DNA of 64,000 nt, from the NCBI RefSeq assembly GCF_000447795.1, contig NZ_AUNI01000009.1, positions 186,001 through 250,000 of the forward strand, written 5' to 3'. The stretch is from Bacteriovorax sp. Seq25_V (GTDB taxonomy: Bacteria > Bdellovibrionota > Bacteriovoracia > Bacteriovoracales > Bacteriovoracaceae). A program made the translations under genes and the position numbers. Under the pieces are notes generated by a model, which saw only the letters and a program-made list of their open reading frames with translations, was not told the DNA's origin and did not search any database. This document shows, piece by piece, positions 1-64,000 of the stretch (its first letter is position 1; each line of letters begins with the position of its first letter).

Positions 1-138
1 AAAGTGTATAAATTATAGCAATGACCAAAAAGTTGACAGTTTTTTTACTTTTATTTCACTAATCATTTACGAGATTCAAACAATCAATTGCATAACTTCT
101 ATTAGGATAAATTCATAACAAAAACTAGGAGAAGTTAT

Positions 139-759
139 TTGAAACCAATTCTTGCTACTACTTTAATTCTGATGACAACAAGCTCTTTCGCTAATTGTGA
201 TAACCTAAAAAGCTGTGTTGAAGAAGCATCTACTTTAACTGGTGTTAGTTATATCGGTGCTGTTGATTTGAATCAAAAGAATTTTATCTCAGATAGTTTT
301 GCTCTTGATAGAGAAAATGTAGAGAAGTCAATTTCTGTGCTTTTAAATCAGCATGGATTTACAAGAATAACGGTAAATGAAAAAACAAAATTAATAATCC
401 CTGCACGTGATGTTCGCTACAACACTGTAGAGAGCATTAAATGGACCGGCGATATTCAGGATATCCCAGATCTTTCAGACTATTTCTTATTAACCTACCC
501 ATTAAAAAATCAAGAGAGCTTGCCTTATATAACTCGCGCTCTTCGACCATTCATGTCACGCTACGGTAGAATTATCGAACAGGTGACTTCTGCTACAATC
601 ATCGTACAGGATACTGGAACAAACTTAAGAAAGATCGCCGGTCTGCTCACACAATTTGACCAACCTTTTGATCAGAAAAAGGTTAGAGACATTGAAAGAC
701 GAATGAAACACACCAATAGTAAATATGAAAAAAACAAGGAGGGTGGTAGACGTAAATGA
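139..759 (+). CDS. Secreted protein with secretin-type N-terminal domains (no secretin barrel)
   Basis: The 206-residue product starts at TTG with AGGAGAAG just upstream. It has a signal peptide (about residues 1-18, ending SSFA) and two cysteines (C20, C25) shortly after it. Residues 25-105 resemble the N0 fold of secretins and TonB-dependent receptors. Residues 115-175 resemble the N1 (NolW-like) domain: the stretch around 130-170, including ALRPFMSRYG and a fairly typical closing LLTQFDQP, is what GspD and PilQ N1 domains look like. The C-terminal tail is basic (KNKEGGRRK). No secretin barrel follows; a terminator lies directly downstream. It may bind a secretin or pilotin from the periplasm. 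The fold assignment is by motif only; partner and system are unknown. No secretin gene lies nearby. Confidence 0.55.
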   Translation: MKPILATTLILMTTSSFANCDNLKSCVEEASTLTGVSYIGAVDLNQKNFISDSFALDRENVEKSISVLLNQHGFTRITVNEKTKLIIPARDVRYNTVESIKWTGDIQDIPDLSDYFLLTYPLKNQESLPYITRALRPFMSRYGRIIEQVTSATIIVQDTGTNLRKIAGLLTQFDQPFDQKKVRDIERRMKHTNSKYEKNKEGGRRK

Positions 760-803
760 AATCCTTAAATCTCAAAACCTTTGCTGAATAAAATCTTACA
801 TGG

Positions 804-829
804 AGGAGGGAGTTTATCCCTCCTTTTTT
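804..829 (+). terminator. Rho-independent terminator
   Basis: An 8-bp perfect stem AGGAGGGA/TCCCTCCT with a GTTTA loop is followed by a run of six T. It ends transcription of the secretin-like gene. There is no T-run on the opposite strand, so it should not stop the convergent trxC message. Confidence 0.85.
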
Positions 830-837
830 ATTTTAGA

Positions 838-1272
838 TTACTTATTTTGCTCCACCCAGCTTCTTAGTTGGTCATAGTTCATCGCACCTGCGATATTACC
901 AGTGATCTTCCCGTCCTTAATCATCATTGTCGCTGGAATCCCTCGAACTCCAAGGCGAGCGGCGAGATCTTGATTCTTTTCCGTATTAACTTTTAGAAAC
1001 TGAACATGCCCACCATATTCATTTGAGACCATTTGAAATGTCGGTCCATACTGCTGACAAGGTCCACACCAAGAGGCCCAGAAATCTACAATTATAGGAA
1101 TAGATGAATTTCGAACGATCTTATCAAATTCTTCTGTTGTGACGTCTTGAACAAGGTCATGAAAGGCCAGCGGGGTTTTACATTTTCCACAGATTGGCTG
1201 CTTTTTTACATCTGAAGCTTCAATTTTATTAAGTGCATGGCAGGAAGGACAACTTCCAAGGATTTTTTTCAT
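838..1272 (-). CDS. trxC: Thioredoxin 2 (zinc-ribbon thioredoxin)
   Basis: This is a thiol-disulfide reductase of the cytoplasm. The product has an N-terminal zinc ribbon (CPSC at residues 8-11 and CGKC at 28-31) followed by a thioredoxin fold with active site WCGPC at residues 68-72 and the cis-proline segment RGIPATMM. This two-part layout is the hallmark of TrxC. A longer reading begins four codons upstream, but those codons (ATGGAGGTATTT) contain the ribosome binding site GGAGGT, so I place the start at the internal ATG. It lies 52 bases after purA and is probably the last gene of a serA-purA-trxC transcript. TrxC proteins of other bacteria are often oxidative-stress responsive; no such site is evident here. 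Confidence 0.93.
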   Translation of the reverse strand: MKKILGSCPSCHALNKIEASDVKKQPICGKCKTPLAFHDLVQDVTTEEFDKIVRNSSIPIIVDFWASWCGPCQQYGPTFQMVSNEYGGHVQFLKVNTEKNQDLAARLGVRGIPATMMIKDGKITGNIAGAMNYDQLRSWVEQNK

Positions 1273-1324
1273 AAATACCTCCATAGATTAATATGGAGGC
1301 ATTATAAATTTTGTAAAGGTCTGC

Positions 1325-2593
1325 TTAGAAATATTCTTTTAAAAATTTAATCTGGCTTCTCTCTGGACCAAAAGCAAGGATTCCTACAGGGATTCCAAGA
1401 GTTTGTTCAATCAGAGCGATATAGTCTTTAACTTCCGTCGATAACTTACCAGAGAAATCATCCGTGAATGGCTTTAGCTCTTTATATACGGGTTCAACTT
1501 TTGAAAGATCAATTCCAGGATACGCACAATCAATTTCTTTTCCTTCATATTTGTAGCTTGTACAAACCTTAAGAACATCAACTTCGCTTAGGATATCGAG
1601 CTTTGTTAGCGCAATGCTGGTAAGAGCAGAACACTTCACAGAATATTTAAGAAGAGGAAGGTCTAGCCATCCACATCTTCTCTTTCTTCCTGTTGTTGCT
1701 CCGAACTCGTGACCGATAGTTTGGATTTTTTCACCAACGTCGTCAAAAAGTTCAGTTGGGAAAGGTCCTTCTCCAACTCTTGTCGTATATGCTTTTGTGA
1801 TCCCTAAAACTTCTTCTACTTTACCTGCAGGCATTCCTGCTCCAGTGAAGATTCCACCGTAAGATGTACTTGAAGAAGTTACAAAAGGGTATGAACCATA
1901 GTCAATGTCTAGAAGAACACCTTGTGCACCTTCGAAAAGAATTTTCTTTCCTTCTGTCACACACTTATCAAGGTAGCTAAATGTATCAGCAACAAATGGA
2001 GCAAGGGACTTTCCTAGTTCAAAAAGTCTTGCTGCTTCTTCTTTTGCAGAAGGATATTCACATTGATAAAGATTTTTAAAAAGAGCTTCTTTTTCAATAA
2101 GATTTGCAGAAAGTTTTTGCTCAAGTACTTCAAGATTTAAAAGATCACGAACCTTAATTGCTTTACGGCTAATTTTATCTTCGTAAGCAGGTCCAATTCC
2201 TTTTCCTGTCGTTCCAATTTTTACTGGCCCTTTGGCTTCTCTCTGTCCATCAAGGAGCTTGTTATAGTGAGTGATAACTGTTGTGTTTGCAGAGATCATA
2301 AGATTACTTGAAGTAACCTTGATTCCAGAGGCTTCAACATTTTTTAACTCATCTAAAAAAGCACCCGGATCAAGAACCACACCGTGTCCAACAACTGAAG
2401 TACAGTGAGAGTGAAGAATTCCTGATGGGATAAGGTGAAGAACGATCTTCTTGTCACCAACAATGATCGTATGTCCAGCGTTGTTACCTCCTTGGTAACG
2501 AACAACAACATCACACTTAAGGCCTAGAAGGTCAGTGATTTTTCCTTTTCCTTCATCTCCCCATTGAGAGCCAATAATCGCCAGAGATTTCAT
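1325..2593 (-). CDS. purA: Adenylosuccinate synthetase
   Basis: PurA condenses IMP and aspartate with GTP to adenylosuccinate, the first committed step to AMP. The 422-residue protein has the family length. The N-terminus carries GSQWGDEGKGK, the GTP/IMP binding loop with the catalytic Asp, followed by NNAGHT and GTTGKGIGPAYEDK, and GRKRRCGWLD towards the C-terminal half. All are diagnostic. The start codon overlaps the serA stop by one base (TAATG), so the two are translationally coupled. No truncation or unusual residues were seen. Confidence 0.97.
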   Translation of the reverse strand: MKSLAIIGSQWGDEGKGKITDLLGLKCDVVVRYQGGNNAGHTIIVGDKKIVLHLIPSGILHSHCTSVVGHGVVLDPGAFLDELKNVEASGIKVTSSNLMISANTTVITHYNKLLDGQREAKGPVKIGTTGKGIGPAYEDKISRKAIKVRDLLNLEVLEQKLSANLIEKEALFKNLYQCEYPSAKEEAARLFELGKSLAPFVADTFSYLDKCVTEGKKILFEGAQGVLLDIDYGSYPFVTSSSTSYGGIFTGAGMPAGKVEEVLGITKAYTTRVGEGPFPTELFDDVGEKIQTIGHEFGATTGRKRRCGWLDLPLLKYSVKCSALTSIALTKLDILSEVDVLKVCTSYKYEGKEIDCAYPGIDLSKVEPVYKELKPFTDDFSGKLSTEVKDYIALIEQTLGIPVGILAFGPERSQIKFLKEYF

Positions 2594-3540
2594 TACGCTT
2601 TTACCTGATTAACGATATTGTTATTACCAAAGTATTCTCTGATTTGTGCAACGGCCATTTGACCTACTCTTAGTTGAGCTTCTTCTGTCGCTGCTCCTAA
2701 GTGTGGAGTCATCACAAGATTTGGGAGCTCTTTTAATTTATTGTCCGCAGGAAGTGGTTCTGCAGAGAAAACATCAAATCCGGCTGCTCTAAACTTCTTA
2801 CTTGAAAGTGCAGCGTAAAGATCTTCTTCATTAACGATTCCACCACGAGAAGCATTAATAAGAATTGCATCAGCTTTCATAAGATTGAAAAGTTTTGCGT
2901 TAACAAGCCCACGAGTTGCATCCATTAGAGGAGTATGCAGTGTAATGATGTCACAGCTTTCAAAAATTTCTTCAAGCGTTGCTGCTTTGGAAACATATGG
3001 AAGATCACTCTTTTCAAAGAATGGATCAAATACTTTAACTTCAGGGTCAAAACCTGCAAGTCTCTTTGCTACAATTTGTCCAATCTTTCCAAAACCAACG
3101 ATACCAACTTTCTTATTTGCTAGTTCGTTTCCTGTGAAAGAAGCCTTATCCCATGCACCAGTTTTCATTGAGGCATCTGCTGCCGCAGTTTTTCTTAGAA
3201 CTGTCATCATAAGAGCAATTGCGTGCTCTGCTGCTGAGTTATTATTTGCACCAGGAGTGTTTTCAACTACAACATCGAATTCAGCACATGCTTTCTTGTC
3301 GATATTATCTGTACCTTCACCTGCTCTGATAACAAGGTTAAGATTTGGTGCTAATTCAAGATATTCTTTAGTTACTGTAGTTGCTGATCTGATGATGAGT
3401 GCGTTAGCTTTAGGGAGGAGTTCTTTTAATTCTTCTTGAGTTATTTTTGCTTTTGGGTGGACTTCGAGGTTTGTTTCAGCTTGTAATGCTTCAAAAACTT
3501 CTTTGTCCATACCGTCACAAACGACGATAAATGGTTTCAT
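2593..3540 (-). CDS. serA: D-3-phosphoglycerate dehydrogenase, short form
   Basis: This is an NAD-dependent D-2-hydroxyacid dehydrogenase, most likely oxidising 3-phosphoglycerate in serine synthesis. At 315 residues it is the short form without the C-terminal ACT regulatory domain. Visible motifs are RAGEGTDNID (catalytic Arg region), the nucleotide-binding GFGKIGQIVAKRL, NASRGGIVNEEDL, and PHLGAATEEAQ with the catalytic His. It starts at ATG after the strong site AGGAGG and heads the serA-purA-trxC run. Lack of the ACT domain suggests no serine feedback through that domain. Other family substrates (for example other 2-hydroxyacids) cannot be excluded from sequence alone. Confidence 0.88.
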   Translation of the reverse strand: MKPFIVVCDGMDKEVFEALQAETNLEVHPKAKITQEELKELLPKANALIIRSATTVTKEYLELAPNLNLVIRAGEGTDNIDKKACAEFDVVVENTPGANNNSAAEHAIALMMTVLRKTAAADASMKTGAWDKASFTGNELANKKVGIVGFGKIGQIVAKRLAGFDPEVKVFDPFFEKSDLPYVSKAATLEEIFESCDIITLHTPLMDATRGLVNAKLFNLMKADAILINASRGGIVNEEDLYAALSSKKFRAAGFDVFSAEPLPADNKLKELPNLVMTPHLGAATEEAQLRVGQMAVAQIREYFGNNNIVNQVKA

Positions 3541-3579
3541 ATGGCCTCCTAAGACTAGTTGTTTTAAAATGACGTTGAA

Positions 3580-3609
3580 ATTATAGAATGAATACAGGGA
3601 GACTGTAAC
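3580..3609 (-). promoter_or_regulatory. Likely sigma-70 promoter of serA-purA-trxC
   Basis: Read on the minus strand, GTTACA (3604-3609) and a perfect TATAAT (3580-3585) are separated by 18 bases. The transcript would start about 30 bases before the serA ATG. The -35 box abuts the GTG start of the divergent gene, so the two genes share a very short control region. Confidence 0.5.
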
Positions 3610-4254
3610 GTGGAAAATCAGAATTTTTTATCTTTTTTTGGTCAGAACCAGAGCTATTTCGTACGTCAGGTGAAAGAGTGGGGGGAGATTCTGACAGGGT
3701 TTGAAACGAAGAATAAATATCAAATATTGGATGCTAATAACCAACCTATTGGATTTTGTGCTGAGCAGGGTAGCGGGTTCTGGGCATTTATTAAGCGTAG
3801 CTTTCTTCGTGCTCATCGTCCGCTGACAATTCATGTCTTTGATAGGGAAGGAAATAAGATTCTAGAGCTTGATAGGCCGTATTATTGGTTCTTCTCTTCT
3901 ATGTACGTAAAAGATGCGAATGGCAAAAATCTTGGTCATATCGAACAAAAATTTGCGATTTTTAGAAAGAGATATGAACTTCTTGATCATGCTCATAAAG
4001 TATTTGCACGTATTGATTCTGGATTTTTTAAATTCTTTTCTTTTGAAATTTTTAATAATGGTGACAAGAGTATTGGACTTATCTCAAAGAAGTGGGGTGG
4101 TATTTTTAAGGAGATATTCACCGATTCTGATACTTTTGGAGTTCAGCTTACTACTGATTTATCACCGGAGCAAAAGGCGATTATCTTTGCAAATGCACTG
4201 AGTATCGATTTTGATTATTTTGAAGAAAATGCAAATAGAGATGGAATTTTCTAA
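3610..4254 (+). CDS. Phospholipid scramblase-related protein
   Basis: The 214-residue product resembles the scramblase/LURP-one fold found in many bacteria: a run of beta-strands with the pattern YQILDANNQPIGFCAEQ, RPLTIHVFDREGNKILELD, YVKDANGKNLGHIEQ, and RYELLDHAHKVFARID. There is no signal peptide and no transmembrane helix, so it should be cytoplasmic or peripheral. The GTG start has AGGGAG seven bases upstream. The role of bacterial members is not known; the family name does not imply lipid scrambling activity here. It is a single gene between divergent serA and convergent feoB. Confidence 0.7.
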   Translation: MENQNFLSFFGQNQSYFVRQVKEWGEILTGFETKNKYQILDANNQPIGFCAEQGSGFWAFIKRSFLRAHRPLTIHVFDREGNKILELDRPYYWFFSSMYVKDANGKNLGHIEQKFAIFRKRYELLDHAHKVFARIDSGFFKFFSFEIFNNGDKSIGLISKKWGGIFKEIFTDSDTFGVQLTTDLSPEQKAIIFANALSIDFDYFEENANRDGIF

Positions 4255-4280
4255 AAAAAAGGGCGATCTGGTCGCCCTTC
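4252..4280 (-). terminator. Bidirectional terminator after feoB
   Basis: The stem GGGCGA/TCGCCC with a five-base loop lies between the convergent scramblase-like gene and feoB. On the minus strand it is followed by eight T, so it is strongest for feoB. On the plus strand only TTCAATTT follows. It begins at the stop codon of the plus-strand gene. Confidence 0.8.
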
Positions 4281-4283
4281 AAT

Positions 4284-6257
4284 TTAAATTAGTAATCTGT
4301 AAGTGACAAATGCCCCACCATAAGCCAGTAGTGTCATATAACCAAACATATAGGCAACATACTTCCAGCTATCAGTTTCTCTTTTAACGATACCGAGAGT
4401 TGAGATACATTGCATAGCAAATGCAAAGAATACAAGTAGTGACCAAGCTACTGCGATATTGTAAACAGGAAGACCTGTTTCAGGATTTATCTCAGACTTC
4501 ATTCTATCCTTAAGAGAGTCAGACTCTTCATCAACATCACCTAGAGCGTAAATAGTTCCAAGTGTTGATACAAAAAGTTCTCTTGCTCCCATTGCTACGA
4601 TAATCCCAACACCCATTTTCCAGTTGTACCCAAGAGGTGCAATTACTGGTTCAATAGTTTTTCCCATGCGACCAATTGTTGAGTACTCAAGTGATATTGC
4701 TGCAACTTCAGCATCCGTTTTCCCTTCAAGCTGTTCTGGTGCTGGCTTTGGAAAAGTAGAAAGAACCCAAATAACCATAGAAAGTACAAGAATAATTGTT
4801 CCGGCTTTCTTTAAAAATACTTTCCCCTTCAAGTACATTGCTTTAAATGCAATCTTAAGAGATGGAAGTTGATAAAGTGGAAGCTCGATAATAAATGACT
4901 GAGTCTTTCCTTTGAAAAAAGATAGTCTAAAAATTTTAGCAATAATAAGAGCTGTTATACTTCCTAAGAAATAAAGGAAGAAAAATGCAAGAGCTTGTGA
5001 ATTGAAAATTCCAAAAATAGTTGTGCTTGGAATAAATGTACCAATAAGTAGAACATAGACAGGAAGTCTTGCACTACAAGTGATTAATGGGATTACCATT
5101 AGTGTGGCCATTCTTTCACGCTTATCTGCAATTGTTCTCGTTGCCATAATTGCAGGAACTGAGCAAGCAAAACCAGACATGAACGGAAGAAATGCTTTCC
5201 CGTTTAATCCAAACACTGACATTAATTTGTCAGTAATAATTGAAGCGCGAGATATATATCCACTTTGTTCAAGTAAACTTAATAGGAAAAAGAGGATAAC
5301 AATCTGTGGAAGGAAGATTATAACTCCACCAACCCCAGCGATAACACCATCAACGATGAAGCTATTAAGTTGACCTTCAGGAATAAGGGCTCCAATATAT
5401 TCACCAAAACTTCCAACACTTCCATCAATAAAGTCCATGAATGGGGTAGAGAAAGTGTAGATAGAATGGAAGATCATGTAAAAGATCGCTAAGAAAATAA
5501 ATCCACCAAGATATGGGTGTAGTACAAAATTATCAATCTTATTTGATAAAACGATTTTGTCTTTTCCTTCTCCAACAGCGTAAGATGCTTTTAAGTCTCT
5601 TGCTTGTCTTTGAAATTTTTCAATGAAGTTTAAAGAATTTACTTCGTTACTGATGTCAACAGAACCAACTTCGTTAAAAGCAATATTGAAAGGATTATAT
5701 TCAATTGCATCTTCATTAAAGATAATCTTCTTTTTCGGAAGAAGGCTCTCGTCTCCAGTGTTGTCACGAATGAACTTATCAAGGGCCTTGATATCACCTT
5801 TGTATGCACTCGTTATAATAAATGGCACACCAAGATTCTTTCCGATTCCTTCTAGGTCAAAGTGTTTAGCTTGAGCGAGGTCGGACTTGTTGAAAATAAT
5901 TCTTATCTTATCTTCAAATAATTCCTTAAGTCCTAGTGCTACAGAAAGAGATGAATCCATTCTTGAAGCATCAACAACAACAAAAATTTCAGAATATTCG
6001 CTAACCTGATTATTTTTTCCAAGGATTGTAGAAACAGTAACAGACTCGTCAATTGATGAAGGAACTAGCGAGTAGATACCTGGTAAATCAACGATAGTAA
6101 TTTGTTTTTCATTTTCTTTGTTTGATTTTAGACCTGCAAGTGCAGTATCAACAGTGATCCCGTAGTAGTTTGCTACTTTGCGGTTTGATCCCGACAGTAC
6201 GTTAAATAGCGCCGTCTTCCCAGAGTTTGGTGGACCGATAACTAAAACTTTTTTCAT
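4284..6257 (-). CDS. feoB: Ferrous iron transport protein B
   Basis: FeoB is the inner-membrane ferrous iron permease. The 657-residue protein opens with a G domain: GPPNSGKTALFN (G1), the YGITVD region (G2), DLPGIYSL (G3) and NKSD (G4). A short linker domain is followed by two gate/nucleoside-recognition modules (FACSVPAIMATRTI and later MGARELFVSTLGT) within about eight to ten membrane helices. Length and order match the family; the small cytosolic C-terminal cysteine domain of some homologues is absent. It begins three bases after feoA stops, so the two are co-translated. A strong terminator follows. Confidence 0.96.
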   Translation of the reverse strand: MKKVLVIGPPNSGKTALFNVLSGSNRKVANYYGITVDTALAGLKSNKENEKQITIVDLPGIYSLVPSSIDESVTVSTILGKNNQVSEYSEIFVVVDASRMDSSLSVALGLKELFEDKIRIIFNKSDLAQAKHFDLEGIGKNLGVPFIITSAYKGDIKALDKFIRDNTGDESLLPKKKIIFNEDAIEYNPFNIAFNEVGSVDISNEVNSLNFIEKFQRQARDLKASYAVGEGKDKIVLSNKIDNFVLHPYLGGFIFLAIFYMIFHSIYTFSTPFMDFIDGSVGSFGEYIGALIPEGQLNSFIVDGVIAGVGGVIIFLPQIVILFFLLSLLEQSGYISRASIITDKLMSVFGLNGKAFLPFMSGFACSVPAIMATRTIADKRERMATLMVIPLITCSARLPVYVLLIGTFIPSTTIFGIFNSQALAFFFLYFLGSITALIIAKIFRLSFFKGKTQSFIIELPLYQLPSLKIAFKAMYLKGKVFLKKAGTIILVLSMVIWVLSTFPKPAPEQLEGKTDAEVAAISLEYSTIGRMGKTIEPVIAPLGYNWKMGVGIIVAMGARELFVSTLGTIYALGDVDEESDSLKDRMKSEINPETGLPVYNIAVAWSLLVFFAFAMQCISTLGIVKRETDSWKYVAYMFGYMTLLAYGGAFVTYRLLI

Positions 6258-6260
6258 TTC

Positions 6261-6494
6261 TTATCCTATAATTTCAACATTAATAAGTGCAGCTTCTGCG
6301 ATTCTCATGGCAACAGTTTCACCATCTGTAAGACGAATTGTAAGAGGTGAACCAAGAAAAGATTCACTAACAAGATCAATTGTGTCCCCTGGTAGAATAC
6401 CTAGACCAATCATCATTGATTTCGAAAGAAGGTTTTCATTGAATGAATGAACCTTTGCTTTTGAGCCTTTTTTGACTAGAGATAGTATTGTCAT
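6261..6494 (-). CDS. feoA: Ferrous iron transport protein A
   Basis: FeoA is a small cytoplasmic SH3-like protein that acts with the FeoB G domain. The 77 residues show the family pattern, including MMIGLGILPGDTIDLV, LGSPLTIRLTDGETVAMR and an isoleucine/valine-rich C-terminus. It has GAGG at the ribosome binding site. The 102-base upstream region carries two perfect palindromes that are good candidates for metal- or oxygen-responsive control of feoAB. Confidence 0.93.
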   Translation of the reverse strand: MTILSLVKKGSKAKVHSFNENLLSKSMMIGLGILPGDTIDLVSESFLGSPLTIRLTDGETVAMRIAEAALINVEIIG

Positions 6495-6522
6495 ATATTC
6501 CTCGTTTTAAGAAAAAACATTG

Positions 6523-6542
6523 ATGTATAAGAACTTATACAT
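6523..6542. promoter_or_regulatory. Perfect 20-base palindrome upstream of feoAB
   Basis: ATGTATAAG-AA-CTTATACAT is a perfect 9-bp inverted repeat with a 2-base centre, 29 bases before the feoA ATG. On the minus strand a possible promoter, TTGTTT-17 bases-TATAAG, would place the -10 box inside the palindrome, which suits a repressor site. It is not a textbook Fur box; Fur, another metal regulator or a redox regulator are all possible. Confidence 0.6.
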
Positions 6543-6566
6543 TAGTTTTAATAGTCAAACAAGTCT

Positions 6567-6580
6567 ATGACATATGTCAT
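6567..6580. promoter_or_regulatory. Second perfect palindrome upstream of feoAB
   Basis: ATGACATATGTCAT is a perfect 14-base palindrome. It lies 16 bases after the stop of the deaminase gene and 24 bases upstream of the first feoA palindrome, about 73 bases before the feoA start. The position suits an activator site or a second repressor site for feoAB. The binding protein is unknown. Confidence 0.45.
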
Positions 6581-6596
6581 TTTTACTTTAGTTAAG

Positions 6597-7133
6597 CTAC
6601 TGATTTGAAAGGGCTTCGGAGAAATGCTCAGTAAGTTTCTCAATAATTTCTGAACCTAGTTCGAGTTTTCTGGTCTTTATACCAGTCAGTTCGAAGATTT
6701 TCTTTGAGATTCGATTTGATTCTGTGCCTTCGTGCTTATCTTGAAGATATATAATCTCACTTACTTTTGATGAGGCCAAAAGTTTTGCACATTCGTGGCA
6801 TGGAAATAATGTGACGTAACACTTTGCATTTGAAAGGTTGTTTGTTGTGTGGAGAATTGCATTTGCTTCTGCGTGAACTACGTAACCATATTTTTGAAAC
6901 TCAAGAGAAGCGGTCTTGTCCTTACCCCATGGGAGCTTCGTTTCATCAATACCAGCAACAAAACCATTATAGCCGAAAGTAATTTGGTGGTTATTTTGAT
7001 CAACGAAAACACAACCAACTTTAGTTGCAGGATCTTTACTTTTAAAGCTAGCCATTATGGCCTGGAGCATAAAGTACTCGTCCCAGTTAATAGCGCTTTT
7101 AACATCGATGAAGTTGATATGATTATTTTCCAT
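6597..7133 (-). CDS. dCMP/cytidine deaminase family protein (ComEB-like)
   Basis: This is a zinc-dependent deaminase of the dCMP deaminase family, 178 residues. The zinc ligands and catalytic Glu are in HAEANAIL and PCHECAKLL, and the N-terminal DPATKVGCVFVD and GYNGFVAGI match the substrate-binding part of dCMP deaminases. The likely reaction is dCMP to dUMP for dTTP synthesis. It precedes feoAB on the same strand, but the palindromes in the 102-base gap suggest separate control. ATG with a poor ribosome binding site; the chosen start has no better alternative nearby. ComEB is the usual name in Gram-positives, so I give no symbol. Confidence 0.88.
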   Translation of the reverse strand: MENNHINFIDVKSAINWDEYFMLQAIMASFKSKDPATKVGCVFVDQNNHQITFGYNGFVAGIDETKLPWGKDKTASLEFQKYGYVVHAEANAILHTTNNLSNAKCYVTLFPCHECAKLLASSKVSEIIYLQDKHEGTESNRISKKIFELTGIKTRKLELGSEIIEKLTEHFSEALSNQ

Positions 7134-7301
7134 GGGCTAAAGATAGGAGAAAAGTTGTCAGTTTGTCACAGATTTTTTGCAGTAAATATAGATTAAATTT
7201 AACAGTGTGAATATCTCTTAATATTCTATTCTTTGTTCACATATGAACTCTTCCATTATTTCAGCCGTTTAAGATCATTACTTAAATTTACTTTTTTTTT
7301 A

Positions 7302-7328
7302 TAAATAAGTTCTTAATAAAGTCGATAA
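7302..7328 (+). promoter_or_regulatory. Sigma-28 (FliA) type promoter of the chemoreceptor gene
   Basis: TAAA (7302-7305), exactly 15 bases, then GTCGATAA (7321-7328) matches the flagellar sigma factor consensus TAAA-N15-GCCGATAA with one mismatch. It sits 48 bases before the ATG of a chemoreceptor gene, a typical class of FliA target. The same window encodes FliA. The surrounding AAAGTCG/CGACTTT inverted repeat (7318-7349) may be incidental. Confidence 0.65.
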
Positions 7329-7376
7329 AATAAGCAAGTTAACGACTTTAAAAAAAGAAATTGAAAAGGAAGCTGT

Positions 7377-9407
7377 ATGAAATTTTGGAAGGCTCTGTCA
7401 TTTAAGGCAAAAACACTCATCTCACTAGGTGGCGTTCTCTTGATAATGATTGCTGCATTAGGCTTAAGTTTTGTTTCTTCGTCAAATATGCGTGCTGAAT
7501 ATTTACATATTATAAAGAGTGAACTTGAAGCTAGAGACCAGTTACGCGTTCTATCTGAAGATATGCTAACGGCGAGAAGGCATGAAAAAGATTTTCTTCT
7601 TCGTGGAGACGAAAAGTACTTAAAGAAAAATGCGGAGACAGTTGAAGATTTTAGGGCCGGGGTTGAAAAACTTAAAAACTCAGAAGGTTTTGATTTTTCG
7701 AAAGAGGAATATGGAAGTCTGGTAAGCTCTATTGATGTGTACGAAAAGGGATTTGCGAAGGCCGTTGACGCTATAAAGAGTCAAGGGGATTCAAGTACAG
7801 GGCTTAGAGGAGAATTAAGAAATATTGCTCATGAAATTGAGAAATTTATTAAAGCGAATAATATTGGTGATAAAGGATTTGTTCAACTTCTTACTCTTCG
7901 TCGCCATGAAAAAGATTATTTATTAAGATACGATTTAAAATATTTTGAAAAAGCAAAAGTGGTTACTGGAGAAATGAAAAAGCTCGCTTCAGATCCAGCT
8001 ATTGGTGATCAGTTAAATGTTTTGGCAGAGAAGTACATTAAAAAGTTTGGAGAAGTCACTGAAGCTCATAAGACTCAAGTTGATTCAATTGCTAGTTTTC
8101 GAAGCGCAATTCACTCTATTGAAAAGTTTATTAAAGAACACATTAAGGAGATAAATGAAGAAATTGCTAATGAAGTTGTAAATATAGAAAAAAGACAAAA
8201 CCTAATAGAAATGATAATGCTTGGGTCATCAGTTTTTGCAATTTTAATTCTTCTCGGAGTTACAATATTCTATTTTCGTACAGCGCAAGCAATCACAGAG
8301 CTTGCTCTTAGTTTAAAGCATACTAGTGATGAGACTTCGAGTTCATCGAGAGAGTTAAAGCAAACTGCTGATGATCTTTCATCTTCTGTAACTGAACAAT
8401 CCGCAGCGGTCTTAGAAACAGTTTCTACCCTTGATGAAATTAGAGAAATGATGAAGAGAAGTGTTGATAATGCTGCTTTTTCAGAACAGAAATCAACTGA
8501 GTCCCATGGGGTAGCTTCTGAAGGTAAGGAAGCGGTATCAAATGTTGTGAAAGCAATTAATGAAATCAGTGATTGTAATAATGATATTACAGGACAAATG
8601 GAGAAGACTTCGACAGAATTAGAACAAATTGTAAATGTTATTAAAGAAATTTCAGATAAAACTAAAGTTATTAATGACATTGTATTTCAAACAAAACTTT
8701 TATCTTTCAATGCTTCTGTTGAAGCGGCTCGAGCAGGCGAGCATGGAAAAGGTTTCGCGGTTGTTGCGGAAGAAGTCGGTAATCTTGCCCAGATGTCAGG
8801 TAATGCATCTAAAGAAATTGAAACTTTAATTTCAAGTTCTGTTCATCGAGTTGAATCGATTGTTACAGAGTCAAAAGAAGCCGTTGGCCGCTTAGTATCG
8901 GTAGCAAAAGGTAAAACTGAGTACGGGGTAGAAACAGCACAGCGTTGTGACCAAGTTTTAAATGAGGTTGTTTCTAACGTTGCTCAAGTTAAGGATCTGA
9001 TGAAAGAGATTTCAGGTGCTGCTAGTGAGCAGGCTACGGGTGTGGAAAATATTGCTTCTGCGATGAATCAGCTCGATCAAGTAACACATGTGAATACGAC
9101 AATTGCAAGCCAAACGGCAATGAACTCATCAACTCTTGCAAAGCAAGCGATTGACCTTGATTTAATTGTGTCAACGCTAGAAAGCTTAATCAATGGGCAA
9201 AAATCAAATAAAGTTGTAGGTGCTAAAAATACAATCGCTGAGTCTCAAGAAAAGGGAAAAGTTGTTGAGATGAAGAAAGCTGAAAAGAACCTTTCAATCG
9301 TTGAGGATATCCCTATTAATGAAGACGCACCAGTTTCAAAAGTTTCTGGTGAGAATTTTATGGATGGTCCTCCTTCGAGGGATGATGATAGATTTGAAGA
9401 TGTCTAA
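7377..9407 (+). CDS. Methyl-accepting chemotaxis protein with HBM-like sensor domain
   Basis: The 676-residue receptor has TM1 (about 12-32), a periplasmic all-helical domain (33-275), TM2 (278-298) and a cytoplasmic signalling coiled coil. The sensor contains two copies of a motif, RRHEKDFLLR near residue 67 and RRHEKDYLLR near 175, typical of helical bimodular (HBM) sensors that bind small carboxylates in characterised receptors. The signalling tip EAARAGEHGKGFAVVAEE starts near residue 447. A conventional HAMP domain after TM2 is not obvious. The gene stands alone behind a sigma-28-like promoter, with AAGGAAG as ribosome binding site and a terminator. Ligand unknown. Confidence 0.93.
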   Translation: MKFWKALSFKAKTLISLGGVLLIMIAALGLSFVSSSNMRAEYLHIIKSELEARDQLRVLSEDMLTARRHEKDFLLRGDEKYLKKNAETVEDFRAGVEKLKNSEGFDFSKEEYGSLVSSIDVYEKGFAKAVDAIKSQGDSSTGLRGELRNIAHEIEKFIKANNIGDKGFVQLLTLRRHEKDYLLRYDLKYFEKAKVVTGEMKKLASDPAIGDQLNVLAEKYIKKFGEVTEAHKTQVDSIASFRSAIHSIEKFIKEHIKEINEEIANEVVNIEKRQNLIEMIMLGSSVFAILILLGVTIFYFRTAQAITELALSLKHTSDETSSSSRELKQTADDLSSSVTEQSAAVLETVSTLDEIREMMKRSVDNAAFSEQKSTESHGVASEGKEAVSNVVKAINEISDCNNDITGQMEKTSTELEQIVNVIKEISDKTKVINDIVFQTKLLSFNASVEAARAGEHGKGFAVVAEEVGNLAQMSGNASKEIETLISSSVHRVESIVTESKEAVGRLVSVAKGKTEYGVETAQRCDQVLNEVVSNVAQVKDLMKEISGAASEQATGVENIASAMNQLDQVTHVNTTIASQTAMNSSTLAKQAIDLDLIVSTLESLINGQKSNKVVGAKNTIAESQEKGKVVEMKKAEKNLSIVEDIPINEDAPVSKVSGENFMDGPPSRDDDRFEDV

Positions 9408-9413
9408 AGATAG

Positions 9414-9441
9414 AGCAGAACTTAGGTTCTGCTTTTTTTTT
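9414..9441 (+). terminator. Rho-independent terminator
   Basis: AGCAGAAC-TTAG-GTTCTGCT is an 8-bp perfect stem followed by nine T. It ends the chemoreceptor transcript seven bases after the stop. Confidence 0.9.
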
Positions 9442-9478
9442 GTAGCTATTGTGTAAGAGAGTTCATAAAATAAAATTC

Positions 9479-11056
9479 ATGAGTAAATCAAGTAAGAGCT
9501 TTATTATATCTTCCCTAAAAATGGGAGTCGCAACTTTATCAAGTCGAGTTTTGGGTTTTTTTAGAGAAATTCTGCTCGCTCAAATTTTTGGAGCATCGGG
9601 GCTCACTGATGCATTTCATATTGCATTTAGAATTCCGAATATGCTACGCGACTTATTTGCTGAAGGTGCATTTTCATCGGCCTTCGTTCCAACTTTTACA
9701 GGAGCTAAGAATCATAGTGAAGAAGAAGCAATAAAACTTCTTTGGACTATGGGAATTGTACTTCTTGCAATTACGGGCTGTATTAGTGTCCTCATTATTA
9801 TCTTTGCACCAGAAGTTGTAAGCTTAATGACCAATGAACTTTTCACTCAAGACGTTGCTCGCTTTGAGGTGTCTGTTCTTTTAACAAGAATAATGGCACC
9901 GTTTTTAACTTTTGTTTCTCTCGCGGCTTTATGTATGGGAGTTCTTAATACTTATAAAATGTTCTTTGCTCCAGCAATGGCTCCGGCCCTTTTCAATGTG
10001 GTAATGATTATTTCAATGCTTACTCTTCCAAAATGGTTAGAGGGCCAAGGACTAAATGGAATTGTTGCTCTAGCTATTGGGGTTATTATTGGCGGTCTTT
10101 GCCAGCTCTTTATTCAAATTCCGATGCTTGGTTCAAAAAAATTACTTCGCTTTGTTGGTGTCGACTTTAAGTCGAAGAATGTGACCGAAGTTTTACATCG
10201 CATGTCGATTGGGACAATTGGTGTCGCCGCTACTCAAATTAATCTTTTAGTTTCAACTTTTTTAGCTACAGGGACAGTGATTGGTGCAGTGTCTTGGCTA
10301 CAATATAGTTTTAGGCTATTTCAATTTCCGGTAGGAATTCTTGGGGTTTCAATTGGAAATTCTAATCTTGTCCACTTTTCTGATCATTGGAAAAAAGGGG
10401 AAAGAGATGAAGCAGTGTCTTGTCTTCAGACAAGTTATATCACTTCATTGTTCACACTACTTCCTGCTTTTGCATTAATCTATGCTCTTGCTGAGGATTG
10501 TGTGGCCATTTCTTATCAGCGTGGAGCATTTTCGACTTCCGATACAATGATGGTTGCACAAACTTTAAAGTTCTATCTCGTGGGTCTTCCTTTCTACGGT
10601 CTGTATAAAGTGTTCTCTCCAACATTCTATACATTAGATAAACCTAAGCTTCCCGTATTTATTTCAACTGGTGCAATTTTATTAAATATTATTTTCTGTT
10701 TTTCGCTTGTTGATAGTATGGGGTTTAAAATCTTAGCCCTTGGGACATCTCTTTCAATGGTCTTTATAATCCTAGTGCAATCAATATTTTTGACTCGTTT
10801 ACTCGGTCTTGAACTTTCTTTTTTCTTTCCTTTAAGATTTTTTAAGCTGGCCTTTGCAGGAATTATTTGCTTCGTCGCAACAAATTATTTTAGAAATTTA
10901 TTTAGTATAGATATAGGCAATGGGACAATTAAATTGCTTTCTATCTTCTTAATGAGTGTTGGTACTGGCGCTTTAGCGTACTTTGTGTCTTTGTGCGTTA
11001 TGGGGGACTACAAATTAGTAACTGGTTTTTTTACAAAGATATTAAAAAGAAAATAA
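9479..11056 (+). CDS. murJ: Lipid II flippase MurJ
   Basis: MurJ (MviN) flips the undecaprenyl-linked peptidoglycan precursor across the inner membrane. The protein has about 14 membrane helices and the strongly conserved N-terminal segment with SRVLGFFREILLAQIFG, DAFHIAFRIPNMLRDLFAEG and AFSSAFVPTF. From the ATG chosen here it has 525 residues, close to the family norm. An upstream in-frame TTG at 9449 would add ten basic residues but lacks a ribosome binding site and overlaps the end of the terminator region, so I reject it. The gene is monocistronic between two terminated neighbours or read through into the DUF507 gene. Confidence 0.95.
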   Translation: MSKSSKSFIISSLKMGVATLSSRVLGFFREILLAQIFGASGLTDAFHIAFRIPNMLRDLFAEGAFSSAFVPTFTGAKNHSEEEAIKLLWTMGIVLLAITGCISVLIIIFAPEVVSLMTNELFTQDVARFEVSVLLTRIMAPFLTFVSLAALCMGVLNTYKMFFAPAMAPALFNVVMIISMLTLPKWLEGQGLNGIVALAIGVIIGGLCQLFIQIPMLGSKKLLRFVGVDFKSKNVTEVLHRMSIGTIGVAATQINLLVSTFLATGTVIGAVSWLQYSFRLFQFPVGILGVSIGNSNLVHFSDHWKKGERDEAVSCLQTSYITSLFTLLPAFALIYALAEDCVAISYQRGAFSTSDTMMVAQTLKFYLVGLPFYGLYKVFSPTFYTLDKPKLPVFISTGAILLNIIFCFSLVDSMGFKILALGTSLSMVFIILVQSIFLTRLLGLELSFFFPLRFFKLAFAGIICFVATNYFRNLFSIDIGNGTIKLLSIFLMSVGTGALAYFVSLCVMGDYKLVTGFFTKILKRK

Positions 11057-11064
11057 CCTTTTGC

Positions 11065-11093
11065 TTGCTTGTCTGAATCCAAATAGTTACACT
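11065..11093 (+). promoter_or_regulatory. Likely sigma-70 promoter of the DUF507 gene
   Basis: TTGCTT (11065-11070), 17 bases, TACACT (11088-11093). A transcript would start near 11100 and reach the ATG at 11126. This supports the internal ATG rather than an upstream TTG at 11099. Confidence 0.5.
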
Positions 11094-11125
11094 TTTAAGT
11101 GGATTATATTTTTTGGAGAAAAATC

Positions 11126-11572
11126 ATGAGAACTAATTTTGATACTCTCAAGGCGCTTGCCCTTTATTCTGTGAACAGTTTGAAGCAAGGTGGAGTAATT
11201 GAATTTGATATTGCTGACAGAGAAGCACTAATTGATGCTATGGCTACAGAGTACGGAGTTTGTTTTGCAACAGATGAAGATATTCGTGATCAAGCAATTG
11301 AAGAAGTAGAAGATAAGATGGGACTAGATAGTCTTACTGAAGATATTACTGAATCGGAAATGTTTAACCACGCTAGAAAAGAAATTATCAAATCTTTTAG
11401 TGGTGAGAATATTGGTGGTCTATATTTAGTAGAATCTCTTCACCAAATCGCAAACAGAATGGCTGAGTTCCTTCTAAACTGTGAATTAATTGAAGATGTA
11501 TTTGGAAGTGATGAAGACATTCATTCTTTCCTTGTTCAAAGTATCAGACAATTTAATCCAAAAAGAAATTAA
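11126..11572 (+). CDS. DUF507 family protein
   Basis: The 148-residue acidic, mostly helical protein resembles DUF507 proteins, which are common in Deltaproteobacteria-related groups and Aquificae. The closing part (EDVFGSDEDIHSFLVQSIR) is similar to the conserved end of that family. Soluble, no signal peptide, function unknown. The ATG at 11126 has GGAG seven bases upstream, while the in-frame TTG at 11099 has none and lies at the predicted transcription start. It follows murJ by 69 bases and ends at a strong terminator. Confidence 0.6.
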   Translation: MRTNFDTLKALALYSVNSLKQGGVIEFDIADREALIDAMATEYGVCFATDEDIRDQAIEEVEDKMGLDSLTEDITESEMFNHARKEIIKSFSGENIGGLYLVESLHQIANRMAEFLLNCELIEDVFGSDEDIHSFLVQSIRQFNPKRN

Positions 11573-11578
11573 GATATG

Positions 11579-11605
11579 GCCCACTTCAAAGTGGGCTTTT
11601 TTTTT
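11579..11605 (+). terminator. Rho-independent terminator
   Basis: GCCCACTT/AAGTGGGC stem with a run of nine T, directly after the DUF507 gene. It lacks a T-run on the minus strand, so it serves mainly the plus strand. Confidence 0.9.
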
Positions 11606-11613
11606 GCCTCTTT

Positions 11614-12234
11614 TTATTTCGTGATATTTGCTATCATCTGTTCAAAGAAAGGCCCTTCAAGTAACCCGTTTAGAATTGAACTCTTGCTTTCAACAATAAA
11701 AATCTCATCAGCATTTTTAAAGATTAAGATATCTATGTAGAGACGGTGTTCATCATCTTGAGTCGCAGTTCCTTCAATGCGAAGAGCTTCAACGCCAATA
11801 TCACTAAATGAAATAATATTTTCTGGTACTTTGATAATTACATTCTCTTCATCAAAGACAAGTTTTTTCTCAATTGCATATGACTCGAATACATCCTGAA
11901 GATTTTGTGTTTCATTTAATTTGAAGTTGTATTTTAAAAAAGTTGCTCGCCAGTCATAGCGCGTATCAGTTCTCTCAAAAATATATTTTTCATCACTACT
12001 AAAAGTTTCTGTCCACCAAAGTGGAATATTGAAAAGTAGTCCGCCGAATCTGAATTCCTTTCCTGTTGCCAATGCAACTTTCGTTTCATTCTTAATTGAG
12101 AATGCCATGTAGGTGAGGTAGACAAGTATAATGGTCAAAACTGACCAACCAAAAATATTTTCCATGACACTTTTTATCGAGATCGTGTGACTCTGTAAAT
12201 GATCTATATTAGCCAAAATTATTCGTGAAATCAT
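11614..12234 (-). CDS. Hypothetical membrane-anchored protein
   Basis: Not recognised. The 206-residue reading has one membrane helix (about residues 29-46, WSVLTIILVYLTYMAF) and then a soluble, beta-rich domain of about 150 residues with WWTETFSSDEKYIFERTD and a C-terminal EIFIVESKSSILNG. An internal ATG at 12165 (residue 24) would give a cleaner product beginning MENIFGW with the helix at the very N-terminus; neither start has a convincing ribosome binding site. It lies alone between a terminator and the divergent glycine-rich protein gene, and could be an inner-membrane protein with a periplasmic or cytoplasmic domain. Confidence 0.6.
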   Translation of the reverse strand: MISRIILANIDHLQSHTISIKSVMENIFGWSVLTIILVYLTYMAFSIKNETKVALATGKEFRFGGLLFNIPLWWTETFSSDEKYIFERTDTRYDWRATFLKYNFKLNETQNLQDVFESYAIEKKLVFDEENVIIKVPENIISFSDIGVEALRIEGTATQDDEHRLYIDILIFKNADEIFIVESKSSILNGLLEGPFFEQMIANITK

Positions 12235-12322
12235 AGAGTTAGCTTTGTTTTAACTTTTTTGTTCAAGTTTTTCTCCTAACTTGTCGATTAGACAATGAGA
12301 TAAAATGTAGTCGGAGTAAAAG

Positions 12323-14014
12323 ATGAGAAAGCATTCAACAATTAAGAAACTACTAGTTCTTGTAATAATGGCAAACAGTGCACTTGCGGATTGGACAGTC
12401 TGTGAGGAGATCTCTGATGTATACGAACAAGAAAAGTCTCTTTGTTATAAAAGATATATCAATAGCGAGTTTGGCGATGGTGGATTCTGCGTGGAATGTT
12501 TACCCGAGTTACCAGAAACAAATCCTTGGGCCGAAGTTGCAAAAGTAGCAATTCCGTCACTTGCAATGTTTGGATCAGCATATGTTGGTGCAAAGTATGC
12601 TTATAAATCTCAAAAAGAATGGGCGAATGCTTATGAAGGTGGGATCAAATCATGTAATGGAACAATTACTGATTACCATGCCTACAACCTCGAAGTAGGT
12701 GCGAATCCAATAACTGGAAAAGAAGAAACTTCAATGCTTGGAGCCTGTATGGGTAGTGGCATGGGAGCGTATGCTGGTGGCCTTGGCTTAACTGGTGGAC
12801 TATATGGTGGTGTTGGTGGAAGTGGTTTCATTAACAACGGATTCTCTGGTGGCTACATGGGTGGGATGATGGGTCCTAACTTTGGCGGCGGCTATACAGG
12901 TGGTATGTACGGAAATGGTATGTACGGAAATGGAATGGGTGGATATGCTCAAGTGAATTTAAATCCATGGGCTTCGCTTGCTGGTGGGGCCCTTGCTGGT
13001 CTTCTGACTGGTGGAAACTTATATGGTGGAGTTAGTATCAACGGTGGTGTTGGCATGGGTGGATACCCAGGTGGCTATGGAATGGGTGGTTACCCTGGAT
13101 ATGGCATGGGCGTTGGTATGGGAGGTTACCCAGGGTATGGCATGGGCTATGGAATGGGTTACGGAATGGGCATGGGTGGATACCCAGGTGCAGGTATCGG
13201 TATCGGTGGATACCCTGGAGCTGGAATTGGTATCGGTGGATATCCAGGAGCAGGAATTGGAATCGGTGGAAGCATAGGTATCGGTGGATATCCTGGCGCT
13301 GGAATTGGTATCGGTGGATATCCTGGAGCTGGAATTGGAATCGGTGGAAGCATAGGTATCGGTGGATATCCTGGCGCTGGAATTGGTATCGGTGGATACC
13401 CAGGAGCAGGAATTGGCATCGGTGGATATCCTGGAGCAGGAGTTGGAATCGGTGGAAGCATCGGAATCGGTGGATATCCTGGAGCAGGCGTTGGAATTGG
13501 TGGCTATCCTGGAGCTGGAGCTGGAATTGGAATCGGTGGAAATATCGGTATTGGTGGCTATCCTGGAGCTGGTGGAAATATTGGAATAGGTTTACCTGGC
13601 ATGTACCCGGGGATGAATGGAAGCCTTGGTGTAAATGGTGGAATGTATCCAGGTTACAATGCTGGTTATAACGGAACTGCTGGTTATGGTTTAAATAACT
13701 ATTACGGAAACGGATCGACTGGTGCATGGGGAAGCTCTGGTGGTTGGCAGGCGCAAGCGCAAGCTCAACAGTACCTCGCTTATATGAATCAAGGACAGTC
13801 TGTGGCAGCAAACTCACGTTACCAACAAAATCAAGTTGGGAATATGTATGCTAATCAGTCCCTTTATTCTAATCTTCAGTCTGCACAAAATAACCTCTAC
13901 GGAAATATGTACGGACAAGCATATAGCTCTGGTTACAACCCATATGGGAATGTAGGTATTCAGGCCCAATTTGGGGTCGGTGCACAAGCTGGATACTCGT
14001 TTAGAACTAATTAA
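12323..14014 (+). CDS. Secreted glycine-rich repeat protein (GGYPGA repeats)
   Basis: The 563-residue protein has a signal peptide (1-22, ending NSALA), a cysteine-bearing N-terminal segment (residues 27-60, with CVECLPELP), a hydrophobic stretch near 70-90, then a very long glycine-rich region (about 145-460). Fourteen GGYPG units are visible, eleven of them as GGYPGA with GIGI spacers. The C-terminal 110 residues are rich in Q, N, Y and S (QAQAQAQQYLAYMN). It is probably a surface or cell-wall-associated structural protein, with low-complexity parts that may self-associate. Function unknown. The start has CGGAG eight bases upstream; a TTGTC-GATTA-GACAA repeat at 12281-12295 precedes it; a terminator follows. 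Confidence 0.8.
   Translation: MRKHSTIKKLLVLVIMANSALADWTVCEEISDVYEQEKSLCYKRYINSEFGDGGFCVECLPELPETNPWAEVAKVAIPSLAMFGSAYVGAKYAYKSQKEWANAYEGGIKSCNGTITDYHAYNLEVGANPITGKEETSMLGACMGSGMGAYAGGLGLTGGLYGGVGGSGFINNGFSGGYMGGMMGPNFGGGYTGGMYGNGMYGNGMGGYAQVNLNPWASLAGGALAGLLTGGNLYGGVSINGGVGMGGYPGGYGMGGYPGYGMGVGMGGYPGYGMGYGMGYGMGMGGYPGAGIGIGGYPGAGIGIGGYPGAGIGIGGSIGIGGYPGAGIGIGGYPGAGIGIGGSIGIGGYPGAGIGIGGYPGAGIGIGGYPGAGVGIGGSIGIGGYPGAGVGIGGYPGAGAGIGIGGNIGIGGYPGAGGNIGIGLPGMYPGMNGSLGVNGGMYPGYNAGYNGTAGYGLNNYYGNGSTGAWGSSGGWQAQAQAQQYLAYMNQGQSVAANSRYQQNQVGNMYANQSLYSNLQSAQNNLYGNMYGQAYSSGYNPYGNVGIQAQFGVGAQAGYSFRTN
13170..13590 (+). repeat. Coding tandem repeats, 30-base units in 78-base superunits
   Basis: The DNA encodes repeated GIGIGGYPGA units (30 bases), interrupted by GSIGIG spacers (18 bases). 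Two consecutive copies starting at 13271 and 13349 are offset by 78 bases (26 codons), and 13253-13320 is identical to the copy 78 bases later. Such identity at synonymous positions indicates recent expansion by slippage or recombination, so copy number may vary between strains. Confidence 0.85.
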
Positions 14015-14037
14015 AATAGAAAATGAATAGATAAAAG

Positions 14038-14063
14038 AAAAGGCTCCATTTGGAGCCTTTTTT
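14038..14063. terminator. Bidirectional terminator
   Basis: AAAGGCTCCA-TT-TGGAGCCTTT is a 10-bp perfect stem between convergent genes. It has TTTTTT on the plus strand and TTTTCTTTT on the minus strand, so it can serve both the glycine-rich gene and the zinc-ribbon gene. Confidence 0.88.
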
Positions 14064-14490
14064 ATTTAGCGTGCATTAAAACTTTAATACATTTTTCAAA
14101 AACGACTTCAATCTTATTTGCATCAATCATTTTATCAACCACACCTGTTCCAAAAGTAGGGTGTTCAATAAGCTGACCTTCAAGAAATTTCGTTCTAATT
14201 GAGTACTTTATAGGAGCTTCTTTTGAACCTTTTACGGCCTTGTCCCATACATTGAAGATCTTCTCTTCAGAGCTCATTCTTGGCTTAACAATTCTACCTG
14301 TGCTAGTTCTTCTTGTTTTTCCAGCTACCGCTACTTTCTTTTCTTTGAAAGAATGATTAGAGTTACAAGTCTTACATTGTACTCTCATTGGAGTTTTTTC
14401 ATCTTTCATAACAACAATAATATGAGCAAGGTCTAGTTTACACTTCGAACAATATGTTACAATTTCCTTGCCAACACCAATTTGAGACAT
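14062..14490 (-). CDS. Zinc-ribbon protein with CarD/UvrD-tail-like SH3 domain
   Basis: The 142-residue protein has an N-terminal zinc ribbon (CSKC at 14-17 and CKTC at 39-42), a basic linker (about 50-70, with KTRRTSTGRIVKPR), and a C-terminal small beta domain with GQLIEHPTFGTGVVDKM. The last pattern is like the Tudor/SH3-type modules in CarD-like proteins and UvrD tails that contact RNA polymerase. It could therefore be a transcription- or repair-associated protein, but no function is established. The start has AGGAAA. It is divergent from uvrC with a 43-base gap. Confidence 0.65.
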   Translation of the reverse strand: MSQIGVGKEIVTYCSKCKLDLAHIIVVMKDEKTPMRVQCKTCNSNHSFKEKKVAVAGKTRRTSTGRIVKPRMSSEEKIFNVWDKAVKGSKEAPIKYSIRTKFLEGQLIEHPTFGTGVVDKMIDANKIEVVFEKCIKVLMHAK

Positions 14491-14533
14491 ACATTTTCCT
14501 GGTTATTTGATTAGAAGGACAAGGATATTTTTT

Positions 14534-16441
14534 GTGAGTGATAAAGTAAAGACCGAACGCATAGGAATGAAAAGAATTCAGCTTTTAGAAAAAGCTAAGA
14601 CACTTCCGTCTATTCCGGGTTGTTATTTACTTAAAAAAGTCAGTTCTGATGGGGAAGTTGAAGATATTCTCTATGTTGGGAAAGCAAAAAACTTAAAGAG
14701 TCGGGTATCTTCTTATTTTAATAATTCTCCAAAATCGCCCAAAACAGATATTCTTGTTTCTCATGTCAATAATTTCGATTTTATTATTACTGATAATGAA
14801 TCAGAAGCATTTGTTCTCGAAAACAATCTAATCAAGAAGCATTACCCAAAATATAATATTCGTTTAAAAGATGATAAGTCTTATCCTTATGTATCAATAG
14901 ATTTGAATGAACCATTTGCTCGACCGGTTTACACGAGAAAGCCAAATCGGGCAAAAAAAATTAAGCTTTTTGGGCCATTTACAACAGGTAGTAATATTTC
15001 ACAAGTAATTAGAATTCTCATGAAATCTTTTATGTTAAGGGATTGTTCTCTTGCAGAATTTAACAGAAGAAAAAGACCATGCCTATTATTTGAAATCAAT
15101 CAGTGTTCTGCTCCATGTGTTGGGAAAATTAATGAGCAAGATTACCTGAAGGATTTAAATTTTGTTATTAACTTCTTTGAGGGGAAGAGTAAGAAAGCAT
15201 TAAAAGAACTGGAAGACCGAATGATGAATGCAGCATCGGAAGAGAAGTTTGAGTTAGCAGCATCAATTCGTGATAATCTTCAGGTCTTAAAAGAATTCTG
15301 TGAAGGATCTTTTGAACAGAATGTTGAGATGAATAATAATAAGAACCTTGATGTTATCTCTTACTATGTAGGAGATATTGAGTTAGACATTTCTTGTTAT
15401 ATGGTGAGAAATGGAATTGTTTTAGGACATAAGAACTTTCACTTTCAAAAGGGGGACGACGCTTTAGAGAATGAAGAAATATTTATGAACTTTCTCTATC
15501 AGTATTACACGACAACACGCGAGCTAACACCCGATGAAATTGTCGTTGATCTCGCTGATAACAATATTCAAATTCTAAAAGATTCTTTGTTAAGTGCTCT
15601 TGATACAGAGATAAAAATATCTTCTCCAGGAAAGCAGTTTGCAAATATCTTCTCTTTGACTTCTGAGCATGCAAAAGAACATCAGAGATTTAGAAATAAG
15701 AATGAAGACTCACCATGGGTTGGACTAAATAAGCTTCGAGAGCTTTTGAATTTAAAAGAAACACCAAAACTTCTTGAATGCTATGATGTTGCAATTTGGC
15801 AGGGGAGCTCTCCAACGGCATCACAAATTGTATTTGATGAAGGGGTACCGGATAAGAAAAGATATCGCTATTATGCTCTAGAAGAAAGAGAAGAAGGAAA
15901 TAATGATTTTGAAATGATGAAAGAGGTTCTCAGTCGTCGCCTTAAAAAAGGCAAACTACCTGACGTCTTTATTGTCGATGGTGGAAAAGGACAGGTTAAT
16001 TCATTTCTTGAAGTGCTCAAGGATTTTGATTTGAATATTCCAGTTGTTGGAATAGCAAAAGAGAGAAGCGGAAAGCATCAAAGCTTTAAAGATACAGCTG
16101 TTGCAAAAAGTGAAGAGCGTTTAATTATTCCAAATCGTTTGAATCCGTATATTCTCAAAAAGTGTCCATCACTGATGAGAATTGTTGTTTCCATGAGAGA
16201 TGAAGCACATCGATTTTCTCGCAAGCTTCATCATAAAAAAGAGAAGGACAGGATTTTCAATTCTTGGTTCAATGACATTGAAGGAATTGGACCAAAGACT
16301 CGTGAAAAAATTCAAACTAATCTCGATGTGAGCATTGAAGAGCTAAAATCTTTTTCTACAGATCAAATAATGGATAAGTTTTTAGTGAGTGAAGTGATTG
16401 CGAAGAAAATAAAAAAGAAGCTGTCTTCTGACAGCTTTTAG
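14534..16441 (+). CDS. uvrC: Excinuclease ABC subunit C
   Basis: UvrC makes both incisions in nucleotide excision repair with UvrAB. The protein (635 residues from the chosen GTG) has the N-terminal GIY-YIG nuclease (LPSIPGCYLLKK, ILYVGKAKNLKSRVSSYF), a UVR motif (KFELAASIRDNL near residue 245), the RNase H-like domain (PDVFIVDGGKGQVN) and a C-terminal helix-hairpin-helix (IEGIGPKTREKI). The GTG at 14534 has AAGGA eight bases upstream; a TTG at 14507 and an ATG at 14567 are less well placed. The last codons form a terminator hairpin and the stop overlaps the convergent gene by four bases. Confidence 0.96.
   Translation: MSDKVKTERIGMKRIQLLEKAKTLPSIPGCYLLKKVSSDGEVEDILYVGKAKNLKSRVSSYFNNSPKSPKTDILVSHVNNFDFIITDNESEAFVLENNLIKKHYPKYNIRLKDDKSYPYVSIDLNEPFARPVYTRKPNRAKKIKLFGPFTTGSNISQVIRILMKSFMLRDCSLAEFNRRKRPCLLFEINQCSAPCVGKINEQDYLKDLNFVINFFEGKSKKALKELEDRMMNAASEEKFELAASIRDNLQVLKEFCEGSFEQNVEMNNNKNLDVISYYVGDIELDISCYMVRNGIVLGHKNFHFQKGDDALENEEIFMNFLYQYYTTTRELTPDEIVVDLADNNIQILKDSLLSALDTEIKISSPGKQFANIFSLTSEHAKEHQRFRNKNEDSPWVGLNKLRELLNLKETPKLLECYDVAIWQGSSPTASQIVFDEGVPDKKRYRYYALEEREEGNNDFEMMKEVLSRRLKKGKLPDVFIVDGGKGQVNSFLEVLKDFDLNIPVVGIAKERSGKHQSFKDTAVAKSEERLIIPNRLNPYILKKCPSLMRIVVSMRDEAHRFSRKLHHKKEKDRIFNSWFNDIEGIGPKTREKIQTNLDVSIEELKSFSTDQIMDKFLVSEVIAKKIKKKLSSDSF
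16418..16439. terminator. Bidirectional terminator embedded in the end of uvrC
   Basis: AAGCTGTC-TTCT-GACAGCTT is an 8-bp stem encoding the last residues of UvrC. On the plus strand TTTT follows at once. On the minus strand TTCTTTTTT follows, so the convergent zinc-ribbon gene ends here too. Confidence 0.7.
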
Positions 16442-16650
16442 TTGATGACATGAATCTTTTTACGATTCCCGTGACCACATTCTGGGCAGCGAGAATTTTC
16501 TTGTATGCATAGGTTTTTATAGTCAGAAAGATGAGTATGAATTAGTCTAGCCTCACATACTTCGCACGTATTAATGATTCTTGATACTTGATCAGCATCA
16601 CCAAAGTACTCTTCAAATGTTTCAAATTTAAATTCAGGGTCAAAAGACAT
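16438..16650 (-). CDS. Small zinc-ribbon protein
   Basis: The 70-residue protein has two cysteine pairs (CEVC at residues 29-32 and CPEC at 55-58), consistent with a single zinc ribbon. The N-terminus is acidic and aromatic (PEFKFETFEEYFG) and the C-terminus basic. Function not recognised; such ribbons often mediate protein or nucleic acid contacts. The start has AGGAG five bases upstream. Its stop codon overlaps the uvrC stop region tail to tail. Confidence 0.7.
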   Translation of the reverse strand: MSFDPEFKFETFEEYFGDADQVSRIINTCEVCEARLIHTHLSDYKNLCIQENSRCPECGHGNRKKIHVIN

Positions 16651-16747
16651 TTTTACTCCTACTTTCTTATCCAGTTACTTCTTTCATTATCGGTATGGCC
16701 CCTTTCGTCTTTACTAATTGTTTATCTTTTGAGATTTTGAGGGATAA

Positions 16748-16763
16748 TTTACCCATGGGTAAA
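16748..16763. promoter_or_regulatory. Perfect 16-base palindrome upstream of the UDG-like gene
   Basis: TTTACCCATGGGTAAA is a perfect palindrome 49 bases before the ATG at 16813, in the divergent region with the zinc-ribbon gene. It contains TTAC and GTAA half-sites with a 6-base centre. The reported Bdellovibrio LexA site is TTAC-N3-GTAA, so the half-sites agree but the spacing differs. A repressor site linked to DNA repair is possible but unproven. Confidence 0.5.
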
Positions 16764-16812
16764 AATAGCTTCTCGAGATAGTTTATCTAACTCTTTGATT
16801 TTAAAAGGTAAT

Positions 16813-17676
16813 ATGAGCACTAACTTGTTTGAAAATCGGCTTCCAAAACACTCTCAGCTTACTTCGAAGCAGAGCTTTTTCACAGGACTGTTTAGTCGAA
16901 ATCCGTGGTACCCAAATCTTTTAAAATTAAATCAACCGGTTGAGAATTCGAGTGAAACTCCAGTCGTAAAAGTACAACAACAAGAAGTAAAAAGAGCAGT
17001 TGAATCACTTCATAAGATTGAAGAGAAAGAAGTAAATCTTAATAAGCTCGTTGAAGTACCAGCAGCTAAGAATATCAAGAAAGAAGAACCTGTTGTTCAG
17101 GCAAGTGTGGCCGAAATTAGCTCGAGCTTTGAAGAATATCTTTCTTCAATGAACAAGGATTGGAAAAAAGAAGAAATTCCAGGTTTCAATTATTTTGAAA
17201 ATGGAAAATTAAAGGTCTTGTTCTATGGTCTTTCTGAATTTGAAGAGAACGAATTTAAAGACCTTGAAGTTCCACCATATAGTTTAGTTCCAAGTGACCA
17301 AGATCTTCTAGGAAAAATGATCGGAGCAATGAATTTAAAAGAGGGTTCTTTCTTAAGATGTCCTCAGGTTAAAGGTGATGGGGCGCTTAATCATCTTCTA
17401 AGTGCTGTTTCATACTTTAGACCACAAGTCGTAGTTTCACTTGGAGCAGGTTCAACAAATATTGCTCTTGAAAAGAAAGTTCGTCTTTCAAATATTCATG
17501 GAGAAATTCTTCCTAAGTCATTTAGACTTACTGGTGAAAATAAAACTTTGGAATTTTATGTTTCACCTCTATTTCATCCTAATCTTCTTGAAATTAATAC
17601 GAGTATGAAGAGAACTGCTTGGATTGATATGCAAAGAGTGATGAAGTTCTTACAAGAAAATCAAAAAACCGAGTAA
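16813..17676 (+). CDS. Uracil-DNA glycosylase superfamily-like protein
   Basis: The 287-residue protein has a polar, lysine/glutamate-rich N-terminal 110 residues and a C-terminal domain resembling family 4/5 uracil-DNA glycosylases: QDLLGKMIGAMNL, then VVVSLGAGSTNIAL, SNIHGEILPKSFRL and SPLFHPNLLEINTSMKRTAW. The last part is like the conserved HPS-containing loop and closing tryptophan region. The four cysteines for the iron-sulfur cluster of family 4 enzymes are missing, as is a clear GEAPG motif, so catalytic activity is doubtful. The ATG has AAAGGT upstream; a TTG at 16795 has no such site. Proximity to uvrC and a palindrome fit a repair link, by inference. Confidence 0.45.
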   Translation: MSTNLFENRLPKHSQLTSKQSFFTGLFSRNPWYPNLLKLNQPVENSSETPVVKVQQQEVKRAVESLHKIEEKEVNLNKLVEVPAAKNIKKEEPVVQASVAEISSSFEEYLSSMNKDWKKEEIPGFNYFENGKLKVLFYGLSEFEENEFKDLEVPPYSLVPSDQDLLGKMIGAMNLKEGSFLRCPQVKGDGALNHLLSAVSYFRPQVVVSLGAGSTNIALEKKVRLSNIHGEILPKSFRLTGENKTLEFYVSPLFHPNLLEINTSMKRTAWIDMQRVMKFLQENQKTE

Positions 17677-17688
17677 TATTGTCCGTCG

Positions 17689-17712
17689 ATTTTGCTGTTG
17701 AGCAAAATTTTA
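17689..17712 (+). terminator. Likely terminator after the UDG-like gene
   Basis: ATTTTGCT-GTTG-AGCAAAAT is an 8-bp stem, AT-rich, followed by TTTAAAATCG. The poor T-run makes it moderate. Confidence 0.5.
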
Positions 17713-17760
17713 AAATCGTCTATCATTTAAATGACCAAGAAGGTCAGTTAGAGGATTAGG

Positions 17761-18918
17761 ATGATTCTTAAGTTTCATATAGCACTATTTGCGAGCACCC
17801 TAGCTTTTGCAAATATCAAAAATTATCAGAATATCAGTAATGACTTTAAAGTCAGAGTTCGTATTGCTAAAGAGTTAAACTCAGTGACTATCTCTGGTAC
17901 CGACCTCAAGCGTGAGCTTTATCCTGTTAAGCAGAAGAAAGTGTTTGCAGGAAGGAAGAAAATAAAATTCAACTGCAGTGACTTTAAATCAGACAATAAG
18001 ATGGCGAAAAATTCGATGCTCCTGGCTTCCTTAGAGTCTTCTACGGGCTTAATCTCTTTTGGGAAGAATAAGTATCACGGAAAATTAAATGTCGTTACGA
18101 GCGAAAATAATGATTCTTGTGATGTCGTTAATGAACTTGATATGGACATTTATATCGGGTCCCTTTTAGCTAAGGAGATGAATGCTTCTTGGCCTCTCGA
18201 AGCACTAAAAGCACAGGCCGTTGCTGCGAGAACATATGCCCTTTATCAAATCTCTAAAGCAAAACTAGTAGATGATTCATTTTTTGATCTAGAAAATTCT
18301 GAGAAACATCAAGTAAATGGAGACTTCTTCGATGTAACACAAAGAACTTTAAAGGCGTCGAGAGAAACATCTGGTCTTATTTTAACTAATGATCTTGGAG
18401 AGGTAATACCTGCGTTTTTTCATGCTAGCTGTGGTGGACATACTATAGAACCCCAGGAAGTATGGACGAATAAAGTTAGTGGTTATAAATCTGCTACGTG
18501 TGAATACTGTAAGACAAGAGATAACTGGGATAACACAATCACAAGAGAGCGCTTTAGGGCTTTTTTAGATTGGTTAGGAAAGAAAGATTATATTCGTCCA
18601 GTTGGTAATTATAAAAATCTTGTCGTTTACCCATCAAATAAGAATAGTGGTCATGTAGAACTTAGTATTGGGCAAAGACGAATAAGTTTAAGAAAATCAC
18701 TTTTTAGAAGATACTTTGGAAGAGTTATTTTTCCATCAAATAACTTTCATATTGTCGACGGTCAAACAGATGGGGAAATTACTTTTGTAGGTAAGGGTAA
18801 TGGCCATGGAGTTGGGCTTTGTCAGGTTGGTGCGAAATCCTTGGCCCAAAAAGGACTTGGGTTTCGTGAGATTCTCTCTCATTACTTCCCAAGTTTGAAA
18901 TTAACTAAAACGATCTAA
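17761..18918 (+). CDS. SpoIID/LytB domain protein
   Basis: SpoIID-domain proteins are peptidoglycan lytic transglycosylases acting on denuded glycans. The 385-residue protein has a signal peptide (1-17) and the family core from about residue 130: the membrane-proximal signature SLLAKEMNASWPLEALKAQA followed by ARTYAL, then FFHASCGGHT, and the C-terminal GNGHGVGLCQVGAKSLA. In Gram-negatives such proteins may process septal or, in predators, prey peptidoglycan; that is inference. ATG with AGAGGATTAGG upstream. The stop overlaps the convergent lipoprotein gene by four bases. Confidence 0.9.
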   Translation: MILKFHIALFASTLAFANIKNYQNISNDFKVRVRIAKELNSVTISGTDLKRELYPVKQKKVFAGRKKIKFNCSDFKSDNKMAKNSMLLASLESSTGLISFGKNKYHGKLNVVTSENNDSCDVVNELDMDIYIGSLLAKEMNASWPLEALKAQAVAARTYALYQISKAKLVDDSFFDLENSEKHQVNGDFFDVTQRTLKASRETSGLILTNDLGEVIPAFFHASCGGHTIEPQEVWTNKVSGYKSATCEYCKTRDNWDNTITRERFRAFLDWLGKKDYIRPVGNYKNLVVYPSNKNSGHVELSIGQRRISLRKSLFRRYFGRVIFPSNNFHIVDGQTDGEITFVGKGNGHGVGLCQVGAKSLAQKGLGFREILSHYFPSLKLTKTI

Positions 18919-19562
18919 TTACACTGAATGTTGTAGAATGTTGTTACTACTGGTGCAGCGTAGATTTGCCCATATTGAGACTGGTATGGATCAGCTTGCA
19001 TATAAGTTTCTTTCGCCGAAGAAATTACCCCGTAAGGACATGATGTACTTTTTGAAAGAACGATACCGTACGGAGCTTGGAAGTTTGAAAGTGTACGACC
19101 TTCAAAAATTAGATTTTGATACGCACACATTGAAACGTAAACATTATGTCCAAGGACTGTATTTCCATTTGTGATTTCTGCAACGATCATTAGATCGTTA
19201 AATGTAGAAGTTCCCATATAGAGTTGACCGACATTTCCTGCAATTGTACCAGGTCTGAAAGAGCCACTTAGTTTATTTGTACTATAATATGAACTTGATG
19301 TTCCACCTTGAATACTATATTGGAGAACATTACTTATTCTTTGTCCCGAACTACATGGTAGAGCAGAAGAGAGCTGAGAAAAAAGTGAATTAACAGCTTC
19401 AGGGTTAGAGGCACTATTGATAGTCGTTGATCCGTTTGATGTTCCACTGCTGTAAATTGTTCCAGAACCAGATCCCGAAGAAGAAGACTTGTTATCTCCA
19501 CCACAACTTACAAGAGCAGTTAAGGCACCAAATACGATAATGTTTTTTAACGAAATTTTCAT
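18915..19562 (-). CDS. Serine/glycine-rich lipoprotein
   Basis: The 215-residue product has a lipoprotein signal peptide with lipobox LVSC near residue 20, followed by a low-complexity SSSSGSGSG linker and a domain of about 150 residues with YIDL-poor, beta-rich sequence (TIAGNVGQLYMGTSTFNDLM, VLGHNVYVSMCAYQN). The four cysteines after the lipid-attached one may form disulfides. No family recognised. The ATG at 19562 has AAGGA upstream; a start nine codons earlier would disturb the signal peptide. It is convergent with and overlaps the SpoIID-domain gene. Confidence 0.7.
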   Translation of the reverse strand: MKISLKNIIVFGALTALVSCGGDNKSSSSGSGSGTIYSSGTSNGSTTINSASNPEAVNSLFSQLSSALPCSSGQRISNVLQYSIQGGTSSSYYSTNKLSGSFRPGTIAGNVGQLYMGTSTFNDLMIVAEITNGNTVLGHNVYVSMCAYQNLIFEGRTLSNFQAPYGIVLSKSTSCPYGVISSAKETYMQADPYQSQYGQIYAAPVVTTFYNIQCN

Positions 19563-19706
19563 TTTGCTAATCCTTAAATATTTCCCCACAAATTAACTGG
19601 GCTTTTATTGCTTTAGGCATATCGGTGTCCCCTCTTTAAAACTTTAGTGAATCAGTTATTATTAAATAATATCAAGTTAAATACTTAGAATACCGAAGAT
19701 TAGGAT

Positions 19707-20669
19707 ATGATAATTAATAAGATTAAGAACATTGTTGATAACCTCAAAGTAATGTTTAGGGATGAGCATGCTCTTTTTAGAGTTTCAATGGGACTGAAAT
19801 TCGCCCTAATTCCAACTCTGTCACTAATGTTCGCAATCCTACTTAATTACATTATTCTTCGAGTTACTATTTCGACATTAATGTCTTTTGAGAATGTTCG
19901 TGACTTTGTCATTGTTGATATTCTCTATCTATTTATTGAAAAGAGTGTTGTGGATATTATCCCATGGTTTATCCTTCTCTTTTGGATTCTACTAATTCTA
20001 GGAATGTTTCTTGCCAATGTTGTAATTAGGCCATTTAAAATTATTGGTGATTATTGTGAGCAAAAAGTAAAGGGACAGACTGTTTCTTATGATCCGGAAT
20101 TTGTGACTAACTTAAAACTCTTATCTTCATTCTCTGAATGGTTTTTTAGTACAATCGATGTAATGAAAGAAGTAGGGGATATTCGTGAAGTTAAGATTCC
20201 CGAAAAATACAAACGAATTCATCAACCAGTTTTCGAAACTAGCTTTTTCTTGTATACCTCTCTCGTCGTAACTATCGCGACAGCACTAACTGCGATTCTT
20301 ACTCTATATGCTAATTATGAAGTATTTAATGGGGTTGTTGAAGTTGTGAGAGAGTTTTTTGTAAATAAGGCAGAATTAAAAACATTTTTAGTTAAATTAA
20401 ATGAGGTGTATTCACTAATTTCAATTTTTATCGTCGCCTTCAATATCATTGCCTATCTTTTCTTCTGTATTTATTTATATTCGAAAATCTCAACACCTGC
20501 GTTTGGATTTTTCGCAACCATGAGATCCTTTATTTCTGGTCGACACTCTAACCGTGTACACTTAATTGGCTATCCATTTGTTCGAAAGTATACTAGATCG
20601 CTCAACAAATACCTCGATGAACTTGAAAGAAGTGCTCTTGAAAGCAATAAAAATGCAAAAGATAATTGA
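19707..20669 (+). CDS. Four-helix membrane protein with two HAMP-like segments
   Basis: The 320-residue protein has four predicted membrane helices (about 31-53, 82-104, 180-204 and 236-258). Each pair is followed by a cytoplasmic segment that looks HAMP-like: NVVIRPFKIIGDYCEQKVKG after helix 2, and KISTPAFGFFATMRSFISGR after helix 4, the latter ending in a helical tail with LNKYLDELERSALE. No kinase, cyclase or methyl-accepting output domain follows. It looks like a tandem duplication of a TM-TM-HAMP unit. Function unknown; the HAMP call is by pattern only. The gene stands alone, with a weak ribosome binding site (TTAGGATATG). Confidence 0.65.
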   Translation: MIINKIKNIVDNLKVMFRDEHALFRVSMGLKFALIPTLSLMFAILLNYIILRVTISTLMSFENVRDFVIVDILYLFIEKSVVDIIPWFILLFWILLILGMFLANVVIRPFKIIGDYCEQKVKGQTVSYDPEFVTNLKLLSSFSEWFFSTIDVMKEVGDIREVKIPEKYKRIHQPVFETSFFLYTSLVVTIATALTAILTLYANYEVFNGVVEVVREFFVNKAELKTFLVKLNEVYSLISIFIVAFNIIAYLFFCIYLYSKISTPAFGFFATMRSFISGRHSNRVHLIGYPFVRKYTRSLNKYLDELERSALESNKNAKDN

Positions 20670-20738
20670 GGAAATTCAAACTATCAGTTAAAATCTTATA
20701 AAACTTTTAAAGTAAAGTATTAACAAAAGGAATTGTAG

Positions 20739-21542
20739 ATGAAAAAACTTATTGCTCTAATCGGAGCAGGACTTATGCTAGCTAGTTGTGTTTCTGATGA
20801 CAAAATAGCTACTGCAGTAAAAAAAGCGATTAAGGAAGATCCAAATCTAATAGCTGAAGCTATCAAAGCTCACCCGGCAGAAGTAATGCAAGCTCTTCAA
20901 ACAGCTGCAAGAGATGCTAGAGAAGTAATGGCTAAGCAAAGAGAAGAAGATGAAAAAGCAAAGTTAATGGATGCTGTTAATAATCCTCTGAAGCCATCTA
21001 TTACTGATGCAGATGCAATCAGAGGAACAAAAGGTGCTCCAATTCAATTAGTTGAATACTCTGATTTTCAGTGTCCATACTGTACAAAGGGATATGAAGA
21101 AGTTGTTAAAGTACTTTTAGAAAAATATGATGGAAAAATTCAATTTGTATATAAGCACTTACCACTTTCATTCCATTCTGAAGCAAGAATTGCAGCTCAT
21201 TACTATGAAGCACTAAGACTTCAAAAAGATGATTTCGCACACAAGTTTCATGATGTCCTTTTTACAAATGAAGCTCAACAAAAGCTAAGACAGTTTAAAG
21301 AAAAATATCTACAAACTGTTGCTAAAGAGCTAGGTGCTAATATGAAGAAGTTAGCAGCTGATGTTAAGTCTGAAAAAGTAATCAATAAAGTAAAAGCAGA
21401 CGAAGCAGAAGCAGCAAAGTTTCAAATTCAAGGAACTCCAGGTTTTGTACTTAACGGAGTACCGATTAGAGGAGCTTACCCAATTCAACACTTCGAAGAT
21501 GTTCTAAAACTTCTTCAAGATAATGGTAAATTAAAAATCTAA
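20739..21542 (+). CDS. DsbA-like thioredoxin-fold lipoprotein
   Basis: A periplasmic disulfide oxidoreductase, probably anchored to a membrane. The lipobox LASC (C17) ends the signal peptide. A helical, charged region (20-95) with alanine-rich repeats precedes a DsbA/BdbD-type fold: active site CPYC at residues 111-114 (YSDFQCPYC), the helical insert, and the cis-proline loop GTPGFVLNG. The likely role is oxidation or isomerisation of exported proteins. The N-terminal helical extension resembles those of other Com1/BdbD-like DsbA proteins. AAGGAATT precedes the ATG and a terminator follows. Confidence 0.88.
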   Translation: MKKLIALIGAGLMLASCVSDDKIATAVKKAIKEDPNLIAEAIKAHPAEVMQALQTAARDAREVMAKQREEDEKAKLMDAVNNPLKPSITDADAIRGTKGAPIQLVEYSDFQCPYCTKGYEEVVKVLLEKYDGKIQFVYKHLPLSFHSEARIAAHYYEALRLQKDDFAHKFHDVLFTNEAQQKLRQFKEKYLQTVAKELGANMKKLAADVKSEKVINKVKADEAEAAKFQIQGTPGFVLNGVPIRGAYPIQHFEDVLKLLQDNGKLKI

Positions 21543-21545
21543 GAT

Positions 21546-21572
21546 AGGGGCCTTATGGCCCTTATTTTTTTT
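21546..21572 (+). terminator. Rho-independent terminator
   Basis: GGGCC-TTAT-GGCCC followed by TTATTTTTTTT, immediately after the DsbA-like gene. The T-run ends only 12 bases before the next start, leaving little room for a separate promoter, so some read-through is likely. Confidence 0.8.
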
Positions 21573-21583
21573 AAGGATTAAAT

Positions 21584-22027
21584 ATGGTTGATTTCAATCA
21601 AAAATATATCAAAGTTAATCAAGCATATCTTGCGAATTCAATTCACCAAGAAAGCCTTGGAGTGGATGATCTGATTAATGGCCAAGTTCCCCTCAATCTG
21701 CTAGATCAAGAGATTATTGATTCAATGTACGTAAGAGAAATTGAGAAAATATTGAATGAGGAAACTCTTTATCAAATTTCAAGAGCTGTAATTAACCTTG
21801 AAAATAAACTTAATAAGCTTGAAGAGATTGTTAATCTAGATGTAGTTGTTCCAAATCTGAGGGAGTTTTATACTTCGTTATCAGCTGTATTTCTTCAGTG
21901 TTTTGTTGAAACTGAAAATATTGATGACCTAGATGAGGCGAAATCTCACTGGCTAGAGGCAGTGAAGATAGGGCTAGAGGAAGAATTATCAATTTGGCAA
22001 GAAAAAATTAAAAGTCAGAAAATGTAA
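21584..22027 (+). CDS. Hypothetical soluble helical protein
   Basis: Not recognised. The 147-residue acidic protein is predicted to be mostly helical (for example NLENKLNKLEEIVNLD and DDLDEAKSHWLEAVKIGLEE), without signal peptide or membrane helix. The ribosome binding site AAGGATTAA directly follows the T-run of the preceding terminator. It precedes the HU gene, from which it is separated by a probable promoter. Confidence 0.6.
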   Translation: MVDFNQKYIKVNQAYLANSIHQESLGVDDLINGQVPLNLLDQEIIDSMYVREIEKILNEETLYQISRAVINLENKLNKLEEIVNLDVVVPNLREFYTSLSAVFLQCFVETENIDDLDEAKSHWLEAVKIGLEEELSIWQEKIKSQKM

Positions 22028-22057
22028 AAAAAAAATAAAAAAAAACGCCAAAACCCC

Positions 22058-22086
22058 TTGTCAAAGCACTCTTTCCACGTCATGAT
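22058..22086 (+). promoter_or_regulatory. Likely sigma-70 promoter of the HU gene
   Basis: TTGTCA (22058-22063), 17 bases, CATGAT (22081-22086). The transcript would begin about 32 bases before the HU ATG. An oligo-A tract (22026-22045) just upstream may act as an UP-like element. Confidence 0.5.
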
Positions 22087-22124
22087 TTTTGAACAACCTA
22101 TAAACACTAACTTTCGGAGTTAAC

Positions 22125-22403
22125 ATGAACAGAAAAGAACTTATTGAAGCTATTCTTTCAAACAAAGAACTTAACCACCTAACAAAAAAAGATGCAGATG
22201 CTTTCGTAGCTACTCTTCTTGAAACAGTAAAAAAAGCTGTTAAAAAAGGTGATGATGTTTCTCTAATCGGTTTTGGTACATTCACTAAAACAAGAAGAGC
22301 TGCTAGAACTGGTATCAACCCAGCAACTGGTGAAAAAATCAAAATTAAAGCTAAAACAGTTCCAAAGTTCAAGCCAGGTAAAGCTTGGAAGGAAATGTTC
22401 TAA
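22125..22403 (+). CDS. HU-family DNA-binding protein
   Basis: A 92-residue nucleoid-associated protein of the HU/IHF family. It has the dimerisation helices (NRKELIEAILSN, DADAFVATLLETVKKAVKKG), the core VSLIGFGTF, and the DNA-binding arm with the family signature RTGINPATGEKIKIKA followed by VPKFKPGK. The length matches HU. Antisense reading frames exist but are shadows. ATG with CGGAG upstream. Which HU/IHF paralogue it is cannot be decided, so no symbol is given. Confidence 0.95.
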   Translation: MNRKELIEAILSNKELNHLTKKDADAFVATLLETVKKAVKKGDDVSLIGFGTFTKTRRAARTGINPATGEKIKIKAKTVPKFKPGKAWKEMF

Positions 22404-22435
22404 TTATTAATTAGATAACTTTTCAAATATAGAAG

Positions 22436-22462
22436 CCCTCTTTTCGAAGAGGGTTTTTTTTT
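22436..22462 (+). terminator. Rho-independent terminator with UUCG loop
   Basis: CCCTCTT-TTCG-AAGAGGG with nine T. It ends the HU transcript. Confidence 0.92.
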
Positions 22463-22705
22463 CTTAAAAATCAATTTGTTGATAGCTCTTGTCGGCCAAT
22501 AGGGTCGACAAAGTGACACCGGGAAAATACTACCTATCAGCTAACATGCTATTATTTTATGAGTAGAGGCAAAAACTTCCAACATTGTCTTTCCCATCTT
22601 GAATTCATTTCATCTTAGCTGTATAATTTTTGACAGAGGCCCCTTTTCAGAGGAAAAATCTATCACAAGACAGGCCTAACATATAAACACCAGGAAGGAA
22701 GTTTT
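22463..22705 (+). other. Upstream control region and leader of the flagellar operon
   Basis: This 240-base stretch has no credible gene. It contains an inverted repeat TTGTCG (22489-22494) / CGACAA (22506-22511) about 90 bases before the promoter -35 box, a plausible regulator site, then the sigma-70 promoter at 22599-22627 and a leader of about 70 bases ending in AGGAAGGAAG before fliL. No sigma-54 site (TGGCAC-N5-TTGC) was found. Confidence 0.5.
22599..22627 (+). promoter_or_regulatory. Sigma-70 promoter of the fliL-fliA operon
   Basis: TTGAAT (22599-22604), exactly 17 bases, perfect TATAAT (22622-22627). The transcript would start near 22634, about 72 bases before fliL. It is the strongest promoter match in the window and suggests housekeeping control of the operon. 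Confidence 0.75.
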
Positions 22706-23236
22706 ATGGCAGATGGAGATGCTAGCAACACAGATTCAAGCAAAAATCCTTTGTTAACTATCGTTTTAATTTTAAATATCGTTTTAATGGGCGTCATTGC
22801 GTACATGCAATTTGAAACACATAAGAAGTTATCTAGCCAGTCTTCTATAGCAGACGTCGTAAAAGCAGAGATGGCTAAAGCTGAAGAAGAGGGCGATACA
22901 AAATCAGAAACTGGTGAAGCAAAAGAACAAAGTGGAAAGCTATTTCCATTAGATGGTTTTACTGCAAACTTAGCTCAAGGTGATGGGCCAAGAAGATTTA
23001 TTAGACTAAATGCAGTTTTAAAACTTAATACAGAAGCGAATGAAGAAGAATATAAGGCCCGTAAGCCGCAAATTCGCGACGTGGTAATCAGTATTTTAAA
23101 TGCTAAAAGACCACAAGATTTACTCAAATCTGAAGGTAAGGAGTACCTTAAAGAAGAGATTAAATCTGCAATCAATACTTTTCTTGTAAATGGAAAAGTT
23201 ATTGATGTTTATTACGTAGGATTTCAAATTAACTAA
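22706..23236 (+). CDS. fliL: Flagellar basal body-associated protein FliL
   Basis: FliL is a single-pass inner-membrane protein next to the stator and rotor. The 176-residue protein has a short polar N-terminus, a membrane helix at about 15-36 (LLTIVLILNIVLMGVIAY), a charged linker, and the stomatin-like periplasmic domain from about 75, with the family ending DVYYVGFQIN. It opens the flagellar operon, with 67 bases to fliM. Confidence 0.92.
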   Translation: MADGDASNTDSSKNPLLTIVLILNIVLMGVIAYMQFETHKKLSSQSSIADVVKAEMAKAEEEGDTKSETGEAKEQSGKLFPLDGFTANLAQGDGPRRFIRLNAVLKLNTEANEEEYKARKPQIRDVVISILNAKRPQDLLKSEGKEYLKEEIKSAINTFLVNGKVIDVYYVGFQIN

Positions 23237-23303
23237 TAATTTGGATTTTATTGCTTAAAGGAACGGACAGTATGTCCATCATCAAATCCTAGGAGGGGAA
23301 AAG

Positions 23304-24332
23304 ATGGCTCAGGTTCTAAGTCAAGATGAAGTTGATGCTCTATTAAACGCTGTTAACGATGGTGACTCTGATGATTTCTTAGGAAGTGACGGAGGTGACT
23401 TTGATGATGATGATAGCGATGATAATATTCAGCCCTATGATCTAACCAATCAAGATAGAGTTATCCGTGGGCGAATGCCTATCCTTGAGATTATCTATGA
23501 GAGATTCATTAGATCTTTCAGGGTATCTCTATCAAACTCTCTAAGAAAAATTTCTACTATTTCGATGATTTCGACAGACCTTTTAAAGTTTGGTGAATTC
23601 GTAAATACGCTACCTATTCCTTCTTGTATGTGTATCATGAGATTCAATGAACTAAGAGGACCTGCTCTTCTAGTATTCGAATCAAAACTTGCTTACGCAA
23701 TTATCGATTCTTATTTTGGTGGAACAGATAGACCTTTTACAAAAATTGAAGGAAAAGAATTCACGGCAATCGAACTTTCTTTCATGAAGAAAGTTATGGA
23801 TATGGCTATTTCTGACCTTGAAGAAGCTTGGGCGCCAGTTCATAGAATTGATGCTCAGTTTATTAGAACAGAGATTAACCCACAGTTCGTTGGTGTTGTT
23901 CCTCCATCAGATGTAATTATCGCAACTACACTTGAAGTTGAATTCGAATCAGCTTCTGGAACGATCATGATTGTTGTTCCATATTCAACGATCGAACCAA
24001 TTAAACAAAAACTAAGTTCAAGTTATCAGACTGATAACGATATGGCCGACAGTATTTGGACTCAGGCCATGAACGAGCATATTAAGCACGCACAAGCGAC
24101 AATTGTTGTGAAGCTAGGTGAGGCTAGTATGACCGTTGGTGACCTTTTGACACTGGAAAAAGGGGACATTATCCCACTGAACCAGGAAGCGTCAGGAGAG
24201 GTTACCGCAGAAGTTCAAGGTGTGGATAAGATGAAGTGCTTAATTGGAACCTATAAGGGCAATAGAGCGGTTCAAATCACACACGTTGATAAAACACCAA
24301 AAGGTTCAATTCAGTTTAAACACGAAGACTAG
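23304..24332 (+). CDS. fliM: Flagellar motor switch protein FliM
   Basis: FliM is the central C-ring component that binds phospho-CheY. The 342 residues include the N-terminal CheY-binding motif LSQDEVDALLNAV, an acidic linker (DDDDSDDN), the CheC-like middle domain with LPIPSCMCIMRFNELRGPA and a C-terminal SpoA domain (VKLGEASMTVGDLLTLEKGD). The start has AGGAGGGG. It is followed closely by fliN. Confidence 0.96.
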   Translation: MAQVLSQDEVDALLNAVNDGDSDDFLGSDGGDFDDDDSDDNIQPYDLTNQDRVIRGRMPILEIIYERFIRSFRVSLSNSLRKISTISMISTDLLKFGEFVNTLPIPSCMCIMRFNELRGPALLVFESKLAYAIIDSYFGGTDRPFTKIEGKEFTAIELSFMKKVMDMAISDLEEAWAPVHRIDAQFIRTEINPQFVGVVPPSDVIIATTLEVEFESASGTIMIVVPYSTIEPIKQKLSSSYQTDNDMADSIWTQAMNEHIKHAQATIVVKLGEASMTVGDLLTLEKGDIIPLNQEASGEVTAEVQGVDKMKCLIGTYKGNRAVQITHVDKTPKGSIQFKHED

Positions 24333-24341
24333 GAGTCGTAG

Positions 24342-24722
24342 ATGAGTGATCTACAAAACGGACAGGAAGGTATGGGAAAATTAAGTTCAATTAATTCAAT
24401 GGAAGTTGAAAAGTTAGCTGATGAAGTTAAGGCCGGTGATGATGCGATTAATAAGCTAAAGGTCCAGAATCTCGACTTTATTTTGGATATTCCGCTTAAG
24501 GTTACAGTTGAGCTTGGGAGAACTGAAGTCGTAATCAAGGATTTACTTCAACTTGGACAAGGTTCGGTACTAGAACTTGATAAGTTAGCAGGGGAGCCAC
24601 TAGAAATTCTAGTTAATGGCAAGCTTGTTGCAAAAGGAGAGGTAGTAGTTGTTAACGAAAAATTTGGTATTCGTTTAACAGATATTATTTCGCCGATAGA
24701 GAGAATCGAAACGTTAAAATAA
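24342..24722 (+). CDS. fliN: Flagellar motor switch protein FliN
   Basis: FliN completes the C-ring with FliM and FliG. The 126-residue protein ends in a SpoA domain: [20 protein letters not shown], then [20 protein letters not shown] and [12 protein letters not shown], all close to the family. The N-terminal 40 residues are variable. GGAG is at the ribosome binding site, 9 bases after fliM. Confidence 0.96.
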
Positions 24723-24745
24723 ATTAAGGGAAATTAGGGATCAGT

Positions 24746-25888
24746 ATGAAAAAGTTATTATTAATTCTCATTCTTTCAACGACAGCTTTGGCGAAAGTAA
24801 AAATTACGAAGCTAGATTATAAGAATGACAATAATTTTGGTGTAGTAACAATCAACTTAGATGCAGAGTTAAAAGAAACTCCTGAACTAACAATCAAAGA
24901 TGATATGGTACAACTTGCTATCCCTAATTCATATGTATGGCCAAAGATTGAAAATCAAGTTTCAGTGAACAATAAATTTGATTCGACACTAATGGCCTAC
25001 CAGTTTGATAAAGACCTTGTAAGAGTAAGAGCAAATTTACCATATGATCTAAAAGGAAAAGAAAATAAGGTAAGTGTTGTTCTTGGAGATAAATCAATTA
25101 GTCTTTACTTTCCAAAGTTAGCCGTAAAGACGAATGGTCAGAAAGTTGCTTCAGCGATTAAGCATGTTGAAACTGAGACTACTACAAAAACAAAGAAAAC
25201 TGATTCTTATGACGAAAGTTACCTAAATACACTTTTAAAAGATAAAGAAGCAAAAGCAGCTAAAACTGCCAAGACGATTACTAATTATGAAAATGTATTA
25301 AATAGTGAAAAAACAAAAGTTCAAACAGAAGTTGTAGACCAAGTTAAAACTAAGGCTTCTGCATTAGCTAAGAATGAGTTCAATTTCTCTTCTTACATTT
25401 TTAAGTTTATTGGATTCTTTGCTCTTCTCGTTGCTGGGCTTTATGCAGCCTTCAATTTCTTTAGAAAAGGAATGTTAAAGAAGAGTGGGTTAGGATTTTT
25501 TAGTTCAGCAAAAATGGTTGAAGTGTTAAGTACAACATACCTAGGGCCAAAGAGAAGTATTCTGGTAATTAGAGCACATAAACAAGTATTCCTTGTTGCT
25601 CAGTCAGAGAAAGGTATGGACTTCTTAACAGAAATTAAAGATACAGCTGCATTTATTAAGGACGGTGAGAAAGAAGTAATCGGTTCTAACTTTGACACAA
25701 ATTTAGAAAAAGCTTCTTCTATTGAAAAAGATTTCAAATTAAAAGAAATGATTCAAGCAACTGAGAAGCAGGTAGAAGTAAGACCTGAGTATAATGCAGC
25801 GGCAGAGGTAACTCGTACGCAGAAAGATAAGGTGAGTCTTTCAAAGCAAATTAAAAGTAAAGTAAAAGAACTAAAACAATTTCAATAG
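24746..25888 (+). CDS. fliO: Flagellar biosynthesis protein FliO with large periplasmic domain
   Basis: FliO helps assemble the FliP-FliQ-FliR export gate. The 380-residue protein has a signal peptide (1-16), a beta-rich periplasmic domain (about 17-130), a charged linker, a membrane helix (about 214-236) and then the FliO core with SAKMVEVLSTTYLGPKRSIL and QVFLVAQSEKGMDFL at 250-305. Classical FliO proteins are much shorter (about 100-150 residues) and start at the membrane helix. The extra domain has an AMIN-like appearance (VVTINLDAELKETPELTI, then IPNSYVWPKI). Its place between fliN and fliP supports the assignment. Confidence 0.85.
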   Translation: MKKLLLILILSTTALAKVKITKLDYKNDNNFGVVTINLDAELKETPELTIKDDMVQLAIPNSYVWPKIENQVSVNNKFDSTLMAYQFDKDLVRVRANLPYDLKGKENKVSVVLGDKSISLYFPKLAVKTNGQKVASAIKHVETETTTKTKKTDSYDESYLNTLLKDKEAKAAKTAKTITNYENVLNSEKTKVQTEVVDQVKTKASALAKNEFNFSSYIFKFIGFFALLVAGLYAAFNFFRKGMLKKSGLGFFSSAKMVEVLSTTYLGPKRSILVIRAHKQVFLVAQSEKGMDFLTEIKDTAAFIKDGEKEVIGSNFDTNLEKASSIEKDFKLKEMIQATEKQVEVRPEYNAAAEVTRTQKDKVSLSKQIKSKVKELKQFQ

Positions 25889-25897
25889 GAAAGTAGA

Positions 25898-26647
25898 GTG
25901 AAATTTTTAAAATCAATTATTGCAATATTTCTCTTTCTCTTTGGAACGCAAGTATATGCACAACAAGGTAGTACAAACCTGGGGCTCCCAGGTTTAAGTG
26001 TTAATTTTGGCCAAGGTGTTGATCTTGTCGATACATTACAACTTGTCATCCTTTTCACTGTCTTAACTTTGGCTCCAGCTATCTTAATTCTTTGTACATG
26101 TTTCACAAGAATTATTGTTGTCCTATCTTTTATGAGACAAGCTATTGGTACTCAGAGTATGCCACCTAACCAGCTACTTGTTGGTTTTGCGATGTTCTTA
26201 TCAATATTTGTTATGCAACCAACAGGGGAAGCAATTTATAACGATGCGGTTAGACCATACTTAAATCGAAAAATTACAACAACTGTTGCTCTTGATAGAA
26301 TGGAAAACTCACTAAGAGGATTCATGAATAAACAAGTTAGAAAAGCTGATATTGGACTTTTCTACGATGTCACAGGAAAACAAGCACCACAGTCAATTGA
26401 TGATGTTCCAATTCATTTCTTGATTCCAGCTTTCATTATCTCTGAGTTAAAGACGGCCTTTCAAATTGGCTTCTTGCTTTATATACCATTTCTAATTCTT
26501 GATATGGTTGTTGCCTCAGTGCTTATGGCCATGGGGATGATGATGTTACCTCCTGTTGTAATATCACTACCATTTAAACTTTTACTTTTTGTTCTAGTTG
26601 ATGGTTGGCAGTTAGTAACAGGATCTTTATTAAGATCTTTTCATTAG
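25898..26647 (+). CDS. fliP: Flagellar export gate protein FliP
   Basis: FliP forms the core of the export gate. The 249-residue protein has a cleavable signal peptide (about 1-22, ending VYAQ), a short periplasmic part, and the conserved helices containing CTCFTRIIVVLSFMRQAIGT, MPPNQLLVGFAMFLS and FIISELKTAFQIGFL, and ends in the family pattern VDGWQLVTGSLLRSF. It starts with GTG. Ten bases separate it from fliQ. Confidence 0.97.
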   Translation: MKFLKSIIAIFLFLFGTQVYAQQGSTNLGLPGLSVNFGQGVDLVDTLQLVILFTVLTLAPAILILCTCFTRIIVVLSFMRQAIGTQSMPPNQLLVGFAMFLSIFVMQPTGEAIYNDAVRPYLNRKITTTVALDRMENSLRGFMNKQVRKADIGLFYDVTGKQAPQSIDDVPIHFLIPAFIISELKTAFQIGFLLYIPFLILDMVVASVLMAMGMMMLPPVVISLPFKLLLFVLVDGWQLVTGSLLRSFH

Positions 26648-26656
26648 GAGTGAATA

Positions 26657-26923
26657 ATGGATTTTTTTTCAGATATTGCTAAACAAGCAATTACAGTCGC
26701 TCTCATGATTTCTGCTCCTATGCTTTTAGGTTCTCTTGTTATGGGTATCATGGTTTCGATCTTTCAAGCTGTTACTCAAATCAATGAGCAGACCCTTTCA
26801 TTTATTCCAAAGATTCTTGTGATCGTTGGAGCTCTTGTTTTAGCTGCTCCATGGATGAGTGATCAGTTAACTACTTTTACGAGAGAGCTAATTATTAGTA
26901 TTCCAGATTTAATTACAAGGTAG
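26657..26923 (+). CDS. fliQ: Flagellar export gate protein FliQ
   Basis: The 88-residue protein has two membrane helices and the family pattern: ALMISAPMLLGSLVMGIMVS, then FQAVTQINEQTLSFIPKI. It forms the export gate with FliP and FliR. AGGAG precedes the ATG. The stop lies 3 bases before the fliR ATG. Confidence 0.96.
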   Translation: MDFFSDIAKQAITVALMISAPMLLGSLVMGIMVSIFQAVTQINEQTLSFIPKILVIVGALVLAAPWMSDQLTTFTRELIISIPDLITR

Positions 26924-26926
26924 TAA

Positions 26927-27703
26927 ATGAGTATTCAAATAACTGACATTGTTCCTATCATTGCATTCTGGTTAGTTTTTTCCAGATTGCTTGCAGTGAA
27001 CTTTCAGTTGCCAATATACGACAACCTTCCAATCCCAATGCTTGTGAAGGTTCTTTCGACGCTTGTAATGTCTCTGTGCTTTTTTCCAGAAGTTCAACAT
27101 GAAGTAATGAAGGATATAAATTACATTGGAGTGGAAAACTTTTGGGTGATTACACTTTTCTATACTATAGTAGGTTTAGTAATTGGCTTCTTAGTGAAGG
27201 CGATTATGGGACTTTTTACCGCCGCAGGTAACATCATTACACAGCAAATTGGATTTTCAGCAGTAAGTTATTTTGACCCAAGTTCTGGACAGCAAGTTGG
27301 TCCATTCGAAAAAATTATTCAATGGACGGTACTTGTAATAGTTCTTTCGTCAGGTGCTTTGATTCCAATGTTTAAAGGTATTTTTGGCTCTTTTCATTCA
27401 ATCCATCTTTATGATCTTGGAATGTTTGGTAAGACTCATATTTTTTACATCGGTGTTTTTAAGAGTCTATTTCTTTCGGCAATTATGCTGTCAACACCAC
27501 TTATTTTTACAAATATGCTAATTATGGTTATTTTGGGAATCTTGTCTCGTACAGTTCCTCAGTTAAATGTAATCATGGTTAGTTTCTCGATCAATATTGG
27601 TTTAGGTTTATTTGTCTTCGCTGCAACCAGTGAAGAATTTTTCCATGTCGCGTTTAGGATGTATACTGAGAAGCTCGGTGAGTGGTTTCAGTTTGTCATC
27701 TAA
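26927..27703 (+). CDS. fliR: Flagellar export gate protein FliR
   Basis: The 258-residue protein has five to six membrane helices and FliR features: FWLVFSRLLAVNFQLPI, the mid region with GNIITQQIGFSAVSYFDPSSG, and ILGILSRTVPQLNVIMVSF. It completes the gate complex. The start follows fliQ by 3 bases, so translation is coupled. It precedes flhB by 12 bases. Confidence 0.95.
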   Translation: MSIQITDIVPIIAFWLVFSRLLAVNFQLPIYDNLPIPMLVKVLSTLVMSLCFFPEVQHEVMKDINYIGVENFWVITLFYTIVGLVIGFLVKAIMGLFTAAGNIITQQIGFSAVSYFDPSSGQQVGPFEKIIQWTVLVIVLSSGALIPMFKGIFGSFHSIHLYDLGMFGKTHIFYIGVFKSLFLSAIMLSTPLIFTNMLIMVILGILSRTVPQLNVIMVSFSINIGLGLFVFAATSEEFFHVAFRMYTEKLGEWFQFVI

Positions 27704-27715
27704 TTGAGGAAGTAA

Positions 27716-28792
27716 ATGGCTGAAGATACAGACCAAGAAAAAACCGAAGAGCCTTCCGCCCATAGGATAGAAGAGTATAAGCGAAAAGGGGAAGTCTCAT
27801 CGTCAAAAGAACTAATCAGTGTATTAGTCTTGTCTGCTTGTATGCTGACGATCGGTATGTCTTTTATTTTTATCTTTGAACAAATGGAAGAGTTTTTCAG
27901 ATGGCTTGCGCATCTTGATATTACAACTGCGTATACTGAGAAATCACTTCGAACTATTGCTACAAAAACAGCTTCAACAGCACTCATTTGTGGAGCACCA
28001 GTCTGTCTCGTTGCTCTTTGTATTGGAGTGATTTCCAGCGTAGCACAAACAGGATTTATTTTTGCTTCTGAAGTTCTAGAATTTAAACCCGAGCGTCTTG
28101 ATCCGATAAAAGGGTTTAAAAATTTATTCTCGATGAAATCAGCTGTCGAAGCAATAAAAGGTATCTTTAAATTTATTTTTGTAATGGCGATCGTTTTTAT
28201 GTTTTTAAAAGACGAAATTGCTTCATATATCGGATTTTTTCATTTAGACTTTTTTCAGAGCTTTGTTTACGGACAATCAATTTTAATAAAGCTTGGTTTT
28301 TCTATTATTATCGGACTTTTTGTCATCGCTTTAGGTGATTTTGCTTACCAAAAGCATTCGTACAAGAAGAAAATGATGATGACGAAGGACGAAGCTAAAC
28401 GAGAGTCTAAGGAGCAGGATGGAAATCCTGAAGTAAAGCAAAAGATTAGACAGATACAGCGTGAGATGTCGCAAAAACGTATGATGGCAGATATCCCGAC
28501 AGCGGATGTTATTATTACAAACCCGACACACATTAGTATCGTTTTAAAGTATGATAGTGAAACAATGATTGCACCAACAATCATTGGGAAAGGTGCTGAT
28601 AATTTAGCACTTAAAATAAGAGAAATAGCGAAAGAGCATGATATTCCAATCGTTGAAAATGTTCCGTTAGCGAGAGCTCTTTATAAGACAGTTAAGGTCG
28701 GGGAAGGAGTCCCTAGATCTTTATTTAAGGCTGCTGCTGAAGTTCTAGCGTTTGTATATCGCCTGAACAAGAAGAAAAAAGCCTTAAAATAG
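27716..28792 (+). CDS. flhB: Flagellar export switch protein FlhB
   Basis: FlhB controls the switch of export specificity. The 358-residue protein has a polar N-terminus (EKTEEPSAHRIEEYKRKGEV, the usual opening), four membrane helices, and a cytoplasmic domain with the self-cleavage motif NPTH at residues 269-272 (ITNPTHISIVLKYD). The conserved Lys-rich helix before the motif is present. Intact. AGGAAG ribosome binding site. Confidence 0.97.
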   Translation: MAEDTDQEKTEEPSAHRIEEYKRKGEVSSSKELISVLVLSACMLTIGMSFIFIFEQMEEFFRWLAHLDITTAYTEKSLRTIATKTASTALICGAPVCLVALCIGVISSVAQTGFIFASEVLEFKPERLDPIKGFKNLFSMKSAVEAIKGIFKFIFVMAIVFMFLKDEIASYIGFFHLDFFQSFVYGQSILIKLGFSIIIGLFVIALGDFAYQKHSYKKKMMMTKDEAKRESKEQDGNPEVKQKIRQIQREMSQKRMMADIPTADVIITNPTHISIVLKYDSETMIAPTIIGKGADNLALKIREIAKEHDIPIVENVPLARALYKTVKVGEGVPRSLFKAAAEVLAFVYRLNKKKKALK

Positions 28793-28805
28793 TAGGAGAT
28801 AAACC

Positions 28806-30881
28806 ATGGATGGTATTTTCGGGCGTTTTAAGTTCTTAACGCAGAACTCGGATCTAGCTGTAGCTATAGCTCTACTGGCAGTTCTGGGCGTAATGATTAT
28901 TCCAGTTCCACCATTCTTACTAGACTTACTACTCGCTTTAACTCTTTCATTCTCGGTTATTATTCTTTTAGTTTCTGTATATACAAAGAAGCCTTTGGAC
29001 TTCTCAACTTTTCCGGCCGTTCTACTTGTAACGACACTATTTAGACTTTCTCTTAACGTTGCTTCGACAAGAAATATTCTTTTGAGAGGTGGTAGTGAAG
29101 GTGTTAGTGCTGCGGGTGAGATCATTCGAAGCTTTGGAGAGTTTGTTGTTGAAGGTAACTTCGTTGTCGGTATTATCGTTTTCATAATTCTTGTAATTAT
29201 CAACTTCATGGTTATTACAAAAGGTGCTGGAAGGGTAGCTGAAGTTGCAGCAAGATTTACATTAGATGCGATGCCAGGTAAGCAGATGGCAATTGATGCT
29301 GATTTAAATGCTGGTCTGATCAATGACCAACAAGCAAAAACGAGACGTGCTGAAGTTGCGCAAGAAGCAGACTTTTACGGGTCGATGGATGGTGCTTCGA
29401 AGTTCGTTCGAGGAGATGCTATTGCGGGTATCTTAATTACGGCCATTAACATTATCGGTGGGATTATTGTTGGTGTAGCTCAAAATAATATGAGCTTTGG
29501 CCAAGCTGCTGAAACCTTCACTCTATTAACGGTTGGGGATGGTCTTGTATCGCAGGTTCCGGCCCTTATCATTTCGACTGCTGCTGGTATTATCGCAACA
29601 AGAAATACTTCTGATGATAATCTTGGTGAACAGGTTGGTAAGCAGTTTAAACTGCACCCAAAAGCAATTTATATTGCAGCTAGTTTTCTTCTGGTCTTTG
29701 CTCTTATTCCAGGTCTTCCAAAGGTACCATTCATAACAGTAGGTTTAACACTGATTTTTGTTGCAAATAGAATTGAAAAAGGTGCACTAAAAGCAATTGA
29801 GATTGAGAAATCTAAAGTTGTTGAAGAGAAAAAAGCAACTCCTGACTCACTCGAAGACTTATTGTCTCTTGAGCTTGTCGAGCTTGAAGTTGGTTATGGA
29901 CTTGTAAACTTAGTCGACTCTTCACAAAATGGTGATCTTCTTGAACGTATCACTTTCATGAGAAAACAATTTGCACTAGATTGGGGTGTTATTATTCCAT
30001 CTGTAAGAATTAAAGATAACCTGGAATTAAAACCAGGTGGATATAGTGTGAAAATAAAGGGTATTGAAGTTGCTAAGGGTGAGCTTGTTCCTGATCACTA
30101 CCTTGCGATGGATCCTGGTACTGTTATTGAAAAAATAGATGGAATTGAAACTGTTGAGCCAGTATTTGGGCTTCCTGCTGTTTGGATTTCAGAAGATCAG
30201 CGTGATGATGCTGGTTATAACGGGTATACTGTAGTTGATTTATCAACTGTTGTGGCAACTCACTTAACTGAGATCTTAAAGTCTAATTTACATGAATTAT
30301 TTGGAAGGCAAGAACTTGTAAGAATCATGGATAATTTCAAGGAACAATATCCAAAAATCGTGGCCGATTTGATACCAGAAATTCTTCCTTTGGGAACAAT
30401 CCTGAAAGTTTTACAAAATCTTCTGCGTGAAAATGTTTCTGTAAGGGATTTACGAACAATTCTTGAGACTCTCTCTGAATATGGTACAATGGTTAAGGAT
30501 GCAGACTCTTTAACTGAGTACGTTAGACAGTCTTTATACCGATCTATAACTGAAGCAATTAAGAGTGAGCAAGGCGATATTCCTCTGTTTACTTTAGATC
30601 GAAAAATTGAAGAACAAATTGCTGGTAATCTTATTCAAACTGAAAGTGGGCAGCAGTTATCTCTTGATCCAAGAATAACTCAGACAATACTTGCAAGTTT
30701 AAATGAGAAAATTGAAGAGGCTACAAATTTGGGTGAGAAAATGGTTGTACTTTGTTCTCCTGTCATTAGAAATCATTTTAAGAAATTGACAGAAAAATTT
30801 ATCCCGAATTTGATAGTAGTAAGTCATAATGAATTAAGCCCTGATGCAAACATCAGGTCTCTTGGAACTGTGAGGTTATAG
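28806..30881 (+). CDS. flhA: Flagellar export apparatus protein FlhA
   Basis: FlhA is the export channel and docking platform. The 691-residue protein has seven to eight membrane helices in the first 330 residues, the FHIPEP-type motif region (RVAEVAARFTLDAMPGKQMA, DADLNAGLI, FYGSMDGASKFVRGDAIAG), and the large cytoplasmic domain that binds export chaperones. All hallmark segments are intact. AGGAG ribosome binding site. One base separates its stop from flhF. Confidence 0.97.
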   Translation: MDGIFGRFKFLTQNSDLAVAIALLAVLGVMIIPVPPFLLDLLLALTLSFSVIILLVSVYTKKPLDFSTFPAVLLVTTLFRLSLNVASTRNILLRGGSEGVSAAGEIIRSFGEFVVEGNFVVGIIVFIILVIINFMVITKGAGRVAEVAARFTLDAMPGKQMAIDADLNAGLINDQQAKTRRAEVAQEADFYGSMDGASKFVRGDAIAGILITAINIIGGIIVGVAQNNMSFGQAAETFTLLTVGDGLVSQVPALIISTAAGIIATRNTSDDNLGEQVGKQFKLHPKAIYIAASFLLVFALIPGLPKVPFITVGLTLIFVANRIEKGALKAIEIEKSKVVEEKKATPDSLEDLLSLELVELEVGYGLVNLVDSSQNGDLLERITFMRKQFALDWGVIIPSVRIKDNLELKPGGYSVKIKGIEVAKGELVPDHYLAMDPGTVIEKIDGIETVEPVFGLPAVWISEDQRDDAGYNGYTVVDLSTVVATHLTEILKSNLHELFGRQELVRIMDNFKEQYPKIVADLIPEILPLGTILKVLQNLLRENVSVRDLRTILETLSEYGTMVKDADSLTEYVRQSLYRSITEAIKSEQGDIPLFTLDRKIEEQIAGNLIQTESGQQLSLDPRITQTILASLNEKIEEATNLGEKMVVLCSPVIRNHFKKLTEKFIPNLIVVSHNELSPDANIRSLGTVRL

Positions 30882-30882
30882 G

Positions 30883-32376
30883 ATGTACGTTAGGAAGTTT
30901 GAGGCAGACTCATTGGAAGAGGCGCTCAGTGACATCAAGAGAGAATTAGGCCCAGATGCCATTATCTTGAAGACAACTTCAAGTAAAGGCTTGAAAGGTG
31001 CTTTTATGAAGAAGAGAATCGAAATTACTGCTGCAATTTCGGAGAAGAGTTATTCGAAAAAAGCAAAAGTAGATACGATTCTTGATCCAGAACAAAAAGA
31101 TAAATTCTATTCAAACAAATCAAGTTATATATCAAATATGATTGATAATGCTACAGGTGATAGAAAAGCGAAAGCAACAGCCGCAAGTGGTTATGGAAAA
31201 GTCGCTTTGAATAAGCCTGTTGCTACGAGTGCTCCAGAGATGACTTCTTCTCTTGATCATTTCTTAAGTGAAGATACTCCTACTAAAAATTCAGTTAAAT
31301 CATTTGATGATTTCTTAAGTGAGAGAGATGGTGCGCTTGATGAAGAAATCAAAATTGATTATTCAAGTAATTATGAGCAAACTCACGCTCAGGATATGGA
31401 AGAAGAGGAAGATGATTTTGAAGAAATTTATCAACCGCAACAGCAAAGTCAAACTCAAAATAGAGCTGAGACTAGAATTGTTTCAACTCCAGATAGAACA
31501 TACGATGCTCAAATAGAAGCACAGAAATCTAAAATTGATGAACTAGAAAAGAAATTATTTGAACTAACGAGAAATGTTCAATCTTTTAATAAACCAGAAG
31601 CCCTAGGGATTCAGGAACTAATGTCAAGCCTAAGAAGCCTAGATATTGAAGATACATTTATTCAGAAGGTTGTGAGAAAAGCTCACTTTGAGTTATCAGC
31701 AACAGATAAAGAAGATGCAGATGTAGTATTTGATTTCGCTTTAAGAGAGATGCTAAGTGAAATTAATGTTCAAATGCCACTTTTCTCTTCTGTTGATAAT
31801 GCTGAGAAGAAAGTTGTTACAGTTGTAATCTCAGATGTAACAAGTGGTCAGAGTACAATGCTAAGAAAGATTGCTTCTTTGAAGAAAGATTCAGTAATCG
31901 TAAGAAACAAAGGTTCTGAAGAATTTAAAGAAGGAGAGACGTTCTCTGAGAAATTCTTTGGAATTGAAACTAAGGTTTGTAAAACAATTTCAGAAATCGT
32001 TGCTGCAACAAGAAATAGCTTAGAATCAAAGAATAATGTATTTATTGATTACAAGGCCGGAAATCAAGAAGTAAACGAAGTGAAGAAATTTATAGATGGG
32101 TTAAAAAGATCTTTTGAAAATGTGGAAATTTTAGTCTGTCTTTCTTCTATTAATTCTGAATTGTATAATAGAAAAGTGCTAAATCGCTACAGCAGTTTAG
32201 CAAATGGAATGATTGTTACACACTTAGATCAGTGTTTGAATTTTGGGTCATTATTTAATCTAGCGATAGATTTTAATAAATTACCTTATAAGTTTTTTGG
32301 AACAGGTGAAGTTGTTCCTGATGACCTAGAAGCTGCAACTGCCGAAAGGATTTTGGCGGGGATTTTTCAACTTTAG
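30883..32376 (+). CDS. flhF: FlhF-like SRP-family protein with degenerate GTPase motifs
   Basis: FlhF sets flagellar position and number. The 497-residue protein has the FlhF N-terminal B domain (MYVRKFEADSLEEALSDIKR, GPDAIILKTTS), a long acidic, glutamine-rich linker (about 60-215), an N domain and a G domain. The G domain is degenerate. At residues 317-325 the P-loop (normally GPTGxGKTT) reads SDVTSGQST, so the catalytic Lys is Gln and most glycines are gone. The usual DTAGR-type motif is IDYKAGN near 388, and TKLD is THLD near 446. The C-terminal VPDDLEAATAERI is typical of FlhF. Operon position (flhA-flhF-flhG) supports identity. GTP binding is doubtful. Confidence 0.88.
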   Translation: MYVRKFEADSLEEALSDIKRELGPDAIILKTTSSKGLKGAFMKKRIEITAAISEKSYSKKAKVDTILDPEQKDKFYSNKSSYISNMIDNATGDRKAKATAASGYGKVALNKPVATSAPEMTSSLDHFLSEDTPTKNSVKSFDDFLSERDGALDEEIKIDYSSNYEQTHAQDMEEEEDDFEEIYQPQQQSQTQNRAETRIVSTPDRTYDAQIEAQKSKIDELEKKLFELTRNVQSFNKPEALGIQELMSSLRSLDIEDTFIQKVVRKAHFELSATDKEDADVVFDFALREMLSEINVQMPLFSSVDNAEKKVVTVVISDVTSGQSTMLRKIASLKKDSVIVRNKGSEEFKEGETFSEKFFGIETKVCKTISEIVAATRNSLESKNNVFIDYKAGNQEVNEVKKFIDGLKRSFENVEILVCLSSINSELYNRKVLNRYSSLANGMIVTHLDQCLNFGSLFNLAIDFNKLPYKFFGTGEVVPDDLEAATAERILAGIFQL

Positions 32377-32408
32377 ATTTTAAATTAGCTTGATTTTGAG
32401 GAGACAGG

Positions 32409-33305
32409 ATGTCCAAGCAAGAGCTTAACCAGTGGTTAATGTCACATCGAAGTGACGTTAACTCTGAAGTGAATGTAAATCTACAATCATTTCAAACACA
32501 CGCGAAAAACACACAAATAATTGCAATTGCCTCAGGAAAAGGGGGAGTAGGTAAAACTACTATATCTCTAATGCTTGCTAGACAGTTAGCAGCAGATAAG
32601 AAAGTTTTACTAATTGATTGTGATTATAATCTTTCTAACACAGCTGTAAAACTGGGTCTTCCACTAAATGATAATTTCTATTCATTACTTTCACTTGAAA
32701 AAACATTTGAAGAATGTATTTATCAAGAAGGGAACTTACATCTATTAAGTGGATGTAATGGAAGCACTGATATCTTTGACTCAAGCTTCGAGCATGACAG
32801 ATTTATCATCGATATTATCAACGAACATAAGCATGACTATGATTACGTTATTCTTGATTGTCCTGCTGGATTAAATAAAGAGACCGTTAATCTTACGGCC
32901 TATGCTGATGCCAGATTTATGGTGGTAAATCCTGATAAATCTTCACTAACTGATACGTACGCATTAGTAAAAATTTTAAGTCAAAGATACCAAGTAAATA
33001 CAAATCACCTTATTGTGAATAGGGTTTCAAGTAATCACCAATATCAAAGAGTAGTGAAGTCGCTACATGACACAATCTCATCATTCCTAAATGGAAGACT
33101 GAAAGTATTAGGTGCTGTAAAGGCTTTAGAACTTCCTATTGATGAGTTCGATCGCAATCTAAATAAAGGGGCAAATAATTCCCTTGAGAAATATTTATCT
33201 AAAATCGTAAGCAAGTATACCGACGAGAGCACTGGTACCATTTTGTTTGGGGCCCAAAGTAAATCTTTAACGTCAGTAGGACATGTTGCTTCGGCAGCAA
33301 TTTAG
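32409..33305 (+). CDS. flhG: FlhG/YlxH-type MinD-like ATPase
   Basis: FlhG is the MinD-like regulator of flagellar number. The 298-residue protein has an intact deviant Walker A motif (SGKGGVGKTT), a Walker A-prime motif (LLIDCDYNLSN) and a Walker B motif (VILDCPAG). A C-terminal amphipathic segment is less clear. The N-terminal DQAxxLR activating motif reported for some FlhG proteins is not evident (opens SKQELNQWLMSHR). It follows flhF by 32 bases and precedes fliA. Contrast: its ATPase is intact while FlhF's GTPase is not. Confidence 0.93.
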   Translation: MSKQELNQWLMSHRSDVNSEVNVNLQSFQTHAKNTQIIAIASGKGGVGKTTISLMLARQLAADKKVLLIDCDYNLSNTAVKLGLPLNDNFYSLLSLEKTFEECIYQEGNLHLLSGCNGSTDIFDSSFEHDRFIIDIINEHKHDYDYVILDCPAGLNKETVNLTAYADARFMVVNPDKSSLTDTYALVKILSQRYQVNTNHLIVNRVSSNHQYQRVVKSLHDTISSFLNGRLKVLGAVKALELPIDEFDRNLNKGANNSLEKYLSKIVSKYTDESTGTILFGAQSKSLTSVGHVASAAI

Positions 33306-33319
33306 ACAAGGAGTGCTCA

Positions 33320-34105
33320 ATGTCATCTTTAGCGAAAAAACTTAAAAACTTAAAAGATTACAGATCAACGGTTGACCCAAAGGTTAAAGATGAAATCGTT
33401 GTAGAATATGCTCCACTTATTAAATATATTGCGCAAAAAATTGCTTCAAGACTTCCTGCTAATATTGAACTTGATGACCTAATTTCATGCGGTGTTATTG
33501 GTTTAATGGATGCTATTGAGAAGTTTGACCCTTCACGTGACAATAAATTCAAAACATATGCTGAATTTAGAATTAGAGGAGCAATCCTTGATGAACTTAG
33601 AGCACAGGATTGGGTTCCAAGATCGATTAGAGAAAAAGCTAAAGTTATCGATAGAGCATACTCAAAACTTGAGGCAGAGCTAGGAAGACCAGCTACTGAT
33701 GAAGAAATGTGTGCTGAACTTGAGATGTCTAAAGAAGACTTCCATGACATGTTGAACAAAGCTAAATCAGTATCTATTCTTAATATTGATGACTCTGCAA
33801 CTTTCAATAGAAATGATAAAAGAACAATGGCCGGGATGAATGAGGATAGTAAGCATGTTAATCCATTCACAGCTGTAGCGAATAAAAACTTCAGAGATAA
33901 AATTAAAGAAGGAATTTCTCAGCTTCCAGAAAAGCAAAGATTAGTTCTTTCTCTTTATTACTATGAAGATTTAAATCTTAAGGAAATTGGTCAGGTTTTA
34001 GATGTTACTGAATCTCGTGTTTCTCAACTTCACACTCAAGCAGTAAGTAAGCTTAAAGCAAAGCTACAGACAATGTTTGAAGGTGTTGAAGATATGGTTA
34101 GTTAA
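33320..34105 (+). CDS. fliA: Flagellar sigma factor sigma-28
   Basis: The 261-residue protein is an RNA polymerase sigma factor of the FliA/WhiG type, for late flagellar and chemotaxis genes. Region 2 includes IELDDLISCGVIGLMDAIEK and YAEFRIRGAILDELRAQDWV; region 3 RSIREKAKVIDRAYSKLEAE; region 4 LPEKQRLVLSLYYYEDLNLK and VTESRVSQLHTQAV. These are typical of FliA. It ends the operon. A sigma-28-like promoter is present at 7302-7328 upstream of a chemoreceptor. Whether an anti-sigma FlgM exists is not shown here. Confidence 0.95.
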   Translation: MSSLAKKLKNLKDYRSTVDPKVKDEIVVEYAPLIKYIAQKIASRLPANIELDDLISCGVIGLMDAIEKFDPSRDNKFKTYAEFRIRGAILDELRAQDWVPRSIREKAKVIDRAYSKLEAELGRPATDEEMCAELEMSKEDFHDMLNKAKSVSILNIDDSATFNRNDKRTMAGMNEDSKHVNPFTAVANKNFRDKIKEGISQLPEKQRLVLSLYYYEDLNLKEIGQVLDVTESRVSQLHTQAVSKLKAKLQTMFEGVEDMVS

Positions 34106-34139
34106 TTATATTTAAAAACCAAGCATTTTGATATGAAAT

Positions 34140-34168
34140 AGCCTTCACTTTTGAAGGCTTTTTTTTTC
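34140..34168 (+). terminator. Terminator of the flagellar operon
   Basis: AGCCTTC-ACTTTT-GAAGGCT followed by ten T, 34 bases after the fliA stop. Confidence 0.9.
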
Positions 34169-34339
34169 CTAAATTCACCTTTCTGTAAGCTTTTTAAGCT
34201 TTTTATTTCAAGATAAAAATTGCATAATATAGGAGTTATTCAAGCACGATTCACAGGAAGTGAAGGTCTTAAAACATGATGTGTAATTCAATTCAACAAA
34301 TTATTATATTCAATTCAGCTCAGTCAGCAGGAGTTTGCG

Positions 34340-36691
34340 ATGAAAATTAGGTTTGGAAAACCTCTTTATATTTATTTTGTATCAGCAATGATTCTAATTA
34401 TGGCAATGATGTCATTTGGGATTTATTACTATTGGACAAAGGGAACAGCTAATATTGATGGTGTTGCTCAAGTCTTTGATTCAACAACTGCTATTGAAAA
34501 CCTTGAGAAGAAAGGTGGAATTGAAACGGTAAAAGATCATGCACAAAACGATCGTCTACGTGATGCAATCTCTTACTTTGATGGGTTTGCTGAGAATGTA
34601 AAGAAGTTAGAAGAGGTTCAATCAACTGATAATTATGAAGAAATTACTAAATCATTTAATGCTCTAAAAAACTCAATGAGTAAGATGCTGACTTACACGA
34701 GTAATAACAACTTAATTGATGTTCTACGTTCAAAAGTAATTTCTTTTGAAAATTTTGTTGTTCACAATAACTGGAGAACACTAACAAGAGTTTCAAAGAA
34801 GATTAATGCAAAAATTTCAAGTGGTGCGACAAGCTCTCCAGGTTTTTTTAGCTATAGAAAAATGAAGTCGCTACATGATTCACTTGAAGCTGATATTAAA
34901 TATATGGAGAGTGTTACGATGAGTTCTGTTCTTGCTCAAGAAGATAAGAACTTAATTCTTTTAAAGTTGGATACATTAAAGACTGAATTAAATATGATGG
35001 ATGAGTCTCTTAACTCTCTAAATGTGTTTCATGCAAGTTATATCAATGCGGAAGCGGCTTACAAAAATTGGTTAGTTGAAATCAAGCCACGTTTAACAGA
35101 AAGAAAGTTAGATGTTATCAAAAATTCTCAAACTATACTTTATGGAATGTTTGGTCTCACTGCTGTTGTTATATGTTTGTTTGCTGGGGGATATCTTGTT
35201 TACTTTAAGTATGGAAGAAAGCAAAAAGAAGAAGTTGAAAAAATCATTATGTCTGTGATCAAGGATAATTTAATTCCATTAAATACAGAACTTGATAAAT
35301 CATGGAGTGTAGACTTTAAAGATAATTTAGAAAAGTATAGAGAGTATGTTCACAAGAGAATGAGTTTTGGATCAATCTTTCAAGATGCAATGCCATTTTC
35401 ATCAATACTATTAGACTCGAATCTGAATATGGTTTGGGCAAATACTCTTTTCTACGAGCATTGGAATCTTGATGAAAAAGTTAAAACAAATTCAAATATT
35501 TCTTGGGACTTTTTGCAGAGATTTACAAACCTAGGTGAGAATGATCCAGTAATTGAAGCTATTAGAGATAATATTGCTGGTATTTATCAAATTCAAGTTA
35601 AGACTGAAAAGTCTGAAGAAGCTGCTCCATTTGAAATGTATGTATCTCCAGTAGAATATGCAGGTCAAAAGAGAATCATGGTTATTTTCTATCCACTGAG
35701 AAGCTTGGAAGAAACACTTGGAAATCAGATGAAGGCCCTTGTATCTCCAGTGTCTAAAACTCTTGATGCCCTTGTCGAAGGTAAATTTCAAGGTGATTTT
35801 AAAGAGAAAGTTCAAGGTGATTTTGAAGCAGCAGGTATTGATCACATATTTAAGAAATTTGATAAAGTTAATGACTTCTTCAATAATCAAAGAAATGGTT
35901 TAATGGAAGAAATCGATACAATTGAAAACTCTCTCTTTGAACAATATAAACTAATGGATGACGTTAGAATTGTTTTTGAAGCTCAGAAAGATCTACAGCA
36001 TGAAGCAATTTCAAAATTCTCGAGTGCTAAGAATGATATCATTTCTGTGGTTGATATGAGATCTCAGTTTGAGCAAATGCTTACTCAAATGAATGAAATT
36101 GGAAACAGCTTGTTCGCAGAAGAAGTTTCTCTTCTTTCTCGAGCGAGTGAGGTGACTGACATTATGGGGGAAAACTCAAAAGCAATCGACTCCCTTGTAA
36201 AATCTCGTGATGAGTTTAAGAGATTAAAGTCACAAGTTGAAATGTTTAAATCAAGAGTTTCAAATATTTTAGAACATTCAAGAAACTCTGATGCTCCAAG
36301 CAAGAACGCCCAAGGTATCCAAAGATTGAAAACAGAACTTTTAGAATTTGAAAATGTTCTAACTTCTTTTTCTAAAGTTTCAACTGCCCTTGATGTTGGT
36401 TTATCAAAAATTCAAATCATTACTCAAAGTAAGAAGATGCCAAATCTATCTGATACGAAGAGAAGCTTTGAGGAGTTAAGAGCTCAAATCGAGGAAATCC
36501 AAGCAGAGAGTACGAAGATGGGAAGACTTGGGCAGGAAAGAGATGAGGAACTTATCAAGTCGCTAAAAGGACTGTTCTTAAGTTTCCAAAATCTAAGAGC
36601 GAAGTCTAATGAAGTAGAAGAAGTTTTAAATGAAGAGCCGGCAATGCCAATGCCACCTGATCATCAAGAGATTATTGCACAAGATATCTAA
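34340..36691 (+). CDS. Large membrane protein: helical sensor, PAS-like domain, long coiled coil
   Basis: The 783-residue protein has TM1 (9-29), a helical extracytoplasmic domain (30-262), TM2 (266-290), a PAS-like domain at about 345-455 (MPFSSILLDSNLNMVWAN, then PFEMYVSPVEYAGQKRIMVI) and a long coiled coil (500-760) with repeating heptads, ending in an acidic tail. It resembles a chemoreceptor or sensor kinase in outline but has no signalling hairpin, kinase or GGDEF domain. A motility link is suggested only by its place after fliA. CAGGAG precedes the ATG; a terminator follows. The 234 bases between the fliA stop and this gene hold a terminator, a tandem AAGCTTTTT repeat (34186-34203) and no gene. 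Confidence 0.75.
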   Translation: MKIRFGKPLYIYFVSAMILIMAMMSFGIYYYWTKGTANIDGVAQVFDSTTAIENLEKKGGIETVKDHAQNDRLRDAISYFDGFAENVKKLEEVQSTDNYEEITKSFNALKNSMSKMLTYTSNNNLIDVLRSKVISFENFVVHNNWRTLTRVSKKINAKISSGATSSPGFFSYRKMKSLHDSLEADIKYMESVTMSSVLAQEDKNLILLKLDTLKTELNMMDESLNSLNVFHASYINAEAAYKNWLVEIKPRLTERKLDVIKNSQTILYGMFGLTAVVICLFAGGYLVYFKYGRKQKEEVEKIIMSVIKDNLIPLNTELDKSWSVDFKDNLEKYREYVHKRMSFGSIFQDAMPFSSILLDSNLNMVWANTLFYEHWNLDEKVKTNSNISWDFLQRFTNLGENDPVIEAIRDNIAGIYQIQVKTEKSEEAAPFEMYVSPVEYAGQKRIMVIFYPLRSLEETLGNQMKALVSPVSKTLDALVEGKFQGDFKEKVQGDFEAAGIDHIFKKFDKVNDFFNNQRNGLMEEIDTIENSLFEQYKLMDDVRIVFEAQKDLQHEAISKFSSAKNDIISVVDMRSQFEQMLTQMNEIGNSLFAEEVSLLSRASEVTDIMGENSKAIDSLVKSRDEFKRLKSQVEMFKSRVSNILEHSRNSDAPSKNAQGIQRLKTELLEFENVLTSFSKVSTALDVGLSKIQIITQSKKMPNLSDTKRSFEELRAQIEEIQAESTKMGRLGQERDEELIKSLKGLFLSFQNLRAKSNEVEEVLNEEPAMPMPPDHQEIIAQDI

Positions 36692-36692
36692 G

Positions 36693-36720
36693 AAAAAGGC
36701 CTAAATATTTAGGCCTTTTT
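36693..36720. terminator. Bidirectional terminator overlapping the end of coaE
   Basis: AAAAAGGCCTAAATATTTAGGCCTTTTT is one perfect 28-base palindrome. It serves the large PAS protein gene on the plus strand and coaE on the minus strand, and encodes the last residues and stop of CoaE. Confidence 0.85.
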
Positions 36721-37321
36721 TTATCTCTTTTTTTAAGTCTTCTAAAGTTCCTACGTTTTTTATAACGATATCTGAAAGTTCTTTCTTTTTCTCAATATCA
36801 ATTTGCTTTGAGATAATATTTCGAGCAAGCTTCTCATCAATATTATCCCGTGCAGTTAAGCGAGCAATTTGAGCATCTTGAGGGGCATAGACAAGAGCTT
36901 TAAGATCTACAAGTTTATCGAGTCCCTTTTCAAAAAGAAGAGGAACGTCATAAACAATAAAGTCGGGATTGTTAAACTGATTGAAAGCTGTGATGAATGC
37001 ATCTGGCATTTGTGAATAAATAAGGGCTTCAATAGATGACTTGATCGTATCGTCGGAGAAGAATAATTCTCTTAGTTGTTTAAAATCAATCCCAGAGTCT
37101 GTAAGTACATGAGGGTGATGCTTACTTAAATAGTCTTTTGTCTTTTGCTTTTGGTAAACTGCTTTTACAAGCTTGTCAGCGCAAATTACACTAACTCCCA
37201 TTTCTTCAAGAATTTTCGATGCTGAAGATTTTCCAGTTGCGATGCCACCAGTGAGCCCTATTACTGGGCAAGGAATATTGTAAAGTCTCTCACTCGGATT
37301 AAGTTTTTGAAATTTACTCAC
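36701..37321 (-). CDS. coaE: Dephospho-CoA kinase
   Basis: CoaE phosphorylates dephospho-CoA in the last step of coenzyme A synthesis. The 206-residue protein has the P-loop GLTGGIATGKSSASK (about residues 22-36), the DADxL-like ADKLVKAVY, and the lid region RDNIDEKLARNII. About 18 extra residues precede the usual start. Overlaps mazG by 8 bases. The last codons lie in the terminator palindrome. Confidence 0.95.
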   Translation of the reverse strand: MSKFQKLNPSERLYNIPCPVIGLTGGIATGKSSASKILEEMGVSVICADKLVKAVYQKQKTKDYLSKHHPHVLTDSGIDFKQLRELFFSDDTIKSSIEALIYSQMPDAFITAFNQFNNPDFIVYDVPLLFEKGLDKLVDLKALVYAPQDAQIARLTARDNIDEKLARNIISKQIDIEKKKELSDIVIKNVGTLEDLKKEIKKGLNI

Positions 37322-38105
37322 TTTGTTTCACTTCCTGCCAAAGATATTCAAGTTCATCTTGAGAAGTCGTTTTCATGTCGATGTTTCTTTCTCTTGCAAG
37401 ATCTTCAATTTTATTAAATCTCTTCGTGAACTTAATATTTGCCTCACGTAGAGCTTGTTCAGGATCAATACCTAAGTGGCGTCCGAGTTGCGCTGCTGAA
37501 AAGAGAAAATCTCCAAGCTCTTCTTTCACTCTATCGTGATTAAATCTTGGAAATGGTGCAAGCTCTTCTTTAAGCTCCTGCCATTCTTCTTCGACTTTAT
37601 AGGCAACTTGAGTTGGGTCGCTCCAGTCAAAGTTAAGCTTATTTGTCTTCTTTCCAATTTTGTAGCTACTTGTTAGCGCTGGGAAACAGAGGTGCTCATC
37701 ATTTATTTCATAATGTGATTTCGATTCAGCTTTTTCTTTTGCTTTAATTTTTTCCCAGTTATCCATAATATCATCAACACCATCAACTTTTGTGTCAGAG
37801 AAAATATGCGGATGACGTCTTATCATTTTGTCGGCAAGAGTTTTTGAAACTGACTCAAGGTCAAATTTTCCATTCTGTTTTGCAATAATACTGTGCAGAA
37901 GAACTTGAAGAAGTACATCTCCAATTTCCTCTTCCATCTTATCGTAGTCTTCACTTTCTACAGCATGCATATACTCATATGTTTCCTCTTGGAGATATTT
38001 AAGTAGGCTGCGATGCGTCTGTTCAAGGTCCCATGGACATCCATCTTTTGGATCTCTAAGTTTGGCGATGACATCATATAGTCTCTCAAATTCTTTAAAG
38101 GACAT
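37314..38105 (-). CDS. mazG: Nucleoside triphosphate pyrophosphohydrolase MazG
   Basis: MazG hydrolyses (d)NTPs to monophosphates. The 263-residue, two-domain form has the N-terminal domain with CPWDLEQTHRSLLKYLQEE, then EEIGDVLLQVLLHSIIA, RRHPHIFSD, and the second repeat VKEELGDFLFSAAQLGRHLG with the EExxD metal sites. ATG with GGAG upstream (CATGGAGTACAAATG). It is divergent from ybeY, with coaE overlapping downstream. Confidence 0.95.
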   Translation of the reverse strand: MSFKEFERLYDVIAKLRDPKDGCPWDLEQTHRSLLKYLQEETYEYMHAVESEDYDKMEEEIGDVLLQVLLHSIIAKQNGKFDLESVSKTLADKMIRRHPHIFSDTKVDGVDDIMDNWEKIKAKEKAESKSHYEINDEHLCFPALTSSYKIGKKTNKLNFDWSDPTQVAYKVEEEWQELKEELAPFPRFNHDRVKEELGDFLFSAAQLGRHLGIDPEQALREANIKFTKRFNKIEDLARERNIDMKTTSQDELEYLWQEVKQSE

Positions 38106-38173
38106 TTGTACTCCATGGTAAAAAAGTGTAATCTTATTAAAATTCTAGCGTTAAACAAGCATAATGAGAAGTT

Positions 38174-38707
38174 TTGAGTATGGAAATTAGTGGAAAGTAT
38201 CTTAACATATCGGTATCTGATAATTCGAAGTCTCCATGGGAGTCAAAGAGCGTTTTAAAGATGTTAAAAGATTCACTTGAGGTTATCGAAAAATTTATTT
38301 ACTCCTCTAAGACTACTCTAAACAAAAAATCTCATCCTCAGATTCTACTCGACCTTCACTTCTGTGGTGACACGAGAATGAGGGCCATTAATAAGGCCCA
38401 TCGCGGCAAGGACAAGACAACAGACGTTCTTTCATTTCCTGGTTTCGAATCTCTTCGTGCTGACGGAGTGAGCGATGTTTATGATGGGATGATTCATCTT
38501 GGTGATATAATCATTAGTCGTCAGGTGGCGCAGAAACAGGCAAGGGAATTTAAAATTACTGTTGCTGATGAAGTTATTCATCTCTTTGTTCATGGACTTT
38601 TACACGTTCTTGGGTACGATCATGAAATTTCTGAGGAAGAAGAAATCATTATGACAGATCTTGAAAACAAAATTTTAAAAGACATTTCAAAAAGTAGGAA
38701 AAAATAA
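38174..38707 (+). CDS. ybeY: Endoribonuclease YbeY (16S rRNA maturation)
   Basis: YbeY is a zinc RNase for 16S rRNA 3' maturation and ribosome quality control. The signature HGLLHVLGYDH (H-x3-H-x5-H) is present near residue 150, with DVLSFPGFE and GDIIISRQVAQ upstream. 177 residues from TTG; the ATG two codons later (38180) is an equally possible start. The stop is one base before the prfB ATG at 38709, so they are coupled. Confidence 0.93.
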   Translation: MSMEISGKYLNISVSDNSKSPWESKSVLKMLKDSLEVIEKFIYSSKTTLNKKSHPQILLDLHFCGDTRMRAINKAHRGKDKTTDVLSFPGFESLRADGVSDVYDGMIHLGDIIISRQVAQKQAREFKITVADEVIHLFVHGLLHVLGYDHEISEEEEIIMTDLENKILKDISKSRKK

Positions 38708-38708
38708 A

Positions 38709-39852
38709 ATGGAACAATCTGTAAAAATCAAATTTGACGAATGTCGCAGTTTAATGAAGAACTATGCTCCTAAGCTTCAAAACTTACGGGGGTCGCTTTG
38801 ACATTGATCGCAAAAATGCACGCCTCGAAGAAATTACTGAAATGGAGGCCATGCCAGGTTTTTGGGATGACAATGAGAATGCAACAAGACTTCAAAAAGA
38901 AAAAAATATTATCCAAGATGTTCTTGGAGTCTATAACGGCCTTAAAGATTTACTAGATGAATATGAAATCCTTTGTGAGTATGCAAAGGAAGGTGATGAT
39001 GAGTCGGCTGAAGGTTCACTTGAAGTTTGTGAAAACTTTATCGAACAATTTAAAAAAGCAGAATTAAAAGTATTATTATCAGACGAAGTTGATCCAAATA
39101 ATGCCATCGTCAGCATCAATGCTGGAGCCGGTGGTACAGAGTCATGTGATTGGGCGGGAATGTTGTTTCGAATGGTAAATCGCTGGGCCGAACAACACGG
39201 ACATAAGGTGCAAGTTCTTGACGTTCAAGATGGTGATGCGGCAGGAGTTAAATCCGTTACGATGATGGTAATGGGAAGCTACGCTTACGGTAATTTAAAA
39301 TCAGAAACTGGTGTTCACCGTCTCGTTAGGATTTCACCATTTGATTCTGCGGGAAGAAGACATACATCCTTTGCCTCCATTTATGTTTCACCCGAAATCG
39401 ATGACACTATCGAAATTGATATTCTAGATAAGGATTTAAAAATTGATGTTTATCGTGCAGGTGGAGCCGGTGGTCAGTCGGTTAACACTACCGACTCAGC
39501 GGTAAGAATTACCCATCTTCCATCAGGTCTAGTAGTAACTTGCCAGAATGAGAGAAGTCAGCTGCAAAATAAATTACAGGCCATGAAAGTTCTACGTTCA
39601 CGTCTTTATGAGCAAGAACTTGAAAAGAGAAGGGCAATTGAAAACGAAGCGGAAGCAAATAAGAAAGATATTGCTTGGGGAGCACAGATTAGATCTTACG
39701 TTCTTCATCCTTATAAGATGGTAAAAGATCATCGAACAAGTCAGGAGAGCTCCCAGGCCGAGAAAGTTCTAGATGGAGACCTTGATCAATTTATGGATTC
39801 TTTCTTGAGATGGTCTGTTAATACTAATCAGACGGGAACCACTCAGGAATGA
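38709..39852 (+). CDS. prfB: Peptide chain release factor 2, with programmed +1 frameshift
   Basis: RF2 terminates translation at UGA and UAA. Frame 1 starts at ATG 38709 and runs 30 codons to CTT-TGA; a +1 shift at CTT (38796-38798), skipping T38799, joins the main frame at GAC (38800). The site is CGGGGGTCGCTTTGAC: a Shine-Dalgarno-like GGGGG, CTT slip codon and TGA stop, as in other bacterial prfB genes. The joined protein is about 380 residues, with N-terminus LRGSL-DIDRKNARLEEI matching RF2. It has the tripeptide SPF (ISPFDSAGRRHTSF), specific to RF2, and GGQ in RAGGAGGQSVNTTDSA. The in-frame piece alone would lack the first helix. Confidence 0.95.
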
Positions 39853-41042
39853 AATTCTTTAACCTTCTAAAAGACTTTAATCTTTTATTTTTTAGAGACC
39901 GTTCTTCAAAGATATTTGCTTTTGCAACTATCCTAGGACTGGCCTTCTCAATTTCGATTGTCCTCTCGACTCTTGGGTTAATGGATGGCTTTTCAAAGAA
40001 ATTAAAAGAATCGTTAAATGAAGGGCACGGTGAAATCGTTTTGACGAGTCGTCGTGGATTTTTTAGTCGAGACGATAGGGACCTGCAAAAGCTTTCTTCT
40101 CAAGGAATTAATAAGTTTGCCTTTATGGTTCGCACTCAAAGTTTTTTAACGAGTAATCAAAAAGGTAAGGCCGTATTTGTTGTTGGAATCGATGACACTT
40201 TCTCGGCCATTAGTGAAAATATAAAAGCACCTGCCACTGATGAAGTTATCATTGGTTCTGAGCTTGCTAAGAATCTAGATCTGCAAGTAGGAGATCCTAT
40301 CTCTTTGACATTTGCGGCAGGTCGAGCCGGGGAGAGTTATCTTCCATCTATTGGATCATTCACGGTCGCTCAAATTTACAACTTCAATATCCATCAATTT
40401 GATGAACGCTATGTTTATGCCAACCTTGAGACGATTCAAAATAAAATCCAAGTTGGAAACAATGTTAATCTTGTTAAACTAAAGCTTGATGTTGATAAGC
40501 AAAATGTTGATGCGATTGATGAAATGGTTAAGAGACTAAGAAGTATTTTCTTTTTGGAGTTTGAAGTCCAGCCTTATTGGGGAGACTTTGCAACATTTCT
40601 TAGAGCTGTTGATTATGAGAAGTATCTGATCTCACTTGTTCTTTATATCGTTATTGTGATTGCGGCTTTTAACTGCTTAGCTTTTATTGTTTATTCGAAA
40701 GAGAAAAAGGCGCAAGAGATCTTTCTTCTTTACGCAATCGGCCTGTCTCCAAGAAAATTTAAAAATCTTTGGTATATCCAAAATAGTTTTATCTGGTTTA
40801 TCTCATTTCTTGTGAGTCTGTTATTTGTTGAGTTCTTCTCGTATGCGATAGCAAATTGGGAGATTTTTAAACTTCCAAGTGATGTTTATATCTTGGGCCG
40901 CATTGAAGTTAACCTAACGCTGAAATATATATTAATCACGGCATTATCTTCATATATGCTGTTATTCTTTTTAACTTTCCTAATCCTGAAAAGACTTGAT
41001 GGTAAGTCGCTAGGTCAAGGTTTGAGAGAGGAGTTTTCTTAA
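39849..41042 (+). CDS. lolC: LolC/LolE-type ABC transporter permease
   Basis: This is the membrane part of a lipoprotein-releasing ABC transporter. The 397-residue protein has one N-terminal membrane helix (about 22-47), a periplasmic MacB/LolC-like domain and three C-terminal helices of the FtsX fold (268-295, 320-345, 360-385), the family layout. Only one permease is visible, so it may form a homodimer, unlike the LolC-LolE pair of E. coli. ATGA overlap with prfB, TAATG overlap with lolD. Confidence 0.87.
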   Translation: MKFFNLLKDFNLLFFRDRSSKIFAFATILGLAFSISIVLSTLGLMDGFSKKLKESLNEGHGEIVLTSRRGFFSRDDRDLQKLSSQGINKFAFMVRTQSFLTSNQKGKAVFVVGIDDTFSAISENIKAPATDEVIIGSELAKNLDLQVGDPISLTFAAGRAGESYLPSIGSFTVAQIYNFNIHQFDERYVYANLETIQNKIQVGNNVNLVKLKLDVDKQNVDAIDEMVKRLRSIFFLEFEVQPYWGDFATFLRAVDYEKYLISLVLYIVIVIAAFNCLAFIVYSKEKKAQEIFLLYAIGLSPRKFKNLWYIQNSFIWFISFLVSLLFVEFFSYAIANWEIFKLPSDVYILGRIEVNLTLKYILITALSSYMLLFFLTFLILKRLDGKSLGQGLREEFS

Positions 41043-41698
41043 TGAGTTTTGTTAAAGTTCAAAATATTGTCAAAAAGTATGGTCGTTCAACAATCTTAAA
41101 CAATGTAAACTTCTCCCTCGAGCAAGGTGAGCAATGTGTAATTAAAGGAGCATCAGGCTCTGGTAAGTCAACATTGCTTTATTTACTAGGTGGACTTGAA
41201 AAGTCTAACGGTGGGAGCATTGTTGTTAATGGTGTTGATATTGGAAAGCTTAATGACGATGAACTTGCAAAATTTAGAAATACTGAAGTTGGATTTGTTT
41301 TCCAATTTCACTTTCTCCTCTCGTCTTTAAATTGCCTTGAGAATACATTATTACCTGCAAGACTTGGCGATCATGACGTAGATGAAGTCAAAAAATATGT
41401 AACGCACTTGGCAGAAAGGCTAGGAGTTGAGGATTGTCTCAAAAAATATCCATACGAAATTTCTGGTGGCCAGCAGCAGCGTATTAATCTTATTAGGGCA
41501 CTATCGTTAAAGCCTTCTCTTTTATTGTGTGATGAGCCAACAGGAAATTTAGACTCAAAGAACTCGAAACTAGCAACAGAGCTTCTTATAGAGCTTTCTA
41601 AAAATTCGGGCGTTACACTTCTTGTCGTAACACACGACGACTACGTGTCTTCAATGTTCGAAAATGTGAAGCACATGGCCGATGGAGTGCTGCAGTAA
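41042..41698 (+). CDS. lolD: Lipoprotein-releasing ABC transporter ATPase LolD
   Basis: The 218-residue ATPase of the MacB/LolD type: Walker A GASGSGKST, Q-loop FVFQFHFLLSSLNCLEN, signature ISGGQQQR, Walker B LLLCDEPTGNLD, and H-loop VVTHDD. With the preceding permease it should extract lipoproteins from the inner membrane for LolA. Intact. Confidence 0.92.
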   Translation: MSFVKVQNIVKKYGRSTILNNVNFSLEQGEQCVIKGASGSGKSTLLYLLGGLEKSNGGSIVVNGVDIGKLNDDELAKFRNTEVGFVFQFHFLLSSLNCLENTLLPARLGDHDVDEVKKYVTHLAERLGVEDCLKKYPYEISGGQQQRINLIRALSLKPSLLLCDEPTGNLDSKNSKLATELLIELSKNSGVTLLVVTHDDYVSSMFENVKHMADGVLQ

Positions 41699-41807
41699 TT
41701 ATTGCGGATAGTCTAAAATAGTTTTTGTAAGATCGTGTGATTATTGATATTTTTTTATACTAGAGTATTTTAATCCATTAGGATGGAAAAATAATCACGG
41801 AGTATTG

Positions 41808-44105
41808 ATGAATAACTCTCTAATGAGTTCTATTATAATTTCTTTTTTCTTGTCTTTGAATTCGTTAGTTTTCGCTATGGAGCTTGGACCAGAGAAGGAT
41901 CTTTTTAAAGTTTCAGACATTAAGATTCAAGGTTTAAAAAAAGTTGAAAAGGAAGCAGTTCTTGAACGTATTAGTACGAAGAAAGGGCAGGAGCTTACAA
42001 ACTATTCTTTAAAGAAAGACATCGAAAAGATTTACAACCTTAAATATTTTGATAGTGTTGAGGCCCATCAAGAGGGTTCTGTTCTAATTTTCAAAGTTAA
42101 AGAAAAGCCAATTATTGCTAAAATCGTATTCGAAGGAAATGATGAAGTTTCTAAGGATGATCTGACGGGGCAAATTAAGTCAAAAGAATATTCAATCCTC
42201 GACATCAACACTATTAAGACAGATGTTAAGGCCATGCAAAAATTCTACGAAGAAAAAGGTTTCTACCTTGCTTCTGTAAACTATGAATTAAGAAAAGTAG
42301 ATGATGAGAACGTAGACCTTGTCTTTAAAGTTGATGAGTTTGAAAAAGTTAGAGTAAAGAAGATCTCGTTCCTAGGGACGCAGGCTTTCTCGGATAATGA
42401 ACTTAAAGGATTAATGGAGACTAGAGAGGAGAGTTTATTCTCTTTTATGTCTGGTTCAGGAAACTTTAAAGAGTTTGGTTTTAGAACTGATATCGAAAGA
42501 ATTAAATACTTCTATAGAACTAAAGGTTACCTACAAATTAATATTGGTACACCTGATGTTACAGTATCTGAAGATAAGAAATGGGTTTTCGTAACTGTTA
42601 AAGTCAATGAGGGTCCTAAGTTTAGCATTAGAGATATCTCTTTCCAGGGTGAAGTTCTATTCCCTGATACGGAGCTAATGGAAAAAATTAAGCTCAAAAA
42701 TGGCGACGTGTATTCAGAAGAGCTCCTAAGAAATGACGTTCAAACTCTTACGGAGCTATACCAAGACCAAGGGTATGCTTTTGCAAACGTTATTAGAAAT
42801 CTAAATGTGGTTCCTGGGGAAAACAAAGTAGACGTTGACTTCTCATTTGAGAAAGGAAAAATTGCATACTTTGGAAAGATCTCTGTAAAGGGGAATACTA
42901 AGTCTAGAGACAAGGTAATCCGCCGTGAACTTAAGATTAAGGAAGGGGCGAGATTTACAGGAACAGGACTTAGAGAGTCAAAAGAAAATGTTAATCGTCT
43001 CGGATTCTTCGAGCCTGGTTCAGTTGTATTTAATACAATTTCTCCTCCTGGTAAAGATGATGTTCTTGACGTTGAGATTACAGTTAAGGAAAAGAGTACA
43101 GGTCAGATTTCTCTTGGAGCAGGTTACTCAACTCAAACAGGTGGATTCTTTCAAGCGTCTATTACGCAAAATAACTTTAGAGGTATGGGGCAGCAGCTGT
43201 CTTTCTCGACAAGTTTATCAAAGAATCAAAAAAGTTTCTCGCTATCTTTCACAGAGCCATACTTTTTGGATACGAAGTGGACTGCAGGAGGGGAGGTCTT
43301 TAAGAATGAAAACAAAGAACTTTCATCATATGACTATAAGAAAGAAGGTTTTGCTCTAAGAGTTGGTTACCCAATTTTTGATTATACAAGGCTATTTACT
43401 ACCTATAAACTAGAAGAAACTACGCTTGAGAATATCGAGGACGAGACAATTGATGAAGAAGCTGAAAACGGTTTAACTTCATCTGTAAGACTTGCTTTGG
43501 TGACGGACAAGAGAAATCACCGTTTTGAGCCAACTGATGGTTACTATATTAATATCGCAACAGAGTATGCAGGTGTTGGTGGTGAGAAGAAATGGTTAAA
43601 GAACGAATTTGACTCAAGATACTTTAAGTCTATTTGGGGCGATCTTGTTTTCAGATCAAGATTTTACACATCAAAGCTTGAAGTTGTTGAAGGTCAAAAA
43701 ATCCCACGTAATGAGAAGTTCTCTCTTGGTGGGGCAAGAAACTTAAGAGGATTCAATATTCAAGATATTGGTCCGAAAAAGATTGTTCTTGTTGATGCAG
43801 ATGATGACGGCTTAAAGAATGATGAGAAAGAATTTAATTCTGGAGCATTATTTACAGCATACACAACATTTGAATTTGAGCACCCGCTTGCTCGTGAAGC
43901 TGGTCTTAAATGGGTTGTCTTCTATGATGCTGGTACTGCTGCTGATTTTAAAGATATTGGTAAGATTTATATGGATTACGGTTTTGGATTTAGATGGTTT
44001 TCACCAATTGGTGTGCTAAGATTTGAATTCGGATTCCCTATTAATCCAGATAGTGGTGAAGATGATGGAAGTAAATTCCATTTTGATATAGGTCAATTAT
44101 TTTAA
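41808..44105 (+). CDS. bamA: Outer membrane protein assembly factor BamA
   Basis: BamA inserts outer-membrane beta-barrel proteins. The 765-residue protein has a signal peptide (about 1-24), five POTRA repeats (about 30-375, for example FKVSDIKIQGLKKVEKEAVL), and the barrel with the conserved RGF motif in GGARNLRGFNIQD and a typical end (GVLRFEFGFPINP then FHFDIGQLF). ATG 41808 is favoured over the adjacent TTG 41805 (ACGGAG at 41797-41802). It heads the envelope operon. TATACT near 41756 is a possible -10 box without a good -35. Confidence 0.96.
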   Translation: MNNSLMSSIIISFFLSLNSLVFAMELGPEKDLFKVSDIKIQGLKKVEKEAVLERISTKKGQELTNYSLKKDIEKIYNLKYFDSVEAHQEGSVLIFKVKEKPIIAKIVFEGNDEVSKDDLTGQIKSKEYSILDINTIKTDVKAMQKFYEEKGFYLASVNYELRKVDDENVDLVFKVDEFEKVRVKKISFLGTQAFSDNELKGLMETREESLFSFMSGSGNFKEFGFRTDIERIKYFYRTKGYLQINIGTPDVTVSEDKKWVFVTVKVNEGPKFSIRDISFQGEVLFPDTELMEKIKLKNGDVYSEELLRNDVQTLTELYQDQGYAFANVIRNLNVVPGENKVDVDFSFEKGKIAYFGKISVKGNTKSRDKVIRRELKIKEGARFTGTGLRESKENVNRLGFFEPGSVVFNTISPPGKDDVLDVEITVKEKSTGQISLGAGYSTQTGGFFQASITQNNFRGMGQQLSFSTSLSKNQKSFSLSFTEPYFLDTKWTAGGEVFKNENKELSSYDYKKEGFALRVGYPIFDYTRLFTTYKLEETTLENIEDETIDEEAENGLTSSVRLALVTDKRNHRFEPTDGYYINIATEYAGVGGEKKWLKNEFDSRYFKSIWGDLVFRSRFYTSKLEVVEGQKIPRNEKFSLGGARNLRGFNIQDIGPKKIVLVDADDDGLKNDEKEFNSGALFTAYTTFEFEHPLAREAGLKWVVFYDAGTAADFKDIGKIYMDYGFGFRWFSPIGVLRFEFGFPINPDSGEDDGSKFHFDIGQLF

Positions 44106-44122
44106 ATATCAGGGAGAAAGAT

Positions 44123-44623
44123 ATGAAAAAAATTATTATTGCGCTTACAGTATTAACTGCTACGTCATCGATGGCCTTAACAGTAGGAAAAGTTGATGTA
44201 CAAAAAGTATTATTAACAATCAAAGAATCTGAATCAATCAGAAATAAATTAAAAGCTGAATTTGATAAGAAACAAAATGAAATCAAGAAAGAAGAAGAAA
44301 AGCTTGTAAAAGAAAGAGCTGACTTTGAAAAACAAGCAATGGTAATGAACGAGCAGACAAAGCAAAAGAAAGGCCAAGCTCTTCAACAAAAATTTATGGC
44401 ACTTCAACAAAAGATGCAAAAGTATCAAGGTGAAATGCAAGATATGGAACAAGAGTTCAAGGCTCCAGTTCTTAAGAAAATTAAAGATGTGGTTGAAGAG
44501 ATTTCAAAGGCTAAAGGTGTTGAGTTTACTTATGAAGCAGGAACAACTCCACTTTTATACGTAAAAGAAGTTGTGGACTTAACTGCAGATGTAATTAAAG
44601 ATTACGACAAAAAACATAAATAA
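44123..44623 (+). CDS. skp: Periplasmic chaperone Skp/OmpH family
   Basis: The 166-residue protein has a signal peptide (1-18, ending SSMA) and the OmpH/Skp layout: short beta-strand opening VGKVDVQKVLLTIKES, a long charged coiled coil (about 35-120), and a closing beta-strand region. It carries unfolded outer-membrane proteins to BamA, whose gene is 17 bases upstream. Highly basic and helical, as usual. Confidence 0.9.
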   Translation: MKKIIIALTVLTATSSMALTVGKVDVQKVLLTIKESESIRNKLKAEFDKKQNEIKKEEEKLVKERADFEKQAMVMNEQTKQKKGQALQQKFMALQQKMQKYQGEMQDMEQEFKAPVLKKIKDVVEEISKAKGVEFTYEAGTTPLLYVKEVVDLTADVIKDYDKKHK

Positions 44624-44645
44624 TATTTTTGAAATATAAAAAGTG

Positions 44646-44680
44646 AAGGGGAACAAGTTTGTTCCCCTTATGTGTTTTAA
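44646..44680 (+). terminator. Hairpin between skp and lpxD (attenuator or terminator)
   Basis: AAGGGGAACAA-GT-TTGTTCCCCTT is an 11-bp perfect inverted repeat followed by ATGTGTTTTAAG. The T-run is poor, so it may only reduce expression of the lpx genes or stabilise the bamA-skp message. Confidence 0.55.
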
Positions 44681-44707
44681 GTGACTAAATTAAATAATGG
44701 ATTATGA

Positions 44708-45721
44708 ATGAAGATTAGTGAAATTTTAAAAATTGATGACGGATTAGAGCTGGTTAATGCAGATGTTGATATTGATATAGAGACTATCTCAACTGTTGAT
44801 TCGATTGTTGAGAACTCAGTAAGCTTTATTGGTAATAAAAAGTTTTATAATAAATTGGTAGGAAGTTCTATTCTCCCAAAAGTTATTATTTTTGATATCA
44901 AATATTTTGAGGAAATCAAGGCAGAGGCTTTAAGTAAATTATGCCAATGTCAAATTTTGACGTCTCGCAATTTACCCGTTTCTATATCTAGGATATCTAA
45001 GCCTTTTTATGACAAGAAAATTAAGACCCTTAATTATCAAGTTGATGGAAGAAAACTTGGAACGGCTTCAGTTCATCCTTCAGCAAGAGTTGCTGAAAAT
45101 GTTTTTATTGGTGAAAATGTAGTAATCGGTGAAGATGTTGTGATTATGCCCTCTGTGACGATTTTACCAAATGTCGAGATATCATCAGGTACAGTGGTTT
45201 ATCCAAATGTTACTATTTATCCGAACTCAAAAATTGGAGAAAATTGTAGGATTCATGCAGGTACTGTTATTGGCTCTGATGGATTTGGCTATAATTTTGA
45301 TAAGGGTGAACATTTAAAGATTTGGCACTTTGGGGGAGTTATCATAGAAAATAATGTTGAGCTCGGATCAAATGTTTCTATCGACCAAGGAACTTTTAGT
45401 CCAACAATTATAAGGTCTGGAACTAAGCTAGATAACCTTGTTCATATTGCACATAATGTTCAAATTGGTAGTGGTGCAATTCTATGTGGACAAGTTGGAA
45501 TTGCTGGAAGTGCAAAAATTGGTAACTATACTGTTTTTGGAGGAAAGGCGGCAGTCAGCGATGGTGTAACTCTTGGAAATGGAGTAAAAATTGCTGGAGC
45601 TTGTGTTGTTGCTTCTTCGTTTGAAGAAGATGGAATTGCATTGGGGGGACACCCAGCAAGACCATTAAATGAATGGCTTAGAGGTCTTGCATTTATTAGA
45701 AAAAACTCAGTTAAGAAGTAA
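44708..45721 (+). CDS. lpxD: UDP-3-O-acylglucosamine N-acyltransferase
   Basis: LpxD adds the second acyl chain in lipid A synthesis. The 337-residue protein has an N-terminal uridine-binding domain and a left-handed hexapeptide helix from about residue 105 (ARVAENVFIGENVVIGEDVV), with the catalytic-His region LVHIAHNVQIG, SDGFGYNFDKGEHLKIWHFG, and the C-terminal ALGGHPARPLNEW. Intact. It follows the hairpin and starts a tight lpx run. Confidence 0.95.
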   Translation: MKISEILKIDDGLELVNADVDIDIETISTVDSIVENSVSFIGNKKFYNKLVGSSILPKVIIFDIKYFEEIKAEALSKLCQCQILTSRNLPVSISRISKPFYDKKIKTLNYQVDGRKLGTASVHPSARVAENVFIGENVVIGEDVVIMPSVTILPNVEISSGTVVYPNVTIYPNSKIGENCRIHAGTVIGSDGFGYNFDKGEHLKIWHFGGVIIENNVELGSNVSIDQGTFSPTIIRSGTKLDNLVHIAHNVQIGSGAILCGQVGIAGSAKIGNYTVFGGKAAVSDGVTLGNGVKIAGACVVASSFEEDGIALGGHPARPLNEWLRGLAFIRKNSVKK

Positions 45722-45730
45722 GAGGGATTT

Positions 45731-46207
45731 ATGAAATTATCTAAAGAACAAGTAATGTCGATTCTTCCGCATAGAGAACCATTTCTTTTTGTTGATGAAG
45801 TGACAGATATAATTAGTGATTGTCCAAAAGTAGAGAATGCAAGAGATTTAGTGGGTTCTATTGTAAAAGGGACGTATGAAACAAAAGCGGACCATCCAAT
45901 TTTTGCGGGACACTTTCCTGGAAATCCTATTCTACCAGGAGTTGTACAAGTCGAGATGATGGCGCAATTTACTTCATTTGGTCTTAAGCTCCTTCATCCA
46001 GATCTTGAAGAAAAAACATTTGAAGTAGCTCTTTTATCCATTGAAAATGCAAAATTTAGAAAGCCTATAGGGCCAGGTATGAAATTAGATATCGAAACAG
46101 TTTGCACGAAGATGAGAACAGGTTTCCTACAAAATGACTGCAAAGTATTTTTTAACGGGGAACTCATGAGTGAATGTTCAGTCTTAGCAACATTTAAAGT
46201 TTTTTAA
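45731..46207 (+). CDS. fabZ: 3-hydroxyacyl-ACP dehydratase FabZ
   Basis: FabZ dehydrates 3-hydroxyacyl-ACP in fatty acid synthesis and shares the 3-hydroxymyristoyl-ACP pool with LpxA/LpxD. The 158-residue hot-dog protein has LPHREPFLFVDEV and the active-site helix HFPGNPILPGVVQVEMMAQ with the catalytic His and Glu. AGAGGG precedes the ATG, 9 bases after lpxD. Confidence 0.96.
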   Translation: MKLSKEQVMSILPHREPFLFVDEVTDIISDCPKVENARDLVGSIVKGTYETKADHPIFAGHFPGNPILPGVVQVEMMAQFTSFGLKLLHPDLEEKTFEVALLSIENAKFRKPIGPGMKLDIETVCTKMRTGFLQNDCKVFFNGELMSECSVLATFKVF

Positions 46208-46221
46208 TTAAGGAGAAATTT

Positions 46222-47013
46222 GTGGCAAATATACATCCAACGGCTATTATCGCAGAGGGTGCGAAGCTTGGTGAAAACGTTGAAGTCGGTCCATACTCAA
46301 TCATTGGGCCAAATGTTGAAATTGGTGATAACTGTAAAATAAGAAGTCACGTTCTAATTGATGGTCACACAATAATTGGAAAAAATAATGATATTTTTCA
46401 ATATAGTAGTATTGGAGCTGAACCACAGGATACTTCTTATAAAGGTGAGCCAACAAGAACTGTAATTGGTGATAATAATACCTTTAGAGAATATGTTTCG
46501 ATTCACAGAGGAACATTAAAAGATAAGGAAGTAACAACCATTGGTAGCAACTGTTTGTTTATGGCCCACGTTCATGTTGGTCACGATGGTGTTGTTGGAA
46601 ATAACGTTATTCTTGTAAACTCTGTGAACCTTGCTGGTCACGTTATAATTGGAGATAGAGTGATTATTGGTGGTGGAACAAATATTTCTCAATTTGTTAC
46701 CCTTGGAAGAGGGGCTTATATTGGTGGGGCTTCAGCCATTGATAGAGATGTTCCAATTTTCTGTACTGCATACGGAAATAGAATCAAGCTTAAAGGGATC
46801 AATATTATTGGTCTTAGAAGACAAGGCTACGAAAAGAGCGTTATCTCTGAGCTCGTAGACTTTTATAGAACAATGGAGTCATCAGTTCTTTCTCCTCGTG
46901 CATTTATTGATCACGAAGAGCTAATGGAAGATTACAAAGATAATGTTCTTGTTCAAGAAATGAGAGCTGATATTAGAAAGAGTGAAATTGGTATTGCACC
47001 ATTTGTTAAATAG
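46222..47013 (+). CDS. lpxA: UDP-N-acetylglucosamine O-acyltransferase
   Basis: LpxA performs the first acylation of lipid A synthesis. The 263-residue protein has the hexapeptide beta-helix (ANIHPTAIIAEGAKLGENVE, VGPYSIIGPNVEIGDNC) and the catalytic-His segment in MAHVHVGHDGVVGNN, followed by the C-terminal helical domain with GLRRQGY. GTG start with AGGAG six bases upstream. Confidence 0.96.
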   Translation: MANIHPTAIIAEGAKLGENVEVGPYSIIGPNVEIGDNCKIRSHVLIDGHTIIGKNNDIFQYSSIGAEPQDTSYKGEPTRTVIGDNNTFREYVSIHRGTLKDKEVTTIGSNCLFMAHVHVGHDGVVGNNVILVNSVNLAGHVIIGDRVIIGGGTNISQFVTLGRGAYIGGASAIDRDVPIFCTAYGNRIKLKGINIIGLRRQGYEKSVISELVDFYRTMESSVLSPRAFIDHEELMEDYKDNVLVQEMRADIRKSEIGIAPFVK

Positions 47014-47020
47014 GTAGTTT

Positions 47021-47965
47021 ATGACAAAAGTAAAAGTTGCATTAATCGGCTATGGACATCTCGGAAAATGGCATGCACAAAAAGCTCAGTCCCTAGACTC
47101 GAGCGAGCTTATAGCAATCGTTGATCCAAGTGAGGCATCCCGTGCTCTTGCAGCAGAAGCTTTTCCTGGTGTGAAGGTTTTAGCTTCACTTGATGAAGTA
47201 ATAAATGAAATCGATGCCGGTTTAATTGTAACTCCAACGAGTTATCACTTTGCTGTGGCAAAACAATTAATAGCTGCAAAAAAACACGTGTTCTGCGAAA
47301 AGCCTGTTACTTCAACACTAGAGCAGGCCCTTGAATTACAAAAAGATTCCCAAGGAAAAAATCTTGTTATTCAAGTTGGACATAGTGAAAGATGTCATCA
47401 GTTCTGGGAGCAACTCCCAGAATTTTCATTCGCGCATAAAGAAGCGAAGCTATGTACAATACAGAGAACTTCTCCATTTAAAGGAAGGGCTGCTGATGTT
47501 GGAGTTGTCGAAGATTTAATGATTCATGATATCGATCTTATGAGAATGTTCTTTGGTGATCCAAAAAGTGTGAAAGCGGTCGGAGCAAAAGTCATCACAA
47601 AAAACTATGATCACGTTAAGGCTATTTTTGATTATGGAGACAAGATTGTAACAATTGAAAATTCTCGAGTAGATGTAAAAGTTGAAAGAAGTGTTCAATT
47701 TACATCGGATAAAGGAATCTTGAAGGTTGACCTATTTAATCTTAAAGCTCTTTTTTCTAAGAATATGACTGCTGACGCTGATCAAGTTGTAGAGGAAGTT
47801 TCTTACGAGAGAAGAGATCACTTACTTGTTGAACAAGAAAAATTCTATAATTCAATTTTAAATGGGACAGACATCTTTGTTCCCCTTCAAGATGGAATTG
47901 ATGCTGTTACAATTATTGATGCTGTAAATAAGTCTCTCGCTACAGGAAATGAGGTTTCGTTATAG
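47021..47965 (+). CDS. Gfo/Idh/MocA-family oxidoreductase in the lpx cluster
   Basis: The 314-residue NAD(P)-dependent oxidoreductase has the N-terminal Rossmann fold (VALIGYGHLGKWHAQKAQ), the EKP motif (HVFCEKPVTSTLEQAL), and LMIHDIDLM in the C-terminal domain. It lies between lpxA and lpxB, a position where some bacteria have gnnA (UDP-GlcNAc 3-dehydrogenase) followed by the aminotransferase gnnB, leading to amide-linked lipid A. Here gnnB is absent, so the substrate is uncertain. Coupled: its stop overlaps the lpxB GTG start (TAGTG). Confidence 0.8.
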   Translation: MTKVKVALIGYGHLGKWHAQKAQSLDSSELIAIVDPSEASRALAAEAFPGVKVLASLDEVINEIDAGLIVTPTSYHFAVAKQLIAAKKHVFCEKPVTSTLEQALELQKDSQGKNLVIQVGHSERCHQFWEQLPEFSFAHKEAKLCTIQRTSPFKGRAADVGVVEDLMIHDIDLMRMFFGDPKSVKAVGAKVITKNYDHVKAIFDYGDKIVTIENSRVDVKVERSVQFTSDKGILKVDLFNLKALFSKNMTADADQVVEEVSYERRDHLLVEQEKFYNSILNGTDIFVPLQDGIDAVTIIDAVNKSLATGNEVSL

Positions 47966-49098
47966 TGAAAAGTTGTCTTATCATAGCCGGTGAAAAGTCA
48001 GGAGAAGAGCACGCTCTTAGTTTCTTTAATCAATTAAAAGAAAAGAACCCTGATTTTTCGTTTTTTGGTGTTGGTGGAGACGAACTCGAAAGTGCTGGAC
48101 TTGATCTTGTCTATCACTTAAAAGATTTTTCGACATGGGGTATTTCTGAAGCAATCAAAAGAATCCCTTTCTACTATAAGGCCTTAAGCCGAATGGAAGA
48201 GGAAGTTGCGAAAAGAAATTGTAAAGTTGCCATCCTAATTGATTTTCAAACATATAATATGAAACTAGCGGAGCGCCTCAAGAAGAAAGGTGTGAAGATT
48301 CTTTATTATGTTGCGCCTCAAGCTTGGGCGTGGAAATCATGGAGAACTAAAGTTTTAGAGCGAACTGTTGATACCCTCTTTTGTATTTTACCATTTGAAA
48401 AGAAGTGGTTTATGGATAGGGGAGTAAGTAAGGCGATCAGCATTGAACACCCAGTACTTACTCACAATAAAGTCGGAGTTAATGAGTTTAAGAGAGGCGA
48501 TCTCGATATTGAAAATGGAGTGTTAAAAGTTTTATTACTACCAGGAAGTCGCAACTTTGAAGTAAAAAGTTTACTCCCTCTATTTTCAAAAGTAATTTCT
48601 AAGTTAAAAGAAACGAGAACGGTAGAAGTGAGTATTGTGAAGTCGAGCTCCGTACGCACTGAACTTTACGAACCTTATGAAAGTCTATTCAATAGGGTTT
48701 ATCAGAATGAAGATTTAACGGAAGCTATCAAATCTTCACAAGTTGCACTGGCTTCAAGCGGAACCGTTAATTTAACTTGTGCCTTGTACTCTTTACCTAC
48801 AGTGGTTGGATACACTGGCTCATTATTAAATCAATTTATTTATCATACATTTGTTTCGTATGATGGATTTATTTCAATTGCTAATATTGTTCACGAAAGG
48901 GAAGTCTTTCCTGAGTTTATTGCAGAGAACTTATCTGAATATAATATGATGGAAGCTTTAAAGAAGATTTTGTCTTCTAATAAGGATTACCAAGAAAGAG
49001 TTTCTGTTCTCGATGAGACTAAGAAACTTGTTAGTGGAGATGATATTGATATTTCAAGTTATCTCTCGGAGAAGTTAAATGAATCGTATCTCAATTAA
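47965..49098 (+). CDS. lpxB: Lipid-A-disaccharide synthase
   Basis: LpxB joins UDP-diacylglucosamine and lipid X to the lipid A disaccharide. The 377-residue GT-B protein has IAGEKSGEEHALSFF, FFGVGGDELESAGL, YVAPQAWAWKSWR, LLPGSRNFEVKSLLP and ALASSGTVNLTCAL with the family's conserved glycine/serine loop. GTG start overlapping the upstream stop. Overlaps lpxK by 20 bases. Confidence 0.95.
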   Translation: MKSCLIIAGEKSGEEHALSFFNQLKEKNPDFSFFGVGGDELESAGLDLVYHLKDFSTWGISEAIKRIPFYYKALSRMEEEVAKRNCKVAILIDFQTYNMKLAERLKKKGVKILYYVAPQAWAWKSWRTKVLERTVDTLFCILPFEKKWFMDRGVSKAISIEHPVLTHNKVGVNEFKRGDLDIENGVLKVLLLPGSRNFEVKSLLPLFSKVISKLKETRTVEVSIVKSSSVRTELYEPYESLFNRVYQNEDLTEAIKSSQVALASSGTVNLTCALYSLPTVVGYTGSLLNQFIYHTFVSYDGFISIANIVHEREVFPEFIAENLSEYNMMEALKKILSSNKDYQERVSVLDETKKLVSGDDIDISSYLSEKLNESYLN

Positions 49099-50146
49099 TT
49101 TTAGTAAAATATTTTTCTTTCTTTTTGCTCCAATTAGTATTCTTTGGGAATCAATCTATCGTATTAGAAGGTTCTTCTATGATGTCGGCATAATGAAGAA
49201 GAATCGATTTAAAGTTCCAATTATTAGCATTGGTAACTTAACCCTTGGTGGTACAGGGAAAACACCTTTTACTCTATGGCTTGGTCGCTACCTTTCATCA
49301 AAGGAAAAAAAGGTAATGGTTTTAACTCGAGGTTATAAAGGAAAATTTGAACACGGTAGTGGAATTATTCGTACAGGTAAGACTATTTCTCAAAATCCTT
49401 ATGAGTTCGGTGACGAAGCTTTGGTTATCTGTCGAGGTCTCACTAATGCCAGTGTCGTTGTTGGAAAAAAGAGAAGTGAAAATTTAAGACACTACTTTGA
49501 TCTCGAAAGTCCAGATGTTGTTCTACTTGATGATGGCCATCAGCACTTGAAAATTGAGCGCTCTTTGAATATTTTATTATTTGACTCTTTACTACCAATC
49601 GAAAGATATAAAGCTCCGCCACTTGGCTATTTAAGAGAAGGTCTTACCGCATTAAAAGATGCTGATATGGTTGTTCTTGGGAGGGCAGATCTTTGCGAAC
49701 CCGAGCAAAAAGATAAGCTTATTAAGATGGTTCAGAAGTATACAAATCCTGGAACACCTATAGGAAGTTTTTACTATTCTCCATCAAGCATTAAAGACAT
49801 TAACTATGTTGAGAAGTTTAGCCCTGATCAATTATCGGGGAAGAAAGTAATCTGTATTTCAGGTGTTGCTTCTCCACATTCATTTTATGAATTAGTTGAG
49901 TCTTTAGGTGGACTAATTATCGATTCATATGAATTCAATGATCACCACTTCTATACAAAAGAGGAACTTTTTCCAATCATTGAGCAAGCTGAACGAGAAG
50001 ATGCTATAATATTGACGACAGAAAAAGATATTGTGAAATTGAGACGTATCGTTGAAAGCTTGAAAATTTTCTTCGTTGAGATTGAAATAAAATTCTCATC
50101 AGGACAAGAAGAGTTAGAAAGACTAGTCGATAAAGTAACTTTGTAA
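49079..50146 (+). CDS. lpxK: Tetraacyldisaccharide 4'-kinase
   Basis: LpxK adds the 4'-phosphate to the lipid A precursor at the inner membrane. The 355-residue protein has an N-terminal membrane-associated helix, the P-loop NLTLGGTGKTPFTLWL, DVVLLDDGHQHLK, and ISGVASPHSFYELVESLG. The N-terminal extension is usual. It starts inside lpxB (20-base overlap), evidence of tight coupling. Confidence 0.95.
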   Translation: MNRISINFSKIFFFLFAPISILWESIYRIRRFFYDVGIMKKNRFKVPIISIGNLTLGGTGKTPFTLWLGRYLSSKEKKVMVLTRGYKGKFEHGSGIIRTGKTISQNPYEFGDEALVICRGLTNASVVVGKKRSENLRHYFDLESPDVVLLDDGHQHLKIERSLNILLFDSLLPIERYKAPPLGYLREGLTALKDADMVVLGRADLCEPEQKDKLIKMVQKYTNPGTPIGSFYYSPSSIKDINYVEKFSPDQLSGKKVICISGVASPHSFYELVESLGGLIIDSYEFNDHHFYTKEELFPIIEQAEREDAIILTTEKDIVKLRRIVESLKIFFVEIEIKFSSGQEELERLVDKVTL

Positions 50147-50166
50147 TTCATTTACAGGTTGTGAAT

Positions 50167-51255
50167 ATGTTTAAATTTATATTAGTCGTATCATTGTTTG
50201 GACTGATTTCTTCTTGTGCAAGTAAGAATGACTTCACCGAACCGAGTAAGGTCGATCTTGTTAAAGTTTTTGAAATAGACAAATCAAAGCTTGAAAACTT
50301 CGAGACAAAGCCCGTTTCTGCTAAAGTTGATAAGAAAGAAAAAAGTAGCGTTGTTAAGTCCAAAAATTCAACTACAAAATTACCAATTAAAAAAGAAACT
50401 TCATCTAAAAAGAATAAAGAGTCTGACGTCATTGAAAAAGTTGACCTCGAAGAGACCACACCTGAAGTTGTAAAGCCTGAGAACCACCCTGACTATCCAC
50501 CAGAGTTTATTAAATATAATACTCAATTTAAAAAGTATTGGGTTGAACAGAAACCATTTTTTAAAGTAGGTGAAAAGTTTAAGCTAAGCGTGTCTTGGTC
50601 GATCTTTAAGGCCGGAGATATAGAGTTGGAGACTCTTGGCGAATTAGAAATCGGTGGCCGTAAAGTAATTGGCTTTAAAGCAAAGATGGAGTCTGCAGAG
50701 TATTTTGAATCAATCTATAAATTGAAAGACTCTATTGAATCATATGTGACTTATGACAATTTTCTTCCCGTTAAATTCTCAATGCAGCAAAGAGAGTCTG
50801 GCCAGTCTGTAGATGATTTACAACTTTTTGATTCGGAAAAACTTAAAACATATTTCTATTATCACCGTTTGAAAAAAGGTAAAAAGAAAGAAATCAATAA
50901 AGAAGAGTTTACTCCAAGATTTTTTACAGACTCTTTTTCTGCTCTTCACTTTATTCGCGGAATGAATCTCAATGTTGGAGATGAATTTGTTGTTCCTGTT
51001 GTTACTAGGGCCAAAGTTTGGTTGTTGAAGGCTAAAGTTTCTCACTATGAAAATATTGAAATTATGGGAAAGAAAGTGAAGGCTATTCTTATTAAAGCTG
51101 AAACTCAATTCCCCGGGGTTCTAAAAAAGAGTGGAGATATTCTTTTTTGGTACTCGGCAGACCCAAGTCATAAAATTTTAAAATTTGAAGCTAAAATAAA
51201 AATCGGTACAGTTAAAGGTGAGCTGATAGATTACCAAGAAGGTCGTGTTGATTAA
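50167..51255 (+). CDS. DUF3108 lipoprotein
   Basis: The 362-residue product has a lipoprotein signal peptide with lipobox ISSC (C18), a lysine/glutamate/serine-rich linker (about 20-110), and a C-terminal DUF3108 beta domain (EKFKLSVSWSIFKAGDIELE, then FLPVKFSMQQRESG and ILFWYSADPSHKILKFEAKI). DUF3108 proteins are periplasmic or outer-membrane facing, of unknown function, and common next to envelope genes. The ATG at 50167 has ACAGG 9 bases upstream; the GTG at 50161 is too close. Overlaps the glycosyltransferase start. Confidence 0.78.
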   Translation: MFKFILVVSLFGLISSCASKNDFTEPSKVDLVKVFEIDKSKLENFETKPVSAKVDKKEKSSVVKSKNSTTKLPIKKETSSKKNKESDVIEKVDLEETTPEVVKPENHPDYPPEFIKYNTQFKKYWVEQKPFFKVGEKFKLSVSWSIFKAGDIELETLGELEIGGRKVIGFKAKMESAEYFESIYKLKDSIESYVTYDNFLPVKFSMQQRESGQSVDDLQLFDSEKLKTYFYYHRLKKGKKKEINKEEFTPRFFTDSFSALHFIRGMNLNVGDEFVVPVVTRAKVWLLKAKVSHYENIEIMGKKVKAILIKAETQFPGVLKKSGDILFWYSADPSHKILKFEAKIKIGTVKGELIDYQEGRVD

Positions 51256-52393
51256 TATTTTTAAAATTCAACAGAATATACTTTTTATCTGTCCTTCTAC
51301 TAATTCAGGAACAAGGGAGCGAATGCTCTTACGCGATAGCTTACTTCTAAAGGAAGTTGGGCATAATGTATTTGTATACTGTATTAAGGATTCTTACCTT
51401 GATCAGGAGTGTGTAAGACTTGGCATAAATGTCATCTACCATGTTGGTAAAAGGCCAATGAACGTTTTTAAGTGGCATAAACTCAATACACTTCGTTCAT
51501 TTTTTAAAAGAGTAGACGTTAATATAGTTCATTGTTATGAGCTAAATTTTCTGTGGCCAGTAGCATTCTTTTTGAGAAAGAAAAAACTTACTCCACTATT
51601 TTTTACTCTGACAAATGAAGTAACAAAATTCTACCACCAATTTTGGTATCGACCATTACTTACACGCCTCGATCTTATTTTTATTCCTGTACGTGAGATG
51701 ATTGATTCTGTCACAACCCATATGGATATTCCGCAGCGAAAAATTTATTTCTCAGGTCTTGGACTTAAAAAAATTAAAAAGTCTTCAGAAGAAAAAACAA
51801 TGGATAGTAACGTATGGAACTTTTCATGTTGGGTAAATGATCACGAGGAGAGTGGCAAAGAACTTAGTGCATGCTTTGATGCTATCTGGGCCGTTAATAC
51901 TTCATTTCAATTAAAGAAGATTGCGCATCTACATCTTTATTCTTCAAGAAAATGGGATACCAATGTCATCACTGAGAAGCTTAGGTCTCAAATAAAAAAA
52001 CTTGGAATTGAGAAGTTCGTTCACTTTCATGAAGACACTAATGTTCAAAATATTACGAGTGATATTTGGATTTCATATAACTCGAATATTCCACTTGAGG
52101 ACTATACATTGATTGCGATGCTCAAAGGAATTCCTACAATAATGCCTCGCAATGCAACAACAAGTGAGATTTGTCGTTTTTACGAAGGACTAAACCTCAC
52201 ATTTAAAACATCTGATTCCAGGGACTTAAGGTCCGCTATGCAGGAAATTACTTCCAAAATTAGTCGTGGAGCAGAAGCTAAGCTCACCGCTCGAGATGAG
52301 CTTTGGATCGAGCATGGAGAAGAGGGATACAAGTATAATCTCTACAAAATCTATGAGAAGCATCTCAATAAGAGAAAACGTTTCTATTCCTGA
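51245..52393 (+). CDS. Glycosyltransferase, GT-B fold (GT4-like)
   Basis: The 382-residue protein resembles group 1 glycosyltransferases: N-terminal NILFICPSTNSGTRERMLL, VDVNIVHCYELNFLWPVAFF and a C-terminal domain with RKIYFSGLGLKKIKK, HFHEDTNVQNITSDIWISY and the acceptor-loop-like TLIAMLKGIPTIMPRNATTS. The classical EX7E is not clean. Downstream of lpx genes and overlapping the DUF3108 gene, it probably modifies lipopolysaccharide or another surface glycan; the sugar and acceptor are unknown. Confidence 0.7.
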   Translation: MLINIFKIQQNILFICPSTNSGTRERMLLRDSLLLKEVGHNVFVYCIKDSYLDQECVRLGINVIYHVGKRPMNVFKWHKLNTLRSFFKRVDVNIVHCYELNFLWPVAFFLRKKKLTPLFFTLTNEVTKFYHQFWYRPLLTRLDLIFIPVREMIDSVTTHMDIPQRKIYFSGLGLKKIKKSSEEKTMDSNVWNFSCWVNDHEESGKELSACFDAIWAVNTSFQLKKIAHLHLYSSRKWDTNVITEKLRSQIKKLGIEKFVHFHEDTNVQNITSDIWISYNSNIPLEDYTLIAMLKGIPTIMPRNATTSEICRFYEGLNLTFKTSDSRDLRSAMQEITSKISRGAEAKLTARDELWIEHGEEGYKYNLYKIYEKHLNKRKRFYS

Positions 52394-52407
52394 TTTTTAC
52401 TTTTCAA

Positions 52408-52506
52408 ATGGCCCAAGGCAGTGTAAGATCACGAAATCAAAAAACTAAGGTCCCTTCAGTAGAAGAACTGCGGTCCACGTCTTACGTGGTTTATCAAAAA
52501 AAATGA
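52408..52506 (+). CDS. Candidate small ORF in the rpsA leader (32 codons)
   Basis: ATG GCC CAA opens a 32-residue frame (starts MAQGSVRSRNQK, ends YVVYQKK) that stops 40 bases before the rpsA ATG. The product would be basic. There is no ribosome binding site before it, and it may be chance. If translated it would act as a leader peptide. Low confidence. Confidence 0.25.
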   Translation: MAQGSVRSRNQKTKVPSVEELRSTSYVVYQKK

Positions 52507-52540
52507 GTCCTATAAAAATTTATAGTGCACTCAAAGAGGT
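52475..52540 (+). promoter_or_regulatory. Structured leader upstream of rpsA
   Basis: Two hairpins precede the rpsA ribosome binding site: CCACGT-CTT-ACGTGG (52475-52489), and a longer one with outer stem TGAGT/ACTCA (52504-52508, 52529-52533) and inner stem CTATAAA-AA-TTTATAG (52510-52525). The second ends just before AGAGG. Ribosomal protein S1 autoregulates via its leader in E. coli, so an analogous role is plausible, not shown. Confidence 0.5.
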
Positions 52541-52546
52541 ATTTTT

Positions 52547-54289
52547 ATGACAGATTTAAACAAACTTAAGCAATCTTGGATGGCTGATTACGAAGTTGTA
52601 CTTGGTGAGGACGTAGAAACTCGCGAGACAACAGAATTCTCTACGCTATTAGAAAGTGAAGCGTCTCTTTCATTTAATGAAGGTGAAGTATTCAAAGGTA
52701 AGATTGTAAGCATCAACCCTGACTTCGTACTTGTAGACATCGGATACAAGCAAGAAGGTCTAGTACCAGCTAGAGAATTCCAAAACTTTGACGGATCAAT
52801 GAAAGTTAAAGTTGGTGACACTATTGAAGTTTACTTAGATAAACTAGAGTCACACATGGGTAACCTAGTTCTTTCTATGGATAAAGCTGAAATTCTTAAA
52901 GCTTGGGATAAAATTTCTGAAGCTTGTGAAAAAGGTACTCCACTTGAAGGTACAGTTGTTGCAAAAGTTAAAGGTGGTCTATCGGTTGATATCGGTGTTA
53001 AAGCGTTCCTTCCAGGATCTCAAATTGACATCAGACCAACTAGATTCCTTGATAAATTCATCGGTAAAAAGATGGAATTCAAAGTTATCAAGTTCAACAA
53101 GAAAAGAGGGAACATCGTTCTTTCTAGAAGAGCTATCCTTCAAGAAGAAAGAGGAAAACTTCGTGGTGAAGTTCTTTCTCAAATTGAAGAAGGAATGGTT
53201 GTTAAAGGTATCGTTAAGAACATCACTGATTACGGTGCATTCATCGATCTAGGTGGAATTGACGGTCTTCTACACATCACTGATATGTCTTGGGGAAGAG
53301 TTAAGCATCCATCAAGCCTAATCAACATGGGTGATGAAATCGAAGTTAAGATTCTTAAGTTTGATAAAGATAAGGAAAGAGTTTCTCTTGGACTTAAGCA
53401 AGTTCAACCAAATCCATGGGAAAAAGCTAAAGAAACTTATGTACCAGGTACAAAAGTTAAAGGTGAAATCGTTTCTGTTAAAGATTACGGTGTATTCATC
53501 GAGCTTGACGACGGAATCGAAGGTCTTATCCACGTTTCTGAAATGTCATGGACAAACTCTATCAAGAACCCAACTAAGCACTTCAATGCTGGTGAAACAG
53601 TAGAAGCACAAGTTCTTGAAGTAGACGTAGAAAACAAGAGAATTTCTCTTGGTGTTAAACAACTTCAAGCAAACCCATGGGATGCTCTAGAAGCAAAATT
53701 CCCAGTAGGTTCAAAAGTTAAAGGAACTATCAAGTCTATCGTAGAATTTGGTATTTTCGTTGACCTTGGTGAAGAAGTTGATGCTCTTATCCACGTTTCA
53801 GATATTTCATGGACAAAGAAAAATGTTAACCTAAACGAAGAATATAAAACTGGTGATTCAGTAGAAGCAATGGTTGTTTCTGTTGATAAAGAAAACCAAA
53901 AATTCTGTCTAGGTATTAAGCAACTTGCTGAAGATCCATGGAAGAAAATCGAAACAAGACTTCCTGTAGGAACTGTTGTTGAAGCTGAAGCTGTAAGAGT
54001 TACTGAATTTGGTGTTTTCGTTGAGCTTGAAACAGGAATTGAAGGTCTAATCCACATTTCTGAACTTTCTGAAGAAAGAGTTGAAAAGCCAGAAGATATC
54101 GTTAAGAAAGGTGATGCTGTAAAAGCTATGGTTATCTCTCTAGATAAAGATGCGAAGAAAATCGCTCTATCTATTAAAGCTGCTGCAAATGCTGCTTCTA
54201 ATGGTACTTTCTCTCAAGAGCCAATCAAAACAGCTACTCTTGCTGACAAACTTAAAGGTTTCAACCTTTCTGGTGGTTCAGAAGAATAA
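52547..54289 (+). CDS. rpsA: 30S ribosomal protein S1
   Basis: The 580-residue protein has six S1 repeats (about residues 45-105, 128-190, 212-282, 298-368, 385-455 and 472-545), for example ITDYGAFIDLGGIDGLLHIT and VKDYGVFIELDDGIEGLIHV. It bridges mRNA and the 30S subunit. The six-domain form and the order of divergent first two and conserved later repeats match proteobacterial S1. Strong ribosome binding site AGAGG. Codon choice is more uniform than in neighbouring genes, as expected for a highly expressed gene. Confidence 0.96.
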   Translation: MTDLNKLKQSWMADYEVVLGEDVETRETTEFSTLLESEASLSFNEGEVFKGKIVSINPDFVLVDIGYKQEGLVPAREFQNFDGSMKVKVGDTIEVYLDKLESHMGNLVLSMDKAEILKAWDKISEACEKGTPLEGTVVAKVKGGLSVDIGVKAFLPGSQIDIRPTRFLDKFIGKKMEFKVIKFNKKRGNIVLSRRAILQEERGKLRGEVLSQIEEGMVVKGIVKNITDYGAFIDLGGIDGLLHITDMSWGRVKHPSSLINMGDEIEVKILKFDKDKERVSLGLKQVQPNPWEKAKETYVPGTKVKGEIVSVKDYGVFIELDDGIEGLIHVSEMSWTNSIKNPTKHFNAGETVEAQVLEVDVENKRISLGVKQLQANPWDALEAKFPVGSKVKGTIKSIVEFGIFVDLGEEVDALIHVSDISWTKKNVNLNEEYKTGDSVEAMVVSVDKENQKFCLGIKQLAEDPWKKIETRLPVGTVVEAEAVRVTEFGVFVELETGIEGLIHISELSEERVEKPEDIVKKGDAVKAMVISLDKDAKKIALSIKAAANAASNGTFSQEPIKTATLADKLKGFNLSGGSEE

Positions 54290-54318
54290 TTGATATAAAA
54301 ATTCAATTTTTATATTCG

Positions 54319-54347
54319 AAGGGAGGTCTTATGACCTCCCTTTGTCG
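54319..54347 (+). terminator. Terminator after rpsA
   Basis: AAGGGAGGTC-TTAT-GACCTCCCTT is a 10-bp perfect stem followed by TGTCGTTTT. The T-run is weak but the stem is strong. Confidence 0.65.
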
Positions 54348-54388
54348 TTTTAGCCAGCTGCCGGAAATATTTTCAAATGCATTTTATT

Positions 54389-54416
54389 TTGATCACACTT
54401 TTATTTTGAGTATAAT
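54389..54416 (+). promoter_or_regulatory. Promoter giving a possible leaderless transcript
   Basis: TTGATC (54389-54394), 16 bases, perfect TATAAT (54411-54416). The expected start of transcription, about 7 bases after the -10 box, is the A of the ATG at 54423. No ribosome binding site lies between them. Confidence 0.6.
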
Positions 54417-54422
54417 TAACGA

Positions 54423-55193
54423 ATGAAAAAATTAAATAATAAAGGTTTCTCTCTTGCAGAGATCGTAATTGCAATGGGGCTTATGGGTGTTGCGGCCTTG
54501 GGCTATATGAAGTTTCAGCAAAATCAAATGAAAGGTCAAAAGACTATCCAAAACAGAGCGTTTATTGATGATTTTACATATGAATTCAAGGGATATTTAT
54601 CGCGTCCGGGGATTTGTAATAAGAGCTTTGAAGATACCTCCATGACTAATGGAACGACTATTGATGGAATTAAAAGACCTGATGGAGTTTACAAATATAA
54701 GGTCGGGGAAAAGCTTCCAGGATCTTCATATATGATTTCTTCTCTTGTCCTTGAGGATGTTTATATTGATAAAACTGAGACTCAAATTGAAATTTATCGA
54801 GGAGAGGGTTCATTAAAAGTGACTTTCGAAAAACTCGACAAGGCTTCTTATGGAGGAAATACTTTGACTAAGAATATTGAGCTCGATTTTACAGTAAATC
54901 GTCTTGATAAAATGCAAGAGTGTGCACCAATTGGAAAACTTGTTCTACCAACTTCAATGTTGAATAGAGAAGATAAAGATGAAACTAAGAAAGAAGACTC
55001 ACTTAAAGCAGATATGAATACGGCCTTTGAAGAATCAGCAAATGAAATGATGAAAAAGACTGGGACCAAAATTGATCAAGGTGATATCAATAAGGCCATC
55101 CAAGAAAATCCTGATCTAATGAAGGCAATGGAAAGTTTGAAGAGTCTTCAAAAGACAAATGAGAATATCGAAAAGTTATTAAACTCTAATTAA
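54423..55193 (+). CDS. Prepilin-like protein with type III/IV N-terminal methylation motif
   Basis: The 256-residue protein begins MKKLNNKGFSLAEIVIAMGL: a short basic leader, Gly before Phe (the prepilin peptidase site) and Glu at position 5 of the mature protein, then the hydrophobic helix. The rest is a globular domain to about 175 with two cysteines, and a polar C-terminal extension (about 180-256, with KKEDSLKADMNTAFEES). The extension makes it larger than typical pseudopilins. It is probably a minor pilin or type II secretion pseudopilin. It appears leaderless. The stop overlaps the convergent gene by 8 bases. Confidence 0.82.
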   Translation: MKKLNNKGFSLAEIVIAMGLMGVAALGYMKFQQNQMKGQKTIQNRAFIDDFTYEFKGYLSRPGICNKSFEDTSMTNGTTIDGIKRPDGVYKYKVGEKLPGSSYMISSLVLEDVYIDKTETQIEIYRGEGSLKVTFEKLDKASYGGNTLTKNIELDFTVNRLDKMQECAPIGKLVLPTSMLNREDKDETKKEDSLKADMNTAFEESANEMMKKTGTKIDQGDINKAIQENPDLMKAMESLKSLQKTNENIEKLLNSN

Positions 55194-55470
55194 GCTTTGT
55201 TGTGGGTGGACAAATACTGCACCCACTATCTTCTTCAATGTGAGAGGCGATCTCCTCATCAAGCATTGAATTCAGAGACGCTACATTTTCATCAGTTGCG
55301 CCAAGAGAGCGAATGAGAGTTTCAGGGAGAGAGGGTGCTTTAAGGATGATATCAAGACCAAACCCTTCATATTCTTCGGCCTTTTCATAAGCTTTTTCAA
55401 TTTGCTCAACTGGGCACTCAAAAAGAATATTACCTGTTTCTTTATCAATAATTTTGACAGTACTAGACAT
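55186..55470 (-). CDS. Small hypothetical protein
   Basis: The 94-residue acidic protein has no signal peptide or membrane helix. It begins SSTVKIIDKETGNILFECPVEQIE and ends CSICPPTTKLN with two cysteines. The first half looks beta-alpha (ubiquitin-like size), the second is helical. Function not recognised. AGGAAC is the possible ribosome binding site. Overlaps the prepilin gene tail to tail by 8 bases. Confidence 0.55.
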   Translation of the reverse strand: MSSTVKIIDKETGNILFECPVEQIEKAYEKAEEYEGFGLDIILKAPSLPETLIRSLGATDENVASLNSMLDEEIASHIEEDSGCSICPPTTKLN

Positions 55471-55525
55471 CGTTTGTTCCTTATGACAAAAATACTATTA
55501 TAGAACTAACATGATTGGTGAACGG

Positions 55526-55843
55526 ATGAAAGTAAAAAAGCTATTTGTAATATCAAAGCAGGAAATGCTACGACGTACCATTGAAGGATATTGTAAAAAG
55601 CAGGGAATTGAGATTTTTCACATTGATGATGCCGATGAATCAATTCACTTTATTGCAGATCTTACGCCGGATGTTATACTTCTTTGCAGTGAAAGTTATT
55701 CAGAAGAGCAGGTTCAAGCTATTAAAAATACGCAGATTCCTGTTGTTCATCTTATTTCCGCTGATGCGAAGACAGAGGAAAAGCACCTTGTTCTACCTAT
55801 CAACCCAGTCAGTTTAATTTCTGAAATCGAAGCGTTGTTTTAA
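55526..55843 (+). CDS. Degenerate response-regulator receiver-like protein
   Basis: The 105-residue protein has the size and strand/helix pattern of a receiver domain: VKKLFVISKQEMLRRTI, then PDVILLCSES where the phosphoacceptor Asp would be, and LPINPVSLISEIEALF at the end. The Asp position holds Cys, the acidic pair near the N-terminus is missing (ISKQ), and the usual KP is PIN. Hence phosphorylation is unlikely. The ATG at 55526 has GGTGAA 5 bases upstream; the in-frame ATG at 55511 lacks a site. The next ORF starts 2 bases after its stop. Confidence 0.55.
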   Translation: MKVKKLFVISKQEMLRRTIEGYCKKQGIEIFHIDDADESIHFIADLTPDVILLCSESYSEEQVQAIKNTQIPVVHLISADAKTEEKHLVLPINPVSLISEIEALF

Positions 55844-55845
55844 AT

Positions 55846-55941
55846 ATGGATAAGGATCAAGTTTATATTATTATTGGAATTGTAGTTTCACTGACGATTG
55901 TAGTGGCTACTTATTATTTTAGACATAAGGGAATTTTATGA
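55846..55941 (+). CDS. Single-span membrane peptide of 31 residues
   Basis: ATG at 55846 opens a 31-codon frame, MDKDQVYIIIGIVVSLTI continuing to a positive end with FRHKGIL. One hydrophobic helix (about residues 7-25) follows an acidic start, giving a clear N-out or N-in topology by charge. It starts 2 bases after the stop of the receiver-like gene, and its TGA overlaps the ATG of the parvulin gene (ATGA). This tight coupling supports real translation, although no strong ribosome binding site is present. Confidence 0.6.
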   Translation: MDKDQVYIIIGIVVSLTIVVATYYFRHKGIL

Positions 55942-56210
55942 GCAAAGTTTCATGTAAGCATATTCTTGTTGAGCAAGAATTTGAAGCAAATGATTTAGTA
56001 AAAAAATTAGCTGAGGGGCAAACTTTTGAATCTCTAGCGCAGAGTTTTTCAAACTGTCCTTCTGGTGATCAAGGTGGAGACCTGGGGGCATTTGGTAAGG
56101 GAATGATGGTGAAACCATTTGAAGAAGCTGCATTTAAACTAAATGTAGGTGAAACTTCAGGTCCTGTAAGAACTCAATTCGGTTACCACCTAATTTATCG
56201 TTACGCTTAA
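55938..56210 (+). CDS. PpiC-type peptidyl-prolyl isomerase (parvulin)
   Basis: The 90-residue protein is a stand-alone parvulin: KVSCKHILVEQEFEANDL, FESLAQSFSNCPSGDQGGDLG (the conserved core), FGKGMMVKPFEEAAF and VRTQFGYHLIYRY, ending at the domain boundary. No signal peptide, so cytoplasmic. It is coupled by ATGA to the tiny membrane peptide. PpiC of E. coli has the same size; I leave the symbol open. Its stop overlaps the convergent gene by 4 bases. Confidence 0.93.
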   Translation: MSKVSCKHILVEQEFEANDLVKKLAEGQTFESLAQSFSNCPSGDQGGDLGAFGKGMMVKPFEEAAFKLNVGETSGPVRTQFGYHLIYRYA

Positions 56211-56548
56211 TCGCAAGACGAATCGACTCGATATGCGCGTCTGTCAAAATCTAGTTTCAGGCAGGCGCCTTCTTCCTTTTGAAGTCCCGTTACAATCTTA
56301 GAGTGAATATCTTCGCACTCACCAATATCAAGAACCATAAGTTGCTTAGAACCATCTTGAAACTCGAGATTTACATTATTAATGAAACCTTGGCAGTCAA
56401 GAATTACTTTATTGTACTCATGACTTTGGATCTCAAAAATAAATTCCATATCTGTTGATAAATATTCTTCCACATTAACTTTCGCAGTTTGTGCAAAAGT
56501 AGATAGGGAAGAGGCCATAAGTAGTAAAAGTCCGATTGTTTTTGTCAT
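56207..56548 (-). CDS. Small secreted protein with four cysteines
   Basis: The 113-residue product has a signal peptide (about 1-19, ending STFA-Q) and a mature domain of about 94 residues with four cysteines (DCQGF, ECEDI, ACLKLD, and the C-terminal SSCD) that may form two disulfides. No family recognised. It probably folds in the periplasm. Convergent with the parvulin gene, overlapping by 4 bases. Confidence 0.6.
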   Translation of the reverse strand: MTKTIGLLLLMASSLSTFAQTAKVNVEEYLSTDMEFIFEIQSHEYNKVILDCQGFINNVNLEFQDGSKQLMVLDIGECEDIHSKIVTGLQKEEGACLKLDFDRRAYRVDSSCD

Positions 56549-56603
56549 GCTTAACGTTTCGGACTAAAAAACTCAGACTTTAATTTTGACTAAAACACTC
56601 TGA

Positions 56604-57932
56604 TTACAATGAGTTAAACTCAGAAATTAGAGGGTCATCAGGGCCAATTAAAAACTGGTGAAGAGCTAGTGGCTCGAAGATAAAATCAGGAGCTCTCACC
56701 CGATAGAAGATACCTCTTTCAAAGTTTGCAGTTTTTATCACGTTGGTTTTTGAAACAACTTGCGAGTGTGCAGCTCCAGCATCGTACGGAACAAAAAGGT
56801 CATAGCGATTTTGTTTTTCTAAGAAATAATTTACGATGTGCGATCTTAAATCTTTAATCTGTTCTGGATCAAAGCTCGAGATTACAAAACTTTCCGGATA
56901 TGTTCTTTTGATAATCGATGCTTTTATCGGATCATTAAGTTTATCAGACTTATTAAAAACGATTAGCTTTTCTTTTCCTTCAAGACCTAGTTCATTGAGA
57001 ACGTTCATTGTAACTTTTAATTGCTTTTCGTAATGTTCATCGCTGATATCACAAACAATAATTAAAAGATCTGCTTCAAGAGCTGATTCGAGAGTTGTCT
57101 TGAAACCATCAATCAAAGTGTTTGGTAGGTTAGATAAGAATCCTACCGTATCAATGAGAATCATTGGCGGTTTTGTATCTGGGTTTAGCATTCTAAAAGT
57201 TGAATCAAGTGTCGCAAAGAGTTTGTCCTCTTCTAAAACATTTACACGACAAAGACGATTCATTAGAGATGATTTTCCAGCGTTCGTATATCCAACAAGC
57301 GCAGCCGTGATTGCTTTCTTGCTTCTTCTCTTTCGCTGTTCAACACGACTTTTTTCAACTTCCTTAAGTTCTCTTTTAAAGAATTCAATTCTTTCACGAA
57401 TGATACGACGGTCAAGCTCGATCTGCTGCTCTCCTTCTCCTCCACGAACCCCAATACCCCCCTTCTGACGGCCCAAGTGAGACCAGAATCCAGCAAGACG
57501 AGGAAGGATATATTGAAGACGTGCAATCTCTATTTGAATCTTCGCTTCATTTGTATGAGCGTGCTCAGAGAAAATTTCAAGAATGATGTGACAACGATCT
57601 ACAACTGATAAACCAGTAAGTTTTTTAATATTTCTAATTTGGCTCGAAGTAAGTTCACAGTCAAATACTAGAAGTGAAGAACCTTCCTCTCTTGCTTGTT
57701 CTGCAATTTCTAAAATCTTTCCACTTCCAAGAATTGAAGCTGGGTCAATTGCTTTCTTATTTTGAATATACTGATCACCTGTTTCAATTCCAAGTGTTCT
57801 CATTAGTTCTCTAAGTTCACCTAAACTTCGTAGGGTTTCCTTTTCTGTTGCATGTTCTTCAAATGAAGGACAGACAATTGAAACGAGTGAAGCTTTAGCT
57901 TCGCGAGAGATATAAAATTCATTATCAAGCAT
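56604..57932 (-). CDS. hflX: GTPase HflX
   Basis: HflX is a ribosome-splitting GTPase. The 442-residue protein has the N-terminal HflX domain (RELMRTLGIET, ELTSSQIRNIKKLTGL, VVDRCHIILEIFSEHAHTNE), the linker QKGGIGVRGGEGEQQIELDR, and the G domain: ALVGYTNAGKSSLMN, DTVGFLSNLP, and NKSD. I place the start at the ATG 57932, which overlaps the panC stop by 8 bases; a longer reading from 57959 is possible. Third gene of a coaBC-panC-hflX run. Confidence 0.95.
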   Translation of the reverse strand: MLDNEFYISREAKASLVSIVCPSFEEHATEKETLRSLGELRELMRTLGIETGDQYIQNKKAIDPASILGSGKILEIAEQAREEGSSLLVFDCELTSSQIRNIKKLTGLSVVDRCHIILEIFSEHAHTNEAKIQIEIARLQYILPRLAGFWSHLGRQKGGIGVRGGEGEQQIELDRRIIRERIEFFKRELKEVEKSRVEQRKRRSKKAITAALVGYTNAGKSSLMNRLCRVNVLEEDKLFATLDSTFRMLNPDTKPPMILIDTVGFLSNLPNTLIDGFKTTLESALEADLLIIVCDISDEHYEKQLKVTMNVLNELGLEGKEKLIVFNKSDKLNDPIKASIIKRTYPESFVISSFDPEQIKDLRSHIVNYFLEKQNRYDLFVPYDAGAAHSQVVSKTNVIKTANFERGIFYRVRAPDFIFEPLALHQFLIGPDDPLISEFNSL

Positions 57933-58785
57933 ATTTGATTTCCACTTTTCGATTATCAATTAACCGTGTTGAACCAACTCTAAAAGCCCCAACGAGGACA
58001 ACCTCGGTTGTGTTCTCATTAACTGGTTTTAAGTTAGAGGCATCTAAAATTTCTAAGTAATCCCAATTCTTGTCAGCAATGCGACTTTCAAGAACCTCAT
58101 TTATTTTGATCATTGAGTTTACCCAAGTTTCTTCTTTGAGTATAGACTCAATCTCTACTAATGTTCGTGGTAATAGTAGTGCGGTCTCACGATCTGAAGC
58201 CGAGAGGTATTGGTTGCGGCTACTTCTCGCTAGTCCATCCTGATCTCGAGATATTGGCATCATCGTAATTTTAATCGGAAGATGAAGATCGGTTGTCATC
58301 TTCTCAATAACTTTAACTTGTTGATAATCTTTTTGACCAAAGTAAGCATTCGTCGCTTTTGATAGAGAGAATAGTTGGTAAACAACTGTTGTTACTCCAT
58401 CAAAGTGACCTGGTCTATTTGCACCACAAAGGATCTTCGTGAGAGCACCTACCTGAATGGTTGTATCAAAGCCTTCTGGGTAAATTTCGCTATTGTCTTT
58501 AGGTGCAAAAACAAGAATGTTTTCGCTAAATTTATCTTCGATTTTTAATACGTCTTGTTCAAGAGTTCGGGGATATTTATCAAAGTCTTCGTTTGGGCCA
58601 AATTGTTTTGGATTAACAAAGATTGTAATTATTGAGATATCATTCTCTGAGACTGAACGCTCAAGTAGGCTTAGGTGTCCTTCGTGGAGATTTCCCATGG
58701 TTGGCACAAGACCAACGGACTTTCCTTCAAAGAATTCACTCTGATATTGTTTTAGTTCTAAAACCGTTCTAATTACTTTAACCAT
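57925..58785 (-). CDS. panC: Pantothenate synthetase
   Basis: PanC joins pantoate and beta-alanine. The 286-residue protein has VGLVPTMGNLHEGHLSLLER with the HxGH ATP motif, FVNPKQFGPNEDFDKYPRTL, FGQKDYQQVKVI, and the KMSKS-like region MPISRDQDGLARSSRNQYL. The C-terminal domain is normal. It overlaps coaBC and hflX by 8 bases each. Confidence 0.96.
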   Translation of the reverse strand: MVKVIRTVLELKQYQSEFFEGKSVGLVPTMGNLHEGHLSLLERSVSENDISIITIFVNPKQFGPNEDFDKYPRTLEQDVLKIEDKFSENILVFAPKDNSEIYPEGFDTTIQVGALTKILCGANRPGHFDGVTTVVYQLFSLSKATNAYFGQKDYQQVKVIEKMTTDLHLPIKITMMPISRDQDGLARSSRNQYLSASDRETALLLPRTLVEIESILKEETWVNSMIKINEVLESRIADKNWDYLEILDASNLKPVNENTTEVVLVGAFRVGSTRLIDNRKVEIKYA

Positions 58786-60016
58786 TTTTCTCTAGTTCTC
58801 TGAATATCGCTGAAGGTAGATCAGCTTTTTGAATGATCTCATCGAGAATGATTTCACCATTTTGAAAAAATTTATATGAAGCTTCGTTATTTGCAAAACC
58901 AGAAACCTTCTTATCGTGGCAAAGACCACTGTGAACAAGAGTCCCAACAAGAAGATCAACAGGTTTGCGAGTCCATTTCTTGTTTAGCACTTCAAAAGAA
59001 AGATCTGTTTCAGCAGCGAAGCCAACAATACGAATAGCACTCTTGTTGGCCGTTTTACGCTCAACCATTTCCTTTAGAATATCTGGTGCTTGATTAAAAA
59101 ATAGCGCATTTTCCAGTTTATCTTTTTTTAGTTTTTGTTCACTAGGAGAAAATTCAATATCACTAATGGCCGCACTTGAAATATAGAAGTCAGCTTTATC
59201 GAAGTACTCGAGAACCTTCTCTCTCATATCTCTTGTTGTTGTGATCCGATATGATTCAAAACCAGGAAGAAATGCGAGGTCTTCAATTTTTGAAGTGGCA
59301 TTCTTTCCAGCAATAAGCACAACACGGTAACCGCGCTTCAAAGCTTCCTTTGCTAGCTGAAACCCAGTAATACCTGTTGAGCTATTTGTGACGTAGCGAA
59401 CAGGATCGATTGGGGCAATCGTCGCCCCAGTGTTGATTAAGCATAGGGGAGAGTTACTATCAATACTTGGATTAATTGCTGAAATACAGTTAATTACTTT
59501 TTGAATATCTGGAGCTTTTCCAGAGCCCTCATCTCCACATGCGAGTAATCCTTCTGATGGAGGATGAATGAATATATTTTTTGCAATATAGAGTCTTTGG
59601 ATAAGATCAATATTTTCTTTCGTGATCGGATGAGTCCACATAAAAGTATTCATTGCAGGATAAATCGAGACGATTGTGTCCGTTCTCTTTGCCATGAATG
59701 TTGACGTTAAAAGATCGTCACATTGGCCCATGGCAAGTTTAGAGATTGTATTTGCGCTGGCAGGAAAAATTGCCAAATGTTCGGCCCATTTTGCTAATTC
59801 AATGTGAAGTATACTGTCCGTTAGATTTTTAAAATCATCAGAATACTCATAGACTTCTTTGACTCCAAGATACTTGAATAGTTTTGCTTGCACGAATTCG
59901 CTTGCACCCTTTGTAAGCACAACCTTAACTTCATGACCTTCTTTTTGGAGGCCGCGCGCTAAATCATAAGTTTTGTAAGCAGCTATCGAGCCGCAAACAC
60001 CCAGTAAAATTCTCAT
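58778..60016 (-). CDS. coaBC: Bifunctional phosphopantothenoylcysteine synthetase/decarboxylase
   Basis: CoaBC makes 4'-phosphopantetheine from 4'-phosphopantothenate and cysteine. The 412-residue protein has the FMN-dependent decarboxylase (LGVCGSIAAYKTYDLARGL, HIELAKWAEHLAIFPASANT, PAMNTFMW, ACGDEGSGK) then the CTP-dependent synthetase (NTGATIAPIDPVRYVTNSST). The ATG at 60016 follows AGGAT; an ATG two codons earlier is possible. It heads coaBC-panC-hflX. Confidence 0.95.
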   Translation of the reverse strand: MRILLGVCGSIAAYKTYDLARGLQKEGHEVKVVLTKGASEFVQAKLFKYLGVKEVYEYSDDFKNLTDSILHIELAKWAEHLAIFPASANTISKLAMGQCDDLLTSTFMAKRTDTIVSIYPAMNTFMWTHPITKENIDLIQRLYIAKNIFIHPPSEGLLACGDEGSGKAPDIQKVINCISAINPSIDSNSPLCLINTGATIAPIDPVRYVTNSSTGITGFQLAKEALKRGYRVVLIAGKNATSKIEDLAFLPGFESYRITTTRDMREKVLEYFDKADFYISSAAISDIEFSPSEQKLKKDKLENALFFNQAPDILKEMVERKTANKSAIRIVGFAAETDLSFEVLNKKWTRKPVDLLVGTLVHSGLCHDKKVSGFANNEASYKFFQNGEIILDEIIQKADLPSAIFRELEKNG

Positions 60017-60058
60017 AAACATCCTAGATTACACGCAATATTTCAAAATAGGGCGGTT

Positions 60059-60086
60059 TTGTAAATATATTAAAATTTGGTATAAA
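60059..60086 (+). promoter_or_regulatory. Candidate sigma-70 promoter upstream of the histidine kinase
   Basis: TTGTAA (60059-60064), 16 bases, TATAAA (60081-60086). It would give a leader of about 155 bases before the kinase gene. The rest of the 233-base gap (60017-60249) has no gene or strong structure. Confidence 0.4.
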
Positions 60087-60249
60087 ATAAGATTAAGTGA
60101 CTTTGATGGACATGATGTAAGAGCTGAATTTTTCTCTGAATTTCTAAATAAAAACAATAGGTTATAAAATATTCACAATTCTTTTATACTTTACTGATAT
60201 AGATCATCTATTCTTTTTAGAAGAAGCCGATGATAGGGGAACACTTTTG

Positions 60250-61680
60250 ATGAGAAATAAGGCTAATTTGATGCACAACAAACTTTCTTTTATTGGTTCT
60301 TGGGAATACGATCTTGTTTCTAAGAAACTTTCATGGTCCCCTGAAACTAAGGTGATTCATGGCGTACCATTATCATATGAACCATCTGTTGAGGAAGCTG
60401 TATCATTTTATCATCCTAGGTTTCGAGATCTTTTGATTTCTAAATTTGAAAGTCTCCTTCGCTATGAGGAAAACTATCTTATTGATTGTTGTCTTGTGAC
60501 TTATGACAAAGAAGAGATTTGGGTTCAAACGACTGGCCAAGTTATTGAGTATCAAAGTGGTGTCGTCACAAAAGTTGGCGGAATCTTTGAAAATATCACA
60601 AGGGAAGAAAACGAGCGAATTAAACTTGAAAGCTATTGGCATGTCATGAACGAGACAAGCATGGTCTCTATCACTGATCGCAATGGAAACATTCTCTTTG
60701 TTAATGATAATTTTTGTAAGCTAACAGGTTATGAAGAAGAAGATATTATTGGTAGAAGTCACAGGATTTTTAATTCTGGTTATCATGACAATGAATTTTT
60801 TAAAGATTTGTGGAGTACAATATTAAGTGGACAAATTTGGAGCGGTGAAATTCTTAATAAGAATGAAGATGGCCATCTCCAGTGGATTCAGACAAAAATT
60901 TTTCCTGTTCGTGACTTCCAAGGGAATATTGTAGAGTTTATCTCTGTTCGAGAAGACGTATCTGAGCAGAAAAGACAACAAGAAGAAGTGGTTTCGGGAG
61001 AGAAACTAAAAGCGATGTCAGATGTTGGACGCCAGATTCTTCATGAAGTAATGTCTCCTTTGACTGTCTTGAATTCGCATATTGCAATAGTTGAAAAAGC
61101 AGCGACTACTAATGATATGGACAAAGTCGCAAATTCGATTGAGGTGCTAAAGACTGCCTCTGCACGTGTTATTGAAATTTTTAATGATATGAGATCTCTT
61201 ATTAGAGAAGAAGATAACTTTGTTATTTTAAATATTGCAGAAGCTATTAGTAAAACTTATTTCTTTACCCACTTAAAACTGCAGGAGAGTGATATTTCAT
61301 TTTCTACAGAGGTCGAATCAAGACAATTTAAAGTTCTTGGTAATCAGGGGCATCTCATTCAAGTTCTTACAAATCTTGTTACAAATGCAATACATGCAGT
61401 GAAAGATCGTCAGGATAAGTGGATAAAGGTAAAGTGTTATCAGCAAGGTAGTTGTGTTGTTCTCGATGTTATTGACAGCGGGGAGAAGATTGATCCTTCA
61501 ATTGAAAATCGTATTTTTGATACTCTCTTTACGACAAAATCAAAGGAAGAGGGGACGGGACTTGGACTTTCTATCTCGAGGCGAATTATTACTCGTATGA
61601 ATGGACAATTAAATTTGATTAATGATCAGGAACATACTTGTTTTAGGATCACATTACCGAGTATTAGCAAGGATTATTAA
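60250..61680 (+). CDS. PAS-domain sensor histidine kinase
   Basis: The 476-residue protein has no membrane helix. It has a first PAS-like domain (about 10-115, SFIGSWEYDLVSKKLSWSPE), a second PAS with PAC (about 125-245, VSITDRNGNILFVNDNFCKL then IVEFISVREDVSE), a HisKA-like segment with LHEVMSPLTVLNSH carrying the phosphoacceptor His (near residue 265), and a HATPase domain (LTNLVTNAIHAVKD, then TKSKEEGTGLGLSISRRI). The G1 box reads DSGEKID rather than DxGxG. It is a soluble sensor kinase without a receiver; no response regulator is adjacent. ATG with AGGGGA upstream. Confidence 0.9.
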   Translation: MRNKANLMHNKLSFIGSWEYDLVSKKLSWSPETKVIHGVPLSYEPSVEEAVSFYHPRFRDLLISKFESLLRYEENYLIDCCLVTYDKEEIWVQTTGQVIEYQSGVVTKVGGIFENITREENERIKLESYWHVMNETSMVSITDRNGNILFVNDNFCKLTGYEEEDIIGRSHRIFNSGYHDNEFFKDLWSTILSGQIWSGEILNKNEDGHLQWIQTKIFPVRDFQGNIVEFISVREDVSEQKRQQEEVVSGEKLKAMSDVGRQILHEVMSPLTVLNSHIAIVEKAATTNDMDKVANSIEVLKTASARVIEIFNDMRSLIREEDNFVILNIAEAISKTYFFTHLKLQESDISFSTEVESRQFKVLGNQGHLIQVLTNLVTNAIHAVKDRQDKWIKVKCYQQGSCVVLDVIDSGEKIDPSIENRIFDTLFTTKSKEEGTGLGLSISRRIITRMNGQLNLINDQEHTCFRITLPSISKDY

Positions 61681-61738
61681 GTATATAAATTTGCCACGGT
61701 CCATTGCTAATATTCTGTTTACTGCTTAAGATTTGCCT

Positions 61739-61990
61739 ATGAACTTAGCAAAATTCCACATTATCAGTGATCGTGATGTTCAAGCATTAGAAGAGACAAC
61801 TACACCTGTTCTTTTAAATATTGATCATATCATCTCAATTAAACCTATTAATATTGTTATGGAGTCTGGAGTAACCCAAGGTTACTGGATTCGCATGAGC
61901 AATGGAAAAAAATATCGAGCGATAATGATACCTAAAGAGCTAGCATCTTTACTTGGAACTCCAAGTAGTATTGATGAAGATGTAGAATAA
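61739..61990 (+). CDS. Small hypothetical protein
   Basis: The 83-residue protein begins MNLAKFHIISDRDVQALEET and has a small beta-rich pattern (VLLNIDHIISIKPINIVME, GYWIRMSNGKKYRAIMIP) ending in an acidic tail. No recognised family. The ATG is chosen over a TTG two codons earlier. The last 42 bases overlap coaX, coded on the other strand, an unusually long tail-to-tail overlap. Confidence 0.55.
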   Translation: MNLAKFHIISDRDVQALEETTTPVLLNIDHIISIKPINIVMESGVTQGYWIRMSNGKKYRAIMIPKELASLLGTPSSIDEDVE

Positions 61991-62623
61991 AGACTTAAAA
62001 AGTAAATTTTTATCGAGTTCTCCATTTATTTCGAAAAAGTGTGACGCTCCACCGGTCACCACTGTCTTAAAATCTTTTGTTAAATAAGTAATAGAATCCA
62101 TAAAACATGCAAGTGAAGAAAGTATTGCTTCGTCTGTACTTTGTGGGTACTGCTTTTGAGATGGCCGATCTTTTGGCATAAGAATGGGAAGTTTCGCGCC
62201 TGCACTATAAGAATTAAGATATGTCTGTACACCTGGAAATATATAACCACCTAGATGAACTCCATCTTTTATAAAATCTACAGTTGTGAATGTACCGGCA
62301 CTAATAATTGCTAAAGAGTCAGTTGGATATTGTTTTTGAAGTGAGTAACAAATTGCAAAACGATCACTGCCAATTTGATTTGAGTACCTCGATTTAAAAT
62401 CAAGAGTCCCTTTTACTTTTTCAAAACTTTCTATTTTTTCTGACGTAGTGATATTTAAGTTTACTGAGCACGAAGCAAAGTAATCATTAGAGTTATTAGT
62501 TATAAACTTATCGAGGTCCTCTGGCAGTAAACTATCAATACGATTGACGATATTTCCTGCTTTATCGAAGGTTGCAACTTTTAGATTAGTATTACCTGAA
62601 TCAATGATGTGATAATTGTGCAT
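61949..62623 (-). CDS. coaX: Type III pantothenate kinase
   Basis: CoaX phosphorylates pantothenate in coenzyme A synthesis. The 224-residue protein is slightly shorter than usual (about 250). It has the ASKHA motifs: IIDSGNTNLKVATFD, QIGSDRFAICYSL, ISAGTFTTVDFI, HLGGYIFPGVQTYL, and TVVTGGASHFFE. The aspartate in the second motif (usually DxGTAxT) is replaced by Ser (ISAGTFTT), but the other residues are intact. Overlaps panB by 23 bases. Third gene of the reductoisomerase-panB-coaX run. Confidence 0.88.
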   Translation of the reverse strand: MHNYHIIDSGNTNLKVATFDKAGNIVNRIDSLLPEDLDKFITNNSNDYFASCSVNLNITTSEKIESFEKVKGTLDFKSRYSNQIGSDRFAICYSLQKQYPTDSLAIISAGTFTTVDFIKDGVHLGGYIFPGVQTYLNSYSAGAKLPILMPKDRPSQKQYPQSTDEAILSSLACFMDSITYLTKDFKTVVTGGASHFFEINGELDKNLLFKSLFYIFINTTWSSK

Positions 62624-63419
62624 TATCGCTTTCTCTTTGATCGTTAATATATTCAGTAATCAAGTCTCTTTTAAGTTGGAATAAATCTGCAATAGGCGTG
62701 CAGAATTTAGGAGGTGTATTAGGTCCCATCTTTAGAAGGTCGTTGATTACTAACACTTGACCATCTGTTCCGCGGCCAGCCCCAATACCAATTGTTGGGA
62801 TGGAAAGAGTTTTGGTGATCTTAGAAGAAATATCTTCTTGTACGCATTCAAGAACAATTGCAAAACATCCAGCTTTTTCAAGTTTAATCGCCTCGGCCAT
62901 GAGCTTTTCTTGGTCTTCTTTATTTTTGCCATGAGTATAGTAGCCACCTAGCTCGTGTACAGATTGGGGAGTTAAACCGATATGGCCCATAACTGGTATC
63001 CCTGATTGAGTTAGGCGTTTGATAATTTCTAATTGGTAGTCAAAAGCTCCTTCAAGCTTTATTGATTCGCACTTTGTTTCTTTGAATAACTTTGTTGCAT
63101 TCTTGATCGCTTCATCAAAAGTTGAATAACTTCCAAATGGCATATCAACAACAGTAAACTTTTCTGGTGCTCCTCTTTTAACTGCTGAGCCTAGCATTAT
63201 CATTTCTTCAAGTGTTACTTCTACAGTGGTATCTTTTCCTAGAACAACGTTTCCCGCACTATCTCCAATGAGAAGTAGATCGATATCTGTTGTATTTAAC
63301 ATCTGTGCAGTTTGAAAATCGTAACAAGTAAGCATTTGCAAGGAAGACTTTGTTGTCGCAAACTTTGCCTTTCTAATTTTTCTTGTATCAAGAATTTTCT
63401 TTTTAGCTGTTTTTTCCAA
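62601..63419 (-). CDS. panB: Ketopantoate hydroxymethyltransferase
   Basis: PanB makes ketopantoate from ketoisovalerate and methylene-tetrahydrofolate. The 272-residue protein has MLTCYDFQTAQMLNTTDIDL, LLIGDSAGNVVLG, FTVVDMPFGSY, GHIGLTPQSVHELGGYYTHG and VLECVQEDIS (metal and catalytic residues), then TIGIGAGRGTDGQVLVINDL. Intact. It overlaps the preceding gene by 17 bases and coaX by 23 bases. Confidence 0.96.
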   Translation of the reverse strand: MEKTAKKKILDTRKIRKAKFATTKSSLQMLTCYDFQTAQMLNTTDIDLLLIGDSAGNVVLGKDTTVEVTLEEMIMLGSAVKRGAPEKFTVVDMPFGSYSTFDEAIKNATKLFKETKCESIKLEGAFDYQLEIIKRLTQSGIPVMGHIGLTPQSVHELGGYYTHGKNKEDQEKLMAEAIKLEKAGCFAIVLECVQEDISSKITKTLSIPTIGIGAGRGTDGQVLVINDLLKMGPNTPPKFCTPIADLFQLKRDLITEYINDQRESDNAQLSHH

Positions 63420-64000
63420 GTTCTCTTCCTAGTGTGTTGTATATCTGTTGTAGTCTCGTATTTTCCCAATCATTTAATACAGTAGATTGAAGTGATTGAA
63501 AATCTGTATGAGTTGTTTGCCTGTAAAAATCACCAGATTTAATGTCATTGAATAATTGAGTTAACTTTCTATCCATCTCTTTATCAAAGATAAGTTCACT
63601 TGCCTTTATTCCTCCCAGAAGGGCATTTGGAGATATCATTGAGAAGAAAGCTTGGGGGCCAATCTTGATCATTGCATTTGCAATAAGCTTAACCTCATGC
63701 CAGCATTCGATATATGCGATTTCCTCAGAGATGCCATTTTGCACAAGCTTTTCAAATGACTTTCTTGCTCCAAAAGGGATAAGAGAGCAAAGGATACTTT
63801 GCTCTGAAAATAAATCAGCTTCCGCTTCTTCTTTAAATGAGGAATGGATGGGACCAATATTAACTCCAAGTCCTTTGCACAACTTTTCAAATGCTTCTTG
63901 AGTTTCTTCTTTAAAATGAGTGACCAAAGTTTCATCTACGACTGCCGTTAATGGAGCTTTTGTTTCAAAGTTAAACCTTACTTCACTGGCAATTGCTTTT
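63403..64000 (-). CDS. Ketol-acid reductoisomerase-like protein, C-terminal part (cut by window end)
   Basis: The frame is open to the window edge, so the start and the NADPH-binding N-terminal domain are outside. The visible 198 codons match the helical domain of IlvC: SSFKEEAEADLFSEQSILCS (with metal-binding D and E), IAYIECWHEVKLIANAMI (the two E residues of the second metal site), and the MISPNALLGGI loop where IlvC has SxSN. It is clearly diverged: the canonical QDxxGxA and GxRxGxxETTF stretch is replaced by VVDETLVTHFKEETQ and GVNIGPIHSSF. It overlaps panB by 17 bases. It may be a ketopantoate reductase rather than a branched-chain amino acid enzyme (inferred). Confidence 0.78.
   Translation of the reverse strand, partial: KAIASEVRFNFETKAPLTAVVDETLVTHFKEETQEAFEKLCKGLGVNIGPIHSSFKEEAEADLFSEQSILCSLIPFGARKSFEKLVQNGISEEIAYIECWHEVKLIANAMIKIGPQAFFSMISPNALLGGIKASELIFDKEMDRKLTQLFNDIKSGDFYRQTTHTDFQSLQSTVLNDWENTRLQQIYNTLGRELGKNS

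Follow-up and report, generated by a model that had tools for sequence, protein, structure and literature searches.

Rewritten GTPase motifs in the flagellar placement protein FlhF of the Bacteriovoracia and a changed N-terminus in its partner FlhG

Background

FlhF is defined as an SRP-type GTPase that has to bind GTP for the flagellum to be placed at the pole. Pseudo-GTPase domains, in which G motifs are changed while the fold is kept, are reportedly found in the eukaryotic p190RhoGAP.

In Shewanella, FlhF acts as a tether, its N-terminal FID binding FliG and its NG domain binding the polar landmark HubP, and FlhG stimulates the FlhF GTPase and thereby moves the cycle on (PMC11236974). Known FlhG proteins carry an N-terminal DQAxxLR helix, the Gln of which is co-catalytic for FlhF (PMC12826062). 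In other species placement needs GTP binding rather than hydrolysis (PMC12713375; PMC6092412). The R334A variant of V. alginolyticus FlhF is hydrolysis-dead and still places flagella, single mutation of either T306 or D439 abolishes flagella, and K305A and K437A result in fewer flagella and less polar FlhF, K305A still forming some (PMC6092412).

Halobacteriovorax cells have a single polar flagellum (PMC5760749; PMC12724312), which indicates that polar placement goes on in this group. In the largely non-subscription literature covered by our search, neither a study of FlhF in Bacteriovorax or Halobacteriovorax nor a description of FlhF as a pseudo-GTPase was found. Here we follow up an initial annotation of a stretch of 64,000 nucleotides from Bacteriovorax sp. 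Seq25_V, referred to as the window, in which FlhF was proposed to have lost its GTPase site.

Results

The flhF gene and its neighborhood

The window encodes a pseudo-GTPase form of FlhF of 497 aa on the forward strand (30883..32376), assigned from its open reading frame, TIGR03499, PF00448, an AlphaFold/PDB match, and synteny. The frame starts with ATG and contains no internal stop. Translation and alignment confirmed the reading of the initial annotation, which had reported an intact frame with SDVTSGQST at 31831-31857 and Gln in place of the catalytic Lys. All neighboring genes considered are located on the same strand. The export gate gene flhA precedes flhF (28806..30881; PF00771, E 3.3e-275 at G000:C9:214881-216848), and flhG (32409..33305) follows it, encoding a MinD-type ATPase of 298 aa with the Walker A motif GKGGVGKTT, PF13614/PF01656 matches above cut-off, and a model pTM of 0.76. 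The next gene is fliA for sigma-28 (33320..34105), recognized as an open reading frame in syntenic position and named by comparison and operon place. The order flhA-flhF-flhG-fliA is the orthologous position of FlhF in the flagellar operon, in line with the earlier statement that the gene keeps its place, and flhG was found directly 3' of flhF in 87 loci of the class.

With the NCBIfam FlhF profile TIGR03499 the protein scored 63.8 bits, below the cut-off of 174.15, and it may thus be overlooked or misnamed in automatic annotation. PF00448 (SRP54) matched with 30.9 bits at a cut-off of 22.7, most of the match falling within the latter half of the G domain. Four parts can be distinguished. The B domain (residues 1-65; 30883..31077; pLDDT 65-87) is the best-conserved part throughout the class. 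G23, P24, A26, I28, L29, K30, T31, E47, T49, and A50 of this domain, also called FID, are invariant in the class alignment and largely common to FlhF proteins outside the class. It is followed by a variable, mostly disordered linker (residues 66-245; 31078..31617) with a pLDDT below 50 over residues 95-203, a helix at its end (205-236), and the highest dN/dS of the four parts. The N domain (residues 246-307; 31618..31803) is all-helical with a pLDDT of mostly 90-93. The pseudo-G domain (residues 308-497; 31804..32373) has the SRP-GTPase fold and a low dN/dS. Conservation of the N-terminal domain and of the C-terminal VPDDLEAA had already been noted and holds.

PF00448 gave two hits above the cut-off on other contigs of this genome, presumably Ffh and FtsY. 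Since these were the only two canonical SRP-type GTPases, the presence of a second, canonical flhF, which would have spoken against the initial annotation, was refuted.

A nucleotide site rewritten throughout the class

The rewritten P-loop (31831..31857, forward strand, residues 317-325) is encoded by TCAGATGTAACAAGTGGTCAGAGTACA, read as TCA GAT GTA ACA AGT GGT CAG AGT ACA. The resulting SDVTSGQST, with S317, G322, Q323, and S324, aligns onto GPTGVGKTT of canonical FlhFs. For comparison, we used 94 class loci of FlhF (70 sequences at below 80% identity, with a few genomes represented twice) and an outside set of 43 FlhF loci from other classes of the same phylum (37 at below 80% identity). 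The position of the P-loop Lys is occupied by Gln in all 94 class loci and by Lys in all 43 outside loci. The first loop Gly is replaced by Ser (S317) in 93 of the 94, and the third and last, G322, is kept in 93. The Ser/Thr after the Lys position (324) is kept in 92 of the 94 loci, and the Mg-binding Ser/Thr is replaced by Phe, Asn, or Ala in three class sequences. A further 18 FlhF sequences on named contigs share the Gln state, and the cultured isolates DB6_IX, BSW11_IV, and H. marinus 36_234_T64 are among those that agree. Three of 80 named loci were left unscored: in one no FlhF was found, one has a stop codon in frame (G127), and one reads GQAS (L189).

The remaining G motifs are changed as well, as the initial annotation had stated for G3 and G4. 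At the G3 position, canonically DTxG, the window protein has DYKA (32047..32058) within IDYKAGN; D389 is present in 93 of 94 loci and the Gly is lost class-wide. Residue 391 is Lys in 43 and Arg in 21 of the 70 non-redundant class sequences, resulting in DxK/R. The G4 position reads THLD (32218..32229) instead of [TS]KxD. D449 is kept wherever a class locus reaches it, the G4 Lys is replaced by His (60), Asn (17), or Tyr (10) in 87 of the 94 loci, and the Glu following G4 is lost. The G2 pattern D[ST][YF][RK] after the P-loop, a segment leading into ADQLxxYA in canonical FlhF, occurs in none of the 94 class loci as compared to 26 of the 43 outside loci, and the catalytic G2 segment is unconserved in the class. 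In the place of the canonical SATTR..D, a class-specific block is found, SSINSELYNRK in the window (32143..32175), with the consensus SAIHSExYN[RK]K. The strict pattern of this block matched 81 and a relaxed one 91 of the 94 class loci, and neither matched any of the 43 outside loci. The G5 region FGTG is kept.

Instead of the SRP-type motifs GxxGxGKT, DTxG, and [TS]KxD, the class thus has SxxxxGQ[ST], DxK/R, and [ST][HNY]xD. Because the defining GTPase motifs are missing, the protein is an FlhF by descent and fold, not an FlhF GTPase. Non-conservative substitutions in the G motifs combined with a kept fold are the sequence features by which pseudo-GTPases have been described (PMC10731463).

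In the FlhF tree a single branch with an SH-aLRT of 100 divides the class from the outside sequences, so one origin of the class form is the simple reading. The class branch is very long and carries a warning of long-branch joining; the placement of the class inside the phylum was left unused. The Lys-to-Gln exchange is a class-wide trait, neither local decay nor chance. The question raised by the initial annotation, whether the loss is shared by relatives, is answered for the whole class.

Selection and fold

Among 250 NG-domain sites ranked by conservation within the class, Q323 is second, D449 sixth, K329 eighth, D389 14th, and S317 18th. The top-conserved class-specific sites of the NG domain are C451, Y428, N429, S421, E426, and F471. 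Pairs with saturated dS were ignored, and for the six closest pairs, with a G-domain dS of 0.56-0.82, the G-domain dN/dS was 0.02-0.07. Judging from these sequence comparisons, the site is remodelled and frozen under strong purifying selection rather than destroyed. The initial annotation is thus right about the rewritten motifs, but its description of the site as destroyed was overstated with respect to binding, as G322, S/T324, D389, and D449 are kept.

As no significant hit among PDB sequences was obtained in a phmmer search with the single FlhF protein, fold comparison was used. The AlphaFold model has a pLDDT of mostly about 90 or more across the NG domain. Its best PDB match in Foldseek was 2px3 (FlhF with GTP/Mg; E 6.8e-12, target TM 0.74), followed by other SRP GTPases, which assigns it to the SRP-GTPase NG fold. 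The length of the P-loop is unchanged in the model, with a strand at 312-317, the loop, and a helix from 323.

The activator helix of FlhG is replaced

The N-terminus of the window FlhG, MSKQELNQWLMSHRSD, contains a segment (32415..32444, forward strand) in which NQWLMS replaces the DQAxxLR helix, as judged from motif counts; it is modelled as a weak helix (3-12) with a pLDDT of about 40. The DQAxxLR enhancer helix was found in none of 87 class FlhG loci and in 17 of 28 outside the class. At about the same place, 85 of the 87 class loci and none of the 28 outside loci have a new Trp-Leu motif with the consensus (A/T)S(E/D)WLLS(Q/F/H)N. In the AlphaFold model, this short low-confidence helix is connected via a disordered tether to a confident MinD-like domain. 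The deviant Walker A motif GKGGVGKT of the MinD type is invariant across the class alignment. Hence, of the earlier view that FlhG is intact, the kept Walker A motif is correct, but FlhG is not unchanged.

Outside the class, FlhG proteins with DQAxxLR are paired with an FlhF having DTxG and a G4 Lys/Arg in 17 of 17 cases, and those without it are paired with an FlhF eroded at G3 or G4 in 9 of 11. These pairings fit an order in which, we infer, loss of the activating helix comes first and is followed by erosion of the GTPase motifs, the class being the end point. The paired change of FlhF and FlhG points to the surface where both proteins meet.

Families f6 and f11, which belong to another part of the phylum, have FlhG proteins without DQAxxLR. 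In FlhF of family f6 (L040, L130, L132, L133, L136) the P-loop is kept, the G4 Lys is lost (TSLD, TGLD, NDLD), and G3 is altered (DFxG, DMPG, DCTG); FlhF of family f11 (L043) also keeps the P-loop. Their state is possibly an intermediate stage. In family f3 (L039, L041, L042) FlhF is shortened to 368-380 aa, has D[SC]PA at G3, and is missing the C-terminal VPDD, and FlhG is without any N-terminal extension.

Distribution and link with the flagellum

The class sample comprised 116 genomes, all of one family, and contigs with names assign the group to Bacteriovorax, Halobacteriovorax, Bacteriovoracaceae, and Halobacteriovoraceae. A protein search of relatives found FlhF in nearly all genomes of this family. 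FlhA is present in 108 of the 116, and all 108 have FlhF of the pseudo-GTPase form; the five genomes without FlhF are also without FlhA.

FlhA, FliG, FliF, and flagellin are absent from three genomes of genus g54 (G063, G077, G067; 94-99% complete), as is an orthologue of FlhG; because the assemblies are drafts, this absence is strong but not final. These genomes have kept a shortened pseudo-FlhF of 346-375 aa beside FliA (L070 1544-2671; L071 2109-3236; L072 1441-2481). Despite the absence of FliG it retains the B domain, and the closest pair has a dN/dS of 0.06 at a nearly saturated dS of 1.67. Directly upstream of flhF, the three genomes share a conserved open reading frame of 169-173 aa (L235 7026-7547; L236 6935-7444; L237 333-842). 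A candidate interpretation as FliM remnant was rejected at a profile comparison probability of 0.1%, and Pfam gave nothing above cut-off for this frame.

Discussion

Compared to the described FlhF proteins (B. subtilis 2px0/2px3, S. putrefaciens 8r9r; TIGR03499), the class FlhF has the same B domain, linker, N and G domains, NG fold, and operon place. It differs in the exchange of the P-loop Lys for Gln and of the first Gly for Ser, in the absence of G2, in DxK/R instead of DTxG, and in a G4 Lys mostly replaced by His. The class FlhG likewise resembles FlhG/FleN/YlxH in its Walker A motif GKGGVGKTT, its MinD-type domain, and its location directly downstream of flhF, but lacks DQAxxLR and has a new conserved N-terminal xxWLxS. 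The Lys lost from the P-loop is the residue changed in V. alginolyticus K305A. The V. alginolyticus variants are, however, single mutants made in the laboratory, whereas in the class both Lys residues are missing and the flagellum is polar nonetheless. The changes in the p190RhoGAP domains are said to be of the same kind. In septin pseudo-GTPases several G motifs are non-conservatively changed with the fold kept, as in the class FlhF, and interface contacts change together with the loss of GTPase activity (PMC10731463). Both are eukaryotic and share no descent with SRP-type GTPases, and in our case a whole bacterial class is fixed and the activating partner has changed too.

We consider it probable that the protein is a true FlhF that has turned into a hydrolysis-dead pseudo-GTPase scaffold and still positions the flagellum. 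The initial suggestion of a pseudo-GTPase with a possible scaffold function is well supported by the class-wide replacement of G1, G3, and G4, the loss of G2 and of the FlhG activator, purifying selection, and the AlphaFold model best matching FlhF. Since the Lys, the G2 segment, DTxG, and the activator are all missing, GTP hydrolysis is predicted to be very probably absent in the class. That GTP is not bound under physiological conditions either appears somewhat probable. In the class ancestor, the FlhF-FlhG GTPase cycle would have been dismantled on both sides. FlhF would have lost both the P-loop Lys and the G4 Lys, together with DTxG and the G2/catalytic segment, and FlhG the DQAxxLR helix that supplied the co-catalytic Gln. 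FlhF would then serve as a two-ended adaptor that holds the nascent basal body with its B domain (through FliG in the known model) and a polar or FlhG-side partner with its NG domain. The NG-NG contact normally formed by GTP would most likely be made permanently by remodelled residues, candidates being S317, Q323, DxK/R, the SAIHSExYN block, and C451, or by the Trp-Leu segment of FlhG, and regulation would rest on the intact ATPase cycle of FlhG. The more specific proposal of a constitutive scaffold onto which the Trp-Leu segment docks is tentative and holds rather less than an even chance. The binding partner of this segment could also be a molecule different from FlhF.

Some observations are not easily reconciled with a scaffold. 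A vacant pocket by itself does not explain the frozen Gln323, and the kept S/T324 and D449, which correspond to T306 and D439 of V. alginolyticus, together with G322 and D389 make a weak or altered nucleotide site possible. The pocket might still bind a nucleotide without hydrolyzing it. The ligand could be GTP, bound in an altered chemistry, or else GDP, ATP, or a signalling nucleotide, and dimerization or polar recruitment would still depend on it. The near-invariant Gln323 and Ser317 look like a site with a ligand, FGTG at G5 is kept, SRP-type GTPases can bind ppGpp (7o9f and 7o9g are among the PDB matches), and it is binding, not hydrolysis, that matters in other species (PMC12713375). We nevertheless regard a ligand-dependent FlhF as unlikely, because the site has lost the P-loop Lys along with two of its three loop Gly, G2, the G3 Gly, and the G4 Lys, because Phe, Asn, or Ala stand at the Mg-binding position in three sequences, and the only invariant Lys near the loop, K329, is common to canonical FlhFs and thus no replacement. 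Alternatively, selection may maintain a job of FlhF beyond flagellar placement, e.g. as polar organizer or partner of the FliA programme, rather than flagellar GTP signalling. Genus g54, in which a constrained pseudo-FlhF stays beside FliA in genomes without FlhA, FliG, FliF, flagellin, and FlhG, suggests this. Seven other genomes without FlhA, two of them only about 66% complete, also show no FlhF, however, and therefore such a job is not general. Moreover, flhF sits in the flagellar operon in flagellated members, and the FlhF of g54, which deviates most in length, is possibly a special case, which makes a second job as the maintained function unlikely. A combination of both ideas, in which FlhF is nucleotide-independent throughout the class, a protein-protein switch takes over from the GTP switch, with the Trp-Leu helix of the FlhG ATPase docking either at the SAIHSExYN surface of FlhF or at its rewritten pocket, and the scaffold has an extra-flagellar role, would account for g54 having kept FlhF after the loss of the flagellum, and appears quite unlikely.

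The initial annotation had also considered that FlhG by itself, or other factors, might account for placement. This would make FlhF a decaying relic, for which the lost GTPase motifs could be cited, as could the lack of matches to DUF2802 (FipA), a candidate for a remaining polar receptor, among the 36 sampled class genomes, a weak negative. Retention of FlhF in every FlhA-bearing genome sampled and the high conservation ranks of pocket residues instead indicate that FlhF is doing work, and relaxed selection was ruled out by dN/dS and by class-wide conservation across more than 40 genera. A relic is hence very improbable. The chance that misassembly, a wrong frame, or a paralogue accompanied by a canonical FlhF elsewhere misled us is negligible, given the syntenic place and the repetition of the Gln state in cultured isolates and independent assemblies.

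With the pseudo-GTPase scaffold as the favored reading, a class of polar-flagellated predators appears to place its flagellum without the usual GTP cycle. The class can be considered a natural separation-of-function experiment on which parts of FlhF, such as the B domain and the NG surface, suffice for placement, and its FlhF/FlhG pair bears on the necessity of the GTP cycle as such. With one lineage having kept FlhF but no flagella, a role independent of the flagellum can be put to the test.

A few further observations were made in the window and in the sampled genomes. DUF2802 matches occur in families f6 and f11 (G040, G054; L220, L221). In the window, positions 34340-36691 downstream of fliA encode a protein of 783 aa. 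The genome of the window has four FliG_C matches (G000:C17, C14, C21, C9; L224-L227) in frames of 343 aa, 366 aa, and two short ones of 143-152 aa. Seven Flagellin_N matches each were found in this genome and in G012, both flagellated members of the class.
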